Assembly (NCBI RefSeq): GCF_900111115.1
Contig: NZ_FOGD01000001.1
Span: 738,910-802,909 of the forward strand
DNA length: 64,000 bases
From: Giesbergeria anulus
GTDB taxonomy: Bacteria; Pseudomonadota; Gammaproteobacteria; Burkholderiales; Burkholderiaceae_C
Direction of reading: 5' to 3'
A program made the translations under genes and the position numbers. Under the pieces are notes generated by a model. That model worked only from the letters and a program-made list of their open reading frames with translations. It was not told the origin of the DNA and made no database searches. Positions 1 through 64,000 of this stretch are shown here, piece by piece; within the stretch, counting starts at the first letter, position 1, and every line of letters begins with the position of its first letter.

Positions 1-658
1 AACCAGTGCGATATTTCACATCGACGCCATAGGCCGAGGTATCTTGGCTAATCACCAGCAGTTCTTTCACACCACCAGCAAACAGCGCTTTAGCCTCAGA
101 TAGCACATCGCCCACCGGACGCGAGACCAAATCGCCGCGCATCGATGGGATGATGCAGAAGGTGCAACGGTGGTTACAGCCCTCGCTGATCTTCAGGTAG
201 GCGTAATGCTTGGGCGTGAGCTTAAGGCCCGCCACGCCAAAACCACCGGGCACCAGATCGACAAACGGGTCGTGGGGTTTGGGCAGGTTTTGGTGTACGG
301 CATCCATCACCTCTTGGGTGGCGTGGGGGCCGGTCACGGCCAGCACGCTGGGGTGCATCTCGCGCACCATATTGCCGCCGCCCTCACCGGCACGCGCGCC
401 CAAGCAACCCGTCACAATGACCTTGCCGTTTTCGGCCAGCGCCTCGCCAATGGTATCTAGGCTCTCCTTGACGGCATCGTCAATAAAGCCACAGGTGTTG
501 ACAATGACCAGATCGGCCCCATCAAACGTTTTGGAAGTCTGGTAACCCTCGGCGCTCAGTTGCGTGAGGATAAGTTCGGAGTCAGTCAGGGCCTTGGGGC
601 AGCCCAAGCTGACAAAGCCGATTTTAGGAATTTTGGCAGGGGATGAAACTTCAGTCAT
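1..658 (-). CDS. rimO: Ribosomal protein S12 methylthiotransferase RimO (partial, C-terminus outside window)
   Basis: Radical-SAM enzyme that adds a methylthio group to an aspartate of ribosomal protein S12. Reading the minus strand from ATG at 658 gives a protein starting [20 protein letters not shown]. It has the N-terminal UPF0004 cysteines (SLGCPK, NTCGF, TGCLGA) that bind the second iron-sulfur cluster, and then the radical-SAM CxxxCxxC motif (GCNHRCTFC) near residue 150. About 219 residues are present; the remainder of the radical-SAM domain and the TRAM domain lie beyond base 1. Family identity is very secure; RimO rather than MiaB is favoured by the sequence around both motifs. The neighbour phaR is on the same strand, 54 bases upstream. 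Confidence 0.95.
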
Positions 659-712
659 ACCCGTATTGTCCCAGCATTGGGCTGGAACGGGCATGGCAAG
701 GTTAACGCCGCC

Positions 713-1273
713 TCAGCGTTTGAGGCCCAGCACCCCCAGCATTTGCTCGGTCTGCTGCTGCATCTTCTCTTGCATCTGGGTAAACATGCTGCGCGACTGC
801 TCCGCATAATTGCCCATCAGGCCCTGCATCATCGGTGACTGGGCGCTCATAAACTGCGCCCAAATCTCTGGGGTCATGCTTTGGGACTGCTCGGCCATTG
901 TGGTCTGCATGTCGGTAAAGAGCTGCACATTCTTTTCTAGGTAGCTCCCCATAAAACCCTGCATGGCTTGGCCATAGATGCGGATGATGTTGGACAGCAC
1001 CGCCTCGGTAAACAGCGGCGCACCACCGGCCTCTTCCTCCAAAATGATCTGCAACAGAATGCTGCGGGTAATGTCTTCGCCCGTTTTGGCATCGCGCACT
1101 ACCAGATTTTTATGCTCCATGACCAACTGCTTGACCTCGGCCAGCGTGATATAGGCAGAGGTATCGGTGTCATAAAGGCGTCGATTGGGGTATTTTTTAA
1201 TAATACGTTGTGCCAACTTGGGGGTAGCAGGTACCGTTTTCTCTTCTTGCACTACACAGGCTCCTTGGGCCAT
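713..1273 (-). CDS. phaR: Polyhydroxyalkanoate synthesis repressor PhaR
   Basis: DNA- and PHA-binding repressor that controls phasin and PHA synthesis genes. The 186-residue product has the conserved PhaR N-terminal DNA-binding domain at about residues 22-85 (RIIKKYPNRRLYDTDTSAYI). The PHB accumulation regulatory domain follows, with repeated Met/Gln-rich helices (QAMQGFMGSYLEKN, QGLMGNYAEQSRSMF) to about residue 175. Length is normal for the family. A shorter start is possible, because the first 15 residues precede the conserved part. It lies just upstream of rimO on the same strand, a pairing common in Burkholderiales. PHA genes themselves are not in the window. Confidence 0.93.
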   Translation of the reverse strand: MAQGACVVQEEKTVPATPKLAQRIIKKYPNRRLYDTDTSAYITLAEVKQLVMEHKNLVVRDAKTGEDITRSILLQIILEEEAGGAPLFTEAVLSNIIRIYGQAMQGFMGSYLEKNVQLFTDMQTTMAEQSQSMTPEIWAQFMSAQSPMMQGLMGNYAEQSRSMFTQMQEKMQQQTEQMLGVLGLKR

Positions 1274-1436
1274 TAGGCCCCTCTATCTCAACTCTATCTC
1301 AATTGCACTCTAGGCAATTTTAGGCTGTGGTCTTGGCAACTGCGTGACCTATACCCCTGTGCAACCACCAGACACCCTCTGTTTGCATACAAATGCCGTA
1401 GGCACGACAATCACCCGCCTGTACCAACACCACACC

Positions 1437-2192
1437 ATGCACTCTGATCTGCTTTGGCTGGCACCCAACGAGCCGTTTCCTGCCCCCAAGGCAGCTTGGG
1501 GCCAAGACTCTCCAGCCCCCGGCCTGTTGGCCGCAGGCGGTGCCTTGGACAAGCCGCATCTGCTGCGCGCCTACCGCAACGGCATTTTTCCGTGGTTCAG
1601 TGCCGGACAGCCCATTCTGTGGTGGACACCCGACCCGCGCATGGTGCTGCCCGTGGCACAGTTTCGCCTGCACCGCTCACTGCGGCGCACCTTAGAGAAA
1701 TTTCGCACCAGTGCCCACTGCGAGATACGCATTGACAGCGCCTTTAGCACCGTGATGCAAGCCTGTGCCAGCAGCCCACGCCCCGGCCAGCCCGGTACGT
1801 GGATCGTGCCCGCCATGCACAGTGCCTACCAAGAACTCCATGCAGCAGGCTACGCCCACAGCGTCGAGACTTGGGTGGGCGGCCAACTGGTCGGCGGCCT
1901 GTATTGCGTCGCCATCGGGCAGGCCGTCTTTGGTGAATCCATGTTTGCCCACCAAACCGATGCGTCCAAAATCGCACTGGCCGCATTGGTGGGCTTATGC
2001 CGCTACCACGGTGCGGCCTTGATTGACTGCCAACAAAACACACGCCATCTGGCCTCTTTGGGCGCCCACGAAATACCGCGTGCTCATTTTCTACAACATC
2101 TGGCACAGGCACAGCAACAAAGCGCCATGCACTGGCAATTCACGCCCCTATACTGGGATGCTCTTCTGTCGCCCGCCACTGCCACAGCATGA
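1437..2192 (+). CDS. aat: Leucyl/phenylalanyl-tRNA--protein transferase
   Basis: Transfers Leu or Phe from aminoacyl-tRNA to the N-terminal Arg/Lys of proteins, marking them for ClpAP through the N-end rule. The 251-residue product has the family signature [10 protein letters not shown] near residue 28, followed by YRNGIFPWF and [10 protein letters not shown], and the core [22 protein letters not shown]. An upstream in-frame ATG at 1344 would add 31 residues with no family similarity, so the ATG at 1437 is chosen. The stop overlaps the start of bpt by 4 bases (ATGA), so the two N-end-rule transferases are translationally coupled. Confidence 0.95.
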
Positions 2193-2944
2193 CGCAACCC
2201 TACGACCTCCCGCCCCAAACTCTACAGTTTTACGCAACCGCCACCTACCCGTGCAGCTATCTGGCTGATCGGCAGGCACGCTCTCAGGTGGCTACGCCGG
2301 GCCATCTAGTACGCAGCGACACCTTTTCGGAGTTGGTGCGCTTGGGCTTTCGGCGCAGTGGCATGTTTACTTACCGCCCGCACTGCGATGGCTGCCAAGC
2401 TTGTATGCCGCTGCGCGTGCTGGTACAAGAATTTACGCCTGACCGCAGCCAACGCCGCGCCTTGGCCCGCCACGCCCACTTGCAAGCGCGCGTGCTGGCA
2501 CCGGCTTTTGTGCCCGAGCACTATGCACTCTACCTGCGTTACCAGCAAGCCCGCCACGCTGGTGGCGGCATGGACCAAGACAGCATTGACCAATATAGCC
2601 AGTTTCTGCTGCAAAGCCGGGTTGATACCCGGTTGGTAGAGTTTCGTGAACCGTCAGACCAGCACCCCGATGGCGTGCTCAAAATGGTGTCTATCCTCGA
2701 CTTGCTCGACGATGGCCTCTCAGCGGTTTACACTTTTTATGAGCCCGAACCCAGGTGCAGCTATGGTACCTACAACGTCTTGTGGCAAATTGAACAGGCC
2801 CGCCAGCAAGACATGGATTATGTGTACCTAGGCTACTGGATTGCCGACAGCCCCAAAATGAGCTACAAATCCGCCTACCTGCCACATGAAGTATTGCAAA
2901 ACCGGCGCTGGCAACGGCCCCAACTGCCAAATTCCACCAAGTAA
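2189..2944 (+). CDS. bpt: Aspartate/glutamate leucyltransferase Bpt
   Basis: Bacterial ATE1-like transferase that adds Leu to proteins with N-terminal Asp or Glu, feeding the same ClpAP pathway as the aat product. The 251-residue protein carries the N-terminal Cys cluster region ([15 protein letters not shown], then [12 protein letters not shown]) and the C-terminal ATE domain with VYTFYEP and [17 protein letters not shown]. Length fits the family. It starts inside the aat stop codon. The older name, arginyltransferase, comes from eukaryotic homologues; in proteobacteria the Leu-specific Bpt activity is the expected one. Confidence 0.93.
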
Positions 2945-2974
2945 AATAGGCGCACCTAGTACGCTGCGCTCTCA

Positions 2975-3766
2975 ATGAAGAAAAAAGATTCTGCCCTTCC
3001 CCCCAAACCCAGCGTTCAGGTCATTGAACGCATGTTCACGCTGATTGACATCTTGGCCTCGCGCGAAGAAGCCATATCACTCAAAGAAATCAGCGAAAAA
3101 TCGGGGCTACATCCGTCTACTACCCACCGCATCCTCAACGATCTAGCCACAGGCCGCTTTGTCGATCGCCCCGAATCGGGCAGCTACCGCCTTGGTATGC
3201 GCCTGCTAGAGTTGGGCAATTTAGTCAAAGGGCGGCTCAATGTGCGCGATGCCGCACTGATTCCAATGCGCGACCTGCACAAGCTGATCCAGCAGCCGGT
3301 CAACCTGAGTATGCGCCAAGGCGATGAGATCGTGTATGTAGAGCGCACCTACAGCGAGCGCTCAGGGATGCAGGTGGTGCGGGCCATTGGGGGCCGGGCC
3401 CCCTTGCACCTGACTTCTACCGGCAAGCTATTTTTAGCCGCCGATGACATCCAGCAAGTACGCAACTATGCCACCCGCACCGGCTTGCCGGGGCACACAC
3501 ACAACAGCATCACGCAGTTTGCAGTGCTGGAGCGCGAGCTCAACAAAGCACGCCAATCGGGCGTAGCCCGTGATAACGAAGAGCTAGAACTGGGCGTGCG
3601 CTGTATGGCTGCTGGGGTTTATGATGACCAAGGCAAGTTGCTGGCGGGCCTGTCTATCTCTGCCCCTGCCGACCGGCTCGATGAGGGCTGGCTGTCTAAA
3701 CTCCAAGCCACAGCGCAAAAAATATCAACCGCCTTGGGCTACAACAAGGCGGGCAGCACTGAATAA
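2975..3766 (+). CDS. IclR-family transcriptional regulator
   Basis: A 263-residue one-component regulator. Residues ~13-75 form the IclR winged helix-turn-helix (VIERMFTLIDILA ... LKEISEKSGLHPSTTHRILNDL). Residues ~85-255 form the effector-binding domain, with the typical APLHLTSTGKLFLA and DNEELELGVRCMAAGVYDD segments. The ligand and the target genes cannot be told from the sequence. It follows bpt by 30 bases and may be cotranscribed. It converges on the carboxypeptidase gene, with only 16 bases between the two stops. No dedicated catabolic operon is adjacent. Confidence 0.9.
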   Translation: MKKKDSALPPKPSVQVIERMFTLIDILASREEAISLKEISEKSGLHPSTTHRILNDLATGRFVDRPESGSYRLGMRLLELGNLVKGRLNVRDAALIPMRDLHKLIQQPVNLSMRQGDEIVYVERTYSERSGMQVVRAIGGRAPLHLTSTGKLFLAADDIQQVRNYATRTGLPGHTHNSITQFAVLERELNKARQSGVARDNEELELGVRCMAAGVYDDQGKLLAGLSISAPADRLDEGWLSKLQATAQKISTALGYNKAGSTE

Positions 3767-3782
3767 CTACCCACCAGCGCCT

Positions 3783-4994
3783 TTAGCGGTTGAGTGCTTG
3801 GAGTTGGGTTCGGTTAGCTGCCGAGTGCAGGCTGTGCTGGCGTGCTTCAACCCAGTTGCGCACCCGCTCGGCATCGCCTAGACGGCTGTATTTGCCCGCA
3901 GAATCCAAAAACACCATGATGAGTTTGCGCCCAGCTACCTTGGTCTGCATCACCAAGCAGCGGCCTGCCTCGGCGATGTAGCCCGTTTTTTGCAGCCCAG
4001 TATCCCAGTCTGGGTTTTTTACCAGCCGGTTGGTGTTGTTGTATTGCAGGGTTCTTTGCCCCACGGCCACCTCGTGGCCTGGCGAAGTAGAAAACTCACG
4101 CAACAACGGATCACGGGAAGCTACATTAACCAACATCGCCAAATCGCGGGCGCTAGACTGGTTGTTGCTGGACAAGCCCGTAGGCTCAACATAGCGGGTA
4201 TCTGCCATGCCCAACTGGCGGGCCTTGGCATTCATCTTGGCGACAAACGTGCCTAAACCGCCCGGATAGGTGCGGCCCAACGCATTGGCCGCTCGGTTCT
4301 CGCTAGACATGAGCGCCAAATGCAGCATCTCTTGGCGTGTCAAGGTGGTGCCTACGCTCAAGCGCGAGCGACTGCCCTTTTCGGTATCCACATCCTCTTG
4401 GGTGATGGTGATCGGCTCGTGCATCGGCAAGCGAGCCTCAGAGATCAGCAGCCCAGTCATGAGCTTGGTCAGAGAGGCAATAGGCAAAATGGCTTGCTCA
4501 TTCTTGCGTAGCAGCACCTCTTGGGTGTCTTGGTCAATCACCAAGGCCACGCTCGATTTAAGCTCCAGCGGATCAGTGGCATGGTGCAAGCCAGCCAACT
4601 CACCAAAAGAGGGCTTGGCCGCTACAACAGTAGCTGCCGTAGCGGCTGCAGCAGCCAGGGCCGCACGCTGGGCAGCTTTGCCACGGCCTTTGGGTGGTGG
4701 TGCCAACGCTACCATCTTGTTGGCCGCCGCACCACGTGCGTTGCGGCTAACCACCACTGGGGCGCGCTCGGTGGTTTTAGCCACCGACTTGCGGGCGGGC
4801 TGACTCGATGCTGCCTTGACCACCGATTTTCCCTGCGGCGTGGCTGCCGCCACACTAACCTTGGCTTTCTTGGCCGGAGCGTCTTTGCGCTCTGCTGCCA
4901 GAACCAGTGGAGACGACAATGCTGACCCCAAAAGAGCAACCGTCAATATCTGAACCAGAGAACGCAATGCGGTGGGGGGACGACGGCAGATCAC
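3783..4994 (-). CDS. D-alanyl-D-alanine carboxypeptidase/endopeptidase (peptidase S11)
   Basis: Periplasmic low-molecular-weight penicillin-binding protein that trims peptidoglycan peptides. The 403-residue product has a signal peptide (hydrophobic LVQILTVALLGSALSS followed by VLAAE). A low-complexity Ala/Lys linker then runs to about residue 110. The S11 domain follows, with the SXXK motif in IASLTKLMTGLL, the SXN motif in SSENRAANALG, and the KTG motif in LQKTGYIAEAG. It most resembles PbpG/DacA-type endopeptidases. GTG at 4994 is preferred because GGAGA lies 6 bases upstream and it gives a clean signal peptide; an ATG at 5039 would add 15 residues. Confidence 0.88.
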   Translation of the reverse strand: MICRRPPTALRSLVQILTVALLGSALSSPLVLAAERKDAPAKKAKVSVAAATPQGKSVVKAASSQPARKSVAKTTERAPVVVSRNARGAAANKMVALAPPPKGRGKAAQRAALAAAAATAATVVAAKPSFGELAGLHHATDPLELKSSVALVIDQDTQEVLLRKNEQAILPIASLTKLMTGLLISEARLPMHEPITITQEDVDTEKGSRSRLSVGTTLTRQEMLHLALMSSENRAANALGRTYPGGLGTFVAKMNAKARQLGMADTRYVEPTGLSSNNQSSARDLAMLVNVASRDPLLREFSTSPGHEVAVGQRTLQYNNTNRLVKNPDWDTGLQKTGYIAEAGRCLVMQTKVAGRKLIMVFLDSAGKYSRLGDAERVRNWVEARQHSLHSAANRTQLQALNR

Positions 4995-5030
4995 GATGTG
5001 TCTCCAAACGGAAGGCAAGGATAAAAAACA

Positions 5031-5066
5031 AAAAGTCACGCAAGGGTAATTTTTTGCGTGACTTTT
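5031..5066 (-). terminator. Rho-independent terminator after leuA
   Basis: A perfect 13-bp inverted repeat (AAAAGTCACGCAA and its complement) with a ten-base loop lies 80 bases past the leuA stop. On the minus strand it is followed by TTTTTGTTTTTT. It also sits just upstream of the carboxypeptidase start, so it separates that gene from leuA transcription. Confidence 0.8.
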
Positions 5067-5145
5067 CTATTGATTGGCCTTAATTATAGGAGCGAAGTGC
5101 CGAAGTTGCACCACAAGGGCCTTTTAGCCCCGTGGGGCGCTCGCA

Positions 5146-6684
5146 TTAACCTTGAGCGGCTACGCGCTCGGTCTTGCTGTGCAGCTTGTTCAAGGCACTC
5201 AGGTAGGCTTTGGCCGAGGCCACCACGATATCTGGGTCAGCACCCACGCCATTGACCACCCGGCCACTGCTTTGCAGGCGCACTGTCACTTCGCCTTGGC
5301 TTTCGGTAGAGCCACTGATGGCATTGACCGAATACAGCACCATCTCAGCACCACTTTGCACATGGGATTCAATCGCTTTGAGCGAGGCATCCACCGGGCC
5401 ATTGCCATCCGATTGCGCCTTGATCTCTTGGCCACCGGCGGTAAAGACTACCGTGGCCTGTGGGCGCTCGCCGGTCTCGCTGTGTTGGGCCAGCGAGACA
5501 AAGGCAAAGTGCTCTTTGTCGTGGCTCACGCTTTCTTCATTGACCAGCGCCAAAATGTCTTCGTCAAAAATTTCGCTCTTGCGGTCGGCCAACTCTTTAA
5601 AACGAGCAAAGGCGGCGTTGGTTTCGGTCTCGCTGTCTAAGCTCACGCCCAGTTCTTGCAAGCGCTGCTTGAAGGCATTGCGACCACTGAGCTTGCCCAA
5701 CACAATTTTGTTGTTGCTCCAGCCTACATCTTCGGCACGCATGATTTCGTAGGTATCGCGGGCCTTGAGCACGCCATCTTGGTGGATGCCGCTGGCGTGG
5801 GCAAAAGCATTGGCCCCCACCACCGCCTTGTTGGGCTGCACGACAAATCCAGTAATCTGGCTGACCATGCGGCTGGCAGCCACAATGTGTTGGGTGTCGA
5901 TGTTCAGGTCGAGGTTGAAATAATCGCGCCGCGTCTTCACGGCCATAACCACTTCTTCCAAGGCACAGTTGCCAGCGCGCTCACCCAAGCCGTTGATAGT
6001 GCACTCGATTTGGCGTGCGCCACCAATTTTGACCCCAGCCAGCGAGTTGGCTACTGCCATGCCCAAGTCATTGTGGCAATGCACCGACCAGACGGCCTTG
6101 TCGCTGTTGGGTACGCGCTCGCGCAGAGTCTTAATGAAATTGCCGTACAACTCAGGAATGGCATAGCCCACGGTGTCGGGCACATTAATGGTGGTAGCCC
6201 CCTCGTTAATCACCGCCTCAATCACGCGGCACAAAAAGTCCATCTCGCTGCGGTAGCCGTCTTCGGGGCTAAATTCAATATCGCCACACAGGTTGCGGCC
6301 AAAGCGCACCGCCTGCTTGGCCTGCTCCAACACCTGCTCAGGGCTCATGCGCAGCTTCTTTTCCATGTGCAGCGGCGAGGTGGCAATAAAGGTGTGGATA
6401 CGGCCCCGATTGGCCCCCTTGAGCGCCTCAGCAGCGCGGGAAATGTCACGGTCATTGGCGCGCGAGAGCGAGCAGACGGTGGAATCTTTGATAGCGTTGG
6501 CAATCATCTGCACGGCTTCAAAATCGCCGTTGGAGCTAGCGGCAAAACCTGCCTCAATCACATCCACCTTGAGGCGCTCCAACTGGCGGGCAATGCGCAG
6601 TTTTTCGTCCTTGGTCATGGAGGCACCGGGCGATTGTTCGCCATCGCGCAAGGTGGTATCAAAAATAATCAATTGATCGGCCAT
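5146..6684 (-). CDS. leuA: 2-Isopropylmalate synthase
   Basis: First committed enzyme of leucine synthesis: it condenses acetyl-CoA with 2-ketoisovalerate. The 512-residue product has the HMGL-like TIM barrel ([16 protein letters not shown] at residues 8-23), the metal-binding [17 protein letters not shown], the linker GIHQDGVLK, and the C-terminal leucine-binding LeuA regulatory domain from about residue 390. This is the type 1 bacterial form. It is the last gene of the ilvB-ilvN-ilvC-pssA-leuA series, but it has its own leader peptide and attenuator (6,711-6,823). The start follows GGAG within AGGAGAAACC. A terminator follows the gene. Confidence 0.97.
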
Positions 6685-6710
6685 AGGTTTCTCCTGGTGT
6701 CTGAAATGGC

Positions 6711-6746
6711 AAAAAAAAAGCCCGCTGCGGTTGCATACGGGCTTTT
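6711..6746 (-). terminator. leuA attenuator terminator
   Basis: On the minus strand AAAAGCCCG and CGGGCTTTT form a 9-bp stem with a 13-base loop, followed by a run of nine T. It lies between the leader-peptide stop and the leuA start, as expected of a transcriptional attenuator. The 5' arm contains GCCCGT (minus strand, 6,737-6,742). This can instead pair with ACGGGC (6,781-6,786) inside the leader coding region, giving a possible antiterminator. Confidence 0.8.
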
Positions 6747-6769
6747 GAAGAAAAAGTGTGCGCGCGCGC

Positions 6770-6823
6770 CTACTGACTCCGCCCGTGGGTGGTTAGTAGT
6801 AGCGCTTGGGCAAAAATTTTCAT
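6770..6823 (-). CDS. leuL: Leucine leader peptide (attenuator control of leuA)
   Basis: A 17-codon reading frame from ATG at 6,823 encodes [17 protein letters not shown]. It has three consecutive Leu codons, all CTA, which is rare among the CTG/TTG-rich genes around it. The stop is followed by a strong terminator hairpin before leuA. This is the classical layout of ribosome-mediated attenuation: stalling at the Leu codons when Leu-tRNA is scarce would free ACGGGC (6,781-6,786) to pair with GCCCGT and prevent the terminator. The ribosome binding site is weak (GAG about 6 bases upstream). The layout is seen directly; the regulation is inferred from known leu leaders. Confidence 0.75.
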
Positions 6824-6862
6824 GGCGCTCAATGTAGCACAATTGCAGCCCATCTGCGGCAA

Positions 6863-7702
6863 TTATTGGTGCAAGCCACGCTCTTCTGGCTCATCGGTAG
6901 AAGTGCTAATCACACTCGTTTGCAAGCCTTTGGCCTTGCGCCAAGCATAAACGGCATAGCCACTGAGGCCATAAAGCACAAAAACGCCAAACAACGCAAT
7001 GGGCGGGTGGATGTTGACAATCGCGATGCCCAACGCCATGAGCACAATGACGATAAAAGGCACGCTCTTTTTCATCTGCACATCTTTGAAGCTGTAAAAC
7101 GGCACATTAGTCACCATCGTTAAGCCCGCATACAGGGTAAAGGCAAACATCAGCCAAGTGATGCCATGCCAACCGAGCAGCTCGGTATTGCCGCCGCGCT
7201 GCACGCCCAACTCCGTCATCAGCCAGATCAAGCCCATCACCAAAGCCGCCGCAGCGGGCGAGGGCAGGCCCTGAAAATAGCGTTTGTCTACCACTGCCGT
7301 GTTCACGTTAAAGCGCGCCAAGCGCAGCGCCGCGCAGGCGCAATAAACAAAAGCAGCAATCCAGCCCCAGCGGCCCAAATCTTTGAGCGCCCAGATATAA
7401 GCGATCAGCGCGGGTGCCGCGCCAAAAGAGACCATGTCGGACAGCGAATCCATCTGCTCACCAAAGGCGCTTTGCGTGTTAGTCATGCGGGCAATACGGC
7501 CATCAAGGCTATCGAGCACCATCGCGCAAAAGATGCCAATGGCCGCCATATCAAAGCGCCCATTCATCGCCATGACCACCGCATAGAAGCCGCCAAACAA
7601 GGCCGCCAGCGTGAACAGGTTGGGCAGGATGTAAATCCCCTTGCGACGCTTGCGCACCAGCAGTTCAGGGGTTTGTACGCCCGATGTACCTTCTTCATCC
7701 AT
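6863..7702 (-). CDS. pssA: CDP-diacylglycerol--serine O-phosphatidyltransferase
   Basis: Integral membrane enzyme making phosphatidylserine, the precursor of phosphatidylethanolamine. The 279-residue product has the CDP-alcohol phosphotransferase signature DSLDGRIARMTNTQSAFGEQMDSLSD (only its Asp residues matter for catalysis), near residues 62-88. About eight hydrophobic segments follow (for example LITLAALFGGFYAVV-type and MLFAFTLYAGLTMV-type stretches). The next enzyme of the pathway, psd, is 40 kb away at 47,308. It lies downstream of ilvC, separated by a strong terminator, so it probably has its own promoter near 7,710-7,800. It is followed by the leuA leader. Confidence 0.94.
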   Translation of the reverse strand: MDEEGTSGVQTPELLVRKRRKGIYILPNLFTLAALFGGFYAVVMAMNGRFDMAAIGIFCAMVLDSLDGRIARMTNTQSAFGEQMDSLSDMVSFGAAPALIAYIWALKDLGRWGWIAAFVYCACAALRLARFNVNTAVVDKRYFQGLPSPAAAALVMGLIWLMTELGVQRGGNTELLGWHGITWLMFAFTLYAGLTMVTNVPFYSFKDVQMKKSVPFIVIVLMALGIAIVNIHPPIALFGVFVLYGLSGYAVYAWRKAKGLQTSVISTSTDEPEERGLHQ

Positions 7703-7812
7703 TCAATCGACCTCCAGCGCAATCCCCATGGTGCGCAAGCAGCTATGCCAAACAGCGTATTCATTTACTGCCCGGATGGGGGCCGGACAGGGTTGCAGTG
7801 TACCTGCGCCCA

Positions 7813-7840
7813 CAAAAAAAAAGGCCACCGAAGTGGCCTT
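7813..7840 (-). terminator. Rho-independent terminator after ilvC
   Basis: On the minus strand AAGGCCAC-TTCG-GTGGCCTT is an 8-bp perfect stem with a stable TTCG tetraloop, followed by a run of T. It begins about 28 bases past the ilvC stop. Confidence 0.9.
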
Positions 7841-7868
7841 GGCAAAATCGGCGCGAAAAGCGAACCGA

Positions 7869-8900
<1,032 letters not shown>

Positions 8901-8937
8901 TTAAATAGTTCAAAAATGGGAAGCAAAGAGGATGCGT

Positions 8938-9429
8938 TTAGACGCGCAAAATGCGCTCGCCACGGCCAATGCCACTGGCACCGGTGCGCACGGTTTCCAA
9001 AATGGCGGTGCGGTCTAGCGCTTGCAGGAAAGCATCGTTTTTGCTCTGGTCACCGGTCAGCTCAATGGTGTAGCTCTTGTCAGTGACGTCGATGATGCGG
9101 CCACGGAAAATATCGGCCATGCGCTTCATTTCTTCGCGCTCTTTGCCTACCGCGCGCACCTTGATCAGCATCAGCTCGCGCTCGGTGTAAGCACCTTCGG
9201 TCAAATCGACCACCTTGACCACTTCGATCAGGCGGTTCAGGTGCTTGGTGATCTGTTCAATCACGTCTTCCGAGCCGGTGGTCTGGATGGTCATGCGCGA
9301 CAGCGAAGGGTCTTCCGTCGGTGCGACGGTCAGCGACTCGATGTTGTAACCACGGGCAGAAAACAAGCCGACCACGCGCGACAGGGCACCGGCTTCGTTT
9401 TCGAGCAGAACAGCAATGATGTGTTTCAT
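8938..9429 (-). CDS. ilvN: Acetolactate synthase regulatory (small) subunit
   Basis: Regulatory subunit that activates the catalytic subunit and confers valine feedback inhibition. The 163-residue product has an ACT domain at residues 3-77 (HIIAVLLENEAGALSRVVGL, the ligand-binding turn) and a conserved C-terminal domain (EREELMLIKVRAV-type segment, then TGDQSKNDAFLQAL). It sits between ilvB and ilvC; the 89-base gap from ilvB carries the ribosome binding site AGGGATC. Length is usual for the IlvH/IlvN family. Confidence 0.96.
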   Translation of the reverse strand: MKHIIAVLLENEAGALSRVVGLFSARGYNIESLTVAPTEDPSLSRMTIQTTGSEDVIEQITKHLNRLIEVVKVVDLTEGAYTERELMLIKVRAVGKEREEMKRMADIFRGRIIDVTDKSYTIELTGDQSKNDAFLQALDRTAILETVRTGASGIGRGERILRV

Positions 9430-9518
9430 AAAAGATCCCTCTTTTCGCCGCCCTCCCCTGCTGCCGGTAAGCAGCAGGCTTGGCGGGCAATAGATTCGTC
9501 CAAAAAAGTGAAGGAGAA

Positions 9519-11285
9519 TTACAGTTCTTCGGAGCCAAGCAGCATCTCAGTGATGCCCTTGCCCGCTTCAACCATCGGCCAGACGTTTTCAGTTGGGTCT
9601 GTACGGAAGTCGAGGAACACGGTGCGATCCTTGATGGCACGGGCCTCGCGCAGCGCTCCCTCCACGTCTTCGGGGCGCTCAATCAGCATACCGACGTGGC
9701 CGTAAGCCTCGGCCAACTTGACGAAATTGGGCAGCGCGTCCATATAGCTATGGCTGTAGCGGCCTTGGTAGATCAGCTCTTGCCACTGGCGCACCATGCC
9801 CAAATAGCGGTTGTTGAGCGAGATGACTTTGACGTGGGTACCGTACTGCTGGCAGGTGGACAGCTCTTGGATGTTCATCTGGATCGAGCCTTCGCCGGTC
9901 ACGCACCAAGAGTCGGCTTGTGGCTTGGCCAGCTTGATACCCATCGCATAGGGCAAGCCCACACCCATGGTGCCCAAACCACCAGAGTTGATCCAGCGGC
10001 GCGGCTCATTGAACTTGTAGAACTGCGCGGCAAACATCTGGTGCTGACCGACGTCAGAGCTGATGTAGCAGTCATCGTCCTTGGTCAGGTTCCAGAGGGT
10101 TTCAATGACCTTTTGTGGTTTGATGACTTCGGTGTTGGCCCGGTCGTAGGCCAAGCAATCTTTGACACGCCAGCCTTCGATGGTGTCCCACCAAGCGCCC
10201 AAAGCTTGGGCATCAGGGCGCTGTGGGCTTTCTTTGAGCATGGTGATCAACTCGGTGAGCACGTCTTTGACATCGCCCACAATCGGCACATCCACCTTGA
10301 CGCGCTTGGCGATGCTGGAGGGATCAATGTCGATATGGATGATCTTGCGCTCTACCGAGGCAAAGTGCTTGGGGTTGCCAATGACGCGGTCGTCAAAGCG
10401 TGCGCCCACGGCCAGCAGCACGTCGCAATGCTGCATGGCGTAGTTGGCCTCGACCGTGCCGTGCATACCCAACATACCCAAGAACTTTTTGTTCGTGGCT
10501 GGATAGGCACCCAAACCCATCAGGGTGTGTGTGACGGGGTAGCCCAACATATCGACCAACGTGCGCAACTCGTTGCAGGCGTTGCCCAGCAACACGCCAC
10601 CGCCGGTATAAATGTAGGGGCGCTTGGCGTTGAGCAGCAGTTGCAGCGCCTTGCGAATCTGACCCCCGTGGCCCTTGCGCACCGGGTTGTAACTGCGCAT
10701 GGTCACGGATTCGGGGTAGCCGTGGTAAGCCGTTTTATTGAACGACACATCTTTGGGCACATCCACCACCACCGGGCCGGGGCGGCCAGTGCGAGCAATG
10801 TGGAAGGCCTTTTTCATGATGTCAGCCATGTCACGCACATCTTTAACCAAGAAATTGTGCTTGACGATAGGGCGGGTGATACCTACGGTATCGCACTCTT
10901 GGAAGGCATCAGAACCGATGGCTGCCGTGCCCACTTGGCCGGAGATAATGACCATCGGGATGCTGTCGCAGTAGGCGGTGGCAATGCCAGTGACGGCGTT
11001 GGTCAGGCCGGGGCCAGAGGTGACCAGTGCCACGCCCACTTCGCCGGTGGCGCGGGCAAAACCATCGGCAGCGTGAACGGCGGCCTGCTCGTGGCGCACC
11101 AGCACGTGCTGGATGGTGTTTTGTTTGTAGATGGCGTCGTAGATGTAGAGGACGGCACCGCCGGGGTAACCCCAGATCTGGTTGACGCCTTCAGCCTGCA
11201 AGGCACGAACGAGGATTTCAGAACCCATCAGTTCAGGGGCCTCGGTAGCGGGAGTGGTAGTGGCGTCAGCCTTGTTGATTTCCAT
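9519..11285 (-). CDS. ilvB: Acetolactate synthase catalytic (large) subunit
   Basis: Thiamine-diphosphate enzyme that condenses pyruvate to acetolactate, or with 2-ketobutyrate to acetohydroxybutyrate. The 588-residue product has the N-terminal ThDP domain (GGAVLYIYDAI, with the catalytic Glu in VRHEQAAVHAADGFARA), a central domain, and the C-terminal ThDP/Mg motif VTGEGSIQMNIQELSTC. ATG at 11,285 (MEINKADATT) is chosen, with AAGG eight bases upstream. An ATG at 11,378 would add 31 unconserved residues. It is the first gene of ilvBNC. I found no leader peptide or attenuator upstream, unlike leuA. Confidence 0.96.
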   Translation of the reverse strand: MEINKADATTTPATEAPELMGSEILVRALQAEGVNQIWGYPGGAVLYIYDAIYKQNTIQHVLVRHEQAAVHAADGFARATGEVGVALVTSGPGLTNAVTGIATAYCDSIPMVIISGQVGTAAIGSDAFQECDTVGITRPIVKHNFLVKDVRDMADIMKKAFHIARTGRPGPVVVDVPKDVSFNKTAYHGYPESVTMRSYNPVRKGHGGQIRKALQLLLNAKRPYIYTGGGVLLGNACNELRTLVDMLGYPVTHTLMGLGAYPATNKKFLGMLGMHGTVEANYAMQHCDVLLAVGARFDDRVIGNPKHFASVERKIIHIDIDPSSIAKRVKVDVPIVGDVKDVLTELITMLKESPQRPDAQALGAWWDTIEGWRVKDCLAYDRANTEVIKPQKVIETLWNLTKDDDCYISSDVGQHQMFAAQFYKFNEPRRWINSGGLGTMGVGLPYAMGIKLAKPQADSWCVTGEGSIQMNIQELSTCQQYGTHVKVISLNNRYLGMVRQWQELIYQGRYSHSYMDALPNFVKLAEAYGHVGMLIERPEDVEGALREARAIKDRTVFLDFRTDPTENVWPMVEAGKGITEMLLGSEEL

Positions 11286-11520
11286 GATGAACCTTTGTGA
11301 ATTTCTCTGACGAAAAACCTTGGGTGCTCCTTGCGCGCACTCTTGTGAAGGCGGCTCGGAACTTAAGGCCAAGGACATGGGCGAGATGATTGCCGCGCCG
11401 GACCGTGACCCGTTTGCTTTTTAGTGTGCAACTCGCATTATCGCATTGCAACATAGCCATCCATGTCAACAGGACAAAAAAGCATGGGCAGTGCCATAAT
11501 CGCGAACTTTTGCATGGCGC

Positions 11521-12129
11521 ATGGTGCGCCCACGCTGCCCACTTGCCACACTGTCTGTCTTGGCCACCGAACAAGAACTCTCCGATTTTCTCAAAAACGT
11601 GGAAAAGCGCGCCTTCAAGCGCTCGCTCTACCATGTGCGCAATGAGGAAGCCGCCCTAGACATCGTGCAAGACAGCATGATGAAGTTGGCGGAGCACTAC
11701 GGCGACAAACCGGCCAACGAGTTGCCCATGCTGTTCCAGCGCATTTTGTCCAATTGCACGCTCGATTGGTTCCGGCGACAAAAGCGCCACCGTGCCCTAT
11801 TTACCGACCTGGGCGACTTTGAATCCAGCGGCGAAGAAGGCGAAGGCTTTGACCTGCTAGAGACTTGGAGCGACCGCGACCCAGAGCAACGCGCGCACAG
11901 CGCCGAAGACATGGCCCAGCGCGGCCAAACCCTGCACAGCATCGAACAAGAGATCGAAGCGCTCCCCGCACGTCAACGAGAAGCCTTTTTGATGCGTTAT
12001 TGGGAAGAGATGGATGTCGCAGAGACTGCGGCGGCTATGGGCTGCTCTGAGGGCAGCGTCAAAACCCATTGCTTTCGCGCCATTCAAGCCCTCAGCAAAG
12101 CCCTGCGGGCCAAAGGAATCAAGCCATGA
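11521..12129 (+). CDS. ECF-like RNA polymerase sigma factor
   Basis: A 202-residue sigma-70 family protein with region 2 at about residues 30-90 (AALDIVQDSMMKLAEHY, then FQRILSNCTLDWFRRQ) and region 4 at about 140-195 (LPARQREAFLMRYWEEMDVAETAAAMGCSEGSVKTH spans it). There is no region 1 or 3, as in ECF sigma factors. The start is uncertain: ATG at 11,521, or TTG at 11,560, which gives LATEQELSDFLK and is where similarity to relatives is expected to begin. The stop overlaps the start of the DUF3619 gene (ATGA), a single-TM protein that could be its partner or anti-sigma. Target promoters are unknown. Confidence 0.88.
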   Translation: MVRPRCPLATLSVLATEQELSDFLKNVEKRAFKRSLYHVRNEEAALDIVQDSMMKLAEHYGDKPANELPMLFQRILSNCTLDWFRRQKRHRALFTDLGDFESSGEEGEGFDLLETWSDRDPEQRAHSAEDMAQRGQTLHSIEQEIEALPARQREAFLMRYWEEMDVAETAAAMGCSEGSVKTHCFRAIQALSKALRAKGIKP

Positions 12130-12587
12130 ACACAAATTTACATCTTCCCCCTGACGAGCAGGCGCTGCGGGCCTATGCGCGTCGCGTGGTGACGCATCTA
12201 GACGACAGCACGCAGACTTTGCCTTACGACATTTCTGAGCGCCTGCGTGCTGGGCGCGAGCAAGCGCTGGCCCGGCGCAAGAAGCCCGTATTGGTACATG
12301 TACACACCCACCAACCAGCCACCGTGCTGGTGCCCTCTGGTGGTGCTGCCGCCTTGGGCGGGCGTAGTGAGGGCGGCGGCTGGTGGCAGTCATTGTTGGG
12401 AGCTATTCCAGCGCTGGCCTTGGTGGCGGGCTTGGTGATGATCAACACGGCGCAAAACGAATATGGCACGGCTGAAGTGGCCGAAGTGGATGCTGCACTA
12501 CTCACCGATGATTTGCCACCAGAAGCCTATGCCGACCCCGGATTTGTGCAGTTTCTGAAAAACGGTGGCAGCCCGCAAGCGCATTGA
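12126..12587 (+). CDS. DUF3619 family membrane protein, possible anti-sigma partner
   Basis: A 153-residue protein of unknown function. Residues ~1-95 are soluble and charged (RLRAGREQALARRKK). One membrane segment is at about 100-115 (SLLGAIPALALVAGLVMI). The last ~38 residues are acidic and probably periplasmic (EVDAALLTDDLPPEAYADPGF). This single-pass topology, together with overlap with the sigma gene, resembles sigma/anti-sigma pairs. However, no zinc-binding ZAS motif (HxxxCxxC) is visible, so the role is inference. The start ATG at 12,126 lies in the sigma-factor stop. Confidence 0.75.
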   Translation: MNTNLHLPPDEQALRAYARRVVTHLDDSTQTLPYDISERLRAGREQALARRKKPVLVHVHTHQPATVLVPSGGAAALGGRSEGGGWWQSLLGAIPALALVAGLVMINTAQNEYGTAEVAEVDAALLTDDLPPEAYADPGFVQFLKNGGSPQAH

Positions 12588-12622
12588 CTGGCATTTGCGG
12601 CCCCTTCCTGCACTCCTTTTGC

Positions 12623-13507
12623 ATGTTGCACCCTACCCCTCTCCCTGATGGACGCCGTCGCGTTCACCTACCGTTGGTACTGGCCTCGGCGTTGCTGGGG
12701 GTGTTGGCTGCCTATGGCACTCATGTGGTGCAACAGGTACGCATGGCCCCCAGCACGGTGCTGGTGGCAGAGGCGTTGTCTGCGCCGCCTCAGGCAGGCA
12801 AAGATCTGCGCAACCTAGAGGCCGTGGGTGTGGCCTCTGGCCCACCGTGGGGCCAATTGGATGCCGGGCAAAAACGCGCCCTGCAGCCCTTGGCTGCGCG
12901 CTGGGGGGTGCTGAGTGAAATCCAAAAACGCCGCTGGCTGGCCTTGGCGCAAAGCTTTGCTGCCTTGCCAGAAACAGAACAGACCAAACTGCACAACCGC
13001 ATGACAGAGTGGGCCAGCCTGAGTGCTCAACAGCGCAACCAAGCACGGCTCAATTTTGCGACAGCCAACAAGCTAGCACCAGAAAACAAACGGGCACAGT
13101 GGGAGGCCTACCAAGCCCTGAGTGACGAAGAAAAACGCCGCCTAGCAGCCCATGCAGCGCCACGCCCCAAAGGCGCAGCCACCGCCTTGCACCCAGTGCC
13201 AGCGCGCAAACTGGTGCAGGTACCAGCAGCTACGGCCAAGGATGCCAATCCGCTCAATCCACCCAAAATTCCGCACCAAACTGCTACGGCCCAGACAACA
13301 TCTCGGCCCTATCCCACCGTACCACCACAGGAGAACAAAAGCAGCACAGCAGCAATGCCTCCTGTCGTGGTAGAAACAGCCCCCGTGACTGTGCCTAGCA
13401 GCCCGGTTATCCAAGCCCTGCCCCCGTTAGCAGAACCTGTAGCGCAGCCTACACCTGCGGCAGAAACCGTGGTGCCCATACTGGCCCCTTCCGCTTACGG
13501 GCACTGA
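12623..13507 (+). CDS. DUF3106 domain-containing exported protein
   Basis: A 294-residue protein of unknown function. It begins with a basic stretch and a hydrophobic segment (VHLPLVLASALLGVLAAYGTHVV) that acts as signal or anchor. The DUF3106 helical domain follows at about residues 70-165, with its repeated W-x(n)-L pattern (LAARWGVLSEIQKRRWLALAQ, QRNQARLNF). The C-terminal third is a Pro/Ala/Thr-rich low-complexity tail. A TTG at 12,584 that overlaps the previous stop is an alternative start. It is third in the sigma-DUF3619-DUF3106-RDD series, all with tight spacing, so a shared envelope role is plausible but unproven. Confidence 0.75.
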   Translation: MLHPTPLPDGRRRVHLPLVLASALLGVLAAYGTHVVQQVRMAPSTVLVAEALSAPPQAGKDLRNLEAVGVASGPPWGQLDAGQKRALQPLAARWGVLSEIQKRRWLALAQSFAALPETEQTKLHNRMTEWASLSAQQRNQARLNFATANKLAPENKRAQWEAYQALSDEEKRRLAAHAAPRPKGAATALHPVPARKLVQVPAATAKDANPLNPPKIPHQTATAQTTSRPYPTVPPQENKSSTAAMPPVVVETAPVTVPSSPVIQALPPLAEPVAQPTPAAETVVPILAPSAYGH

Positions 13508-13516
13508 CCCCCGCCA

Positions 13517-14074
13517 ATGCACGCTCCTGCTCCCGCCTCTTCTGCACCGCCATCCGATCAGCCAAAGGCGGCGCATCCGTACCTGCAAGCGCCCCCCCTG
13601 CGCCGGCGCATGGCCTGCTGGCTCTACGAAGGGCTGTTGATGTTTGGCGTGGTGTTTATTGCGGGCTACCTGTTTGGCACCCTCAGCCAAACGCGCCATG
13701 CACTGGATAACCGCCATGCCCTGCAAGGCTTTTTGTTTATTGTGTTTGGCATTTACTTCACTTGGTTTTGGGCCAAGGGCCACACCTTAGCCATGAAGAC
13801 TTGGCATATCCGCGTGGTAGATGCCGCCGGCCAGCCCTTAACCCAATCGCGTGCCCTGCTGCGTTATGTGCTAAGTTGGCTGTGGTTTTTGCCACCGCTG
13901 TTGGCAGCGGCCCCCTTTGCGTTGTCTGGAGGCGAAATCGCTGTGCTGCTGCTAGGCTGGGTAGCTATTTGGGCTATTTTGAGTCGCTTTCATCCTCTGG
14001 GCCAGTTTTGGCACGATGCACTGGCGGGCACCCGCTTGGTTCATTTTGTGCATACCCGAAAGCCCCAGTCGTGA
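13517..14074 (+). CDS. RDD family membrane protein
   Basis: A 185-residue integral membrane protein with the RDD domain (PPLRRRMACWLYEGLLMFGVV, the Arg of the first helix, then TWHIRVVDAAGQPL). Four hydrophobic helices are visible. Function is unknown; some RDD proteins have been proposed as transporters or ion antiporters. It lies 9 bases after DUF3106, and its stop overlaps the GTG start of dgkA. Confidence 0.82.
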   Translation: MHAPAPASSAPPSDQPKAAHPYLQAPPLRRRMACWLYEGLLMFGVVFIAGYLFGTLSQTRHALDNRHALQGFLFIVFGIYFTWFWAKGHTLAMKTWHIRVVDAAGQPLTQSRALLRYVLSWLWFLPPLLAAAPFALSGGEIAVLLLGWVAIWAILSRFHPLGQFWHDALAGTRLVHFVHTRKPQS

Positions 14075-14473
14075 CGCAGCCACCCCACCCCAGCGCCGAG
14101 CCAGTCAACGCCCAAAAGAGTCGCACTGGCTTGCACAGACTTTGGCACGCCACCCGTTACTCGCTGCATGGCTTGCGGGCCGGTTGGGCAGAACCAGCAT
14201 TTCGTCAAGAAGCCCTAGCCGCTCTGGTGTTGCTGCCCAGTGCTTGCTGGTTAGGCCAAAACTGGATGGAGGTGGCGCTGCTGGCAGGCTCGGTGGTGTT
14301 GCTGATGGTGGTCGAGCTGCTCAATACCGGCATTGAGGCCGCAATTGACCGCATTGGCCCAGAGTGGCACGCTTTGTCCAAGCGGGCCAAAGACATGGGT
14401 AGTGCTGCCGTTTTGCTCACCTTGTTGCTGTGCTTGGGCATTTGGGCCAGCGCCATTTTTCAAAGGTTTTTTC

Positions 14474-14481
<8 letters not shown>
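14071..14481 (+). CDS. dgkA: Diacylglycerol kinase DgkA (prokaryotic type)
   Basis: Small trimeric membrane kinase that recycles diacylglycerol to phosphatidic acid. The 136-residue product has the family core: WHATRYSLHGLRAGWAEPAFRQE, then the signature VVELLNTGIEAAIDRIG near residues 82-98 with the catalytic Glu, and three membrane helices. The GTG start at 14,071 overlaps the RDD stop; upstream ATGs lie inside the RDD gene in another frame. The stop overlaps the next gene by 8 bases. Confidence 0.93.
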
Positions 14482-17093
<2,612 letters not shown>

Positions 17094-17216
17094 GGATAAA
17101 AAACCGACGGCGGGGGATCGGACGGAAAGGGCTGATTATCACCGGCGTATCGGCTTTGTGCAGAAGAGCGCCACAGCAGCCGACTGCGCCTGCGCTCTGC
17201 GGGTGTATTTTCCCTC

Positions 17217-17245
17217 TTGAATTTGGGCCACAAGCGGCTTATCTT
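17217..17245 (+). promoter_or_regulatory. Probable promoter of the Hsp20 gene
   Basis: TTGAAT and TATCTT are separated by 17 bases, about 60 bases before the Hsp20 start. The -35 region reads CTTGAA, which also fits the heat-shock sigma-32 consensus, but the -10 is more sigma-70-like than the CCCCAT type. Position fits; the sigma factor is not settled. Confidence 0.45.
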
Positions 17246-17306
17246 GTACGAGTGCCTATCGCAGTGCATGGACATTTTTTCCAACCCGTTTTGAACGAAA
17301 ACCCTC

Positions 17307-17735
17307 ATGAATGCATTGATTGGTCGCGGTGGCTTCCTAGATGAGCTGCTCAAAGAGGTCAATCCCAGTTACTACATCCGCCCGCTGCATGGCGACCCAC
17401 TGCCCTCCCCAGCACAAATGAAAGTAGATGTGAAAGAAACCGATACTGGCTATACCGTGCAGGCCGAAGTGCCCGGTGTACTCAAGGAAGATATCCACGT
17501 TTCGGTAGAAGGCAATGTGGTCAGTTTGCGCGCCGAGGTGCGCCAGCTTGATCGGCAAACCGAAGACGAAAAACTGCTGCGCTCAGAGCGCTATTTTGGC
17601 GAGATGGCGCGCAGCTTTCAGTTGCCTGCCGATATCGATGCCTTGCAGGCCAAAGCCAAGTACGACCACGGCGTGCTCACCCTGACGCTGCCGAAAAAAC
17701 AAGGCAGTAGCGCACAGCGACTCACTATCGAATGA
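17307..17735 (+). CDS. Hsp20/alpha-crystallin small heat-shock protein
   Basis: ATP-independent holdase chaperone. The 142-residue product has an alpha-crystallin domain at about residues 40-140 (MKVDVKETDTGYTVQAEVPG, then EDIHVSVEGNVVSLRAEV, ending YDHGVLTLTLPKK). This includes the terminal GVLTLTLPK signature. The C-terminal tail is short (SSAQRLTIE) and ends in an I/L-x-I/L-like RLTIE. It converges with miaA; only 3 bases separate the stops, leaving no room for a separate terminator. Confidence 0.93.
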   Translation: MNALIGRGGFLDELLKEVNPSYYIRPLHGDPLPSPAQMKVDVKETDTGYTVQAEVPGVLKEDIHVSVEGNVVSLRAEVRQLDRQTEDEKLLRSERYFGEMARSFQLPADIDALQAKAKYDHGVLTLTLPKKQGSSAQRLTIE

Positions 17736-17738
17736 GCT

Positions 17739-18728
17739 TTAGCTCCGCTCTAGGCTATGCAGAACCGCTGTCACCAATAGCGCCAACGCGTCAGACTGGT
17801 CGCATGCCAACACGCGGCGCTGGGGCATGCTACGCAGCCAAGTGATTTGGCGCTTGGCCAATTGGCGTGTGGCAGCTATGCCCTGCTCGCGCAGCGATGC
17901 GATGTTCAGCGGGGCACCCTCGGGCAGATTGGCTTGTGTATCCAACGCCTGCCACACCTGCCGATAACCCACACAACGCATCGACGGCAAATCGGGGTGC
18001 AGATCGCCACGGGCGCGCAGGTGGCGCACTTCGTCAATCAAATCAGCATGAAGCATGGCGTCAAAACGCTGGGCAATGCGTTGGTGCAGCCAAGCCCGGT
18101 TGTCCGGCTCTAAGGTGAAAAAATGCTCCGGAGCTACCAGCGCAGAACCAAGCACCGCGTCTTTGGCTTTATGAAAGCTCGACAGCGGCTGTCCCGATAC
18201 CTGCCAGACTTCTAGCGCCCGCTGAATGCGTTGGCTGTCTGCCGGGGCCAAACGCGCCGCCGTGACCGGATCGACCCGCGCCAACTCGGCGTGCAGAGCG
18301 GGCCAGCCTTGCTCGGCAGCTTGGGCCTCTAGGCGGGCGCGCACCACCGGGTCAGCGGCGGGCATATCGTCAATGCCATCGAACAGGGCTTTGAAATACA
18401 GCATGGTGCCCCCCACCAACAGCGGTATAGCCCCCCGTGCGCGGATCTCGGCCACCAAACGGGTGGCGTCTTGCACAAATTCTGCGGCGCTGTAAGCATG
18501 CAACGGGTCACGAATATCAATCAGGTGGTGCGGCACGGCAACCAGTTCATCAGGGCTGGGCTTGGCCGTACCCACATCCATACCGCGATAGACCAAGGCC
18601 GAATCGACACTGATGATTTCTACCGGTTGCTGCTGTGCGGCCAACGCTGTGGCAATGGCTAATGCGCCAGCGGTTTTGCCAGAGGCCGTGGGGCCAGCCA
18701 GAGCGATGCAAGGCAAAGAGGTGTTCAT
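17739..18728 (-). CDS. miaA: tRNA dimethylallyltransferase MiaA
   Basis: Adds the isopentenyl group to A37 of tRNAs that read UNN codons. The 329-residue product has the P-loop GPTASGKT at residues 12-19, the [16 protein letters not shown] motif near residue 42, and the [20 protein letters not shown] region. Its ATG overlaps the stop of the MFS gene upstream (ATGA). It is therefore the last gene of a tight icd-MFS-miaA series. Confidence 0.96.
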
Positions 18729-19960
18729 GATTTTTGTGCTTCACCAAATTTTTGTACCAGCGTCCAAGCGGCTACGGCGGCACAAGCACCCCAAAACCAC
18801 ACCCCTAGCGCCAGCGGCAACACCGTGCCATTCATGTGCTGGCCCAACCAGTGGCCGATGCCAAAGGCCACCACCATCATCACCACCCCATTGAGTGCCG
18901 CTGCTGTACCTGCGGCCTGTGGAAATGGCCCTATGGCACCGCTTTGGCTGCAAGGCATATGAATGCCGTGGGCTAGCTGGTACAGCCAAAACGGTACAGC
19001 GTAGGCCCAACCGTTTTGCACCCCAAGCAGCGCAAAAATACCCATCAGCGAACCGCCGCTCAAACTCAAAGCCCCCGCCAGCACCATACTGCGGCGCACA
19101 CCCCAGCGCACCACCAAACGGCGGCACAGCACCGTGCCACACACGTAAAGCAACGCATTACAGGCCAGCAACGTGCCATAGGCGGTACTGCTCCAGCCCA
19201 ACACCTGCATAAAGGTAAACGAAGACGTGGCCAGATAGGTAAACAGCCCAGCGTAGGTAAAGGTGGTGGTGGCGGTAAAAGCCCAAAATGTTGGGTGGCG
19301 CAGAATCTGCCGCCAAGTGCGCAGCAAATGCGCTGGTTGCAGCGCCTGCACATTGGGCCGCATCAGGGTTTCTTGAAAGCGCAGCGCCACCAACCACAAA
19401 GCCAGACCACCAAAGACGGCGAGCGCGGCCATCGTGGCGCGCCAGCCTAGGCTGCCAGCCAGCCAGCCGCCCAATGGCGGGCTGAGGCAAGCAATAATGC
19501 CTAAGCCCGTCAGGGCGCGCGACATGGCCTGTGCCCCCTCTACCGGCGCATATAAGTCCCGCACCACGGCACGGGCGCACATCACTCCGGCACCCATTGC
19601 CATACCCTGCACGACCCGCCACACAATCAACGCCTCAATGGATTGCGCCAGCGCGCACCCCAAGGCCGCCAGCACATAGGCCAACAAGCCCAACAGCAAA
19701 ATAGGCCGCCGCCCCCAACGGTCAGACAGTGGCCCCCAGACCAACTGCGAGCCGCCAAAGGCCAGCAGCAAAGCCGTAAGCGTCAATTGCGTTTGCGCCA
19801 TACCCGCGCCCCACTGCCCTTGCAAGGCAGGTAGAGCAGGCAAATACAAATCGGTAGTAATGGGTTGCAGCCCCAGCAACAGCGCCAGCAGCAGCACAAT
19901 CAGGGCCGCAGACATCGGGGCCGGTGCGCAGGGGCTGGCACCGGGCTGCTTGGTGGGCAT
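18725..19960 (-). CDS. Bcr/CflA-type multidrug efflux MFS transporter
   Basis: A 411-residue, 12-helix major facilitator of the DHA1 drug:proton antiporter group. The Bcr/CflA signature is in the first helix region ([12 protein letters not shown]), and the loop 2-3 motif is [21 protein letters not shown] at 19,960 shares one base with the icd stop; an internal ATG at 19,915 is a less likely start. Substrates cannot be predicted. A second Bcr/CflA paralogue lies at 53,277-54,521. Confidence 0.9.
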
Positions 19961-21219
19961 CACAGGTAAGAAATGACCACTTGGCCAAAACCAGAACAAC
20001 TGACTTGGGTGGCCCCGCTCATCAAGCGGGCAAAGTCGTAAGTCACTTTTTTCGAGGCAATGGCCTGCTCCAGTGCTTTGATGATGCGATCAGCAGCCTC
20101 TGTCCAACCCATGTGGCGCAGCATCATTTCTGCCGATAGGATGGCCGAGCCGGGATTGACATAATCCTTGCCTGCATAACGGGGAGCGGTGCCATGCGTG
20201 GCCTCAAAGCAAGCCACGGAATCGGACAAATTGGCCCCCGGCGCAATGCCAATACCGCCCACCTGCGCCGCCAGTGCATCCGAAAGGTAATCGCCATTCA
20301 GATTGAGCGTAGCCACCACCGAATACTCTGCCGGGCGCAACAAAATTTGTTGCAAGAAGGCATCAGTAATGCTGTCTTTGATGGTGATTTCTCGGCCCGT
20401 GTTTGGGTTGTTAAAGTGGCACCATGGGCCGCCGTCGATGGGTTGGGCACCAAACTCTTTTTGTGCCAAGGCGTAGCCCCAATTGCGAAAGCTGCCCTCG
20501 GTGTATTTCATGATGTTGCCCTTGTGGACTAACGTCACGCTGGGCTTGTCATGGTCAATGGCGTACTGGATGGCCTTGCGCACGAGGCGCTCGGTGCCTT
20601 CGCGCGACACCGGTTTGATGCCAATGCCAGAAGTGTCTGGAAAGCGGATTTTGTTCGTGCCCAACTCTTGCTGCAAAAAGTCGATCAGCTTTTTGGCTTG
20701 CTCCGAGCCTGCTTCAAATTCGATACCGGCGTAAATGTCTTCGGAGTTTTCGCGGAAGATGGCAATATTGGTTTTTTCAGGCTCTTTGAGCGGCGAGGGC
20801 ACGCCCTTAAAGTAGCGCACGGGCCGCAAGCAGACATACAAATCCAGCCCTTGGCGCAGCGCCACATTAAGCGAACGAATGCCATCGCCCACCGGCGTCG
20901 CCAAGGGGCCTTTGATCGACACCGCAAAATCGCGCAAGGCGGCAATGGTCTCGTCGGGCAACCAAACATCAGGGCCATAGATTTGCGTGGCCTTGGTGCC
21001 TGCATACACCTCCATCCACTGAATTTGGCGTTGGCCTGCATAAGCACGCTCCACCGCCGCATTGACCACCGCCCGCATCACTGGGGTCACGTCCACACCC
21101 ACGCCATCGCCCTCAATAAACGGGATGATGGGCTGATCGGGCACTTGCAGCGACAAGTCGCTGTGCACGGTGATTTTCTGGCCCTGGGCAGGCACCTGAA
21201 TATGCTGGTAATGGGTCAT
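19960..21219 (-). CDS. icd: NADP-dependent isocitrate dehydrogenase (dimeric, Icd type)
   Basis: TCA-cycle enzyme converting isocitrate to 2-oxoglutarate. The 419-residue product is the homodimeric E. coli type: [13 protein letters not shown], the substrate and phosphorylation loop around [25 protein letters not shown], the catalytic Lys/Tyr region [13 protein letters not shown], and the cofactor region [19 protein letters not shown] at 21,243 would add 8 residues; ATG at 21,219 is preferred. It lies 134 bases downstream of a second, unrelated monomeric isocitrate dehydrogenase on the same strand. Confidence 0.95.
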
Positions 21220-21353
21220 AGCAGTGAAAACTTGGTGGATCAAAAGACAACAGGCTGGGCAAATGCCACAGCCTGTGTTTGCTTTTTTGATTCTAGCGGT
21301 GCCTCAGTGCCGTGGCAGCCACGGACACTGAAGGCCAGCGCCAAACTGCGCGA

Positions 21354-23591
21354 TTAAGCCTGCACGCTGTCCAGAGCTGCGTTCAAGGTAGCACTGGGGC
21401 GCATCACGGCATCGAGCTTTTGCACGTCGGGCAGGTAGTAGCCACCAATATCGGCAGGCTGGCCTTGCACGGCATTGAGTTCACCCACAATTTTTTCCTC
21501 GTTGTCGGTGAGCTGCTGGGCCAGCGGTGCAAACTGGGCGGCCAGTGCGGCATCCTCAGTTTGGGCTGCCAGCTCTTGCGCCCAGTACAGGGCCAGATAG
21601 AACTGGCTGCCACGGTTGTCCAACTGGCCTGTCTTGGGCGAGGGATTCTTGTTGTTGTCCAGCAGTTTGCCGGTAGCAGCATCCAAGGTCTTGGCCAGCA
21701 ATTTGGCCTTGGGATTGTGCTCTTTGATACCCAAGTCTTCCAGCGATACCGCCAATGCCAAGAACTCGCCCAGCGAGTCCCAGCGCAGGTGGTTTTCTTC
21801 CACCAGTTGCTGTACGTGCTTGGGCGCAGAACCACCCGCGCCAGTTTCGTACATACCGCCACCAGCCATCAAGGGCACGATGGACAGCATCTTGGCCGAG
21901 GTGCCCAGTTCCATGATCGGGAACAGGTCGGTCAGGTAGTCGCGCAGGATGTTGCCGGTGGCGCTGATGGTGTCTTGGCCACGGATCACGCGCTCCAAGG
22001 TGTAGCGCATGGCGCGCACTTGGCTCATGATTTGGATGTCGAGGCCAGTGGTATCGTGCTCGTGCAGATACATCTTGACCTTGGTGATGAGCTGGGCTTC
22101 GTGGGGGCGGTAGGCATCGAGCCAGAACACCACGGGCATACCGGAGTTGCGCGCACGGTTCACAGCCAGCTTGACCCAGTCGCGGATGGCGGCATCCTTG
22201 ACTTGGCACATGCGCCAGATGTCGCCCTTTTCGACGTTTTGGCTCAACAGCACTTCACCTGTAGCCAGATCGGTGATGTTGGCGACGCCGTCTTCGGAGA
22301 TTTCAAACGTTTTGTCGTGCGAGCCGTATTCTTCGGCTTGTTGGGCCATCAGGCCGACGTTGGGCACGGTGCCCATTGTCTTGGGGTCGAAGTTGCCGTG
22401 CCACTTGCAGAAGTTGATCATCTCTTGGTAGATGCGGGCAAAGGTCGATTCGGGCATCACGGCCTTCACGTCCTTCAAGCGGCCATCGGCACCCCACATT
22501 TTGCCGCCATTGCGAATCATCGCGGGCATGGAGGCATCCACAATGATGTCGTTGGGCGAGTGGAAATTGGTGATGCCCTTGGCAGAGTCCACCATGGCCA
22601 GCTCAGGGCGGCCTTCGTGGCAAGCGTGCAGGTCGCGCTTGATCTCGTCTTGCTGGCTTTGTGGCAACGTGGCAATCTTGTTGTACAGATCGACCATGCC
22701 GTTGTTGACGTTCACGCCCAATTCTTCAAACGCCTTAGCGTGTTTTTCGAAGGCGTCTTTGTAGAAAATCTTGACGCAGTGGCCAAACACGATGGGGTGC
22801 GACACCTTCATCATCGTGGCCTTGACGTGCAGCGAGAACATCACGCCAGTCTTGTGCGCGTCTTCGATTTCTTTTTCGTAGAACGCCACCAGCGCTTTTT
22901 TGCTCATGAACATGCTGTCGATCACTTCACGGTCGAGCAGCGAGACTTTGGGCTTGAGCACGATGGTTTGACCGCTCTTGGTCAGCAGCTCCATTTTCAC
23001 GTCGCGGGCGCGGTCCAAGGTGATGGACTTTTCACCGTGGTAAAAATCGCCGTGGTGCATGTGCGAAACATGCGAGCGCGAAGCTTGGCTCCACTCGGCC
23101 ATGCTGTGCGGGTTTTTGCGCGCGTATTCTTTCACGGCCTTGGGAGCGCGGCGATCCGAGTTGCCCTCGCGCAGTACCGGGTTCACGGCGCTGCCAATAC
23201 ACTTGTTGTAGCGAGCGCGGATTTCCTTTTCTTTCTCGTCCTTGGGGTTTTCTGGAAAGTCAGGAATGGCGTAACCCTTGGCTTGCAGCTCTTGGATCGC
23301 AACTTTGAGTTGGCCGACAGAAGCGCTGATGTTGGGCAGCTTGATGATGTTGGCTTCGGGCTTGAACGTGAGCTTGCCCAGTGTGGCCAGATTGTCAGTG
23401 ACGCGCTGCTCTTCGCTCAGGTACTCAGAGAATTGGCCCAAAATACGAGCGGCCACCGAGATGTCGCTGGTTGCTACCTCAATGCCAGCAGGCTTGGCAA
23501 AGGCGCGCACAATCGGCAAAAATGCCGCAGTGGCCAGACGGGGGGCTTCATCGGTCAGGGTGTAGATGATGGTAGGGGCTTGGGTACTCAT
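21354..23591 (-). CDS. NADP-dependent isocitrate dehydrogenase (monomeric type)
   Basis: Large single-chain isocitrate dehydrogenase, not homologous in sequence to the dimeric Icd but doing the same reaction. The 745-residue product has the usual length for the ~80 kDa monomeric class and its characteristic segments ([20 protein letters not shown] start, [35 protein letters not shown]). The true start is ATG at 23,591, preceded by GGAGAT; an upstream ATG at 23,714 would add a 41-residue non-conserved extension. The gene is probably transcribed with its own promoter between 23,600 and 23,800. Confidence 0.95.
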
Positions 23592-23827
23592 GGGCTTATC
23601 TCCAAAAATAAGGATCAGAAACGCTGCCCACCGTATGACAGGCCGACAGGCGCTCTCCGATAGTGCCCGATTTTCGTCCTGTGGCTGGGGGCAAAAACGT
23701 TTTTTTGCAATCAAATTGCATAATGCAAAATTTGCCTAGCTTCCACACAAAAAAATTTCCTGTCCCAGCACCTGCTTGACAGTGGTGCAGTAGAACAGCG
23801 GTTTCTTTTTGCTTTCGGTATTGCCCT

Positions 23828-24343
23828 ATGTTGTTATTCCCGTTTTTCTTGCCCAACCACGGTGGCCGTCTGCCAGTGCAGGCCCATGCATTGATGCTTG
23901 TGCGCGCTTTGATAGCGCTGGTTTTATTCGCAGCAGCCGCAGCCACCTTGGCCCAAGAAGCCCCCCAACTGCATCTGCCGCGTGTCATGCTCACGGCGGG
24001 TATGCACCGCATTGATGCCCAAGTGGCCCAAGCCCCTGAGGAACGACAAATCGGCCTGATGTACCGGCAAAACATGCCCAACCATGAGGGCATGTTGTTT
24101 GTATTTGAGCAGCCCGCCACGCAGTGCTTTTGGATGAAAAATACCCTGCTACCGCTCACTGCCGCCTTTGTGGCCGACGACGGCAGCATCGTTAATTTGG
24201 TCGATATGCAGCCGCAAACCCTGCAATCGCATTGCTCCGCCAAGCCTGTGCGCTATGTGCTGGAGATGAACCAAGGCTGGTTCAAGAAACGCGGATTGAA
24301 GGCCGGATCGCGCTTGGCGGGCGTGCCCTTTCGCCAGCCCTAA
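23828..24343 (+). CDS. DUF192 domain exported protein
   Basis: A 171-residue protein with an N-terminal hydrophobic signal (ALIALVLFAAAAATLAQ) and a DUF192 domain at about residues 55-160. The domain shows the family pattern EERQIGLMYRQNMPNHEGMLF, then CFWMKNTLLPL and the C-terminal YVLEMNQGWFKKRGLKAG. Function is unknown; the family forms a small periplasmic or surface beta-rich domain. A later ATG at 23,894 (MLVRALIALVLF) would also give a good signal peptide. It faces away from the monomeric IDH gene. Confidence 0.85.
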   Translation: MLLFPFFLPNHGGRLPVQAHALMLVRALIALVLFAAAAATLAQEAPQLHLPRVMLTAGMHRIDAQVAQAPEERQIGLMYRQNMPNHEGMLFVFEQPATQCFWMKNTLLPLTAAFVADDGSIVNLVDMQPQTLQSHCSAKPVRYVLEMNQGWFKKRGLKAGSRLAGVPFRQP

Positions 24344-24369
24344 AACTGGCTGGCCGGGCTGGCACAGCT

Positions 24370-24801
24370 TTAGTCGGTGGCAATAGTTTGCAGTGCATGG
24401 GTGCTGCTGCCACTGACCGGCAGGCGACGCACATACTTGAAGGTGCCGGTGGCATGGCTGCACATGCGGCCTTGGGCATCAAAAATGGTGGCTTCGGTAA
24501 ACGCCATAGTCGCGGTGCGGTGCAGCAGCTTGCCCTTGGCCACCAACGGCCCGCTTGCTGGTTGCATAAAGCTGGTTTTCATTTCGATGGTCACTACGCC
24601 CATATTGGGGGTTTCGCTGCGGGCAGCGGTAGCCATCGTGACGTCCAGCAAGGTCATGCTGGCTCCGCCGTGGGTAACGGCAAAAGAGTTCAGATGCTCA
24701 GGCTGGGCCTCGTAATGCAATTCTGACTCGCCATTTTCCATACGGTGCAGGGTAAAGCCCAGCAGTTGCACCAAGGGAATATCAACACCAAAACTCAACA
24801 T
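24370..24801 (-). CDS. PaaI-family hotdog thioesterase
   Basis: A 143-residue single hotdog-fold protein similar to phenylacetic-acid thioesterases of the PaaI/YbgC group. The motif HGGASMTLLDVTMATAA (HGG followed by the catalytic acidic residue) lies near residue 45, with VTIEMKTSFMQPA after it. It presumably hydrolyses an acyl-CoA; the substrate is unknown. ATG at 24,801 is taken; a TTG 12 bases upstream is possible. It is followed on the same strand by ABC transporter ATPase genes upstream. Confidence 0.85.
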   Translation of the reverse strand: MLSFGVDIPLVQLLGFTLHRMENGESELHYEAQPEHLNSFAVTHGGASMTLLDVTMATAARSETPNMGVVTIEMKTSFMQPASGPLVAKGKLLHRTATMAFTEATIFDAQGRMCSHATGTFKYVRRLPVSGSSTHALQTIATD

Positions 24802-24841
24802 AGCAATTTCCAAGCAAAAGATGGCGGCAGGATAGAGCAGT

Positions 24842-25537
24842 TTAGACTTGCAGCCACTCTTGGCGCAGATCGCTGCGCGCCCGTAGCTGTTCTGGAGTGC
24901 CGGTAAACACCACCCGGCCTTGGCCCATCAAGGCTACTCGGTCTGCCACTTGCAGCGCAATGGTGAGTTTTTGCTCCACCAGCAACACCGACACGCCGCG
25001 CTGGCGCAGGGTGTGTAAAAACTGCCCCACCAACACCACCAGTTGCGGGGCCAAGCCCTCGGTAGGCTCGTCAATCACCATCAAATCCGGGTCACCCATC
25101 AGGGTGCGGCACAGCGTCAGCATTTGCTGCTCGCCGCCGGAGAGTACGCCCGCTTTGGTGTGCTGGCGCTGCGCCAGTTGCGGAAACAGCTGGTACATAT
25201 CGTCCAAAGACCAGCGGCAGGCTTTGCGCCTGCTTTTTTGCCCCAGCAGCAGGTTTTGCTGCACGGTCAAAGCAGCAAACACGTCGCGGCTTTCGGGCAC
25301 ATAGCCAATGCTGCGCTGGGCGATGTCGTGCGGAGCCAAGCCTGCCAAACTCTGGCCGCGCCAGTACAAGCTGCCACGCCAGTCCACTAGCCCCATGATG
25401 GCCTTGGCGGTGGTGGAGCGCCCTGAGCCATTGCGCCCCAGCAGTGCCACCACCTCGCCCGGTGCTACCTCTAGGCAAACGCCTTGCAATACATGGCTTT
25501 GGCCATAGTAGGCGTGCAGATCATCTATTTGGAGCAT
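24842..25537 (-). CDS. livF: ABC transporter ATP-binding protein, LivF-like
   Basis: ATPase subunit of a hydrophobic/branched-chain amino acid (HAAT) importer. The 231-residue product has Walker A GRNGSGRST (note the Arg in place of the usual Lys of GKST, near residue 40), the ABC signature LSGGEQQML and Walker B LMVIDEPTEGL. The LivF-type ending is TGTPEQLRARSDLRQEWLQV. The Arg is unusual and should be confirmed, since the Walker A Lys contacts phosphate. The gene follows livG by 4 bases. The permeases are 14 kb away on the same strand (40,528-42,727). Confidence 0.88.
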   Translation of the reverse strand: MLQIDDLHAYYGQSHVLQGVCLEVAPGEVVALLGRNGSGRSTTAKAIMGLVDWRGSLYWRGQSLAGLAPHDIAQRSIGYVPESRDVFAALTVQQNLLLGQKSRRKACRWSLDDMYQLFPQLAQRQHTKAGVLSGGEQQMLTLCRTLMGDPDLMVIDEPTEGLAPQLVVLVGQFLHTLRQRGVSVLLVEQKLTIALQVADRVALMGQGRVVFTGTPEQLRARSDLRQEWLQV

Positions 25538-25541
25538 AGGT

Positions 25542-26339
25542 TTAGCCCTCCGGCGCAGTGCCTAAATAGGCCGCCTGCACTTGGGGATTGGCGCGCACCT
25601 TGTCGGGAGTATCGTAAGCAATGATCTGGCCTTGTACCAGCACGGCAATTTTGTCGGCCAAGCCAAACACGACTTCCATGTCGTGCTCTACCGTGAGCAG
25701 GGTGCGCCCTTGGGTGGCTTGGCGAATGAGCGCGATGAAATGCGTGGTCTCGCTGCGGCTCATGCCAGCGGTGGGCTCGTCGAGCAAAATCACGCTGGCA
25801 CCACTGGCTAAAGTCATGCCCAGTTCTAGCGCCCGCTGCTGCGCGTAACTGAGTTGCATGGCCGGGGTGTCGCACTGTGGGGCCAGTTGCAGCAGTTCTA
25901 GCAGTTCATGGCTGCGTGCATTCACATCGCGCAAACCGGGCAACCAATGCCAAAAGCTATAACCGTAGCCTAGGCTCCACAACAAGCTGCAACGCAAGTT
26001 GTCTAACACCGACAGGCGCGGAAACAAACTGCTGATCTGAAAACTACGCGACAGCCCCAGCCGATGAATATCGTGCGCCGCCTTGCCATCAATGCGTTGG
26101 CCTTGTAAGTAAATCTGCCCGCTGCTGGGCCGCAATCGCCCACTGATTAAATGGAACAGAGTCGATTTGCCAGCACCATTGGGGCCAATCAGCGCCACTC
26201 GCTCTGTGGCTGCTACTGCCAAATTGACGCCGCGCACAATCTCGGTATGGCCAAAGTGGCGATGGACATCGCGCAACTCCAATGCCCAAGAAGCTGGCGC
26301 TGGTGGTGCCGCTATGGCAGAGGGTGAGGCACTCAACAT
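25542..26339 (-). CDS. livG: ABC transporter ATP-binding protein, LivG-like
   Basis: Partner ATPase of livF. The 265-residue product has Walker A GPNGAGKST near residue 55, the long LivG-type insertion with LGLSRSFQISSLFPRLSVLDNL, a signature at LSYAQQRALELGM (QQR in place of the usual GGQ/GEQ), and Walker B VILLDEPTAGMS. Start ATG at 26,339 (MLSASPSAIAAPP) is preferred; an ATG at 26,390 would add 17 residues. It is the first gene of the livGF pair and faces away from the caspase gene. Confidence 0.88.
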   Translation of the reverse strand: MLSASPSAIAAPPAPASWALELRDVHRHFGHTEIVRGVNLAVAATERVALIGPNGAGKSTLFHLISGRLRPSSGQIYLQGQRIDGKAAHDIHRLGLSRSFQISSLFPRLSVLDNLRCSLLWSLGYGYSFWHWLPGLRDVNARSHELLELLQLAPQCDTPAMQLSYAQQRALELGMTLASGASVILLDEPTAGMSRSETTHFIALIRQATQGRTLLTVEHDMEVVFGLADKIAVLVQGQIIAYDTPDKVRANPQVQAAYLGTAPEG

Positions 26340-26508
26340 GGCATGGTGTGGGAGAAACAATCTGCAATCGAAAACAATCAACCTGCCCAAAGCCCCTTCT
26401 TGCGGCTACAGTGTGCAAAGTAGGCTCCATTTTCATCAGCCACTACAGCACAGCCGCGCTAGGATACTGGCACATTTCTAATATGGGTAGGTAAAGGAGG
26501 GCAAGTTT

Positions 26509-29382
26509 ATGCTGTATCGCTTCATAGCACTGTGTTGGCTGGTATGGGCGCAGGCGCTGATGGCCGCCCCCACGGCGGATTTGCCCCGCGAGCCTGTTTT
26601 ACGGATTGAAACCGGCAGCCATTTATCGGCCATCACCCATATCAGCAGCGATGCGCAAGGCCGCTACGCCGTCACCTCGTCCGAAGATAAAACCGCACGC
26701 TTGTGGGATTTGCGCTCAGGCAAGGCATTGTCGGTATTGCGGCCACCTTTAGGCGCAGAAAACATTGGCGCTTTGTATGCAGTAGCTATGTCGCCCGATG
26801 GGCAGCAGATTGCTACTGGCGGTAATGCGGCTTTTGATGGCCAAAGCCATGCCCTGTACCTTTTTGATCGAGCCAAGGCCAGCCTGCCCCCCAAGAGCAC
26901 TTTGTCCGGGCTAGAGGCTCCCATCACCGAATTGGCTTGGTCTGCCGACAGTCAACTGATTGCCGTGGGTCTGCGCCAAACGGGGTTGCGTGTTTTTCAG
27001 CGCCAATTGGGCTTTATCGGTGCCGACCCCGAATTCAATGAGGCCATTTATGGCGCGGCCTTTGCCCGCGATGGCCGTTTGGCTGTGGTCAGTTTGGATG
27101 GGGCAGTGCGTTTGTACCGCTTCGGGCCACAGGGATTAGAACGCATCGCACGCAAACAAATGCCGGGCCGCCCTTATGCACTGGCTTGGTCGCCAGATAA
27201 CCAACTGCTAGCCATTGGTATGCACGATAGCGCACAAGTAGCGATTGTCTCGCCGCACACTCTAGAGGTGCTGTACACGATAGAGTTGCCCGGTGCTGGC
27301 AATTTGGCCAAAGTAGCGTGGTCACCCGATGGCCAAACGCTGTTTGCAGGCGGTAGCCTATCGCGCCAAGGGCGCTTTCCGGTATTTGCTTTTGCCCAAG
27401 CCGGACGCGCTGCGGGGCGCGAAGTAGCCCATTTTGGCAATATCGTCACCAGTCTGGCAGTCAACGAGACCGGGCTGCTAGCCAGTTCCGCCCAACCAGC
27501 TTGGAGTGCCTTAGATGCCGCTGGTGAACAGCGTTTTTCTGTCACCGCCAGTATGGCTGATTTTCGGGATGCACTCGATGCTTTCCGCCTCAGTGCCGAT
27601 GCCCAACAACTGGCCTTGCCCACGCAAATGGGTGGCAAAGCCGGGGTGTGGTTTGATTTTGCCCTCGGAGAGCTGCGCTTAGGCGATGCACCACCCCAGC
27701 TCATGCCCGCCCAAGTCCCTGCTGGTTTGAGCGATTGGCGCAATGCCCCCGCCCCCCAATGGCGTGGGCGTGTGCTGCCACTGCGCCAAGGTGAGCGCTC
27801 GCGCAGTGCTGCCGGTTTGCCCGATGGGCGTTTTGTACTGGGCACCGACTGGTTTTTGCGCAGCTACTCCGCCGCAGGTGCCCTGTTGTGGGAACAGCGC
27901 ACTCCAGCCACGGTCTGGGCTGCCAACATCAGTGCCGATGGCCGTTGGGCCGTGGCAGCACTGGGTGATGGCAGCGTGCGCTGGTATCGGCTGGCTGATG
28001 GGCGCGAGCAACTGGCACTGTTTATCCACAGCGACCGTGAGCGCTGGATTGCTTGGACACCCAGCGGCTATTACGACACCTCGATTGGTGGCGAAGCATT
28101 GGTAGGCTGGCATGTGAATCGGGCCTTTAATCAGGCAGCTGATTTCTTTTCGGTGGGGCGTTTTCGTGAACGTTTTTATGCCCCCTCCGTGGTGGCCAAA
28201 GTGCTGCAACTGGGCGATGAGCAACAGGCCTTATTGGCCTACAAAACCACTCCACTGGCACAGAAAAATACCGCGCCTGTCGCCGCACCCCTCAAAACGA
28301 CCGCTGTGAAGGTCACAGAGATGCTGCCGCCGCTGGTAGAGTTGCAAAGCGACCACAGCATCGACAGCAATGATGCAATTATTCCGATCCGTTACACCGT
28401 ACGCACTCCAGACAATGCCCCCCTGCAAGATTTAAAAATCCGGGTCAATGGCCAACTCAAGTTGGGCGTAAAACAGCGCATCTTGCGCAGTGCAGCAGGC
28501 AATGTTTTTGAACTGGAAGTGCCCGTACCGCCGAAAAATTCAGAAATTTTGCTTATTGCAGAAAACAAATACGCGAAATCTGATCCTATCAGCATCCAAG
28601 TGCGTCGCCCCAGCACAGACCCTGGCAAAGCCGCCTATGTAGAAAAATACGACACACTGTATATGCTGGTGGTAGCAGTGAATAAATATCCGGGCAAAAA
28701 TGCACTGGAGTTACCAGTCAAGGATGCTAAAGATTTTCAGCATCAGTTGGCACATATTGCCAACCCTCCGGTAGGCAGACCCAAGCTATACAATAAATCA
28801 GAGGTCAAAGTGCTGTTCGACCAAGATGCCAGCCTAGAAAATATTCGTGCGGGGCTTAAATGGTTAAAAGATAATGTCAAAGCCAAGGATGCAGGAATTT
28901 TCTTCCTAGCTGGGCATGGCCTATCGGATGAGCGTTCTTATTATTATGTCCCCCATCGGGCCAACGATATTGGTAAAAAAGAACAATGGCTTTCTGGTTT
29001 TGATATTGTAGAAACCCTGCAAAGCTTACCTGGCAGAGCCATATTTTTCTTAGACACCTGCCATGCTGGCGCACTGGCTAACCAAGCAAAAGTGGTGAGC
29101 ACTATCAACCAAGTAGAAGATGAAAAAGGGGTGATTGTGTTTGCCTCGTCTACCGCCAAAGAGTTGTCGCAAGAAAAAGACGATTGGGGCAACGGTGCCT
29201 TTACCAAAGCACTTATTGAAGGCTTGCGCGGCGAAGCCGAAGATCCACGCGATAAAATGGTTTATCCGACCACCCTCAAACGCTACGTGACCCGTAGAGT
29301 GCGAGAACTCACTGACAATGAGCAGCGGCCTTACATCAGCGATCATGGCATTGATGATCCGATTGCTATTGTTGTAAAGTAA
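26509..29382 (+). CDS. Exported WD40-repeat caspase-family (peptidase C14) protein
   Basis: A 957-residue multidomain protein. A signal peptide (FIALCWLVWAQALMAAP, cleavage near residue 20) leads into a WD40 beta-propeller at about residues 35-500, with repeat-like units such as DGRYAVTSSEDKTARLWDLRSG and SADGRWAVAALGDGSVRWY. A beta-rich, Ig-like linker lies at ~605-700. The caspase p20-like domain covers ~713-957, with the catalytic dyad intact: His803 in FFLAGHGLSD and Cys851 in FFLDTCHAGAL. GGAGG lies 9 bases before the ATG. It is followed 15 bases later by a lipoprotein gene. AT content rises towards the 3' end, suggesting acquisition. Related bacterial proteins are called orthocaspases; the substrate and role here are unknown. 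Confidence 0.88.
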   Translation: MLYRFIALCWLVWAQALMAAPTADLPREPVLRIETGSHLSAITHISSDAQGRYAVTSSEDKTARLWDLRSGKALSVLRPPLGAENIGALYAVAMSPDGQQIATGGNAAFDGQSHALYLFDRAKASLPPKSTLSGLEAPITELAWSADSQLIAVGLRQTGLRVFQRQLGFIGADPEFNEAIYGAAFARDGRLAVVSLDGAVRLYRFGPQGLERIARKQMPGRPYALAWSPDNQLLAIGMHDSAQVAIVSPHTLEVLYTIELPGAGNLAKVAWSPDGQTLFAGGSLSRQGRFPVFAFAQAGRAAGREVAHFGNIVTSLAVNETGLLASSAQPAWSALDAAGEQRFSVTASMADFRDALDAFRLSADAQQLALPTQMGGKAGVWFDFALGELRLGDAPPQLMPAQVPAGLSDWRNAPAPQWRGRVLPLRQGERSRSAAGLPDGRFVLGTDWFLRSYSAAGALLWEQRTPATVWAANISADGRWAVAALGDGSVRWYRLADGREQLALFIHSDRERWIAWTPSGYYDTSIGGEALVGWHVNRAFNQAADFFSVGRFRERFYAPSVVAKVLQLGDEQQALLAYKTTPLAQKNTAPVAAPLKTTAVKVTEMLPPLVELQSDHSIDSNDAIIPIRYTVRTPDNAPLQDLKIRVNGQLKLGVKQRILRSAAGNVFELEVPVPPKNSEILLIAENKYAKSDPISIQVRRPSTDPGKAAYVEKYDTLYMLVVAVNKYPGKNALELPVKDAKDFQHQLAHIANPPVGRPKLYNKSEVKVLFDQDASLENIRAGLKWLKDNVKAKDAGIFFLAGHGLSDERSYYYVPHRANDIGKKEQWLSGFDIVETLQSLPGRAIFFLDTCHAGALANQAKVVSTINQVEDEKGVIVFASSTAKELSQEKDDWGNGAFTKALIEGLRGEAEDPRDKMVYPTTLKRYVTRRVRELTDNEQRPYISDHGIDDPIAIVVK

Positions 29383-29397
29383 TTTTTAGGAAATTTT

Positions 29398-30123
29398 ATG
29401 CATACAAAACATCGACTACGTTCTATAGCCACTGCGTTGGCTGGTGCAATGCTTTTATCTGCCTGCGCCACCAATCCTGATGGCAGCTTGGCTTTTGATC
29501 CAAAAATTACCAGTGTCTTGGTGGGTGCTGCTGCTGGCTGTGCCGTTGGGTCTGCTACAAGCAGCAAATCTGGGCAAGGTTGTTTGGTGGGTGCAGCCAT
29601 TGGTGCTGCTGCTGGATATTTGGTGGGCTGGTATTTCGAGTCAAAAAAACTAGCCGATGCCAAAACCATCAACCGTGATTATGAAAACCAAGTCAAGGCA
29701 GGAAAAATCGGCAAAGATTACCGCCCACCAAAAAATGAAGTCGTGCCGGTCAAATTTGAAACAAAAATGACCCATCCGTCAAATAATGCCGCCAATAAAA
29801 ATGAGTTTCAAGTTACGTCTAATACTGACTTGATTGGCTACGGCGATCGGGTTCCAGAAGTGCACCAAAATTATGCTATCTACGATGAGAAAAACCAGCT
29901 ACTAGAGGAGCGTACAGAAAAAATGACGGCGGTCGATGGTGCTGGACGGTACCAAACCCAGTCTAAATTTAGTTTACCTGCTGATGCCAAAGGCAAGCAG
30001 TACACCGTCAAGACGAGCTTAGTGGCTAACAATAAGCCGTTCAAGGAGAGCAGCTATAAAGTTTCTGTGCTGGGAGATGATGCACCGATGCTGATCGTTG
30101 CACTGCACGAACCCCGCGATTAA
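29398..30123 (+). CDS. Glycine-zipper lipoprotein paired with the caspase gene
   Basis: A 241-residue protein with a lipoprotein signal and lipobox LLSAC (Cys23). A hydrophobic glycine-zipper segment follows at about residues 40-80 (VGAAAGCAVGSATSS, VGAAIGAAAGYLVGW). The C-terminal domain (~110-235) is soluble and beta-strand-rich, with alternating charged and hydrophobic residues (YTVKTSLVANNKPFKESSYKV) as in Ig-like folds. AGGA precedes the ATG. It is clearly more AT-rich than chromosomal neighbours. The glycine zipper suggests membrane insertion or oligomerisation. Its pairing with an exported caspase suggests a shared role, perhaps as membrane anchor or cleavage target; that is inference. 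I do not recognise a named homologue. Confidence 0.8.
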   Translation: MHTKHRLRSIATALAGAMLLSACATNPDGSLAFDPKITSVLVGAAAGCAVGSATSSKSGQGCLVGAAIGAAAGYLVGWYFESKKLADAKTINRDYENQVKAGKIGKDYRPPKNEVVPVKFETKMTHPSNNAANKNEFQVTSNTDLIGYGDRVPEVHQNYAIYDEKNQLLEERTEKMTAVDGAGRYQTQSKFSLPADAKGKQYTVKTSLVANNKPFKESSYKVSVLGDDAPMLIVALHEPRD

Positions 30124-30144
30124 TACAGAGCCAGGCTACGGCAA

Positions 30145-30178
30145 CAAAAAAGCCCCTTGCCTACAAAGGGCGGGGCTT
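30145..30178 (-). terminator. Chromosomal tRNA-Gly terminator, displaced by the element
   Basis: On the minus strand AAGCCCC..GGGGCTT forms a stem followed by seven T. It lies just beyond the left att copy. It matches closely the hairpin next to the intact tRNA (40,374-40,408). It is read as the original terminator of the tRNA-Gly gene, now separated from it by the inserted DNA. Confidence 0.65.
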
Positions 30179-30187
30179 GGAAGGCGC

Positions 30188-30207
30188 TGGAGCGGGTGAA
30201 GGGAATC
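30188..30207. repeat. attL: 20-bp copy of the tRNA-Gly 3' end
   Basis: TGGAGCGGGTGAAGGGAATC is identical to 40,443-40,462, which is the last 20 bases (complement) of tRNA-Gly including CCA. It marks the left boundary of the integrated element. Confidence 0.9.
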
Positions 30208-30245
30208 ACATTTCCCTCTGTAGATTGGTGAAAAATACAAAAAGA

Positions 30246-30264
30246 ACCAACAAAAAGACCAACA
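30246..30264 (+). promoter_or_regulatory. Integrase arm-type sites, left end
   Basis: Two direct ACCAACA copies (30,246 and 30,258), 12 bases apart, 40-60 bases inside attL. The same heptamer occurs five times, in both orientations, inside the right end (40,278-40,339), as expected of arm sites of a tyrosine integrase. Confidence 0.6.
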
Positions 30265-30350
30265 AAAAGAAAAGTGTCCCCGTATTGCTGGCGCTTTGGT
30301 AGCTATGGTTTTTGTAGTGGTGCTATGTGCGGGATTTTTCCCCGTGGCAT

Positions 30351-30607
30351 GGCGGGAAACTTTCCCGCCTATCTTGCTGGTGCCTGTTGCGCCACTGCCA
30401 CGCTGGCAAGCTCCACGGCCTGCCTATGCGGGTGGTGGCTGGTCTAGGCACGGTGGGGTGGCGAATCTGCACCCCATGTCCATCATGGACATACCGCATG
30501 GGGCTGGTGGCTGGGAACGGTTATGCGCTCAGTTCAATTGAGGGCATAAAACGAAACTTCCGTAGTAGCGCTGGGCTGGCTGCGGGCATGGGCTAGATTC
30601 AATCTAG
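30351..30607. repeat. Three perfect odd palindromes with central C; no convincing gene from 30,208 to 30,786
   Basis: This 0.58-kb end of the element holds no convincing gene. It holds GGCGGGAAA-C-TTTCCCGCC (30,351-30,369), ATGTCCAT-C-ATGGACAT (30,476-30,492) and CTAGATT-C-AATCTAG (30,593-30,607). All are perfect, each has a single central C, and their centres are 124 and 116 bases apart. CCCCAT/ATGGGG (30,472-30,503) encloses the second. A near-repeat, TGCGGGATTT..CCCCGT, occurs at about 30,328 and 30,615. A cis-acting role is likely; which one is unknown. Confidence 0.6.
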
Positions 30608-30786
30608 GGTTAGATGCGGGATTTCCCCGTATGTGCGCCAGCAAGGTGTGTCCGCGATGGCGCGCTTGAAGTCTTGCGGTGCAAGGGTTGGGCCTGCCTC
30701 GTTTGCTATATTGGAGCCGTCTCCTGAATTCGTTGAGCCAGACCGTTCGGATGCCTTCTTCGCATCAACACTGGATACTCTCGGCT

Positions 30787-31098
30787 TCAGGAGATTTTTG
30801 TTTGCGCCTTGGATTCGCCGGTCACTTCGGCGGTGGCTGCGGCAAAGCCTTTTTGCTGGGCGTGCCCGTGTTTCGCAACAGGTGGGCAAACTTTTCCCAC
30901 CTGTTCGTCCTCCGCGTCATAGCTCTCCAGCGAGTAATCCGGCGACGGTTCCGGGTGCAGCGCCACCCAAACCTCTTTGCGGCGGGCTGTGTAGTGGGAG
31001 CGCTGGGGTAGGACTAGGGCACTGCCAGCGCCAGCACCTACCCAATGTTGTTGGGTTGGTTTGTGAGTATCTTTGGGATAGTCGCAAAAGTGCGTCAT
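30787..31098 (-). CDS. Hypothetical protein (103 aa), element
   Basis: A small uncertain gene; no family recognised. The product is hydrophilic (EPSPDYSLESYDAEDEQVGK, KHGHAQQKGFAAATAEVTGE) with no membrane segment. In its favour, it has the GC-rich third positions typical of the region, lies on the same strand as the genes upstream, and is 33 bases from the previous candidate. Against it, the only purine-rich sequence (AAGGG) touches the ATG, and it overlaps imperfect repeats. A competing frame between 30,917 and 31,204 is also open. Confidence 0.35.
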   Translation of the reverse strand: MTHFCDYPKDTHKPTQQHWVGAGAGSALVLPQRSHYTARRKEVWVALHPEPSPDYSLESYDAEDEQVGKVCPPVAKHGHAQQKGFAAATAEVTGESKAQTKIS

Positions 31099-31128
31099 CC
31101 CTTGGTGGTGCTACCTTCCTGCTACTTT

Positions 31129-31355
31129 TTGCTACCTTGGGTCTGCTGCGTTTTGCTGCATCTTGCTGCGTTTGGGCTGAGACCTCATTGGGATTGACGC
31201 GCAACAGTGGACGGCGTACAAATGAGTGCAGCCCGGCGATAGGGGCGACACTTGAATCAGCTTGCTGGTCAGGACGCCCATAGGAATCACGGGCTGCTTC
31301 GGCGTCTTGCTACCTTGGGCTGTCGCGTTTTGTCGCGCACTGTCGCGTTTGGGCT
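31129..31355. repeat. Two imperfect ~50-bp repeat units of triplicated hexamers
   Basis: Units at 31,129-31,179 and 31,307-31,355 both begin TTGCTACCTTGGG. Each then carries three copies of one hexamer (GCTGCG/GCTGCA in the first, GTCGCG in the second), about ten bases apart, and ends CGTTTGGGCTG. The layout is conserved although the repeated hexamer differs. They partly overlap a low-confidence gene. Confidence 0.5.
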
Positions 31356-31383
31356 GGGCTGCAACCATTGCCTCTGCAACCAC
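31132..31383 (-). CDS. Hypothetical protein (83 aa), element
   Basis: An uncertain small gene downstream of the winged-helix gene on the same strand (77 bases away), with AGAGG 3-8 bases before its ATG. No family recognised. The repeat units of this region encode similar peptides at its two ends (QPKRDSARQNATAQGSK and QPKRSKMQQNAADPR). The frame may therefore be a by-product of the DNA repeats rather than a selected protein. Confidence 0.35.
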   Translation of the reverse strand: MVAEAMVAAQPKRDSARQNATAQGSKTPKQPVIPMGVLTSKLIQVSPLSPGCTHLYAVHCCASIPMRSQPKRSKMQQNAADPR

Positions 31384-31460
31384 CTTGGAAACTTGCCGCT
31401 GGAAACTAAGGTTTTCTCAGGTTTTCTTTGGTTGCACGTTTCACTTCCAGACGTATGAGC

Positions 31461-31859
31461 CTACCGCCCTGCACCGAAGGCCAGCGCCACACCCGCCAGC
31501 AGCTTGGACAGCGCCAGCGTTTCCCGTGGCGTCAGCGCCTCGCAAACATCATCCCCCACCTCTACCTTGAACCGACCACGCGGTAAGGCTGTCACGCTAA
31601 CGGCGCGGTCTGGCGTGGTGTCCACTAGCTCGAATAGGCCAGCGTATAGCGAACGAATCAGGCCATCTTCCCGTAGCCTAGTGATGTGGTCATCAACGGT
31701 CGTCATGCGCAGCCCCGTTACCTCAGTAATGCGGCGGCGGCTTGCCTGATGGCCGTGCTCTGTCAGGTCGGTGATGGCTTTGAGGATGGTTTCTCGGTTC
31801 TGCCCAGGGCTTTTTGGCGGGCTGGCTTCAGTAGGTGTGTCATCGCTGGCGGTTGTCAT
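31461..31859 (-). CDS. Winged-helix/HTH protein, element
   Basis: A 132-residue basic-acidic protein whose middle (residues ~25-85) reads as a helix-turn-helix: RETILKAITDLTEHG, then RRRITEVTGLRMTTVDDHI and TRLREDGLIRSLYAGLFELV, the latter forming a recognition helix and wing. The C-terminal half contains short beta-like segments and ALTPRETLALSKLLAG. ATG at 31,859 follows AAAGG. Upstream in-frame codons to 32,126 run through the SSB gene and are not used. It may regulate the replication operon or help replication initiation; the sequence does not decide. Confidence 0.6.
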   Translation of the reverse strand: MTTASDDTPTEASPPKSPGQNRETILKAITDLTEHGHQASRRRITEVTGLRMTTVDDHITRLREDGLIRSLYAGLFELVDTTPDRAVSVTALPRGRFKVEVGDDVCEALTPRETLALSKLLAGVALAFGAGR

Positions 31860-31934
31860 GGGCGCCTTTCTGGATTCGTTCTCCGAAGTCTCTGCGCGCA
31901 CGGCGCGAAAGCCAATCCCTGAAAGGGGGCTACC

Positions 31935-31962
31935 AAAAGCAAAACCCGGCACAGGGCCGGGC
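31935..31962 (-). terminator. Terminator after element ssb
   Basis: On the minus strand CCGGC-CCTGT-GCCGG is followed by GTTTTGCTTTT, about 45 bases after the SSB stop. A ~40-base relative of this block lies after the integrase gene (38,954-38,987). Confidence 0.6.
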
Positions 31963-32007
31963 TGGTGGGGTGGAGTTTCACCACCCCATGCGCTGCAACC
32001 GGGGGTT

Positions 32008-32433
32008 TCAGAACGGCATGGGGCCATCGTCCGGCCACGGCGGTGGCTCAGACTGCGCACGGGCGCGCCATGCCTCATCTTTGGGGCGCTGGCTTTGGGG
32101 TTGGGCATCCCCTTGGGTAGCTGCACGCTTGTGGCGCACTTGGTACACGGTCAATACCTGCTGCGCCACCACGTCTAGGGCTGGGCGGTACTGCCCCTCC
32201 TTGTCCTGCCAAGTGCCTACCTTGAGTGGGCCAGCCACTGCCACAGAGTCACCTTCTTTCAGCGCCAGCAATGCGGCCACGGGGCCATCGTCAAAGGCAA
32301 TCACGCTGACAAAAACAGATTCGCCTTCGGTGGTGGGCGTGCGAACTTTCGCCAGTGCAAAGGGCTTGCCGCTCTTACCGGTGCGCTGGGTGGGCGTGCC
32401 GTGTACCTTGCCTGCAATCAAGACGTCAATCAT
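32008..32433 (-). CDS. ssb: Single-stranded DNA-binding protein (element-encoded)
   Basis: A 141-residue OB-fold protein. The N-terminal domain (MIDVLIAGKVHGTPTQRTGK, SVIAFDDGPVAALLALKEGDSVAVAGPL) matches SSB. A Gln/Arg/Pro-rich linker follows. The C-terminal tip DDGPMPF resembles the DDIPF-type acidic tail of SSB that docks replication partners. It diverges from typical chromosomal SSB, so it is probably dedicated to the element's own replication. ATG at 32,433 follows GGGGGAG; a TTG 6 bases upstream is possible. The start overlaps the end of the preceding small gene by 8 bases. Confidence 0.8.
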   Translation of the reverse strand: MIDVLIAGKVHGTPTQRTGKSGKPFALAKVRTPTTEGESVFVSVIAFDDGPVAALLALKEGDSVAVAGPLKVGTWQDKEGQYRPALDVVAQQVLTVYQVRHKRAATQGDAQPQSQRPKDEAWRARAQSEPPPWPDDGPMPF

Positions 32434-32632
32434 TTTCAATCTCCCCCTTCATGGTGCGCACTATGGCTTCCAACTTGCCCACCAGCTCGTGCATGAAGTG
32501 CTTTCCGATAGGTACGATGACAAAGTTATCTTCATCGTCCGTGGCAATAAGCTTGTTTTCAGCGTATTGGATTGACCAGCCGTCAGGGTGTTGGTACAGC
32601 GTGATGGGGGCTAGAACGGGCGGGCGTGTCAT
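32426..32632 (-). CDS. Hypothetical protein (68 aa), element
   Basis: Small soluble protein with no recognised family. The sequence LYQHPDGWSIQYAENKLIATDDEDNFV followed by PIGKHFMHELVGKLEAIVR suggests a short beta segment and a C-terminal helix. Translationally linked at both ends: its ATG overlaps the previous stop, and its end overlaps the SSB start by 8 bases. That tight packing is the main evidence that it is real. Confidence 0.55.
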   Translation of the reverse strand: MTRPPVLAPITLYQHPDGWSIQYAENKLIATDDEDNFVIVPIGKHFMHELVGKLEAIVRTMKGEIEND

Positions 32633-33237
32633 GTGGATTCCTTTCCTGCTTCAAAAGCCTGTTCATAGGTGGCGTAGAGGTGCTGGCCTGTAGCGCAGCG
32701 CTGGCTGCTCCCCCCACTGCGGGCGGTGGCTTTGCAAGTGGTGCAGCTCCAGTGGTGGGCCTGATAGGCGCGGTCTGCCACGTTCCACGGCTGGTGAACC
32801 GAGAACTTGGGTAAGGGCTTTGCTGGGGATGGGGTAGCGGCTGGCGACACCACGGCGGGCGGTGCTGGCTTGGGCGCTACGGATGGCACCAGCTTGGACA
32901 GTTCGCCCCGAAGGTGTGCAGCAAGCCCTTGCCGGTCGTTGGGTGGGGTTGCCTCGATGTCGGCGCGCCAGTCGGTGCGTGCCTTGTCGCTGGCTTGGAT
33001 GGCAGTGCAGTAGCGGTCGGCCAGCGCCAGCAATTGAGCCATGCCGGGGTTAGGTGGTGGCGCTTCCAGTCCGTGGCTAATGGCTAATCCGGCTAACGTG
33101 GCTAATTTGGCTAATTCATCCGGGCTTTCGGGCTTTTGATTAGCCAAATTAGCCGGATTAGCCGCGTTAGCCATTAGCCAGTGGTTAGATTCACGTTTTG
33201 CGGCGGCGTCCCTGATAGCGCTCAAGTCAACCAACAT
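32629..33237 (-). CDS. Hypothetical protein with Cys cluster, element; contains in-frame palindrome
   Basis: A 202-residue protein with no recognised family. Its start overlaps the end of the DUF3987 gene by 11 bases. Residues ~20-55 are encoded by the 105-bp GGCTAA palindrome, giving a mirror-like peptide (ANAANPANLANQ, then ELAKLATLAGLAIS). The C-terminal part has a possible zinc-binding set: WSCTTCKATARSGGSSQRC followed by ATGQH. The middle is Pro/Ala-rich. A related but decayed stretch, with the same palindrome and the LLALA segment, lies at 35,805-35,985. Either this gene was partly duplicated or both loci received the same palindromic unit. Confidence 0.55.
   Translation of the reverse strand: MLVDLSAIRDAAAKRESNHWLMANAANPANLANQKPESPDELAKLATLAGLAISHGLEAPPPNPGMAQLLALADRYCTAIQASDKARTDWRADIEATPPNDRQGLAAHLRGELSKLVPSVAPKPAPPAVVSPAATPSPAKPLPKFSVHQPWNVADRAYQAHHWSCTTCKATARSGGSSQRCATGQHLYATYEQAFEAGKEST
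33075..33179. repeat. Iteron palindrome, copy 1 (GGCTAA x5 / TTAGCC x5)
   Basis: Five GGCTAA at 33,075, 33,082, 33,091, 33,100 and 33,109 (steps 7, 9, 9, 9). Then five TTAGCC at 33,140, 33,149, 33,158, 33,167 and 33,174 (steps 9, 9, 9, 7). The two arms are almost perfect inverted repeats of about 40 bases around a 25-base centre. A near-identical second copy lies at 35,867-35,980 in the same orientation. Confidence 0.9.
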
Positions 33238-34777
33238 GGCGCACCTCCCAGCCGTCGCCAATCGGGCGAACGTAGCCGCGCTGGGTCAGTTGCTCCAACA
33301 GCACATTGATACCTTTCGCTTTCAGGCTGCGAATGGCACGCGGGCACTTTTGCAGCACAGCAGCACGGGCCACCAACGGCCCCTGCTCTTGCAACCAGTC
33401 CCACAGCACGCGCAAGCGCTTGTCGGTCTGCGCTTGTTTGCCGGTGCCCATCAGGCGCAAGTGCTCAGACAGGTAGAACGTCACCAGCTCCATTGCGCCG
33501 TCCATGGCTTGCACGTCAATGACTGCGGCTTGGGGGTTGTTGAACAGGGTAATCACGCCCGCAATGCGCGCTGCCTGTTCTGCGGCCTTGCTGGCAAAGG
33601 CACGGGCCTGCTCTAGCTCTGCCCCGTCCGCCTGCTGCACTTCAATGGCGTTGTAGAACTCAATCCACAGGGCGCGGGCCTGCGGGTCTAGGGGTAGCCC
33701 CTTGGGTTTGAGCTCGTAGCCGTCGCCGTTGGGCCAGCGCTGCGGGCTGGTGTCGAGCAGTTGCCCCATGCGGTGGGCGTAGGCCAGTACTGCCGGGTTT
33801 TCCATCGGGTTGTTGCCGTTGTAGAAGCGCGTTCCTGCCAGCGTCTGGGGTTGTGCTACCAGGCACCGGGCTAGGAAGCCTTGGCCATCGGCCAGCGGGT
33901 CAGATAGCAGCTCACGCAGTAGCAGCGGTTGCACCATGATGTGCAGGGCAATGCGGCGGCCTAGCAGCGATGTGTAGCCCGTGCCCCCACGCATCACGTC
34001 GAGGGCTTCGGCACCCCAGCCCTTGAGGAAAAAGGCCATCGCCCCCATGCGGTTGACCTCTTTCATGCTGTGGCCCCCCAGCACTTCACCGCCTTCGGCA
34101 CTGAACACACCGATACTGCTTTGGCCCTTGAGTAGCCGGGCCACGCCTTCCACAGTGGCATTGCCCACGGTCAGGGACTGCATGAGCGGCTCTTGCGGTT
34201 CTGGGTCGCCTTTTTTGGAGGTGGCCTGCTCTTGCCGGTAGGCTTCCATGGCATGGTGGTGCTGTCGGCTTTGCTCCTTCTTACGGCGGGCAATCTCCAT
34301 ACAGGCCACATCGTCCACGGCACTCTTTCTATCGCCGCTGCTGCCACTGGAGACAAGGTAGAGGGTGAGCGGACAGGCTTTGCCATGCGGCAACACCACG
34401 TCTGCAAGGGGTTGCGCGGCCAGACTGGCAGCGGCCAATACACTGCCACCAGCCATAGCATCGGGCGCTTGCACGTCTTCGGCAATGGCTTGGGCTGCGG
34501 CTCCTAGCAGTGGCCCCAGTGCGGCAAAAGGGAAGGACTGGGGCGGGCGGGTGTCGCCGGTGTCTTCAGGCAGTGGCACCAGTTCGGGCCAGTCGGTGAC
34601 GGTGACGCCTGTGTCGGCAAGGGCATTGCGTGCGTCGATGTCGGCCATCTCTAGTGCAGTCATGGCGTTATGTAGGGCGATGGCCTTGGTACTGTCGCCC
34701 GTTGCAATGACCGCATCAATCTGCGCCTGCAATGCGGCAGCTTTGGCACCGCCGGGGCGGTTGAGGTCGTTATTCAT
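33227..34777 (-). CDS. DUF3987 (YfjI-like) replication-type ATPase, element
   Basis: A 516-residue protein of the DUF3987 family, found in phages, satellites and islands and usually thought of as a helicase/primase-associated replication protein. A P-loop-like SSGSSGDRKSAVDD lies near residues 143-156, followed by SIGVFSAEGGEVLGG (Walker B-like region) and the conserved RIALHIMVQP and QGFLARCLVAQP stretches. The C-terminal ~90 residues form a probable helical/winged domain (LRVLWDWLQEQGPLVARAAV). It is the largest gene of the element. It sits between the two GGCTAA palindromes and is followed by SSB, so it is the best candidate for the element's replication initiator or helicase. Confidence 0.75.
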   Translation of the reverse strand: MNNDLNRPGGAKAAALQAQIDAVIATGDSTKAIALHNAMTALEMADIDARNALADTGVTVTDWPELVPLPEDTGDTRPPQSFPFAALGPLLGAAAQAIAEDVQAPDAMAGGSVLAAASLAAQPLADVVLPHGKACPLTLYLVSSGSSGDRKSAVDDVACMEIARRKKEQSRQHHHAMEAYRQEQATSKKGDPEPQEPLMQSLTVGNATVEGVARLLKGQSSIGVFSAEGGEVLGGHSMKEVNRMGAMAFFLKGWGAEALDVMRGGTGYTSLLGRRIALHIMVQPLLLRELLSDPLADGQGFLARCLVAQPQTLAGTRFYNGNNPMENPAVLAYAHRMGQLLDTSPQRWPNGDGYELKPKGLPLDPQARALWIEFYNAIEVQQADGAELEQARAFASKAAEQAARIAGVITLFNNPQAAVIDVQAMDGAMELVTFYLSEHLRLMGTGKQAQTDKRLRVLWDWLQEQGPLVARAAVLQKCPRAIRSLKAKGINVLLEQLTQRGYVRPIGDGWEVRHVG

Positions 34778-34858
34778 GGTGGCTCCCTTTGCCGGGTGTT
34801 GGCAATGCAGCGGCTTGACCCTGCTGCACAGGGCTTTGAATTTGGGTCATGTTTTCCT

Positions 34859-35053
34859 CTACTCGGTGAGGTTTGCGGGGGTGTTGGGGGGCTGGCTGGC
34901 GATGAACTCGCGCAGCATGGTTTTGGCAACCATCAAGTCGGTCATGCGTTCGGCAGCATCAGACAGACCGGGGCCAGCTTGCTCGCGTAGGTCGGCGGTG
35001 GTGGCGTCAAGCTCGCCATCAAGCCATTGCAGGTAGGTTGCGGTGGTGCTCAT
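34859..35053 (-). CDS. Hypothetical protein (64 aa), element
   Basis: Short, acidic, helical protein (YLQWLDGELDATTADLREQ, AAERMTDLMVAKTMLREFI) with no recognised family. Its ATG overlaps the stop of the upstream small gene (ATGA), and the DUF3987 gene starts 81 bases after it. Longer upstream codons fall inside the neighbouring gene and are not used. Confidence 0.55.
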   Translation of the reverse strand: MSTTATYLQWLDGELDATTADLREQAGPGLSDAAERMTDLMVAKTMLREFIASQPPNTPANLTE

Positions 35054-35322
35054 TTCGTCACCCCCTTGGCTTGGTCGGCTGCATCGCGCAAAACCGCTGC
35101 CGTCATCAGTGCTGCTGCAAACTCGCGGGCCGATTTGGTGCACAGCTTCACATGAAAACCATTGCCCGCCAGCGCCATCCCAAGGTTGATTTCACCGGGT
35201 TCTATTGCAGATATGAACGAGGGGCCGCCCACCTTGGCCGAAGCTGCCACTTTGCCATCCCTGCCATACAGGTCTAGGCCAGCCACAAAGCAAATTTCTT
35301 GGGGAAACTTTGGGTAGTTCAC
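35050..35322 (-). CDS. Hypothetical protein (90 aa), element
   Basis: Small soluble protein starting at GTG (VNYPKFPQEICFVAGLDLYG). The middle has beta-like segments (GKVAASAKVGGPSFISAIEPG) and the C-terminal half is helical (AREFAAALMTAAVLRDAADQA). No family recognised. Its start overlaps the stop of the 68-aa gene (GTGA) and its stop overlaps the next ATG, so three small genes are translationally chained ahead of DUF3987. Confidence 0.55.
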   Translation of the reverse strand: MNYPKFPQEICFVAGLDLYGRDGKVAASAKVGGPSFISAIEPGEINLGMALAGNGFHVKLCTKSAREFAAALMTAAVLRDAADQAKGVTK

Positions 35323-35525
35323 ACTGCCACCTCCATGACTTGCAGTGCCTTGAGCAGTTGCACGGCCTTGCGGCGGGCTGCGGTTAGGTTGCCCTTGCGC
35401 AGATAGAACCCGGCCAAGCTGGCGCTGGTGGTGGCCTCTAGGAGGGCGTGGGCTGTGGTGGTGGGGATGGCCGGGGCGGCCTTGGGCGTGGGCGCGGCAG
35501 TGCGCGCCAATGTGACCTGTTGCAT
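35319..35525 (-). CDS. Hypothetical protein (68 aa), first gene of the element's replication operon
   Basis: Short basic protein; residues ~25-65 form amphipathic helices (AHALLEATTSASLAGFYLRK, AARRKAVQLLKALQVMEV). No family recognised. ATG at 35,525 is preceded by TAGGAG nine bases upstream, a good ribosome binding site. The frame stays open upstream to 36,131, but that part is non-coding repeat DNA without a start signal. It is the promoter-proximal gene of a minus-strand operon running to SSB. Confidence 0.55.
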   Translation of the reverse strand: MQQVTLARTAAPTPKAAPAIPTTTAHALLEATTSASLAGFYLRKGNLTAARRKAVQLLKALQVMEVAV

Positions 35526-35562
35526 GGTCTTGGCTCCTACGGGATGAAGAACCACACGTTGC

Positions 35563-35756
35563 GTTTCTACGCACAACGGGTGGGCATGGCGGTTAGAAAC
35601 ACGTCCGTAGCCGTGCGGGTGTCCTTGCGGATAACCCACGCCATGCCCATAAACCATGCCGCTATGGGAAAGTCCATAACGGAAAAATTGGGGCGTAACA
35701 AAACCCCGCTCATCGGTGGGAGTTGCTACCTCTACGGATTTGGTGTTTCTACGCAC
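35563..35756. promoter_or_regulatory. Dyad and direct repeats upstream of the replication operon
   Basis: The ~600-base gap 35,526-36,123 has no convincing gene. It holds GTTTCTACGCAC twice (35,563 and 35,745), the first within an imperfect dyad GTTGCG..CACAAC. It also holds an inverted repeat CCGCTATGG-N6-CCATAACGG at 35,659-35,682 (one mismatch). These are candidate operators for the operon beginning at 35,525. The rest of the gap is the second GGCTAA palindrome and the DUF4160 promoter. Confidence 0.45.
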
Positions 35757-35866
35757 CGGGCCTCTCGGCTTGGGGCCAATTTTGCCACAGCTCACACCCG
35801 TGGTGCAGGCCAGCGCCAGCAGCGGGACAATGCCGGGGGCTGGTGCTGGGGGTGTTTCCAGTCTGT

Positions 35867-35980
35867 GGCTAATGGCTAATCCGGCTAACGTGGCTAATTT
35901 GGCTAATTCATCGGGGCTTTTGGGCTTCTGATTAGCCAAATTAGCCGGATTAGCCGGATTAGCCACGTTAGCCATTAGCC
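35867..35980. repeat. Iteron palindrome, copy 2 (GGCTAA x5 / TTAGCC x6)
   Basis: GGCTAA at 35,867, 35,874, 35,883, 35,892 and 35,901 (steps 7, 9, 9, 9, identical to copy 1). TTAGCC at 35,932, 35,941, 35,950, 35,959, 35,968 and 35,975, one 9-bp unit more than copy 1. A further GGCTAA lies at 35,988. Similarity to copy 1 extends about 60 bases to the left of the palindrome. Here it lies between genes, just before the DUF4160 promoter. Confidence 0.9.
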
Positions 35981-36086
35981 AGACACCGGCTAACGGTGCC
36001 AAATTGACCCAATCTGTCGCCGTTGTCGCCACGTCGCCAGTGCTGGCTGCATGGCCGGTAGTGCGGGCCAGCGCCAGCGGGCCACC

Positions 36087-36116
36087 TTGCGGGTAGTGTA
36101 ATAGTTTCACTACAAT
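36087..36116 (+). promoter_or_regulatory. Promoter with operator-like dyad for the DUF4160/DUF2442 pair
   Basis: TTGCGG (36,087) and TACAAT (36,111) are 18 bases apart. A near-perfect dyad, GTAGTGTAA..TTTCACTAC (36,093-36,113), fills the spacer and overlaps the -10. The ATG of the first gene is only 8 bases after the -10, so the transcript may start at or just before the A of ATG and be leaderless. Binding by the HTH protein encoded at 36,354 would block this promoter. Confidence 0.6.
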
Positions 36117-36123
36117 AAAGCGC

Positions 36124-36357
36124 ATGACCAATTACCCCGCTATCGGAGACTGGCGCATCCGAATCAACAGCATGGAACATGGCGTGGCCCATGTCCATGT
36201 GGAATTTCGTGATGGGCACCGCGTAGTGGTGGCGATTGAAACCCGCAAGGTACTGGCGGGAAGCGTGGTTCCTGCAAAGCGGCTGGTGTCTGCCTTGCAA
36301 GACATTGAGGCGAATGCGGCCAAGTACCTGGCCGAATACCGGAGGTTGAATCCATGA
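36124..36357 (+). CDS. DUF4160 family protein (possible toxin-antitoxin component)
   Basis: A 77-residue protein matching the short DUF4160 fold: WRIRINSMEHGVAHVHVEFRDG (the His-x-His-x motif), then HRVVVAIETRKVLAG and a C-terminal helix KRLVSALQDIEANAAKYLAEY. DUF4160 genes commonly precede DUF2442 genes and the pair is often suspected to be a toxin-antitoxin system; I know of no defined activity. It overlaps the DUF2442 gene by 4 bases (ATGA). These are the only plus-strand genes of the element. No ribosome binding site is visible, consistent with a leaderless mRNA. Confidence 0.72.
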   Translation: MTNYPAIGDWRIRINSMEHGVAHVHVEFRDGHRVVVAIETRKVLAGSVVPAKRLVSALQDIEANAAKYLAEYRRLNP

Positions 36358-36788
36358 AGGCCATCACCCTGAAAGCGGCGCGTATCGTTGGCACGCTGGC
36401 CCTTGAAATCGACTGGAGCACCGGCGAAACTTTGCGGGCTGACTTGGCAGACTGGCTGCGCCCCCCTATGGATGCGCTGCACGATGCGGCGTTCTTCGCA
36501 CAAATGCAGGTGGACGACTGGGGCACGGGCCTGAACTGGCCCGGTGGGCTTGATCTGGGGGCCGATACCCTCTACACCCTGTGCCGAGAACAGGCGGGCC
36601 TGCCCACCGCGCAAGGCTTTGACGCATGGATGCAGCGCAATGGCCTGTCGTTGGTCACAGCAGCAGAGTCGCTGGGTATGACGCGGCGCATGATTGCCCA
36701 CTACCGCACGGGCAGTCGTCCCATTCCCAAGGTGGTGGGGCTGGCTTGCACCGGCTGGGAAGCCAAGCGCCAAGGCATCAGCCGATAG
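36354..36788 (+). CDS. DUF2442-HTH fusion protein (possible antitoxin/autorepressor)
   Basis: A 144-residue protein. The N-terminal ~80 residues are DUF2442-like (LALEIDWSTGETLRADLADWLRP, then FAQMQVDDWGTGLNWPGG). The C-terminal ~55 residues form a helix-turn-helix (LSLVTAAESLGMTRRMIAHYRTGSRPIP) as in XRE-like antitoxins. The fusion supports a role as DNA-binding autoregulator of the pair, acting on the dyad at 36,093-36,113. It converges on the alpA gene, 113 bases apart. Confidence 0.72.
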   Translation: MKAITLKAARIVGTLALEIDWSTGETLRADLADWLRPPMDALHDAAFFAQMQVDDWGTGLNWPGGLDLGADTLYTLCREQAGLPTAQGFDAWMQRNGLSLVTAAESLGMTRRMIAHYRTGSRPIPKVVGLACTGWEAKRQGISR

Positions 36789-36901
36789 AAAACCAGCGTA
36801 GGGGGTGAGCAGCGCCAGCGCTTGCGTGGTCTGGGTGGTGGTGGGAGAATGGCCTTGTTCTGTGTGGCCTGTCGTGATTTTCGGATTGCGGCGGGCCATT
36901 T

Positions 36902-37243
36902 TTATTGCACCTCCGCCAGTTGCACCGCGTTGGTATTGGTTTGCTGCGCCAGCCACTGGCGAATATCACCACAGCGCCATGCGGTAATGCGTGGCCCCAA
37001 TTTCAAGGGTTTTGGAAAATCACCCGCCTTCACCTTGCGCCAGAGTGTGGGGGCGCTAAATGGCAGTAGTGCATGGACACCGGGGCGCTTGGGGCTAGGC
37101 ACCAATTGAGACTCACGCAACAGGGCGCAGTCTGGCAATTGGTCGAACGAGGTGGGAATGGGCGCGGCTGGTGTAGCTGGCGCTGGTGGTTTGGCGGTGG
37201 CTTTTTTGGCGTGCCTAGAACTGAACCCGAAACCTAATGACAT
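36902..37243 (-). CDS. AlpA-like phage regulatory protein
   Basis: A 113-residue protein. A basic Pro/Ala-rich N-terminal extension is followed at ~60-105 by an AlpA/MerR-like helix-turn-helix (LPFSAPTLWRKVKAGDFPKP, then LKLGPRITAWRCGDIRQWLAQQ). AlpA proteins activate integrase/excision genes of P4-like islands. The N-terminal extension makes it longer than usual AlpA (~70 residues). ATG at 37,243 has GGAG nine bases upstream. Short AATAGGCC-type inverted sites lie just before it (37,300-37,391). Confidence 0.78.
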   Translation of the reverse strand: MSLGFGFSSRHAKKATAKPPAPATPAAPIPTSFDQLPDCALLRESQLVPSPKRPGVHALLPFSAPTLWRKVKAGDFPKPLKLGPRITAWRCGDIRQWLAQQTNTNAVQLAEVQ

Positions 37244-37299
37244 TTAGTGACTCCATTCGTGAAAACGTGGGGTCAGTGTCTGGATTTTGGTGGCGTCTG

Positions 37300-37391
37300 A
37301 ATAGGCCATATAGGCCACCTATTAGCCCTTGGAAATACCCAGCCTATTTCCTAAGTCATTGAAAACAATCAAATTTAATACCCGGCCTATT
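37300..37391. promoter_or_regulatory. AATAGGCC/GGCCTATT sites upstream of alpA
   Basis: Four related sites between the 263-aa gene and alpA: AATAGGCC (37,300), ATAGGCC (37,310), AGCCTATT (37,341) and GGCCTATT (37,384). The first two are direct and the last two inverted. The arrangement suggests cooperative binding by a regulator, possibly AlpA itself. Confidence 0.4.
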
Positions 37392-38178
37392 CTTTGAATT
37401 TCACTGGACGGCCTCGCGCCTTGTCAGGGTTAGCTACGGTGGCAATCCGTTCTATCGCCGGGATACCCAGTGCTGGGAAGTTTACGTTTAGGTATTCGAT
37501 CAGCCGGTTTCTAAAGGTATCAGCCGGGTTGCCATACCCGTTGAAGACGGCGCGGAATGCCATGTTTGCCGCGTCCAGTTCTTCTGGTAGGTCTGCCGGG
37601 TCGATATCTGGCGTGGGCGGTGCCACATCAGGGGCTGGGCTGGGTACTGGTGCCATGGTGGGTACAGTCGCCTTGCTAGGCACTGGTGCCGGGGTGGCAC
37701 CGATGGCTGGGTCTAGTGCTGGTGGCAGCGGAATAGGCCACCAATAACCATGTGCCTCGGCCCATTGCTTTAGGTCTTGTGCATCGAAGGCAAGGGACTT
37801 CTCAAGTCCATGGCCTCTACCATCCATTTCCATGCCTGTCGGCAGTAAATAGCCGTCATCGGCCGCTTGTTTCAATCCGGTTTGAATTGGGCCAAATATT
37901 GGCCATACTTCATCGGGTATTGCTCCCGTTTCTCCCATGGGGGGAATGCCAGCTATAGCAGCCGCAGCTTCGCACAACGTAAATCTACGAACCCCAGCAC
38001 AAGCCTTTGCCCAATCTGGAATGTGGCGCTCTGGGACGGTGGGTTCCGATGGCTGTTTCGCTACTCGGGATTCAAGGTCTAGACCGTGCTGCCTTAGAAG
38101 CTGAAAGACTTCGGCGCGACGGAAACCAATGAGGTAGTAATCAGGGTCTATGGCCATATCAGAAAGGGATATCGTCAT
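37387..38178 (-). CDS. Hypothetical protein (263 aa), element
   Basis: No family recognised. Residues ~1-150 contain a segment rich in aromatic and acidic residues (RRFTLCEAAAAIAGIPPMGE, which could be a helical domain with a conserved CEAAAAIAGI). Residues ~150-200 are a Pro/Ala/Val-rich linker (PAPVPSKATVPTMAPVP), and the C-terminal ~60 residues form another globular part ending in ARGRPVKFKE. The layout resembles small phage regulators with two domains joined by a flexible linker. An alternative start (38,157) lies one base after the stop of the preceding gene. It overlaps that gene by 20 bases if the first ATG is used. Confidence 0.55.
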   Translation of the reverse strand: MTISLSDMAIDPDYYLIGFRRAEVFQLLRQHGLDLESRVAKQPSEPTVPERHIPDWAKACAGVRRFTLCEAAAAIAGIPPMGETGAIPDEVWPIFGPIQTGLKQAADDGYLLPTGMEMDGRGHGLEKSLAFDAQDLKQWAEAHGYWWPIPLPPALDPAIGATPAPVPSKATVPTMAPVPSPAPDVAPPTPDIDPADLPEELDAANMAFRAVFNGYGNPADTFRNRLIEYLNVNFPALGIPAIERIATVANPDKARGRPVKFKE

Positions 38179-38458
38179 TGGCCCAACTAGGAACGGTCAC
38201 TTCTGTGTACTGTCCATGCACAGCAACACTCCTCAGCAGTCGCTCACCAATAGCTGAATCTGTCCCCCCAAAATACAGATCGCCATATTCCTGCCAAGGT
38301 ATATAGTCAAATTCGCCTAATCCTGAAAGCGTAGTGTGCAAAAACTGCGCCGCATCCTGCAATGTGCAGCCGTCGTGTTTAACGATGGTTTCCAGCAGTT
38401 CATGCAGGCTGATAAATGCAGTCTTCCGCTCGTGTAGCTTGGCAGCAATGATGCTCAT
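38159..38458 (-). CDS. Hypothetical protein (99 aa), element
   Basis: No family recognised. Small acidic protein (KTAFISLHELLETIVKHDG, QDAAQFLHTTLSGLGEFDY) ending in the acidic/hydrophobic tip NDDIPF, which looks like the DDIPF SSB tail. That ending is notable, because it could let the protein contact SSB-binding partners. GGGGGA lies upstream of the ATG at 38,458. It is the first gene after the iteron-rich gap 38,459-39,006. Confidence 0.55.
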   Translation of the reverse strand: MSIIAAKLHERKTAFISLHELLETIVKHDGCTLQDAAQFLHTTLSGLGEFDYIPWQEYGDLYFGGTDSAIGERLLRSVAVHGQYTEVTVPSWANDDIPF

Positions 38459-38601
38459 GCGTCCCCCTGTGTCGCAAGCCCTGAAATGAGAAAGCGCCCC
38501 AGCCGGTCAGGGGTTCCGGCGTACCAGCGGGTAATTAGTCCGTGGCTTGGGGCGCTGGGGTCTATTGTGGCACGGGGGGCACGGCACCAGTGGGAAGGAC
38601 A

Positions 38602-38865
38602 CCAGCGCCAGCAAACAATGGCACAGCACGGGCTGGCAATACCAAGGTTTACCCAAAGTTTTGAGCGTGCGCAGTCCCCGGGAATGTCAAGGTTTAGATA
38701 AGGTTTTGGGTAGGGTGCCAGCGCCAGCGAACAATGGTACGGGCTGGCGCTGATGGTGGCAGCGGTAACCCCGGTAACCCCAAGTAACCCGGCTGGGGTT
38801 ACCGCATTTTTTGGGTGTTTTCCCTCTGTAGAAGGGGTGTAGTAACCCCAGTAACCCCGGTAACC
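38602..38865. repeat. Iteron-rich non-coding region (GTAACCCC array and longer repeats)
   Basis: The ~550-base gap 38,459-39,006 has no convincing gene. GTAACCCC occurs at 38,765, 38,774, 38,842 and 38,851, with shorter matches at 38,784 (GTAACCC) and 38,860 (GTAACC) and an inverted copy GGGGTTAC at 38,795; spacing is 9-10 bases within clusters. A longer direct repeat, CCAGCGCCAGC(A/G)AACAATGG, is at 38,602 and 38,718 (19/20 identical). CAAGGTTTA occurs twice between them. This is the promoter region of the 38,458 operon and may be a replication or regulatory locus. Confidence 0.65.
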
Positions 38866-38953
38866 TCTAAAAATACAAGTCGCGCGCGTTTGTTTTTTGT
38901 TCCCCCGCTTTCTGTTTCTAATCTGGCGCGCATTCCTGCCTATGGCGTCCTCA

Positions 38954-38987
38954 GAAAGCACAAACCCAGCGCAGTGGCCGGGCTGGT
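38954..38987 (-). terminator. Probable terminator after the integrase gene
   Basis: On the minus strand CCAGC-N10-GCTGG is followed by GTTTGTGCTTT, shortly after the integrase stop. The block resembles the terminator after SSB (31,935-31,962) over about 40 bases. Confidence 0.45.
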
Positions 38988-39006
38988 GGTGTGGAACTGG
39001 TGGGGG

Positions 39007-40254
39007 CTATGCAGCCTTGCTGTGCAGGGGGATGATGTCTGCACCCGTGCGCAGCCGGTCTAGGTAGTCAGCCCATGTTTGCATCATGGCGCGGCGCTGC
39101 TCCATGTATTCAGCACGGTCGTACGCACTACCAAGGGGGCCGCTTTTACCGTGGGCCAACTGCGCTTCCACCATGTTTGCATCTATGCCCGTCATCCGTT
39201 CGGCAAGCATGGTGCGGGCCATTGCCCGAAAGCCGTGCGCCACATGGTCATCGCTGCCAAAGTCCAAGCGCTTCAAGGCGGCATTGATGGTGTTGTCAGA
39301 CATTGGGCGCGAGGTAGAACGGGCACCGGGAAAGACATAGCGCCCGCTGCCTGTCAGGGGTTGTAGCGCCCTCAAGATGGTGATGGCTTGCTTGGCCAAC
39401 GGGAGGTAATGCGGTTTTCCGTTGACCTTTTCATGCCGGGTTCGCTTCATATCGGCTGGGGGTATGGTCAGCATGGCCTTGTCAAAGTCAATCCATGCCC
39501 ATTCCATCGCCCGGATGTTGCCGGGGCGCTGGAAAAACAAGGCGGCAAGCTGTAGCGCGGCCACGGTGGTGGGAAGTCCCGTGTAACCGTCGATGGCCCG
39601 CAACAGTGCCCCCACTTGCGCCGGTTCAGTGACCGCAGCAAAGTGCTTGGCTACATGGGGCTGCAATGCCCCCTTCAAGTCTGGTACCGGGTTTTGCTCT
39701 ATGCGGCCTGTCTGCACTGCATACCGGAACACCTGCCCCGCCATTTGTTGCAGGTCGTGGGCGGTGCTCAAGATGCCCTTGGCCTCTACCTTGCGCAAGG
39801 CGGCCAGCACGTCCTTGGCCTTGATTTTCTCCAGCGGCCTTGTCCCCAGCACGGGGAACAGATACAGCTCGTTCATGCGCAGCCATTTGTGTGCGTGGCT
39901 TTCGCTCCAGCTAGGAGCCTTGAGCTGGTGGAACTCACGCGCCACAGCCTCATAGGTGTTCGTGGCTGCCACTTTAGCGGCGTGCTTGTCCTCTTGCTTG
40001 GCGGTGCTGGGGTCTATGCCTTGGGCTAGTTGTTCCTTGGCGGTATCGCGGGCCTTGCGGGCTTGGGCCAGCGACACGGCAGGATAGACGCCTATATAGA
40101 GGGTCTTCTGTTTGTCGTGCATCCGGTAGGCCATGCGCCAGTATTTGCCCACTGCCTTGACGTGCAGGAACATCCCCCCGCCATCGCTGTATTTATCGCC
40201 AGCCGGTTTGCCGCTGTGCTTTACGTTCTTGATAAAAGTGTCGGTCAGTGCCAC
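39007..40254 (-). CDS. int: P4-type tyrosine recombinase/integrase
   Basis: Integrase of the element. The 415-residue product has the DUF4102 arm-binding N-terminus (ALTDTFIKNVKHSGKPAGDKYSDGGG), a core-binding domain (~95-190) and the catalytic domain with Arg in FFQRPGNIRAMEW, HxxR in VAHGFRAMARTML, His in LAHGKSG and the Tyr nucleophile in YDRAEYMEQRR. GTG at 40,254 is chosen because relatives begin there (VALTDTF); upstream codons to 40,323 run into the arm-site region. The gene starts 189 bases from attR, reads away from the tRNA and has arm-type repeats upstream. Confidence 0.93.
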   Translation of the reverse strand: MALTDTFIKNVKHSGKPAGDKYSDGGGMFLHVKAVGKYWRMAYRMHDKQKTLYIGVYPAVSLAQARKARDTAKEQLAQGIDPSTAKQEDKHAAKVAATNTYEAVAREFHQLKAPSWSESHAHKWLRMNELYLFPVLGTRPLEKIKAKDVLAALRKVEAKGILSTAHDLQQMAGQVFRYAVQTGRIEQNPVPDLKGALQPHVAKHFAAVTEPAQVGALLRAIDGYTGLPTTVAALQLAALFFQRPGNIRAMEWAWIDFDKAMLTIPPADMKRTRHEKVNGKPHYLPLAKQAITILRALQPLTGSGRYVFPGARSTSRPMSDNTINAALKRLDFGSDDHVAHGFRAMARTMLAERMTGIDANMVEAQLAHGKSGPLGSAYDRAEYMEQRRAMMQTWADYLDRLRTGADIIPLHSKAA

Positions 40255-40277
40255 GGTACGCCATCCCCATGAGTGCC

Positions 40278-40339
40278 TGTTGGTTCCTGTTGGTGCCACG
40301 GGTCTGAGGAACCAACAAAACAACCAACAATTTGTTGGT
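40278..40339. promoter_or_regulatory. Integrase arm-type sites, right end
   Basis: Five copies of ACCAACA or its complement TGTTGGT: 40,278, 40,288, 40,311, 40,323 and 40,333. They lie between the integrase start and attR. Two more copies are at the left end (30,246-30,264). Confidence 0.6.
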
Positions 40340-40373
40340 CTGTCATGGTGCCCTATGAAGTGACATGAGACAA

Positions 40374-40408
40374 CAAAAAAGCCCCTATGCCTATGAAGCA
40401 GGGGGCTT
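40374..40408 (-). terminator. Terminator supplied by the element to tRNA-Gly
   Basis: On the minus strand AAGCCCCC..GGGGCTT is followed by TTTTTTGTTGTC. It is inside the element, about 35 bases past the tRNA 3' end. Its form copies the displaced chromosomal terminator (30,145-30,178). Confidence 0.7.
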
Positions 40409-40442
40409 GTGATACGGTATGAAGTGGCTTGAAACGCTGGGG

Positions 40443-40462
40443 TGGAGCGGGTGAAGGGAATC
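40443..40462. repeat. attR: 20-bp 3' end of tRNA-Gly
   Basis: Identical to attL (30,188-30,207). It contains the CCA end and the T-arm part of the intact tRNA-Gly, so integration keeps the tRNA functional. Confidence 0.9.
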
Positions 40463-40516
40463 GAACCCTCGTATGAAGCTTGGGAAGCTGCCGTTCTACC
40501 ATTGAACTACACCCGC
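40443..40516 (-). tRNA. tRNA-Gly (anticodon CCC)
   Basis: A complete 74-base cloverleaf with encoded CCA: acceptor GCGGGTG/CACCCGC, D arm GTTCAATGGTAGAAC, anticodon loop TTCCCAA (CCC), T arm AGGGTTCGATTCCCT. One C-T mismatch is seen in the anticodon stem (GCAGC/GCTTC). The gene resembles E. coli glyU, a known integration target. Its 5' end is only 11 bases after the livM stop on the same strand. Confidence 0.93.
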
Positions 40517-40527
40517 GTAGCCTCCCA

Positions 40528-41802
40528 TTATACGGTGCTAGTGCTGGGCTTGATAGAAACAGTGTGCAAAACACGAGCCACTCTGCCACGGCACAACATC
40601 CAGCCCCCAAGGCCACACAAGCAGCACCCTACGGCCACCATCCAATGGCTAAGGCGGTTGGTATACAGCGCAACCCCAAAAAACTGCAACTGCGGCCCCA
40701 GCGTGGCCTGCTGTTGCCAGTGGTAAGCCAACTCTATAAAGGCGCAGCCGCCCAACAGCGCCAGCAACCCGGCCAAGGCTTGGAGTACATGCCAGCGCCC
40801 ACACAACCGCCATTGCCCCAAGACCAGCCAGCGCCATCCGGCCACCAGCACCGCAGCCAAGCCACCGGGAGCCAGCATCACCACGCCCATAAACACCAAC
40901 CCCAAATACAACAGCCAAGCCGCCGACAGCTCCGACCACCACACCAGCGTCAGCACCATGAGCACGGCACCCACAATAGGCCCGGCAAAAAATGCCGCCC
41001 CGCCCAAAAAGGTAAACAGCAAATAATGGCCCGAGCGTGCCATGCTAAAGCTGTCGGCTGCCGTCACCATCTCTAAGTGGATGGCCGCCAGTGCGCCCCC
41101 GATGCCCGCAAAAAAGCCTGCCATGATGAAGGCGATATGGCGCACACGCTGTGGGTTGTAGCCAATAAAGGCGACACGTTCTGGGTTGTCGCGCACCGCA
41201 TTCAACATGCGGCCCAACGGCGTTTGCGTCAGGCCCCACATTGCCAAAGTACACAGCAGGGCATAAGCGGCAATCAAGTAATAGACTTCTAGCGCTGGGC
41301 CAAAAGTGATACCCCACCACGGCGCACCATAAACCCGGTTGCTGCTGATGCCGCTCTCGCCACCAAACCATGCTGGAAACATCAGCGCCACAGCAGCTAC
41401 CAGCTCGCCCAAACCCAAAGTAATCATCGAGAACACCGTAGCCGATTGGCGCGTGGCGGCAAAGCCCAACACCGCAGCGCAAACCAGCCCAGCCAAGCCG
41501 CCCAGCAAAGGCACCAGCACCAGCGGCACCAACGGCCCGCCTTGGCTGGCGGCATTCATCACATGCACGGCCATAAAAGCCCCCAGGCCGGTATAGACGG
41601 CATGGCCAAAGCTCAACATACCGCCTTGCCCCAGCAAAATGTTGTAACTCAGGCAAATGATGATGAGCGTGCCCATCTGCGAACCCATGCTCAGGGCCAA
41701 ACTACTCTGGAAATACCAAGGCCAAGCCAGCGCCAGCAAGGCCAGCACCGCGCCACCAACCCAAGCCCTATAGCGCGCAAATAATGGCAAAGACAAAACC
41801 AT
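40528..41802 (-). CDS. livM: Branched-chain amino acid ABC transporter permease, LivM-like
   Basis: Inner-membrane permease of a HAAT-type importer. The 424-residue product has the LivM core (LSYNILLGQGGMLSFGHAVYTGLGAF near residue 60) and the EAA-like loop GMLNAVRDNPERVAFIGYNPQRVR. After residue ~310 there is an extra C-terminal region of about 100 residues with two more hydrophobic segments (LQALAGLLALLGGCAFIELAYH, MVAVGCCLCGLGGWMLCRG). ATG at 41,802 lies 4 bases after the livH stop. The matching ATPases are 14 kb downstream on the same strand. Confidence 0.88.
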   Translation of the reverse strand: MVLSLPLFARYRAWVGGAVLALLALAWPWYFQSSLALSMGSQMGTLIIICLSYNILLGQGGMLSFGHAVYTGLGAFMAVHVMNAASQGGPLVPLVLVPLLGGLAGLVCAAVLGFAATRQSATVFSMITLGLGELVAAVALMFPAWFGGESGISSNRVYGAPWWGITFGPALEVYYLIAAYALLCTLAMWGLTQTPLGRMLNAVRDNPERVAFIGYNPQRVRHIAFIMAGFFAGIGGALAAIHLEMVTAADSFSMARSGHYLLFTFLGGAAFFAGPIVGAVLMVLTLVWWSELSAAWLLYLGLVFMGVVMLAPGGLAAVLVAGWRWLVLGQWRLCGRWHVLQALAGLLALLGGCAFIELAYHWQQQATLGPQLQFFGVALYTNRLSHWMVAVGCCLCGLGGWMLCRGRVARVLHTVSIKPSTSTV

Positions 41803-41806
41803 CCCC

Positions 41807-42727
41807 TCAATCTTGGCGCTGGCCCAGCAGGCCCTGCGGGCGCAGCACCAACACCAGCACCAGCAACACATAGGGCAAGATGGGTGCCAGTTGCGCCACC
41901 GTCAGCTGCCCCAATGGCCCAGCGCCCCACAGCAACGATAGAGGGGTATCCATCGCTACTGCCAGCGTTTGCAACAGGCCAATCAATAAAGAGGCCCAGA
42001 AAGCACCGGCCAGCGAGCCAATACCACCCACCACCACCACGACAAAAATAATCGACCCGACCGAAGCGGCCATACCCGGCTCTGTGACATAAGTATTGCC
42101 ACCAATGACGCCCGCCAAGGCAGCCAAGGCACAACCACAGCCAAACACTAGCATCAAGACACGCGGGACGTTATGCCCCAGTGCCTGCACCATGTTGGGG
42201 TGCTCTAAAGCAGCTTGAATCACCAAGCCGATGCGACTGCGCGTGAGCAGCAACCACACCGAGGCCAACATCAGCAGAGCCACCAACATAATAAAAGCCC
42301 GTGATTTAGGAAACTGCACGCCATACAAGCTCAGTAGTGGCCCCTGCAAAGCAGGCGGCAGGGCATAGGGTACGGTAGAGCGGCCCCACAACAGTTGCAC
42401 CACTTCGAGCACCAGATACGAAAGCCCCCACGTCAGCAGCAACTCTGGCACATGGCCAAAGCGATGCACACGGCGCAAACAATAACGCTCCAACAGCGCC
42501 CCCAGCACCCCCACGGCCAAGGGGGCCAGCAGCAAAGCCCACCAAAAGCCCCACAGCGCTGAAAAGCTGTAGCCCACATACGCCCCCAGCATATAAAAGC
42601 TGGCGTGGGCAAAATTGAGCACCCCCATCAGGCTAAAAATCAGCGTGAGGCCAGCACTGAGCATGAACAGCAGCAGCCCATAGCTGATGCCATTGAGCAA
42701 CGATACCAACAGCCACTCCCAACCCAT
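41807..42727 (-). CDS. livH: Branched-chain amino acid ABC transporter permease, LivH-like
   Basis: Partner permease of livM. The 306-residue product has about eight hydrophobic segments and the LivH signatures NGISYGLLLFMLSAGLTLIF, MGVLNFAHASFYMLGAY and the cytoplasmic ALEHPNMVQALGHNVPRV loop, ending LVLRPQGLLGQR. It is the first gene of the livHM pair. No periplasmic binding protein gene lies upstream in the window, so substrate specificity (amino acids, urea or another amide) cannot be settled. Confidence 0.9.
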   Translation of the reverse strand: MGWEWLLVSLLNGISYGLLLFMLSAGLTLIFSLMGVLNFAHASFYMLGAYVGYSFSALWGFWWALLLAPLAVGVLGALLERYCLRRVHRFGHVPELLLTWGLSYLVLEVVQLLWGRSTVPYALPPALQGPLLSLYGVQFPKSRAFIMLVALLMLASVWLLLTRSRIGLVIQAALEHPNMVQALGHNVPRVLMLVFGCGCALAALAGVIGGNTYVTEPGMAASVGSIIFVVVVVGGIGSLAGAFWASLLIGLLQTLAVAMDTPLSLLWGAGPLGQLTVAQLAPILPYVLLVLVLVLRPQGLLGQRQD

Positions 42728-42911
42728 CAGTGGCGCTCCTTCGCGGGGCCACCAAAGCTATCGCCCAATCCATCCTTGATGGGTGGCATAAAAATAATAA
42801 AGATGAAGGTACAAATCAACATAGGCGGCAGGCATGTTAGCGGCTTGGCCCATGCACACACTTTAACCCTGCCCCCCTTGTGCCTGCCCTTGGGCAACGA
42901 CAATCGACGCC

Positions 42912-44402
42912 ATGAACCCATCTGCCGATAGTCCACCGCTGGCCGATGCAGGCTGGGTCTGGCACAACCGCTTTGCCAGCCTCAGCCCTGCCTTCTTTAC
43001 CCGTCTAGCCCCTACACCCTTGCCAGCCCCCTACTGGGTGGGCATCAGCCAAAGCACCGCACAACTGCTGGGGCTACAAGCTGACTGGCTACCATCTGAT
43101 GCTGCCCTGCACGCCTTCAGCGGCAATCTACCCTTGGCAGGCAGCGCACCACTGGCTAGCGTCTATAGCGGGCACCAGTTTGGCCACTGGGCCGGACAAC
43201 TGGGCGATGGCCGGGCTATCTGGTTGGGTGAAGTGCAAACCCCCACCGGGCACTTGGAATTGCAACTCAAAGGCAGCGGGCGCACCCCCTATTCGCGCGG
43301 AGGTGATGGCCGGGCAGTGCTGCGCTCCAGTATTCGTGAGTTTTTGTGCAGCGAGGCCATGCACGCACTGGGCATTCCCACCACCAGAGCGCTGTGCATC
43401 ACTGGCTCGCCTGAGCCGGTGTACCGCGAAACCCGCGAAACCGCCGCCGTCGTGACACGGGTTGCACCCAGTTTTATCCGCTTTGGGCACTTTGAACACT
43501 TTGCGGCCCGCCAACAATGGGATGAGCTGCGCCAACTGGCCGATTTTGTCATCGACCACTACTATCCCGATTGCAGACACAACGAGCACTTTGCTGGCAA
43601 CGCCTATGCTGCACTGCTTCATGTGGTGTGTCAACGCAGTGCCGCGTTGGTGGCGCAATGGCAGGCGATGGGCTTTTGCCACGGCGTCCTCAACACCGAC
43701 AACATGAGTATTTTGGGCCTGACACTCGATTACGGCCCGTTCCAATTTTTGGATGCGTTCGATCCCGGCCATATCTGCAACCACAGTGATAACCAAGGCC
43801 GCTATGCCTTCCACCGCCAGCCTGAGGTAGTGCGCTGGAATCTCTACCGGCTAGGGCAGGCACTGCAACCGCTGATCGGTGATCCGGCCATTGCCGAAGC
43901 CGCCTTGGCAGGCTACCACCAGCAGTTTAGCGACGCGTTCTTGCAACAGATGCGCGCCAAATTGGGCCTCTCTGTCCCTTGCAGTCAAGACACGGCATTG
44001 GTGGGCCAGTTGCTGCAATGGCTGGCGCAACAACGGGTGGATTACACAATCTTCTGGCACCGCCTGTCCGAAGCCGTGGCCCAAAACCACTTTGCTCCGG
44101 TGCGCGACCTGCTGCTCGACCCGGTAGATTTTGATGCTTGGTTGCCTACTTACCTTGCCCGGCTAGTCCCAGAAAACCGGGAGCAAGTGGCTGCTACGAT
44201 GCGGCAAACCAACCCGCGCTTTGTGCTGCGCAACCATCTGGCCGAAGAAACCATCGAGGCCGCGAAACTTGGCGACTTTTCTGTGCTCCAAAACTTACAG
44301 GCCGTGCTGGAACGCCCCTTCGACGCCCACCCAGACCATGCGGCATGGGCCGATTTTCCGCCCGCTTGGGCCTCTTCCATCTCCATCAGTTGCTCGTCAT
44401 GA
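42912..44402 (+). CDS. selO: Protein adenylyltransferase SelO (YdiU family)
   Basis: Pseudokinase-fold enzyme that transfers AMP to protein Ser/Thr/Tyr residues; in bacteria it is linked to redox homeostasis. The 496-residue product has the conserved [20 protein letters not shown], the ATP-site region [24 protein letters not shown], the [21 protein letters not shown] metal/catalytic loop, and the invariant C-terminal Cys in SISCSS. It overlaps msrB by 4 bases (ATGA). Confidence 0.95.
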
Positions 44403-44812
44403 CCTTTCCTATCCAAAAAACCGAAGCCGAGTGGCAAGCCCTACTGCAAGCCAAGAGCGCTGAACCCGGCGCGCTGCAAGTGACGCGCCATGCCGCTACG
44501 GAACGCCCCTTTACTGGCAAATACAACCAGCAATGGGCCGATGGCAGCTACCATTGCATCTGCTGCGGCAGCCAATTATTTGATGCCAACACCAAGTTTG
44601 ACGCCGGTTGTGGCTGGCCCAGCTTTTCACAGGCCCTGCCCGGTGCCATCACCGAAGTCATGGACTACAGCTTGGGCCGAGTCCGGGTAGAGACCGTGTG
44701 CAGCCAGTGCGGTGCCCACCTCGGCCATGTGTTTGAAGATGGCCCGGCCCCCACCGGCCTGCGCTACTGCATGAATTCTGCTGCACTGGACTTCACGCCC
44801 GACCCCTCCTAA
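44399..44812 (+). CDS. msrB: Peptide-methionine (R)-S-oxide reductase MsrB
   Basis: Repairs methionine-R-sulfoxide in proteins. The 137-residue product has both zinc-binding CxxC pairs (CICCGSQLF and [16 protein letters not shown]), the substrate region GCGWPSF and the catalytic Cys in [12 protein letters not shown]. The ATG overlaps the selO stop, so the two redox-linked genes are translationally coupled. In-frame codons upstream to 44,138 lie inside selO and are not used. Confidence 0.95.
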
Positions 44813-44846
44813 GCCCCACACCCTATCGCTGCCACCACGCCATTTC

Positions 44847-45410
44847 ATGAAAATTCTGCTCGACTTTTTCCCCATCATCCTGTTTTTTGTCGCCTTCAAG
44901 CTTGGCGGCATTTATGTGGCTACTGCCGTGGCTATTGCCGCTACCGTGGTGCAAATTGCCTATCTGCGCTTTAAGCACGGCAAGGTCGAACCCATGCAGT
45001 GGCTCAGTTTGGGCGTGATTGTGCTGTTTGGTGGTGCCACCTTGTTGGCCCACAGTGAGACCTTTATCAAATGGAAACCCACCGTGCTTTACTGGCTGAT
45101 GGGCGGGGCGCTGCTAGTCGGGCAATTACTCTTTCGCAAGAACTTCATCAAGAGTTTGATGGGCGCGCAAATGCAGCTGCCTGATGCCATCTGGAACCAT
45201 CTCAATTGGGCTTGGGCCAGCTTTTTTGCCAGCATGGGCGTGCTCAATCTGTGGGTAGCCTACAACTTTGACACCGACACCTGGGTCAACTTCAAACTGT
45301 TTGGCGGCATGGGGCTGATGTTTGCTTTTGTCATCGCCCAAGGCTTGTACTTGGCCCGCCACATCAAAGAACCCGACATCGCCACCCCCAGCAAGGATGC
45401 CCAATCATGA
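44847..45410 (+). CDS. yciB: Inner membrane septation protein YciB/IspA
   Basis: A 187-residue protein with five hydrophobic segments, starting [25 protein letters not shown] and including [31 protein letters not shown], the conserved IspZ-family block. It is required for normal cell septation/envelope integrity in enterics. It follows msrB by 34 bases and overlaps bolA by 4 bases. Confidence 0.92.
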
Positions 45411-45676
45411 GCACACAGCCCATCACTGCCAGCGGTTTGGCGCGCAGCCTGCACGCCGCACTGGCCCCCACCACCCTAGAAGTGCTAGACGAAAGCGCTG
45501 CACACGCGGGCCATGCTGGTGCCAATGCGACAGGTGCAGGCAGCCATTTTCGGATACGCATTGCATCACCATTGTTTACCAATTTGCCCCGTGTGCGTCA
45601 GCATCGCCTTGTGTATGATGCACTGCAAGAATGGATAGACCGTGGCGTGCATGCCATCGCCATTGACATTCTCTGA
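45407..45676 (+). CDS. bolA: BolA family protein
   Basis: Small (89 aa) BolA/YrbA-type protein that partners with monothiol glutaredoxins in iron-sulfur trafficking or stress regulation. The family core is visible: [20 protein letters not shown] (with a loop His), [12 protein letters not shown], then [26 protein letters not shown]. The invariant C-terminal His is in GVHAIAID. Starts within the yciB stop. Confidence 0.9.
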
Positions 45677-45719
45677 ACTACTTTTTTTCTTTCTGCTTTT
45701 CCCTTTTTTGGATTTCCTC

Positions 45720-46505
45720 ATGAAGAAACAGCTCCTGTCCAGCCTCATGGCCGCCGCCATGCTGGGCACCTTGGCCCTGCCTGCTGCCGCGCAAAATTTG
45801 GCTGTTGTCAATGGCAAGCCCGTACCGGTCGAGCGCCTCAACACTATCAAAGAACAGGTAGAACGCTCGGGCCGCAAAGTCAGCGCTGAGATCGAAGCCC
45901 GTCTCAAAGACCAGATCATCACCGCCGAAGTGTTCACGCAAGAAGCGCAGCGCTTGGGCCTAGAGTCTTCGGCCAACTACAAAGCACAAATGGAACTGGC
46001 TCGCCAACAAGTGCTCATGAATGAACTGTTTGCCGACTACCAAGCCAAGAACCCAGTCACTGAGGCCGAAATCAAGGCCGAGTACGACAAGTTTGTGGCG
46101 GCCAATGGTGGCAAAGAATACAAAGCCAGCCACATCTTGGTAGAAAAAGAAGACGATGCCAAAGCGATCCTGGCCTCCATCAAAAAGGGCGGCAAGTTTG
46201 AAGACATCGCCAAAAAGCAATCCAAAGACCCAGGCTCTGGTGCCAAGGGTGGCAACCTAGACTGGGCCAACCCCGCCAGCTACGTACCTGAATTTACCGA
46301 AGCCCTGATCAAGCTGGAAAAAGGCAAAATGACCCAAACCCCGGTCAAGAGCCAATTTGGCTGGCACATCATCCGCTTGGATGACACCCGCCAAGCCCAA
46401 TTGCCCAAGCTCGACGAGGTCAAGCCCCAAGTAGCCCAACAACTGCAACAGCAAAAGGTCAGCCAGTACCAAGAAAGCCTGCGCGCCAAGGCCAAGGTGG
46501 AATAA
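45720..46505 (+). CDS. Periplasmic peptidylprolyl isomerase (parvulin/PpiC type)
   Basis: Envelope protein-folding factor. The 261-residue product has a signal peptide (MKKQLLSSLMAAAMLGTLAL, cleaved after AAA near residue 24), an N-terminal helical chaperone region and a parvulin domain at about residues 130-230 (YKASHILVEKEDDAKAILASI, SKDPGSGAKGGNLDW, FGWHIIRLDDTR). ATG at 45,720 is chosen. It is followed by a strong terminator. Confidence 0.92.
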   Translation: MKKQLLSSLMAAAMLGTLALPAAAQNLAVVNGKPVPVERLNTIKEQVERSGRKVSAEIEARLKDQIITAEVFTQEAQRLGLESSANYKAQMELARQQVLMNELFADYQAKNPVTEAEIKAEYDKFVAANGGKEYKASHILVEKEDDAKAILASIKKGGKFEDIAKKQSKDPGSGAKGGNLDWANPASYVPEFTEALIKLEKGKMTQTPVKSQFGWHIIRLDDTRQAQLPKLDEVKPQVAQQLQQQKVSQYQESLRAKAKVE

Positions 46506-46535
46506 GCCGCACTTTGCAGCCCACACTAACAACGA

Positions 46536-46558
46536 ACGCGGCTTTGGCCGCGTTTTTT
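46536..46558 (+). terminator. Rho-independent terminator after the PpiC-type gene
   Basis: ACGCGGC-TTTG-GCCGCGT stem followed by TTTTT, about 30 bases after the stop. Confidence 0.9.
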
Positions 46559-46592
46559 CTTGCCCTTGGTGGGCGAAGAAAGTCCAGGCAGT

Positions 46593-46627
46593 AAAAAAGC
46601 CTGTTGCACTTACGCACAACAGGCTTT
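46593..46627 (-). terminator. Rho-independent terminator after tRNA-Pro
   Basis: On the minus strand AAAGCCTGTTG and CAACAGGCTTT form an 11-bp stem followed by a T run, 8 bases past the tRNA 3' end. Confidence 0.85.
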
Positions 46628-46634
46628 CAAACGG

Positions 46635-46711
46635 TGGTCGGAGCGGCGGGATTCGAACTCGCGACCCTCTGCTCCCAAAGCAGATGCGCTACCAGGCTGC
46701 GCTACGCTCCG
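46635..46711 (-). tRNA. tRNA-Pro (anticodon TGG)
   Basis: A complete 77-base cloverleaf with encoded CCA: acceptor CGGAGCG/CGCTCCG, anticodon loop TTTGGGA (TGG) closed by TCTGC/GCAGA, T arm GCGAGTTCGAATCCCGC. No sign of an integration next to it. Confidence 0.95.
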
Positions 46712-46789
46712 ACAAGACTTGAATTATATCCCTGAAAAACGCCCAATCTAGGCCACAACGTTAAAAATCAGGAAAAAATACAAAAATGA

Positions 46790-47038
46790 TCAACGTGGGC
46801 TAGGGCCAGGGCCACGGCCAGCCAGATGGCGGAAGGTGATACGACCCTTGCTCAGGTCGTAGGGTGACATCTCTAGCGAAACCTTGTCGCCCGCCAAAAT
46901 ACGGATGTGGTGCTTGCGCATTTTGCCGCCGGTGTAGGCAATCAGCTGGTGCCCATTTTCTAGCGTCACGCGAAAGCGCGAGTCGGGCAGCACTTCGGTC
47001 ACGCTGCCCTGCATTTCAATCAGTTCTTCTTTAGCCAT
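46790..47038 (-). CDS. infA: Translation initiation factor IF-1
   Basis: Small S1/OB-fold factor that binds the ribosomal A site during initiation. The 82-residue product begins [20 protein letters not shown] and contains [20 protein letters not shown] and [18 protein letters not shown]. The tail ([11 protein letters not shown]) is longer than in the canonical 72-residue IF-1. This resembles the second, non-ribosomal-operon paralogue found in many Burkholderiales. Confidence 0.95.
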
Positions 47039-47307
47039 TGTTTATCTCGTAAAAAGCAAATCGGTGTGTTTAGCGTGTCTTATCACCCTGTACCTGTAAA
47101 GGGTGGGCTGCACTTGGCGTGGCGGGCTGTGAGGGTCGCTGCACCCGCAAAGCAGGTGAGGAAGGTGCCGTGGAGAGACGGCTTCAATGTGCATGCAGAA
47201 CGCGCCGTGCATGAGCGCTATCGATTGTAACGCGCTTGCAGCAAAGACATATCATTTTCTTTGCGCACCGATAGAATGGCCCATCCACCATTACCAGCCC
47301 CTTGCCT

Positions 47308-48159
47308 GTGTCCGATCGTCTTGCTGTCTTGCCACAATATCTTTTGCCCCAGCGGGCGTTGACCACGCTGGCCGGTCGTGTTGCCCACACACAGGGCGGA
47401 GCTTGGACTACGGCGTTGATTCGCCGTTTTGTGGCCCGTTATGGTGTGGATATGTCAGAGGCTGCAGAGCCAGATATCAGCCGATACGCTAGCTTTAACG
47501 ACTTTTTTACCAGATCCCTGAAACCGGGTGCACGGCCTTTGGCGCAAGCCGATTGGATTTGCCCCGTAGACGGGGCGGTGAGCCAATCGGGAGCCATTGA
47601 GGGCGATCAAATTTTTCAGGCCAAAGGCCACCGCTACAGCACCAGCGCACTACTAGGGGGCGATGCTGCCTTGGCCGCGCAGTTTGCCAACGGCCATTTT
47701 GCGACCATTTACCTCAGCCCACGCGACTACCACCGCATTCACATGCCTTGTGCTGGCCGCTTGCAACGCATGGTGCATGTACCGGGGGCGCTGTTCTCGG
47801 TCAACCCAACCACTGCACGCGGCGTGCCGGGTCTGTTTGCTCGCAACGAGCGCGTGGTGTGCCTGTTTGATACCACCAACGGCCCGATGGTGCTGGTGTT
47901 GGTGGGCGCTACCATTGTGGGTAGCATGGCTACGGTGTGGCATGGGCAAGTCAACCCGCCACGCTCCGGGCAATTGCGCAGTTGGAGCTATACCGATCAA
48001 AACATTCACCTAGAACAAGGCCAAGAGATGGGGCGCTTTCTGCTCGGCTCAACCGTGGTGCTGTTGTTTCCACCCGGCCCGCTGCATTTCAATGCCGATT
48101 GGGCCCCGGCCAAGCCGGTACGGCTGGGCCAAGCAATGGCGCAGCGCAAAGCCACCTGA
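47308..48159 (+). CDS. psd: Phosphatidylserine decarboxylase
   Basis: Pyruvoyl enzyme converting phosphatidylserine to phosphatidylethanolamine. The 283-residue product has the conserved NDFFTRSLKPGARP and CPVDGAVSQSG, the HRIHMPCAGRL block, and the self-cleavage site LGST in FLLGSTVVLLF, where the Ser becomes the pyruvoyl group. GTG at 47,308 (VSDRLAVLPQYLLP) is preferred; TTG at 47,302 is possible. Its partner pssA is far away, at 6,863. Confidence 0.94.
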   Translation: MSDRLAVLPQYLLPQRALTTLAGRVAHTQGGAWTTALIRRFVARYGVDMSEAAEPDISRYASFNDFFTRSLKPGARPLAQADWICPVDGAVSQSGAIEGDQIFQAKGHRYSTSALLGGDAALAAQFANGHFATIYLSPRDYHRIHMPCAGRLQRMVHVPGALFSVNPTTARGVPGLFARNERVVCLFDTTNGPMVLVLVGATIVGSMATVWHGQVNPPRSGQLRSWSYTDQNIHLEQGQEMGRFLLGSTVVLLFPPGPLHFNADWAPAKPVRLGQAMAQRKAT

Positions 48160-48181
48160 ACCGGCGCACCGGCCCAAAGCA

Positions 48182-48442
48182 TCAGCGGCGCACTTGACGC
48201 TCAATAGAAAACGTGGCCGGAGCTACGCGCAAGGTTTCGGGGCGCACCGGGTGCTCGAATCCGTTCAGATAAACCCACAGCTCGCGACGGCGAATCATCA
48301 CGTAGCTGACGGTATGCTTTTTACCAGCCCACAAAACCACCGTGCCTGGCCGAAACAAAGGCATACGAAAGAGCTTGCCATCCACCGGACTGGCATCTAG
48401 GCTCAGGATCTTTTTTTTGGCTACCAATGGAACTGGAATCAT
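48182..48442 (-). CDS. Conserved hypothetical small protein (86 aa)
   Basis: No named family recognised. The product is basic and beta-rich (KLFRMPLFRPGTVVLWAGKK, HTVSYVMIRRRELWVYLNG) without a membrane segment. It may be an RNA- or DNA-binding small fold. ATG at 48,442, or GTG two codons upstream. It converges with psd, 22 bases apart. Confidence 0.6.
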   Translation of the reverse strand: MIPVPLVAKKKILSLDASPVDGKLFRMPLFRPGTVVLWAGKKHTVSYVMIRRRELWVYLNGFEHPVRPETLRVAPATFSIERQVRR

Positions 48443-48573
48443 TGCCACAATGCTATCGCACTAGAGGCCCCCTTGGCACATAGGCGAGGTGATGACATGG
48501 AGCCCTAACGGGAAATTGTTGTTTTAGCGTACAGGGGCAAGGGCCATGTAAGTGGCGCAGGATAATCACGCCC

Positions 48574-50571
48574 ATGTCTCTCCTGCCCTATCAGCTTGAA
48601 TTACTCTCCCCGGCACGCGATGCCGATATTGGCATTGAAGCCATCAACCACGGTGCCGATGCCGTTTATATTGGCGGCCCAGCCTTTGGTGCCCGTGCCG
48701 GTGCTGGCAATGATTTGCGCAACCTAGAGCGCCTGATCGGCCACGCACACCGGTTTCATAGCCGCATTTTTATCACCCTCAACACCATTTTGCGCGACGA
48801 TGAGCTAGATGGCGCACGCCAAATGGCTTGGGATGTGTACCACGCCGGGGCCGATGCCCTGATTATCCAAGACATGGGCTTGCTAGAGCTAGACTTGCCC
48901 CCGATCCAGCTCCATGCCAGCACCCAAACTGACATCCGTACGCCAGAAAAAGCCCGTTTTTTACAAGATGTGGGTTTGAGCCAGATTGTGCTGGCGCGTG
49001 AACTGACAGTAGCGCAAATTGCCGCTATACGCGCCGCCACCGACCCGGCACGCTGCGCCATTGAATTTTTTGTGCATGGTGCCCTGTGCGTGGCCTACAG
49101 CGGCCAGTGCAACATCAGCCACGCCCACACTGGCCGCAGTGCCAATCGGGGCGATTGCAGCCAAGCCTGCCGCTTGCCCTACCAAGTGGTAGATGACACA
49201 GGCCGCTTTGTAGCCCACGATAAGCATGTACTGAGCATGAAGGACAACAACCAAAGCGAGAACTTGCGCGCTTTGGTGGATGCTGGGGTGCGCAGTTTCA
49301 AGATTGAGGGCCGCTACAAAGACATGGCCTATGTCAAAAATATCACCGCACACTACCGCAAGCTGCTCGATGATATTTTGGAAGAGCGCCAGTTTTCTGA
49401 ACAGCCGCTGGCGCGGGCCTCCAGCGGCCAAACCACCTTTAGCTTTACCCCCGATCCGCTGCAAAACTTTAACCGCGAGTTCACGGATTATTTTGTCAAT
49501 GGCCGCCAAGAAGACATCGGTGCCTTTGACACGCCCAAAAACCCCGGCCAAGCCATCGGCTGGGTCACCAAGCTGGGGCCAGATTTTGTGGAGTTGGAAG
49601 TAAGCAACCCCGACACCGTGCTGCACAACGGCGATGGCCTGTGCTACTACGACCTGCAAAAAGAGCTGGTCGGGCTGGCTATCAACCGAGCCGAGCCGGT
49701 ATCGCCGCGCAACAAAACGCAGTGGCGCGTCTTCCCGAAAGACCCGATGGAGGGTTTGAAGGATTTGCGCAAGGGCACCGAAATCAACCGCAACCGGGAT
49801 ATGGATTGGGTACGCACGCTGGACAAAAAGTCCAGCGACCGGCGCATCGGCCTGTGGGTGCAACTGGCTGAAACGGCCACTGGCTTTGCCCTGACCCTGA
49901 CCGATGAAGATGGTTTTGCTGGCACGGCCACCGTAGAGCAAACGCACCAGCCCGCCACTGATGCCAACAAGGCAGAAGCCAACCTGCGGGAACAATTAGG
50001 CCGCTTGGGTGCCACCCTCTTTGCCGTGCATGACATCAGCCTGTCGCTGGCACAGCCGTGGTTTGTTCCGGCCTCGGTGCTCAATGCGCTGCGCCGTGAT
50101 GCCGTGGCGGCCCTAGAGGCTGCCCGCACCAGCGGCTTACAACGCCTGCCGCGCGCCCAGCCAGTGGTGCCTCCGGTGCCATACCCTGAAGACACCCTGA
50201 GCTATCTGGCCAACGTCTTTAACCACAAGGCCCGTGATTTTTATGCCAAGCACGGCGTGCGGGTGATTGATGCCGCCTACGAAAGCCACGAGGAAGAAGG
50301 CGAAGTGAGCCTGATGATCACCAAGCATTGCGTGCGCTTTTCCCTCAGCCTGTGCCCCAAGCAAGCCAAGGGCGTCATTGGCGTCAAAGGCACGATCAAA
50401 GCCGAGCCGCTGCACCTCATCAATGGCAAAGAAAAACTGACCCTGCGCTTTGATTGCAAACCTTGCGAGATGCACGTGATGGGCAAAATCAAGCGCTCGG
50501 TGTTACAACAGCAGCAAAGAGCGGCTCAAGAGCAACCCTTGCAGTTTTACCGCACCCGCCCACCAGCCTAA
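48574..50571 (+). CDS. rlhA: U32-family 23S rRNA hydroxylase-like protein (RlhA/YdcP)
   Basis: Peptidase U32 homologue. The 665-residue length and the C-terminal DUF3656 part match the RlhA subgroup, which makes 5-hydroxycytidine at C2501 of 23S rRNA rather than being a protease. Seen: N-terminal U32 core with INHGADAVYIGGPAFGARA, LITLNTILRDDEL-type strand, HASTQTDI, the Cys pairs of the iron-sulfur binding region (FVHGALCVAYSGQC, RGDCSQACRLPY) and the C-terminal RFDCKPCEMHVMG. The function assignment is by family length and architecture. Confidence 0.85.
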   Translation: MSLLPYQLELLSPARDADIGIEAINHGADAVYIGGPAFGARAGAGNDLRNLERLIGHAHRFHSRIFITLNTILRDDELDGARQMAWDVYHAGADALIIQDMGLLELDLPPIQLHASTQTDIRTPEKARFLQDVGLSQIVLARELTVAQIAAIRAATDPARCAIEFFVHGALCVAYSGQCNISHAHTGRSANRGDCSQACRLPYQVVDDTGRFVAHDKHVLSMKDNNQSENLRALVDAGVRSFKIEGRYKDMAYVKNITAHYRKLLDDILEERQFSEQPLARASSGQTTFSFTPDPLQNFNREFTDYFVNGRQEDIGAFDTPKNPGQAIGWVTKLGPDFVELEVSNPDTVLHNGDGLCYYDLQKELVGLAINRAEPVSPRNKTQWRVFPKDPMEGLKDLRKGTEINRNRDMDWVRTLDKKSSDRRIGLWVQLAETATGFALTLTDEDGFAGTATVEQTHQPATDANKAEANLREQLGRLGATLFAVHDISLSLAQPWFVPASVLNALRRDAVAALEAARTSGLQRLPRAQPVVPPVPYPEDTLSYLANVFNHKARDFYAKHGVRVIDAAYESHEEEGEVSLMITKHCVRFSLSLCPKQAKGVIGVKGTIKAEPLHLINGKEKLTLRFDCKPCEMHVMGKIKRSVLQQQQRAAQEQPLQFYRTRPPA

Positions 50572-50609
50572 GTACGTGTTGACGCCCTCAACACCTAGGA
50601 GACAAGCCC

Positions 50610-53273
50610 ATGTCCACCCCCATTCAGCCGGGCGAATGCTATTTGCAGGATATCGACGCACTGGCCCAAGCCCAAGCCGTTGATCTGGCGCAGGGCTTGG
50701 GCAGCGAAGAGGTCTCCCGCCGCACCCACACCCATGGCCCCAATGAGCTCGCAGCGGGCAAAACCCGCAGCCCTTGGCAGTTGTTGCTAGACCAGTTCAA
50801 AGACTTTATGGTGCTGGTGCTGTTGGGGGCAGCCGTCATCTCCGGGTTGGTGGGTGAGTTGACCGATACGCTGGTCATTTTGCTCATTGTGGTGCTCAAT
50901 GCGGTGATTGGCTTTGTGCAGGCTTGGCGGGCCGACAAAGCCTTGGCAGCACTGCGCCAATTGGCCGCAGCCCATGCTACGGTGCTGCGCAATGGCCAAG
51001 TGCAGGTGGTGCCCGCCAGTGTGCTGGTGCCCGGCGACATTGTGCTGCTGGAGGCAGGCAACCAAATTCCTGCTGATCTGCGCCTGATCGAGATTGCGCA
51101 ACTGCAAGTAGATGAGTCAGCCCTGACCGGCGAATCCGTCACCGTGGCCAAACAAACCGCCACCCTGCAACGCGAAGGCACCAATGCCTTGGGTGACCGT
51201 ACGAATATGGCCTTCAAGGGCACCACGGCCACGCATGGCCGGGGGCGGGGGCTGGTGGTAGCCACCGGGATGCGCACTGAACTGGGTAAGGTAGCCACCT
51301 TGCTCGACAGCGGCGAGCGCAGCACACCGCTGCAATTGCGCTTGGCCGCTTTTGGCAAAAAACTGGCCTTGGCGGTACTGGCTATTTGTGCCATCTTGTT
51401 TATCACCGGCCTGCTGCGCGGAGAAAACCCGGCACTGATCGCCCTGACCGCCATCAGCTTGGCCGTGGCTGCTATCCCGGAGGCGCTGCCCGCCGTAGTC
51501 ACCATCTTGTTGGCACTGGGAGCACGGCGCATGGTCGGGGTCAATGCGCTGGTGCGGCGCTTGCCCTCGGTAGAAACGCTGGGTTCTGTCACTACCATCT
51601 GTTCCGACAAAACCGGTACCCTGACGCAAAACCGGATGCACGCCGAATTGGTGTTGGCCTTGGGCCAGCGCTGGGTGCCGGGCGACCCGCTGCCCAGCCC
51701 TGTACATACCGAAGCCCTGCGCGCTGCCGCCCTGTGCAACGATGCGGCACGGCATGGCAGCGACCAAGACAGTGCCACAGCGGGCAACGCTTGGCAAGGC
51801 GACCCCACCGAAACCGCCTTGGTGCTGGCTGCCCATGCCGGGGGCGTAGAAAAAGCAGCACTGGATGCCGCCAGCCCGCGTGTGCAAGAGCAACCTTTTG
51901 ACTCTGAGCGCAAGCGCATGACCACCTTCCACAAAGAGGGGGATGGCTTTGTCGCTTACACCAAAGGCGCGCCTGAATCCATGCTGCCACGCTGCACCCG
52001 ACAATGGACGCCCGACGGCCCGCAGCCGCTAGACACAGAAGCGGTACTACAAACAGCCCAAACCTTGGCCGCACAAGGCTTGCGCGTGCTGGCGCTGGCG
52101 CGGCGCAGCCATACCCTCCTGCCCGATACCAATGCCCTTGAAGCCGTAGAAAACGAACTGGAACTGCTGGGCTTGATCGCCCTGATTGATCCACCGCGCA
52201 CTGAGGCACAGGCTGCGGTGCGCGACTGCATTACCGCAGGCATCATTCCGGTGATGATTACCGGCGACCACCCCGCCACCGCCCGCGCCATTGCCCACCG
52301 GCTGGGCATTGTCGATAGCACCGAGGCCCCAGTGCTGACTGGCGCTGATTTAACCAGCATGAACGATGCAGCCTTACAAGCCCAAGTGGGGCGGGTGCGG
52401 GTGTACGCACGGGTAGACCCGGCACAGAAAATCCGCATCGTCGAGGCGCTACAGGCCCAAGGCCATTTTGTGGCCATGACGGGCGATGGTGTCAATGATG
52501 CCCCGGCGCTCAAACGTGCCGATATTGGCATTGCGATGGGCAAAGGCGGCACCGATGTGGCGCGTGAAGCCTCCAGCTTGGTGCTGCTGGACGATAACTT
52601 TGCCACCATTGTGGCGGCAGTGAAAGAAGGGCGGCGCATCTACGACAACATCCGCAAGTTTGTTCGTTACACCATGACCGACAACTCTGGGGAGATCATC
52701 ACCATCTGCATGGCCCCGTTGCTGGGGCTGCCCATGCCGCTGTTGCCAATTCATATTTTGTGGGTCAATTTGGTCACTGATGGCCTGCCAGGGCTGGCCT
52801 TGGCCACCGAGCCTGCCGAGCGCAACATCATGCGCCGTCCTCCCCGCCCGCCCACCGAGAGCATGTTTGCTGGCGGTATGTGGCAGCATATTTTGGGCAT
52901 TGGCCTGCTGCTGGGGGCCTTGTGCTTGGGGGTGCAGGCTTGGGCGATAGACACCGGCCACGATAATTGGCAAACGATGGTGTTTACCGTGCTCATCCTA
53001 GGCCAGATGGCGCACATCATGGGCATCCGCTCCGAAACCGAGCCGCTGTGGCGCTTGGGCTTGCGCACCAACTTGCCGCTGCTGGGGGCCGTGGTATTGA
53101 CCTTCGTTTTGCAGATGGCGACTATTTATGTGCCCGCGCTCAACCCCATTTTTAAAACCCAGCCCCTCAGTGCTCTGGAGCTGGGTGTTTGCTTGGCAGC
53201 GGCCTCGATGATGTATGTGGCCGTGGAGCTGGAAAAGCTGTGGCGCAATCGGCCATCGCGGCGCGTGGTTTGA
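50610..53273 (+). CDS. Cation-translocating P-type ATPase (P2A, calcium type)
   Basis: Inner-membrane P-type ATPase of the PacL/PMR1 group, most likely a Ca2+ (or Mn2+) exporter. The 887-residue product has the N-terminal cation-ATPase domain, the actuator motif ESALTGESVTV, M4 motif AIPEALPAVVT, the phosphorylation site DKTGTLTQN (Asp333), the KGAPESM nucleotide-binding motif, and the hinge GDGVNDAPALKRADIGIAMG. The C-terminal six-helix domain is complete. It follows the U32 gene and converges with an MFS exporter gene, with only three bases between the two stops. Confidence 0.93.
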   Translation: MSTPIQPGECYLQDIDALAQAQAVDLAQGLGSEEVSRRTHTHGPNELAAGKTRSPWQLLLDQFKDFMVLVLLGAAVISGLVGELTDTLVILLIVVLNAVIGFVQAWRADKALAALRQLAAAHATVLRNGQVQVVPASVLVPGDIVLLEAGNQIPADLRLIEIAQLQVDESALTGESVTVAKQTATLQREGTNALGDRTNMAFKGTTATHGRGRGLVVATGMRTELGKVATLLDSGERSTPLQLRLAAFGKKLALAVLAICAILFITGLLRGENPALIALTAISLAVAAIPEALPAVVTILLALGARRMVGVNALVRRLPSVETLGSVTTICSDKTGTLTQNRMHAELVLALGQRWVPGDPLPSPVHTEALRAAALCNDAARHGSDQDSATAGNAWQGDPTETALVLAAHAGGVEKAALDAASPRVQEQPFDSERKRMTTFHKEGDGFVAYTKGAPESMLPRCTRQWTPDGPQPLDTEAVLQTAQTLAAQGLRVLALARRSHTLLPDTNALEAVENELELLGLIALIDPPRTEAQAAVRDCITAGIIPVMITGDHPATARAIAHRLGIVDSTEAPVLTGADLTSMNDAALQAQVGRVRVYARVDPAQKIRIVEALQAQGHFVAMTGDGVNDAPALKRADIGIAMGKGGTDVAREASSLVLLDDNFATIVAAVKEGRRIYDNIRKFVRYTMTDNSGEIITICMAPLLGLPMPLLPIHILWVNLVTDGLPGLALATEPAERNIMRRPPRPPTESMFAGGMWQHILGIGLLLGALCLGVQAWAIDTGHDNWQTMVFTVLILGQMAHIMGIRSETEPLWRLGLRTNLPLLGAVVLTFVLQMATIYVPALNPIFKTQPLSALELGVCLAAASMMYVAVELEKLWRNRPSRRVV

Positions 53274-53276
53274 TCT

Positions 53277-54521
53277 TTAGTACTGACTGGGCGCTTGTGG
53301 GGTGCTATCGGGCTTGACCCAGCGGTGGTAGCAACCCCAAGCTCCCAAGCCGCACAGGGCCATCACCAGCGCCAATGGCTGGCTGCTGCCGTTGTGCAAG
53401 CCCCCCACCAAGGCTCCGGCCAACGTGGCAAATAAAAAAGCCAAAGCCCCATTAAAAGCAGCCGCCGTACCGGCACGCCGCCCCTGCGTAGCTAAAGCAC
53501 AAGCACTGGCATTGGGGCCAATCACCCCCACGCTGGCCATAAAAACAAAACAGCCCAGCACAAACCAAGGCAGCGACATCCAGCCCGCCAACGCCAGCAC
53601 CGCCAAAGCCACGCCCGCCACGAGCGGCAGCCACAGCGCCCGGCGCAGCAAGGTGGTGGCGGCCATCTTTCTCAGCCAATAGGCATTGAGCTGGCTGGCC
53701 GCAATCAGGCCCAGCGCATTGGCACCAAAAAACCAGCCATAGTTCTGTGCTGTCACCCCATAGAGCTGCATCAATACAAACGGTGAGCCTGCAATGTAGG
53801 CAAACATGCCCGCCCGCGTCAGGCCCGCACTGAGCACAAAGCCCATAAAGCTACGGTCGTGCAGCAAATCACGGTAATTGCGCGCTACAGTGCCCCATTG
53901 CAAGGGTGGCTCTTGGGCGGTGTTATGGCTTTCTTCTAAACCCAGCCAAACCCCAAGCAGGCAGATCAGGCCAAACACCACCAACACGCCAAAAATAGCC
54001 CGCCAGCCCCACCATTGCAGCAGCCAGCCCCCCACCAAGGGGGCCAAAATAGGGGCCAGCCCCATCACCAGCATCAGCAATGAGAAAACCCGCGCTGAGT
54101 CGCGCGCACCCATGCGGTCGCGTACCATCGCGCTGGGCACCACCAACCCGGCACAGCCGCCCATGCCCTGCAAAAACCGACACACGCACAGCATGGTAAT
54201 GTTGTCGGCCAAGGCGCACCCCAGCGAGGCCAAGGCGTACAGGGTAAAACCGACATACAGCGGCAGCTTGCGGCCAAAGCGGTCACTGACCGGGCCATAA
54301 ATCAACTGGCCCAAGGTCAGGCCAATAAAGAAGGTGGACAGCGTCCACTCCATGCTGCCAGCTGGGGCGTGCAAATCCTGCTCTACCTGCACAAAACTGG
54401 GCAGGTACATGTCGATGGTCAAGGGGGCCACCGCCGTGAGCATCCCCAGCAGCACAATCCAGAGGGTAAAGCGGTGGCCGGTGGGTGGCCCCAGCGGCGC
54501 AAACGGAGAAGAAGAGCTCAT
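53277..54521 (-). CDS. Bcr/CflA-type multidrug efflux MFS transporter
   Basis: A 414-residue, 12-helix DHA1 drug:H+ antiporter. Signatures: TIDMYLPSFVQVEQDLHAP in helix 1, YGPVSDRFGRKLPLYVGF in loop 2-3, FLQGMGGCAGLVVPSAMVRD in helix 4-5. It is a paralogue of the transporter at 18,725-19,960 but only moderately similar. Substrate unknown. It diverges from metY. Confidence 0.9.
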   Translation of the reverse strand: MSSSSPFAPLGPPTGHRFTLWIVLLGMLTAVAPLTIDMYLPSFVQVEQDLHAPAGSMEWTLSTFFIGLTLGQLIYGPVSDRFGRKLPLYVGFTLYALASLGCALADNITMLCVCRFLQGMGGCAGLVVPSAMVRDRMGARDSARVFSLLMLVMGLAPILAPLVGGWLLQWWGWRAIFGVLVVFGLICLLGVWLGLEESHNTAQEPPLQWGTVARNYRDLLHDRSFMGFVLSAGLTRAGMFAYIAGSPFVLMQLYGVTAQNYGWFFGANALGLIAASQLNAYWLRKMAATTLLRRALWLPLVAGVALAVLALAGWMSLPWFVLGCFVFMASVGVIGPNASACALATQGRRAGTAAAFNGALAFLFATLAGALVGGLHNGSSQPLALVMALCGLGAWGCYHRWVKPDSTPQAPSQY

Positions 54522-54719
54522 GGCTAACGCGATGCAGACCCCAAAAGGCCATGCAAAAGCCAGTCATTATCCCGTGGACACCCGTTTCTTGCAGCGCGGC
54601 TACTGCCACGAAAAAGCATAAGCACATTTGAAAAATATCGCCGGGGCAGCACCGCCCCCATGCAACAATGCCCGCCAGCTCCGCATGGGCGCGGGGCCTG
54701 CCTTTGAGGAAAAAATTTC

Positions 54720-56003
54720 ATGCACCTTGATACCCTTGCCGTCCACGCCGGTTACTCCCCCGATCCCACCACCAAATCGGTGGCAGTGCCTATCTACCAA
54801 ACGGTGGCCTATGCCTTTGACAGCGCACAGCATGGCGCTGACCTGTTCGATCTGAAAGTACAGGGCAACATCTACACCCGGATCATGAACCCCACCACCG
54901 ACGTGCTAGAAAAGCGCGTGGCGGCTTTGGAAGGTGGCATTGGGGCGCTGGCATTGGCCTCGGGCATGGCAGCCATTACCGCAGCGATTCAAACGCTGGC
55001 CGAAGCGGGTGACAACATCGTCTCGGCCAGCACGCTGTATGGCGGCACCTACAACCTGTTTGCCCACACCTTCCCGCAGCAAGGCATTGACGTACGCTTT
55101 GCCGACCCACGCGACCCAGCCAGCTTTGCCCAACACATTGATGCCCGCACCAAGGCCATCTTTATTGAATCTATTGGCAACCCACTGGGCAACGTCACTG
55201 ACATCCGCGCGCTGGCTGATGTGGCCCATGCCCACGGCGTACCACTGATTGTGGACAACACCGTGCCCAGCCCCTACCTGCTGCGCCCGATTGAGCACGG
55301 TGCCGACATCGTGGTGCACTCCCTCACCAAATACTTGGGCGGCCACGGCAACAGCGTCGGCGGCGCGATTGTCGATAGCGGCAAATTCCCTTGGGCCGAG
55401 CACAAAGAGCGCTTCAAGCGCCTCAATGAGCCTGATGTGAGCTACCACGGCGTGGTCTATACCGAAGCACTGGGCGCTGCGGCCTTTATTGGCCGCGCCC
55501 GCGTGGTGCCGCTGCGCAATATGGGCGCGGCATTGGCACCGCTCAACGCCTTCCTGATTTTGCAAGGCATTGAAACCTTGGCCCTGCGCATGGACCGCAT
55601 TTGCGACAACACCCAAGCGCTGGCCCAATACCTAGAACAGCACCCCAAGGTGGAATGGGTGCGCTACGCTGGTCTGCCCAACCACCCCGACCATGCCCTT
55701 GTCCAGCGTCAGCTCGGTGGCAAGGCTTCGGGTATTTTGTCGTTCAGCCTCAAGGGCCAAGAGGCCGACCCCCGCGCTGCGGGCGCGCGCTTCTTGGATG
55801 CGCTGCAACTGTTCACGCGCTTGGTCAACATTGGCGATGCCAAATCGCTGGCTACCCATCCGGCCTCCACCACCCACCGCCAGCTCAACCCCACAGAACT
55901 GGCGAAGGCCGGTGTCAGTGAAGGCATGGTGCGTCTGTCTGTAGGTATCGAGCACATCGACGACCTGCGCGCCGATCTGGCCCAAGCGCTAGACAAGGTA
56001 TAA
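54720..56003 (+). CDS. metY: O-acetylhomoserine sulfhydrylase (O-acetylhomoserine aminocarboxypropyltransferase)
   Basis: PLP enzyme forming homocysteine from O-acetylhomoserine and sulfide. The 427-residue product is a Cys/Met metabolism PLP enzyme with [14 protein letters not shown], the PLP region [11 protein letters not shown], the [19 protein letters not shown] stretch, and the PLP Lys in [20 protein letters not shown] lies 9 bases before the ATG. A bidirectional terminator follows. Confidence 0.95.
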
Positions 56004-56033
56004 GCCAACAGCCCCACCACGGGGCATTGAAAC

Positions 56034-56061
56034 AAAAAAAGCCCTCATAGAGGGCTTTTTT
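56034..56061. terminator. Bidirectional rho-independent terminator
   Basis: AAAAAAAGCCCTC-ATA-GAGGGCTTTTTT serves metY (plus) and the small basic gene (minus). Confidence 0.9.
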
Positions 56062-56102
56062 GATGCAGAGCGCAACAAAGCACGCTTTGCAGAAGAGCTA
56101 GA

Positions 56103-56273
56103 TCAGCCGCCCTTTTTGGAGCGCTTGCCGGGGTTCTTCTTGCTGCGTGTTGCCACGCCGCGTTCCAGACTGACGCGCTGACCACGGCCTGGGGTAGCCA
56201 AAGTCACGCCATTAGGAGTTTGGGGGCGGGGGGTGCGCTTGCGATCTGCTTCAGTAACGATTTTGTTGCCCAT
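56103..56273 (-). CDS. Small basic hypothetical protein (56 aa)
   Basis: A very Lys/Arg-rich protein (DRKRTPRPQTPNGVTLATPG, RSKKNPGKRSKKGG). It has a good ribosome binding site (GGAGG) before ATG at 56,273. No family recognised; composition suggests a nucleic-acid- or ribosome-associated small protein. Upstream in-frame codons to 56,459 run into the DUF808 gene and are not used. Confidence 0.55.
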   Translation of the reverse strand: MGNKIVTEADRKRTPRPQTPNGVTLATPGRGQRVSLERGVATRSKKNPGKRSKKGG

Positions 56274-56376
56274 GAATGGCCTCCGTTGAAAGTGAAAATA
56301 AAAAGAAAAGCCCTCTATTAGGCCACAGCCAGAAAGGGGGTGGCATAAATAGGGGCTGTGGCAGCCCTCACGCCCC

Positions 56377-57342
56377 TCAGTGGGCTGTGCCGCGCAAGCG
56401 CTGTACCAGCAGCACCACCGCCAATACAATGGCCCCGGCCAGTACTCCCAGCAGTGCATTGAGGCCGTTGGGCACCAGCACCTGCCACAGTGCCCCCGCA
56501 GGCCATTGCAAGGCTGCTACCCCGGCGGCCTCAATGTGGTGGTGCAGCCACGGCACGCCGTGCGCCAAAATTCCACCCCCCACCAAAAACATAGCTGCCG
56601 TGCCCGCCACTGACAGGCCCTTCATCAGCCAAGGAGCCGCCCCAACAATGCCCCGGCCCAGCCCTTGCACCAAGGTGCTGCTTTGGCGGGTCAGCCACAA
56701 GCCCAGATCATCGAGTTTGACGATACCGGCCACCAGCCCATACACTCCCGCCGTCATGATGATGGCAATGCCCGACAGCACCGTCACCTGCTGAATAAAC
56801 GGTGCTGCCGCTACCGTACCCAGCGTGATGGCAATGATTTCTGCCGACAAAATAAAATCCGTGCGCACTGCACCCTTGACCTTGTCGCGCTCAAACGCGG
56901 CCAAATCCGCCACTGGGGCAGCAGCGTCTTCGCCCTCTTCGCTGTCCTGGGGATGCCAAAAGGCATGGGCGAGTTTTTCGCAGCCCTCAAAGCACAAAAA
57001 GGCCCCGCCCACCATCAACAGCGGCGTGACCGCCCAAGGGGCCAGTGCGCTAATAAGCAAGGCCAGCGGCACCAAAATGGCCTTGTTGAGCAGTGAGCCT
57101 TTAGCCACCGCCCAAACCACCGGGATTTCGCGCTCGGCGCGCACACCGGCCACCTGCTGCGCGTTCAAGGCCAGATCATCACCCAGTACCCCAGCCGTCT
57201 TTTGTGCTGCCACCTTGGTCATGACCGAGACATCGTCGGCCATTGCCACACTTTTTTTGGCGGCTACTTTGGTCATCAAGGCCACGTCGTCCAAGATGGT
57301 GGCGATATCGTCCAACAGGGTCAATAGACTGGCTCCAGCCAT
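56377..57342 (-). CDS. DUF808 (YedI-like) inner membrane protein
   Basis: A 321-residue membrane protein beginning [20 protein letters not shown], the characteristic DUF808 start. The repeated [22 protein letters not shown] region follows, then about eight hydrophobic segments ([39 protein letters not shown]). Function unknown. AAGGAG precedes the ATG. The adk terminator lies between it and adk, so it is transcribed separately. Confidence 0.85.
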
Positions 57343-57381
57343 AGCAGCTCCTTGAAAGAGAAAAGTAACACGCGCCACCAC

Positions 57382-57414
57382 CAAAAGCAAAACGCCCCGC
57401 ACGGGGGCGGGGCG
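57382..57414 (-). terminator. Rho-independent terminator after adk
   Basis: On the minus strand CGCCCCGC-CCCCGT-GCGGGGCG is followed by TTTTGCTTTT, 25 bases after the adk stop. Confidence 0.85.
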
Positions 57415-57439
57415 CATTACTGGGCAAGGCCCGTAGCGA

Positions 57440-58165
<726 letters not shown>

Positions 58166-58198
58166 TCAATGGACAAGGATAGCACGCACAACCTATGC

Positions 58199-59005
58199 CT
58201 AGCCTGACGCCAGCAAGGCGCGCACCCGATCTAGGTCTTCGGGGGTATCCACCCCTAGGCCGGGGGCCGTGGCAGCCACATGCACCGCAATGCGATGGCC
58301 ATGCCACAGGGCACGCAGTTGCTCCAGCGCCTCCAGAGCCTCAGTGGGGGCCGGGGCCAACTGTGGAAAATCACGCAAAAAACCGGCCCGATAACTGTAG
58401 AGACCAATGTGGCGCAGCGGCGCAAAACCCGCCAAGGCAGCAACCTGCGGATAGGCTGGCAATGCACGGCCATCCCACCAAGGGCTATCCGCCAGATCAC
58501 GGGCGTGCGGAATAGGGGCACGGCTAAAGTATTGCGCCATGCCACGCGCATCCAGCACCACCTTCACGATGTTCGGATTGGTGTAATCGGCTTGGCTGTT
58601 GATGGCGTGGGCAGCGGTGCCCATACTGGCGTCTGGATGCTGGTGCAACAGTGCCGCCACCGCAGCAATCAGCAGCGGATCGATCAGTGGCTCGTCCCCC
58701 TGCACATTGACCACCACATCGTTGCCAGACAAGTCCAGCAGGGCGCAGGCTTCGGCCAAACGGTCACTGCCATTGGCGTGGTCGGGGCGGGTCAGGATAG
58801 ATTCAATGCCGTGGGCGGCACAGGCTTGCTCGATACGCGCATCGTCGGTGGCAACCACGGTACGCAAGGCACCGCTTTGCGCGGCACGTTGGGCCACGCG
58901 CACCACCATCGGCAGGCCAGCAATATCGGCCAGCGGTTTGCCCGGCAGGCGGCTAGACGCCATCCGTGCCGGAATCAGCACGGTAAAGGGGGCAGCAGAC
59001 ATCAT
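58199..59005 (-). CDS. kdsB: 3-deoxy-manno-octulosonate cytidylyltransferase
   Basis: Activates KDO as CMP-KDO for lipid A inner core. The 268-residue product has [20 protein letters not shown] (residues 11-30), the nucleotide-binding [14 protein letters not shown], and the later [13 protein letters not shown] and [12 protein letters not shown] regions. ATG at 59,005 overlaps the Trm112 stop (ATGA). It stands between trm112 and adk. Confidence 0.95.
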
Positions 59006-59199
59006 GCGGCAGCAGCCCAGTGTTCCAACTCATCATCGGTCAGGGTGCGGGCTTCGTCTTCGAGCAGCACCGGAATACCGTCGCGCACCGGGTAGGCCAG
59101 CCGGGCGCTGCGCGAGACCAGCTCTTGGTATTCGCGGTCGTAAATGAGCGAGCCTTTGGTGACGGGGCAGACCAGCAGTTCAAGCAGTTTGGAGTCCAT
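59002..59199 (-). CDS. Trm112 family protein (YcaR-like)
   Basis: A 65-residue small zinc-ribbon-like protein of the Trm112/UPF0434 family ([42 protein letters not shown]). Role unclear; genes of this family sit between lpxK and kdsB in many Proteobacteria. ATG at 59,199 is chosen over an upstream in-frame codon at 59,214. Confidence 0.9.
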
Positions 59200-59220
59200 G
59201 ATGGTGCAGTGCAAAGAATG

Positions 59221-60219
59221 TCAAGAAGAGGAGCGTGATGATAGTGTGCGGGCCAGACAGGCATCGAGGGCGGTAAAAAAGCCGGGGGCGATCTCTACGT
59301 GCAACGGTACTGCCAGCGCTTCAGGATGGTGCCGCCAGAGCTTGGCGGCATCTTTTTCTGTACACAGCAGGGGCTGGCCGGGCTGGGCTGGACTGCGCCA
59401 ACCATCAAAGTTGAAATGATCGGGCAAGGCCACAGCATGCTCTACCTGCAAGCCCTGAGCGGCCAACATGGCAAAAAAATGCTCAGGGCGGGCAATAGCC
59501 GCCACCGCCACCAACCCTTGGCCTTGCAGTGCCGCCAAAGGCAGTTGTGTGCCATCGGCGCGCACGGCCCAAGGGGCTAGTTGGCGCTTTAGGGCAAAGG
59601 TGGGGGCACTACTGGTTGGGGGGTTGCCTGCATGCACCACCAAATCCACCGCACGGGGCCAAGACTCACGCAAGGGGCCAGCAGGCAGCAGCCAGCCATT
59701 GCCAATCCCTTCTTCATTAAAAACACAGATTTCGATGTCGCGCTCTAAAGCCCAGTGCTGTAACCCATCATCGCACACCATGATGTTGACTTCTGGGTGC
59801 TGGGCGCGCAAATGGCGGGCCGCATCCATGCGCTTTGCGGCCACGGCCACCGGCACCTTGCAGGCCCGTGCCAGCAGGAGGGGTTCATCACCCACATCAT
59901 CTGGGTGGCTGTCGGGTGGTACGCTGCGGCAGTCGTGGCTGCGGCGGCCATAGCCGCGTGACACCACCCCTGGCCGCCAGCCTTGGTTTTGCAAATGGCG
60001 CACCACGGCCATCACTACCGGCGTTTTTCCCGCACCACCGGCAATCACATTGCCCACCACAATGACAGGCACCCCCGGATGTTGTGCTGGCAACCAACCC
60101 ACGCGGTAAAGGGCTTGTCGCCCACGCGCTAGCAGCCCATAAAGCAGAGAGAGCGGCCACAGTATCTTGGCACCCCAACCCCGATAGCGCCATAGGCGGC
60201 GCAATGTGGCTTCAGACAT
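59221..60219 (-). CDS. lpxK: Tetraacyldisaccharide 4'-kinase
   Basis: Adds the 4'-phosphate of lipid A. The 332-residue membrane-associated kinase has the family start WGAKILWPLSLLYGLLARGR, P-loop-like VGNVIAGGAGKTPVVMAV, the VVSRGYGRR motif and the conserved DDGLQHWALERDIEICVF. ATG at 60,219 (MSEATLRRLW) is chosen. It follows exbD by 47 bases. Confidence 0.95.
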   Translation of the reverse strand: MSEATLRRLWRYRGWGAKILWPLSLLYGLLARGRQALYRVGWLPAQHPGVPVIVVGNVIAGGAGKTPVVMAVVRHLQNQGWRPGVVSRGYGRRSHDCRSVPPDSHPDDVGDEPLLLARACKVPVAVAAKRMDAARHLRAQHPEVNIMVCDDGLQHWALERDIEICVFNEEGIGNGWLLPAGPLRESWPRAVDLVVHAGNPPTSSAPTFALKRQLAPWAVRADGTQLPLAALQGQGLVAVAAIARPEHFFAMLAAQGLQVEHAVALPDHFNFDGWRSPAQPGQPLLCTEKDAAKLWRHHPEALAVPLHVEIAPGFFTALDACLARTLSSRSSS

Positions 60220-60266
60220 GGTGTGGCAGGCAGCAGGCTGCGCCAAGGCAGCCGCTGCACAAAGAC

Positions 60267-60701
60267 TCAGGGATTACCAACCCCAGCACTGGCCGACGAC
60301 TGGGTGGCAAAGGTAATTTGTGTCAGCCCCGCACGGCGAGCCGCCTCCATCACCGTAATGACGGCCTGATGGGTGGCGGTGGCATCGGCGCTAATCACAA
60401 TAATGCTGCCAGACTGGCTTTTGGCGGCATTGCGCAGGGCGCTGGCCATAGAGTCTACGCCTTTGCCATTGACTACCATCTTATTGACGGCATAGCGTCC
60501 ATCAGCCGCCACGGCCACAATGATCTCTTTGGGCCGGTCGCGCATTTGTTCGGTATCGGCCACAGGCAGCGTCAGTTGCATCTCAGTGAACTTGCTGTAG
60601 GTAGTGGTCAGCATCAGAAAGATGAGGATCACCAGCAGAACGTCGATGAACGGGATCAAGTTGATCTCCGGTTCTTCTTTCTGGCGCGGGCGGAAATTCA
60701 T
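60267..60701 (-). CDS. exbD: ExbD/TolR family biopolymer transport protein
   Basis: Plug/peptidoglycan-facing component of a Ton-like energising complex. The 144-residue product has one membrane helix carrying the functional Asp (EINLIPFIDVLLVILIFLML) and a periplasmic domain (RPKEIIVAVAADGRYAVN). Its start overlaps the exbB stop (ATGA). No tonB is adjacent. The pair is commonly found ahead of lpxK in betaproteobacteria. Confidence 0.93.
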   Translation of the reverse strand: MNFRPRQKEEPEINLIPFIDVLLVILIFLMLTTTYSKFTEMQLTLPVADTEQMRDRPKEIIVAVAADGRYAVNKMVVNGKGVDSMASALRNAAKSQSGSIIVISADATATHQAVITVMEAARRAGLTQITFATQSSASAGVGNP

Positions 60702-61339
60702 TTGCGCAACTGGATCAGATGGCGCACAAACTGGTCTGCCGACAACTCCAGCGTGAGCAAATAAGCGTCTACACGGGCGCGAAAATAGCGCCAGAAGATC
60801 AATGCGGGAATAGCGACGATCAGGCCAAAAGCGGTGTTGTACAGCGCCACAGAGATACCGTGGGCCAAACGTGCTGGGTTGCCCCCACCCATCGCCTGCC
60901 CTAGGCCGCCAGCATCTACTTGCGCACCAAAAATTTCAATCATGCCGATCACAGTGCCCAACAAGCCCAACAGTGGTGCCGCCGAGGCAATGGTGGCCAA
61001 CGCACTGAGGTATTTTTCCAACCGGTGGGCCACAGCGCGGCCTGTGCCTTCCATCGTGGCGCGCAGGTCAGCCTCGGTGCAACGGGGGTTGGTGTTCAGG
61101 GCTTGCAGGCCGCTAGCCAGCACTTCACCCAGCGCAGAGTTTTGCGCCAAGTGGGCCACCATATCGGGGCTGGGAACACCACTACCAGAGACCGCCATGG
61201 CTTCTTGGAGCAATTGGGGCGGCGTGATGCGCGCCGTGCGCAAAGTAACAAACCGCTCAATAATCAGCGCCAGCGCCAGAACGGAGCAGGCCATCAAGGG
61301 CCAGATAGGCCAGCCTGCGGCTTGGATAATCGACAACAA
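60698..61339 (-). CDS. exbB: MotA/TolQ/ExbB proton channel family protein
   Basis: Proton-channel subunit that works with ExbD. The 213-residue product has three membrane helices and the conserved SAAPLLGLLGTVIGMIEIFGA, then NPARLAHGISVALYNTAFGLIVAIPALIFW, where the channel Thr/Gly-rich helices lie. TTG at 61,339 is chosen because CGGAG lies upstream and family members begin LSIIQAAGWPIWPL there. The codon at 61,405 would add 22 unconserved residues. Confidence 0.92.
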   Translation of the reverse strand: MLSIIQAAGWPIWPLMACSVLALALIIERFVTLRTARITPPQLLQEAMAVSGSGVPSPDMVAHLAQNSALGEVLASGLQALNTNPRCTEADLRATMEGTGRAVAHRLEKYLSALATIASAAPLLGLLGTVIGMIEIFGAQVDAGGLGQAMGGGNPARLAHGISVALYNTAFGLIVAIPALIFWRYFRARVDAYLLTLELSADQFVRHLIQLRK

Positions 61340-61401
61340 TGGGTTCTCCGTTCGGGTAAGGAAAGGGCGATTATCTCCCAGCTTGCCTTGGCCCCACCTG
61401 T

Positions 61402-62409
61402 TCAATAAAGATCGCTATCGGCCAAGGTGAAGGCGTAATCACGATCAAAGTCTATGCCATCGGGCACAGCGCTATAGCTGCGATAGACAGCCTGCACCGG
61501 CAATGGCGGCTCAGTGGGTATAAAGCCCCATCGGGCCAACCAAGGATACGCTGGGCAGGCTTGACCCAGAAAGGTGCTGACCTCAGAGATGCCATGCCCT
61601 TGTAGCCATTGGATGATCTGGTTCCAAGCGTCACGAACTGCTTGGGGCTGCTCAGGTAACATGAGATCGACCAGCACAGCCTGCCCTGCTGCCGTGGGCG
61701 TAAGCACCACAAACCCCAGTGGCACCGCAGACAGTACCGACCACAGCGCAAAGCGCCAATAACACCGCCCTTGGCGATCATCAAAGCGCCAAGCCAAAAA
61801 AGCCTGATCGCGCACCAGCGCTGCTTGGAGGTTCTGCCGACGCTCTGCCCACAGGGCATCCCAAACAGGCTCGGCAAAATGGGTGGGCACCACTTGGACG
61901 GTATAGCCGTGTTCTGGCTTGTGCGTGGCCGATAGCGTCAGACGCCACCAACTACCACCTTGGTACAAAGAACACAGCCCCAGCAGGCTCTCTAAACGTA
62001 CTCTTCGCTCAAGCCCAATCCCCACCGCGATAGCCACGGCGCTGGCATCAGCGTTGGTGTGGAAAATTTGTGCTGCCGCCACCAACGGCCCCTGACGGGC
62101 AGTACCGACGCGACCACGCCAAAGGGGGTGGCTGTAGTGGTCACGGGCTAAACACAAAGGCCATTCCTGCCCTTGTAGCCAACAGCGATGCACACTGGCA
62201 CCGACAAACGCTGCCACGGTGCCATCCGGCGCTTGGCTGATGGCTGCACGCCTGCCCACCTGATCGGGCAAGTGCCATTGGTAGCGCCACGCCCAAACGG
62301 CTGGTGTGCGGTGATCAACAAAACTGTGCATAAACCCTGCTTGCACCGTAGGCCAATCCGACTCGGTCATGGCTCGCACCACGCAGTGGGTCTGGGGATT
62401 TTCAGTCAT
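61402..62409 (-). CDS. GNAT-like N-acetyltransferase domain protein
   Basis: A 335-residue protein that resembles tandem GNAT-fold acetyltransferases seen in surface-polysaccharide loci (VVRAMTESDWPTVQAGFMHSF start, FLAWRFDDRQGRCYWRFALW, PLGFVVLTPTAAGQAVLVDL). The acetyl-CoA loop is not clearly recognisable, so the family call is tentative. It overlaps the glycosyltransferase gene by 8 bases and is probably cotranscribed. It may modify a glycan made by that enzyme. Confidence 0.5.
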   Translation of the reverse strand: MTENPQTHCVVRAMTESDWPTVQAGFMHSFVDHRTPAVWAWRYQWHLPDQVGRRAAISQAPDGTVAAFVGASVHRCWLQGQEWPLCLARDHYSHPLWRGRVGTARQGPLVAAAQIFHTNADASAVAIAVGIGLERRVRLESLLGLCSLYQGGSWWRLTLSATHKPEHGYTVQVVPTHFAEPVWDALWAERRQNLQAALVRDQAFLAWRFDDRQGRCYWRFALWSVLSAVPLGFVVLTPTAAGQAVLVDLMLPEQPQAVRDAWNQIIQWLQGHGISEVSTFLGQACPAYPWLARWGFIPTEPPLPVQAVYRSYSAVPDGIDFDRDYAFTLADSDLY

Positions 62410-64000
62410 GGTTCATGGCAATGATGCGGGTGCCAGCGTAGCGCATCTGGTAGTGCAAGCGGTAGGTGTCTTGCAAGAAGTTACCCCACTTGCTCCGTAG
62501 TAGCTGCGATTCCTGCTGGAGTTGGGCGCGCTTGGCCTCGGTATCCATCACGCCACGGGTACGTGATTCGCGGTGAATGCAAGTGACATCACTGGCCTGC
62601 ACCACACGCCAGCCCAATTGGCGCACATGCAGATTGAAGTCAACATCATTGAAGGACACAGCAAAACGCTCATCAAAGCCACCACAGGCATCAAAAACCG
62701 TGCGCCGGGTCAGCAGACAAGCCCCAGTCACCGCAGAGACATTGCGGGGCATATTGAGCCCCTTGCCATCGCGTTCATCGACGATGTTGCGTGCGCCCCA
62801 TGCCGGATCAGTAGCGATACCGTCGTGCTGTAGGCCGCCGCCCTCTTCTGGGTCGTACTCTAGACGGGCACCCACAATGCCAATGCCCGCATCCAGCGTG
62901 AGGTAGCGAGCCAACTGGGCGAGGGTATCTGGTGTGCTCAACTCAACATCGTCGTTGAGGAACAGCAACCAAGGGGTGACTACATGGCGGGCGGCTGCGT
63001 TGTTCAGGGCAGCCCAATTGAAGGGTTGGTTATCGTATAAAACACGCCAATGCGGCTGACGCTGCGCCAGCGCTATCAGTGCTGCCGTGGCGTGGTCATC
63101 AGCCGGCACGTTGTTGCATACCAGCAGCACCTGTAGCAGGGGATAGTTTTGGCACAGCAAAGAAGTGAACAGCCGGGCCAAATCTTCTGGGTTGTGGTGG
63201 GTTGGGATGATGGCGGTAAGGGGTTGCAATGCTGCTTGCCATGTATGGCGCAGACCACTCCCTTGCGTGGCTGCTTGGCTGCTGACGTGGTGCAGCCCCC
63301 GGTCTTGAAGATGGCAGGCTACGCTGCGGCAGGCCGCTTCTAGCACGTAGGGCTTGCTCAAGGCGGTGTAGGCCACCGAAGTTTCAGTGGCACGCCAATC
63401 GTACAGAGGCTGGGCCACATGCCCGACTTGCAGCGCCGGGCGCACTGCCAACCGCAGCCACAAATCCCAGTCTTGGCTGCCATCAAAGCCTGCCCGCAAT
63501 CCCCCCACCTGTTGGAACACATCATGGCGTACTGCCGTGAAATGGTTGATGTAATTGAGGTGCAGTAGCGTCTCTGGAGCCCAGCCCGGCTTGCGGTAGG
63601 TGTGCAACACAACACCATTGCGGTCAATCATCCGACTGTCGGTATAGAGACACTCTAGCCCCGGATGGGCATGGACATGGGCGGCCATTTCCAACAAGGC
63701 GTCGGGATCAAGACGGTCGTCATGATCCAGAAAAGCCACCCAATCGGCATCGGCCAAAGCGATGGCGGTTTGGCTGGCAGCCACAATGCCACCACGTTGG
63801 GGACGGCGCTGCAAACGCAGACGGCTGTCTTGGGCGGCCAAGAGTTGCAAACGATCCAGCAGCGCCAGCACTGGGGCGTGGGTACTGGCATCGTCGGCAA
63901 TGCACAATTGCCAGTGGGGGTAGCTTTGCTGCAATACCGAATGCACGGCCTCGGCCAGAAACTCAGGGGCTGGGTCGCAAACGGGCAGCACGATGGCAAA
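62402..64000 (-). CDS. Family 2 glycosyltransferase, tandem GT-A domains (partial, N-terminus outside window)
   Basis: The open frame runs to the end of the window without a natural start; the first in-frame alternative start codon (63,991) lies inside the domain. Two GT2 domains are visible. The first begins IVLPVCDPAPEFLAEAVHSV with DDAS and FLDHDDRLD (metal-binding DxD region). The second begins around TAIIPTHHNPEDLARLFTSL with FLNDDVEL and the ADP/acceptor loop GACLLTRRTVFDACGGFDE. The architecture is that of polymer or O-antigen/rhamnan-type glycosyltransferases. At least 532 residues are present. Confidence 0.88.
   Translation of the reverse strand, partial: FAIVLPVCDPAPEFLAEAVHSVLQQSYPHWQLCIADDASTHAPVLALLDRLQLLAAQDSRLRLQRRPQRGGIVAASQTAIALADADWVAFLDHDDRLDPDALLEMAAHVHAHPGLECLYTDSRMIDRNGVVLHTYRKPGWAPETLLHLNYINHFTAVRHDVFQQVGGLRAGFDGSQDWDLWLRLAVRPALQVGHVAQPLYDWRATETSVAYTALSKPYVLEAACRSVACHLQDRGLHHVSSQAATQGSGLRHTWQAALQPLTAIIPTHHNPEDLARLFTSLLCQNYPLLQVLLVCNNVPADDHATAALIALAQRQPHWRVLYDNQPFNWAALNNAAARHVVTPWLLFLNDDVELSTPDTLAQLARYLTLDAGIGIVGARLEYDPEEGGGLQHDGIATDPAWGARNIVDERDGKGLNMPRNVSAVTGACLLTRRTVFDACGGFDERFAVSFNDVDFNLHVRQLGWRVVQASDVTCIHRESRTRGVMDTEAKRAQLQQESQLLRSKWGNFLQDTYRLHYQMRYAGTRIIAMNHD

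Follow-up and report, generated by a model that had tools for sequence, protein, structure and literature searches.

The DUF3987 (YfjI-family) protein encoded on a 10.3 kb island of Giesbergeria anulus very probably binds the iterons that neighbour its own gene. The island is integrated at tRNA-Gly within the 64,000-nucleotide stretch of DNA analysed here (the window), and its DUF3987 gene is flanked on either side by a mirrored array of short repeats. We consider it probable that the C-terminal winged helix of the adjacent DUF3987 protein binds these arrays as iterons and that protein and arrays together most likely constitute the island's initiator-origin pair, an origin role being the likeliest function of the arrays. 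The case for binding is built on array position, covariation and parallel switches, all computed here along with the arrays themselves and the agreement of later loci, and on the cores of sibling elements and a site in E. coli K-12.

The island and its two arrays

Direct reading of the window confirmed the mirrored arrays described in an earlier sequence-only reading, including their unit counts, the 7, 9, 9, 9 bp steps with their mirror, the shared orientation and the distance of about 2.8 kb. In the downstream copy GGCTAA starts at 33075, 33082, 33091, 33100 and 33109 and TTAGCC at 33140, 33149, 33158, 33167 and 33174, and in the upstream copy GGCTAA starts at 35867, 35874, 35883, 35892 and 35901 and TTAGCC at 35932, 35941, 35950, 35959, 35968 and 35975, giving this last arm steps of 9, 9, 9, 9 and 7. 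Both arrays lie within a 119-nt direct repeat whose copies are 92% identical and 2,792 bp apart. The DUF3987 gene and small chained ORFs were found between the copies as that reading had placed them, with the downstream array starting 48 bp from the DUF3987 stop on its 3' side and the upstream array about 1.1 kb 5' of the gene. A lone extra GGCTAA is present at 35988 beside the upstream array.

Table 1 Features of the island in window coordinates
Feature	Position	Strand	Remarks
Probable att repeat (TGGAGCGGGTGAAGGGAATC), left island end	30188..30207		Matches tRNA-Gly copy
SSB (single-strand DNA-binding protein), same gene cluster as DUF3987	32008..32439	-	PF00436 E 5.9e-10
Small downstream ORF	32629..33237	-	Downstream array encodes its N-terminal part; ATG read at 33237
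Downstream iteron array, 5 x GGCTAA then 5 x TTAGCC	33075..33179		9-bp steps, outer step 7; direct reading
DUF3987/YfjI-family protein, 516 aa	33227..34777	-	Predicted helicase and C-terminal winged helix; proposed initiator
Codons 472-480 of DUF3987 (AAVLQKCPR)	33338..33364	-	Residue 472 covaries with core position 6, 476 with 4 and 480 with 1
Upstream iteron array, 5 x GGCTAA then 6 x TTAGCC	35867..35980		Direct reading
Three GTCGCC units beside upstream array	36016..36040		Repeat scan and blastn
AlpA-family regulator/excisionase	36902..37243	-	PF05930 E 7.6e-9
Integrase-proximal GTAACC/GGTTAC arrays, ~9-bp steps	38765..38865		Repeat scan
Tyrosine integrase	39007..40257	-	PF13356, PF22022, PF00589
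tRNA-Gly (ccc), right island end	40443..40516	-	Matching att repeat at 40443-40462

Chance or low complexity as the source of the arrays was ruled out by shuffles and a reversed-pattern control. A scan for 6-mers recurring at least three times at 7-12-bp steps returned 17 rows in the window, seven of them the GGCTAA/TTAGCC arrays, while nothing came up in any of the five mononucleotide shuffles. In the 3.42-Mb genome of the organism a run of three GGCTAA units spaced by 9-bp steps matched nine times, always inside the two window copies, and the reversed pattern did not match at all. Across 399 genomes of the family the pattern was present in three (including its own) and the reversed control in about ten, which puts the two single matches in other genomes at the level of background. 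No DNA relatives of the window array were found at E 1e-5 in phage and plasmid records. A palindrome widespread in unrelated genes would have spoken against an origin; instead, this exact array has few occurrences and arrays in general cluster on the 3' side of DUF3987 genes.

The window protein scored 257.4 bits against PF13148 (gathering cut-off 27, E 3e-76), its PHROG match is a DNA helicase, and its C-terminal third matches a DNA-primase family (phrog_3022, E 1.1e-8). In a Foldseek search with the whole predicted model (pLDDT 85) the top rows were MCM helicases at low TM (about 0.35), and a search with the C-terminal model yielded weak hits, winged helices being frequent among them (best E 0.035). 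As these fold matches are weak or of low TM, the DNA-binding mode of DUF3987 is one that we infer. Sequence searches of solved structures gave nothing convincing (best E 0.71 and 0.076).

Arrays beside other DUF3987 genes

The search of other DUF3987 elements for stepped palindromes that the sequence-only reading proposed was carried out on 159 DUF3987 ORFs reaching profile position 400, representing 137 distinct C-termini, collected from genome samples that partly overlap and one of which used a different threshold. A single-protein scan of viral contigs gave no DUF3987, scans A4 and A5 gave no relatives and scan A6 solely contigs already in the collection. Arrays scoring at least 3 lay 0-450 bp 3' of the domain end in 98 of the 137 windows, their repeat letters differing between elements, compared with 0/137 in the 450 bp before the domain end, 4/130 at 450-900 bp 3' and 3/128 and 3/123 in upstream control windows. 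The best of 20 dinucleotide shuffles was outscored at 95 loci; the other 42 of 137 had no array above shuffles in the same scan, which counts against the binding and origin reading. Five later rows (L179-L183, two sharing one C-terminus) had no array and were left unscored. In two Psychrobacter plasmids DUF3987 adjoins RepM, an observation that counts against an origin role.

The first unit is found at a median of 47 bp past the DUF3987 stop and arrays hold up to 13 units. Two arms are present in 67 of 95 arrays, 28 are on a single strand only and 10 are divergent. The spacer between the arms has a median of 27 bp and an AT content of 0.43 against 0.39 for the locus (55 arrays, 37 higher), so that clear AT richness was not found in these 55 spacers, a result that also weighs against an origin.

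An array lying within the next downstream ORF (73/95 loci) with 9-bp steps, equal to three codons, might simply reflect three-residue repeats of a small protein, the DNA pattern being a mere by-product. We regard this as hardly credible, since 22 of the 95 arrays fall outside such an ORF, 86 of 347 steps are of 7, 8, 10 or 11 bp and break the frame, the K-12 site is intergenic and the array letters track the helix of the neighbouring DUF3987 protein.

It is also highly improbable that the palindrome acts in single-stranded form, be it as a stem-loop origin of the pRN1 type, a terminator or a structured RNA. As single-stranded DNA both window copies do show strong folding (z -9.4 and -10.9), and the stem-loop origin of pRN1 lies, like the window palindrome, some 50 bp (54 bp) 3' of a replication gene (PMC4234260). 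However pRN1 requires stem integrity (PMC4234260) whereas the spacers of DUF3987 arms show no sign of selected pairing: in 24 arrays spacer triplets matched at 0.53 whether mirrored or non-mirrored, so selection for hairpin pairing is unsupported and stem pairing is not conserved between diverged sequences. The single-strand and divergent arrays also fit a hairpin poorly, and tRNA alone reached an Rfam gathering score in the window. Sub-threshold microRNA matches were taken as artefacts of the palindrome and a known RNA family was rejected.

Covariation of residues and repeat letters

Binding of the iterons by the element's own DUF3987 protein is strongly supported through covariation, the repeat letters varying among elements together with the C-terminal winged helix (95 loci). 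When all well-filled alignment columns were considered, helicase part included, core base 4 was by far most tightly linked to the column of Q476 (z 34, with an MI excess of 0.81 bit, the runner-up column reaching z 7). Base 6 was linked best to residue 472 (z 17) and base 1 to residue 480 (z 10). This covariation is correlative, and the z values are uncorrected for relatedness. Gln at 476 goes with T at base 4 in 41/41 loci and Arg with G in 35/37, while Lys is usually accompanied by GG at positions 4-5, R472 usually by C6 and R480 often by G1. The core phase was picked blind to the protein by a score that rewards K-G-C, G/T and A, so the shared GC arises partly by construction and the residue link does not.

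The rule was further assessed on loci collected after it had been noted, excluding L171-L175 which came from contigs already in the set. Here Gln went with T in 27/27 (26 with TA), Arg with G in 18/18 (14 with GA) and Lys with GG in 2/3, and base 4 agreed in 21/21 of the subset whose winged helix is less than 50% identical to any earlier one. Still later array-bearing loci agree as well (L176, L177 with a weak array, L178, L184 which is near L074, and L190). The exceptions at base 4 are L011 (Arg, GGATAA) and L039 (Arg, TGCTGT), and at positions 4-5 L104 (Gln, TG), five Arg loci (GG or GC) and the Lys loci L032 and L147. A Psychrobacter locus with Asn (L191) has TGCTTA-like repeats, contrary to the trend of Asn with GA, and was left unscored.

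Residue and base have also switched together repeatedly. A tree of the helicase part only (91 of the 95 loci, 74 of which combine Q or R with base G or T, and leaving out L010 and L011 as too short) needs about 14 coordinated switches, with Fitch steps of 15 for the residue, 14 for the base and 15 jointly. Among pairs with at least 50% helicase identity the residue differs in 265/267 of those differing at base 4 and in 37/321 of those sharing it, pairs not being independent. L036 and L041 share 96% of their helicase sequence and are Q/TGCTAC and R/TGCGAC respectively. The window element and its siblings L010 and L011 have near-identical helicase parts with the cores GGCTAA, GGCGAC and GGATAA; compared with L010 and L011 the window protein has 1 and 0 differences in the 113 residues ahead of the helix, 9 and 10 in the 12-residue helix stretch and 7 and 12 in the last 37 residues. 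The GTCGCC units beside the upstream array may be left over from the GGCGAC specificity of L010, positions 684-715 of which match window positions 36014-36045 by blastn (94% over 32 bp).

In E. coli K-12, where no array was found 3' of yfjI in CP4-57, the residue rule pointed to GCTA repeats and so led to an intergenic four-unit (2+2) site upstream of the gene, at about 2758908-2758937 of NC_000913.3, its Gln and GCTAT core obeying the rule. Small palindromes of the GCTAT type likewise occur a short way upstream of yfjI relatives with Gln. Among the loci opened from E. coli and Citrobacter the site lies about 35-70 bp upstream of yfjI after alpA, save in L192 (Gln) where no site was seen, and the position 3' of the gene was not found in the enterobacterial loci opened. 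Most of these sites were recognised by eye; strict scanning for 2+2 units matched 5 of 11 loci, two of them solely at a second site further upstream. CP4-57 YfjI thus resembles the window in its family, its AlpA neighbour and its rule-obeying core, and differs in having just 2+2 units, upstream instead of 3'.

This upstream site is where an operator would be, which counts against an origin and raises the alternative that DUF3987 binds the arrays to control transcription, replication being independent of them. The upstream window copy likewise precedes the gene cluster. Most arrays however are located 3' of the gene, usually within the next ORF and with as many as 13 units, and the protein is a predicted helicase, so we hold transcriptional control to be distinctly unlikely as the sole role; operator and origin roles could coexist.

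Comparison with known replicons

The sequence-only reading had likened the arrays to the ori/crr pair of phage P4, bound here by DUF3987. Such binding is strongly supported by the covariation at 95 loci, and the layout is similar: in the P4 record (NC_001609) crr lies 46 bp 3' of alpha and ori past its 5' end, comparable to the window, where one array follows the DUF3987 gene by 48 bp and the other lies on its 5' side, and the type-1 repeats of crr occur in both orientations at steps partly of 9-10 bp and again in ori. P4 differs in that crr is a 120-bp direct repeat and ori also has type-2 repeats. Similarity did not extend to the protein. P4 alpha scored E 0.19 with the DUF3987 profile (below inclusion), profile comparison gave a probability of 0.2%, and no PHROG family was common to the window protein (2 matches) and alpha (17 matches). 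The window protein is not a detectable relative of alpha and does not qualify as an alpha-type primase-helicase. The solved C-terminal domain of alpha (1ka8) is a winged-helix origin-binding domain.

Pairing of arrays was also uncommon elsewhere, P4 having two sites and most DUF3987 loci showing one. Only three of 17 other long loci (L080, L160 and L163) had a second array of the same core that lay 5' of the gene and clearly outside it, four of the 17 having little or no DNA on that side, so paired arrays are not the rule; the second array of L164 falls within a long DUF3987 reading frame. That the island needs both cis sites, one serving as the origin and the other playing a crr-like part, is favoured by the P4-like placement of the window arrays and by the three same-core pairs, and weakened by the 14 loci without such a pair (the four lacking 5' DNA among them) and by a protein that is no detectable relative of alpha; we judge it unlikely.

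Also similar in layout are the PICI/SaPI rep-ori modules of small integrase-borne islands, with two iteron sets and the origin directly 3' of the initiator gene (PMC6092414). Iterons directly 3' of the putative initiator are found in the window (48 bp) and in the family (median 47 bp), but two iteron sets around an AT-rich region are not, with two arms in 67/95 arrays and only slightly raised spacer AT. The window also differs in its DUF3987/YfjI initiator, in the mostly mirrored arms with 9-bp steps and in the array lying mostly in the next ORF. In the PLE satellites of Vibrio cholerae the DNA-binding domain of the RepA_N initiator varies together with the origin iterons, and both are exchanged as one module (PMC7145576, PMC8263062). 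PLE iterons are semi-palindromic and of about 30 bp, with two groups described (PMC7145576, PMC8263062), in contrast to the other protein family, many specificities and residue-to-base relation of DUF3987.

PICMI satellites share AlpA, an integrase and a DUF3987-type prim in replication with the window island (PMC10803314). Deletion of prim in PICMI115 lowers circular and concatemeric copies, prim is defined via DUF3987 and DUF5906, the elements sit at fis and the word iteron is absent from the main text of that paper (PMC10803314). The effect of the prim deletion ties a DUF3987-type gene to replication and favours the origin reading. The window island is in tRNA-Gly and no DUF5906 match was found in the window up to E 0.1, so despite its AlpA and integrase it falls outside the PICMI model. 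No description of DUF3987 iterons was found in the literature searched, which covered subscription journals thinly.

For the island we infer physical binding, helicase action and origin function as follows. Several DUF3987 copies would sit on the 9-bp-spaced units of both mirrored arms, after which the DNA would be opened by the helicase domain, with possible help from the element-encoded SSB. Each element would have a private specificity, switched by altering a short winged-helix stretch together with the repeats.

More broadly we lean towards the view that DUF3987/YfjI elements are a large and little-described class of replicons with a simple, partly transferable residue-to-base code residing mainly in the pre-recognition helix, in which repeated joint switches of helix and iteron leave remnants such as the GTCGCC units at 36016, perhaps under incompatibility or anti-satellite phage pressure as for PLE and Odn. 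A Pfam family of unknown function carried by many islands and a cryptic E. coli prophage would thereby gain a probable function as an origin-binding initiator helicase, and its likely binding sites can be indicated from sequence alone. The family also supplies a naturally occurring set of switches in protein-DNA specificity, with a single residue predicting a single base, and the mutual avoidance of satellite and island replicons and the change of winged-helix targets become directly testable questions.

Repeat arrays beside DUF3987 genes

Direct reading of the sequence bore out the sequence-only reading of two arrays lying 2.8 kb apart, each of five GGCTAA followed by five or six TTAGCC with steps of 7, 9, 9 and 9 bp, mirrored, and both fall within a 119-nt direct repeat whose copies are 92% identical. 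The downstream array falls within the ORF that follows DUF3987 and starts 48 bp past the DUF3987 stop. Searched across the organism's own genome, three GGCTAA spaced at 9-bp steps gave nine matches, all in the two arrays, and the reversed-pattern control gave none. The island encodes a tyrosine integrase, an AlpA regulator, DUF3987 and SSB.

Features of the island and its ends in the window
Feature	Position	Strand	Remark
16-nt exact repeats CAACAAAAAAGCCCCT	30142-30157, 40371-40386		Near both island ends; possibly integrase arm sites
Att-like repeat	30188		Island left end
phrog_8117 protein (unknown function)	31461-31862	-	Small winged-helix protein at end of gene cluster; candidate binder of GGTTAC arrays
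Downstream array	33075-33179		
DUF3987 gene	33227-34777	-	
Upstream array	35867-35980		
Three GTCGCC units	36016-36040		Beside upstream array
DUF4160 protein chained to DUF2442/HTH protein	36124-36788	+	Next to upstream array; possible toxin-antitoxin pair; DUF4160 has a weak DhiT toxin match, below cut-off
GGTTAC array	38765-38865		Integrase-proximal; 9-bp steps
tRNA-Gly	40443-40516		Island right end

DUF3987 relatives occurred in 25/399 genomes of the family, 20/369 of the class, 39/399 of the order and 33/398 of the phylum, samples which partly overlap, and further relatives came from viral contigs and from named plasmids and chromosomes; those gathered up to the time of the array scan gave 137 distinct C-termini. 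Arrays with 9-bp steps recur in these other elements: for 95 of the 137 C-termini the 450 bp on the 3' side of the domain hold a 6-mer array that outscores all 20 dinucleotide shuffles, and for 42 they do not, the cores varying (TGCGAC, TGCTAT, TGCTAC, TGCTAA, GGCTAA, GGCGAC, TGCGAA and others). An array score of at least 3 was reached by 98/137 in this interval; the counts were 0/137 for the 450 bp preceding the domain end, 4/130 for the stretch 450-900 bp 3' of it and 3/128 and 3/123 for upstream control windows. Steps were of 9 bp in 261 of 347 cases. Among the 95 arrays 56 had convergent arms, 28 kept to a single strand, 10 were divergent and one was mixed; the median distance from the DUF3987 stop to the first unit was 47 bp, and 73 arrays lay inside a downstream ORF.

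Six loci (L018, L020, L022, L027, L028, L050) carry nested arrays, with GGCGAA, TGCGAA or TGCGGA cores, whose outer arms have mostly 9-bp and inner arms 10-11-bp steps. Integrase-proximal 9-bp-step arrays are also found in the relatives L009 (66-182, GGCTAC) and L160 (8512-8624, TGCGAC), the latter sharing the core of L160's own DUF3987 array.

Winged-helix residues and repeat bases

The modelled window protein (pLDDT 85) has a helicase-like core, with MCM in the top rows of a fold search (E 6.6e-6, TM 0.35), and a C-terminal winged helix (strand 468-470, helices 471-477, 480-483 and 486-499, two wing strands) which gave weak winged-helix matches when searched alone. We compared each core position with the well-filled columns of an alignment in which much of the helicase is represented. 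Base 4 was linked most strongly to the column at Q476, with an MI excess of 0.81 bit and a z of 34 (z 7 for the runner-up column), and the best columns for bases 6 and 1 were residues 472 (z 17) and 480 (z 10). In the model the first HTH helix contains residues 472 and 476, and residue 480 opens the helix that follows. Reading of the bases by that first helix in place of the canonical recognition helix would be unusual. Arg-G and Gln-A/T contacts are textbook pairings.

Base 4 was T with Gln476 in 41/41 loci and G with Arg476 in 35/37, Lys476 went with GG at positions 4-5 in 5/7, C6 with R472 in 38/45 and G1 with R480 in 15/23. The base-4 rule was written down first and then scored on loci gathered afterwards, where Gln gave T in 27/27 (26 TA), Arg G in 18/18 (14 GA) and Lys GG in 2/3; base 4 agreed in 21/21 later Gln or Arg loci whose winged helix is less than 50% identical to any earlier one. 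Additional array-bearing loci agree (L176, L177 with a weak array, L178, L184 and Paracoccus L190). Exceptions at base 4 are L011 (Arg with T) and L039, and at positions 4-5 they are L104, L032 and L147, together with five loci that pair Arg with GG or GC; L191, with Asn and TGCTTA-like repeats, lies outside the scored set. We found no description of this relation in the literature searched. Sequence comparison makes it very likely that the arrays are bound by the DUF3987 protein.

Parsimony on a helicase-only tree gave 15 residue, 14 base and 15 joint changes, and therefore almost every switch was coordinated. Among 588 non-independent pairs with at least 50% helicase identity, residue 476 differs in 265 of the 267 that differ in base 4 and in 37 of the 321 that share it. 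The sharpest cases are L036/L041, with 96% identical helicases, and the trio of the window, L010 and L011. Relative to the window, L010 and L011 differ at one and none of the 113 residues before the helix, at 9 and 10 of the 12-residue helix stretch and at 7 and 12 of the last 37, and the cores at the equivalent place are GGCTAA (window), GGCGAC (L010) and GGATAA (L011). L010's second array is matched in the window by the three GTCGCC units next to the upstream array, and these units are plausibly, from their sequence, the remnant of an earlier specificity. L009, L010 and L011 come from three contigs of a single MAG that carry parts of nearly identical DUF3987 elements, with at least two specificities among them, which suggests a mixed population or several copies.

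Origin or operator

The arrays likely function as origins, on whose mirrored arms several DUF3987 copies would load and then open the DNA. Evidence for a role in replication is indirect and comes from the literature and from one circular record. In the portions of the sources available, PICMI115 needs prim, defined in the PICMI model by DUF3987 and DUF5906, for its normal copy level (PMC10803314), and DUF3987 was predicted earlier as a helicase of mobile-element replication (PMC5862659). A circular Pseudomonas putida record of 19,249 bp (L195, NZ_CP043577) with GGCGAC units carries YfjI, an integrase and genes of restriction/defence-like type; apart from YfjI its annotation lists no replication initiator, the ORFs of annotation gaps having been read by eye only, and the record could be an excised island. 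Against an origin served by DUF3987 stands RepM, which lies alongside the DUF3987 genes of the Psychrobacter plasmids L193 and L194 (10-13 kb). The Psychrobacter plasmid pA37P2 has TGCTTAAAC repeats 3' of its DUF3987 gene. Single-strand folding of the window arrays is strong, and the array spacers showed no sign of selection for pairing.

Sites upstream of enterobacterial YfjI genes fit an operator and count against the origin reading. YfjI of the K-12 prophage CP4-57 has Gln at the residue-476 place (IILQFGP); the search 3' of the gene found no array, and a 2+2 palindrome with one imperfect unit, TGCTATTTCCGCCATTAATAGCGGAATAGC, lies about 45 bp upstream. A 101-bp query matched 416 of 5,426 E. 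coli genomes, and among the matches listed five covered the palindrome part only, of which three were examined and all three lay just upstream of a YfjI gene. Other enterobacterial loci with Gln have similar sites as read by eye, a strict scan matched 5/11 loci, and none was seen at L192, a more distant YfjI copy. The enterobacterial elements L072 and L185-L189 have an inovirus Gp2/YfjJ-family gene after YfjI.

For the origin reading, the proposed analogy to the ori and crr of phage P4 held for layout and failed for the protein. In P4 (NC_001609) crr is on the 3' side of alpha, its end 46 bp from the stop, and its type-1 repeats face both ways, some of them spaced by 9 or 10 bp; ori is on the other side of alpha, past its 5' end. 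The window likewise has one repeat site 3' and one 5' of the DUF3987 gene; DUF3987 has no detectable similarity to alpha (profile against alpha E 0.19; profile-profile probability 0.2%). Therefore the window system may, by analogy, work like P4 without belonging to its family. Same-core flanking pairs occur in three of 17 other long loci (L080, L160, L163), four of the 17 holding little or no 5' DNA. On the other strand the P4 type-1 core (L197, 4291-4590) reads GGTGAA and fits the K-G-N-G/T-A-N shape of DUF3987 cores, possibly by chance. Unlike PICI origins, the DUF3987 spacer between arms is not clearly AT-rich (AT 0.43 vs 0.39 for the locus). Compared with P4 and with PICI/SaPI (PMC6092414) and the PLE RepA-ori (PMC8263062) as described in the available portions of those papers, what the DUF3987 system adds is its large number of specificities, along with a residue-to-base relation that is simple.
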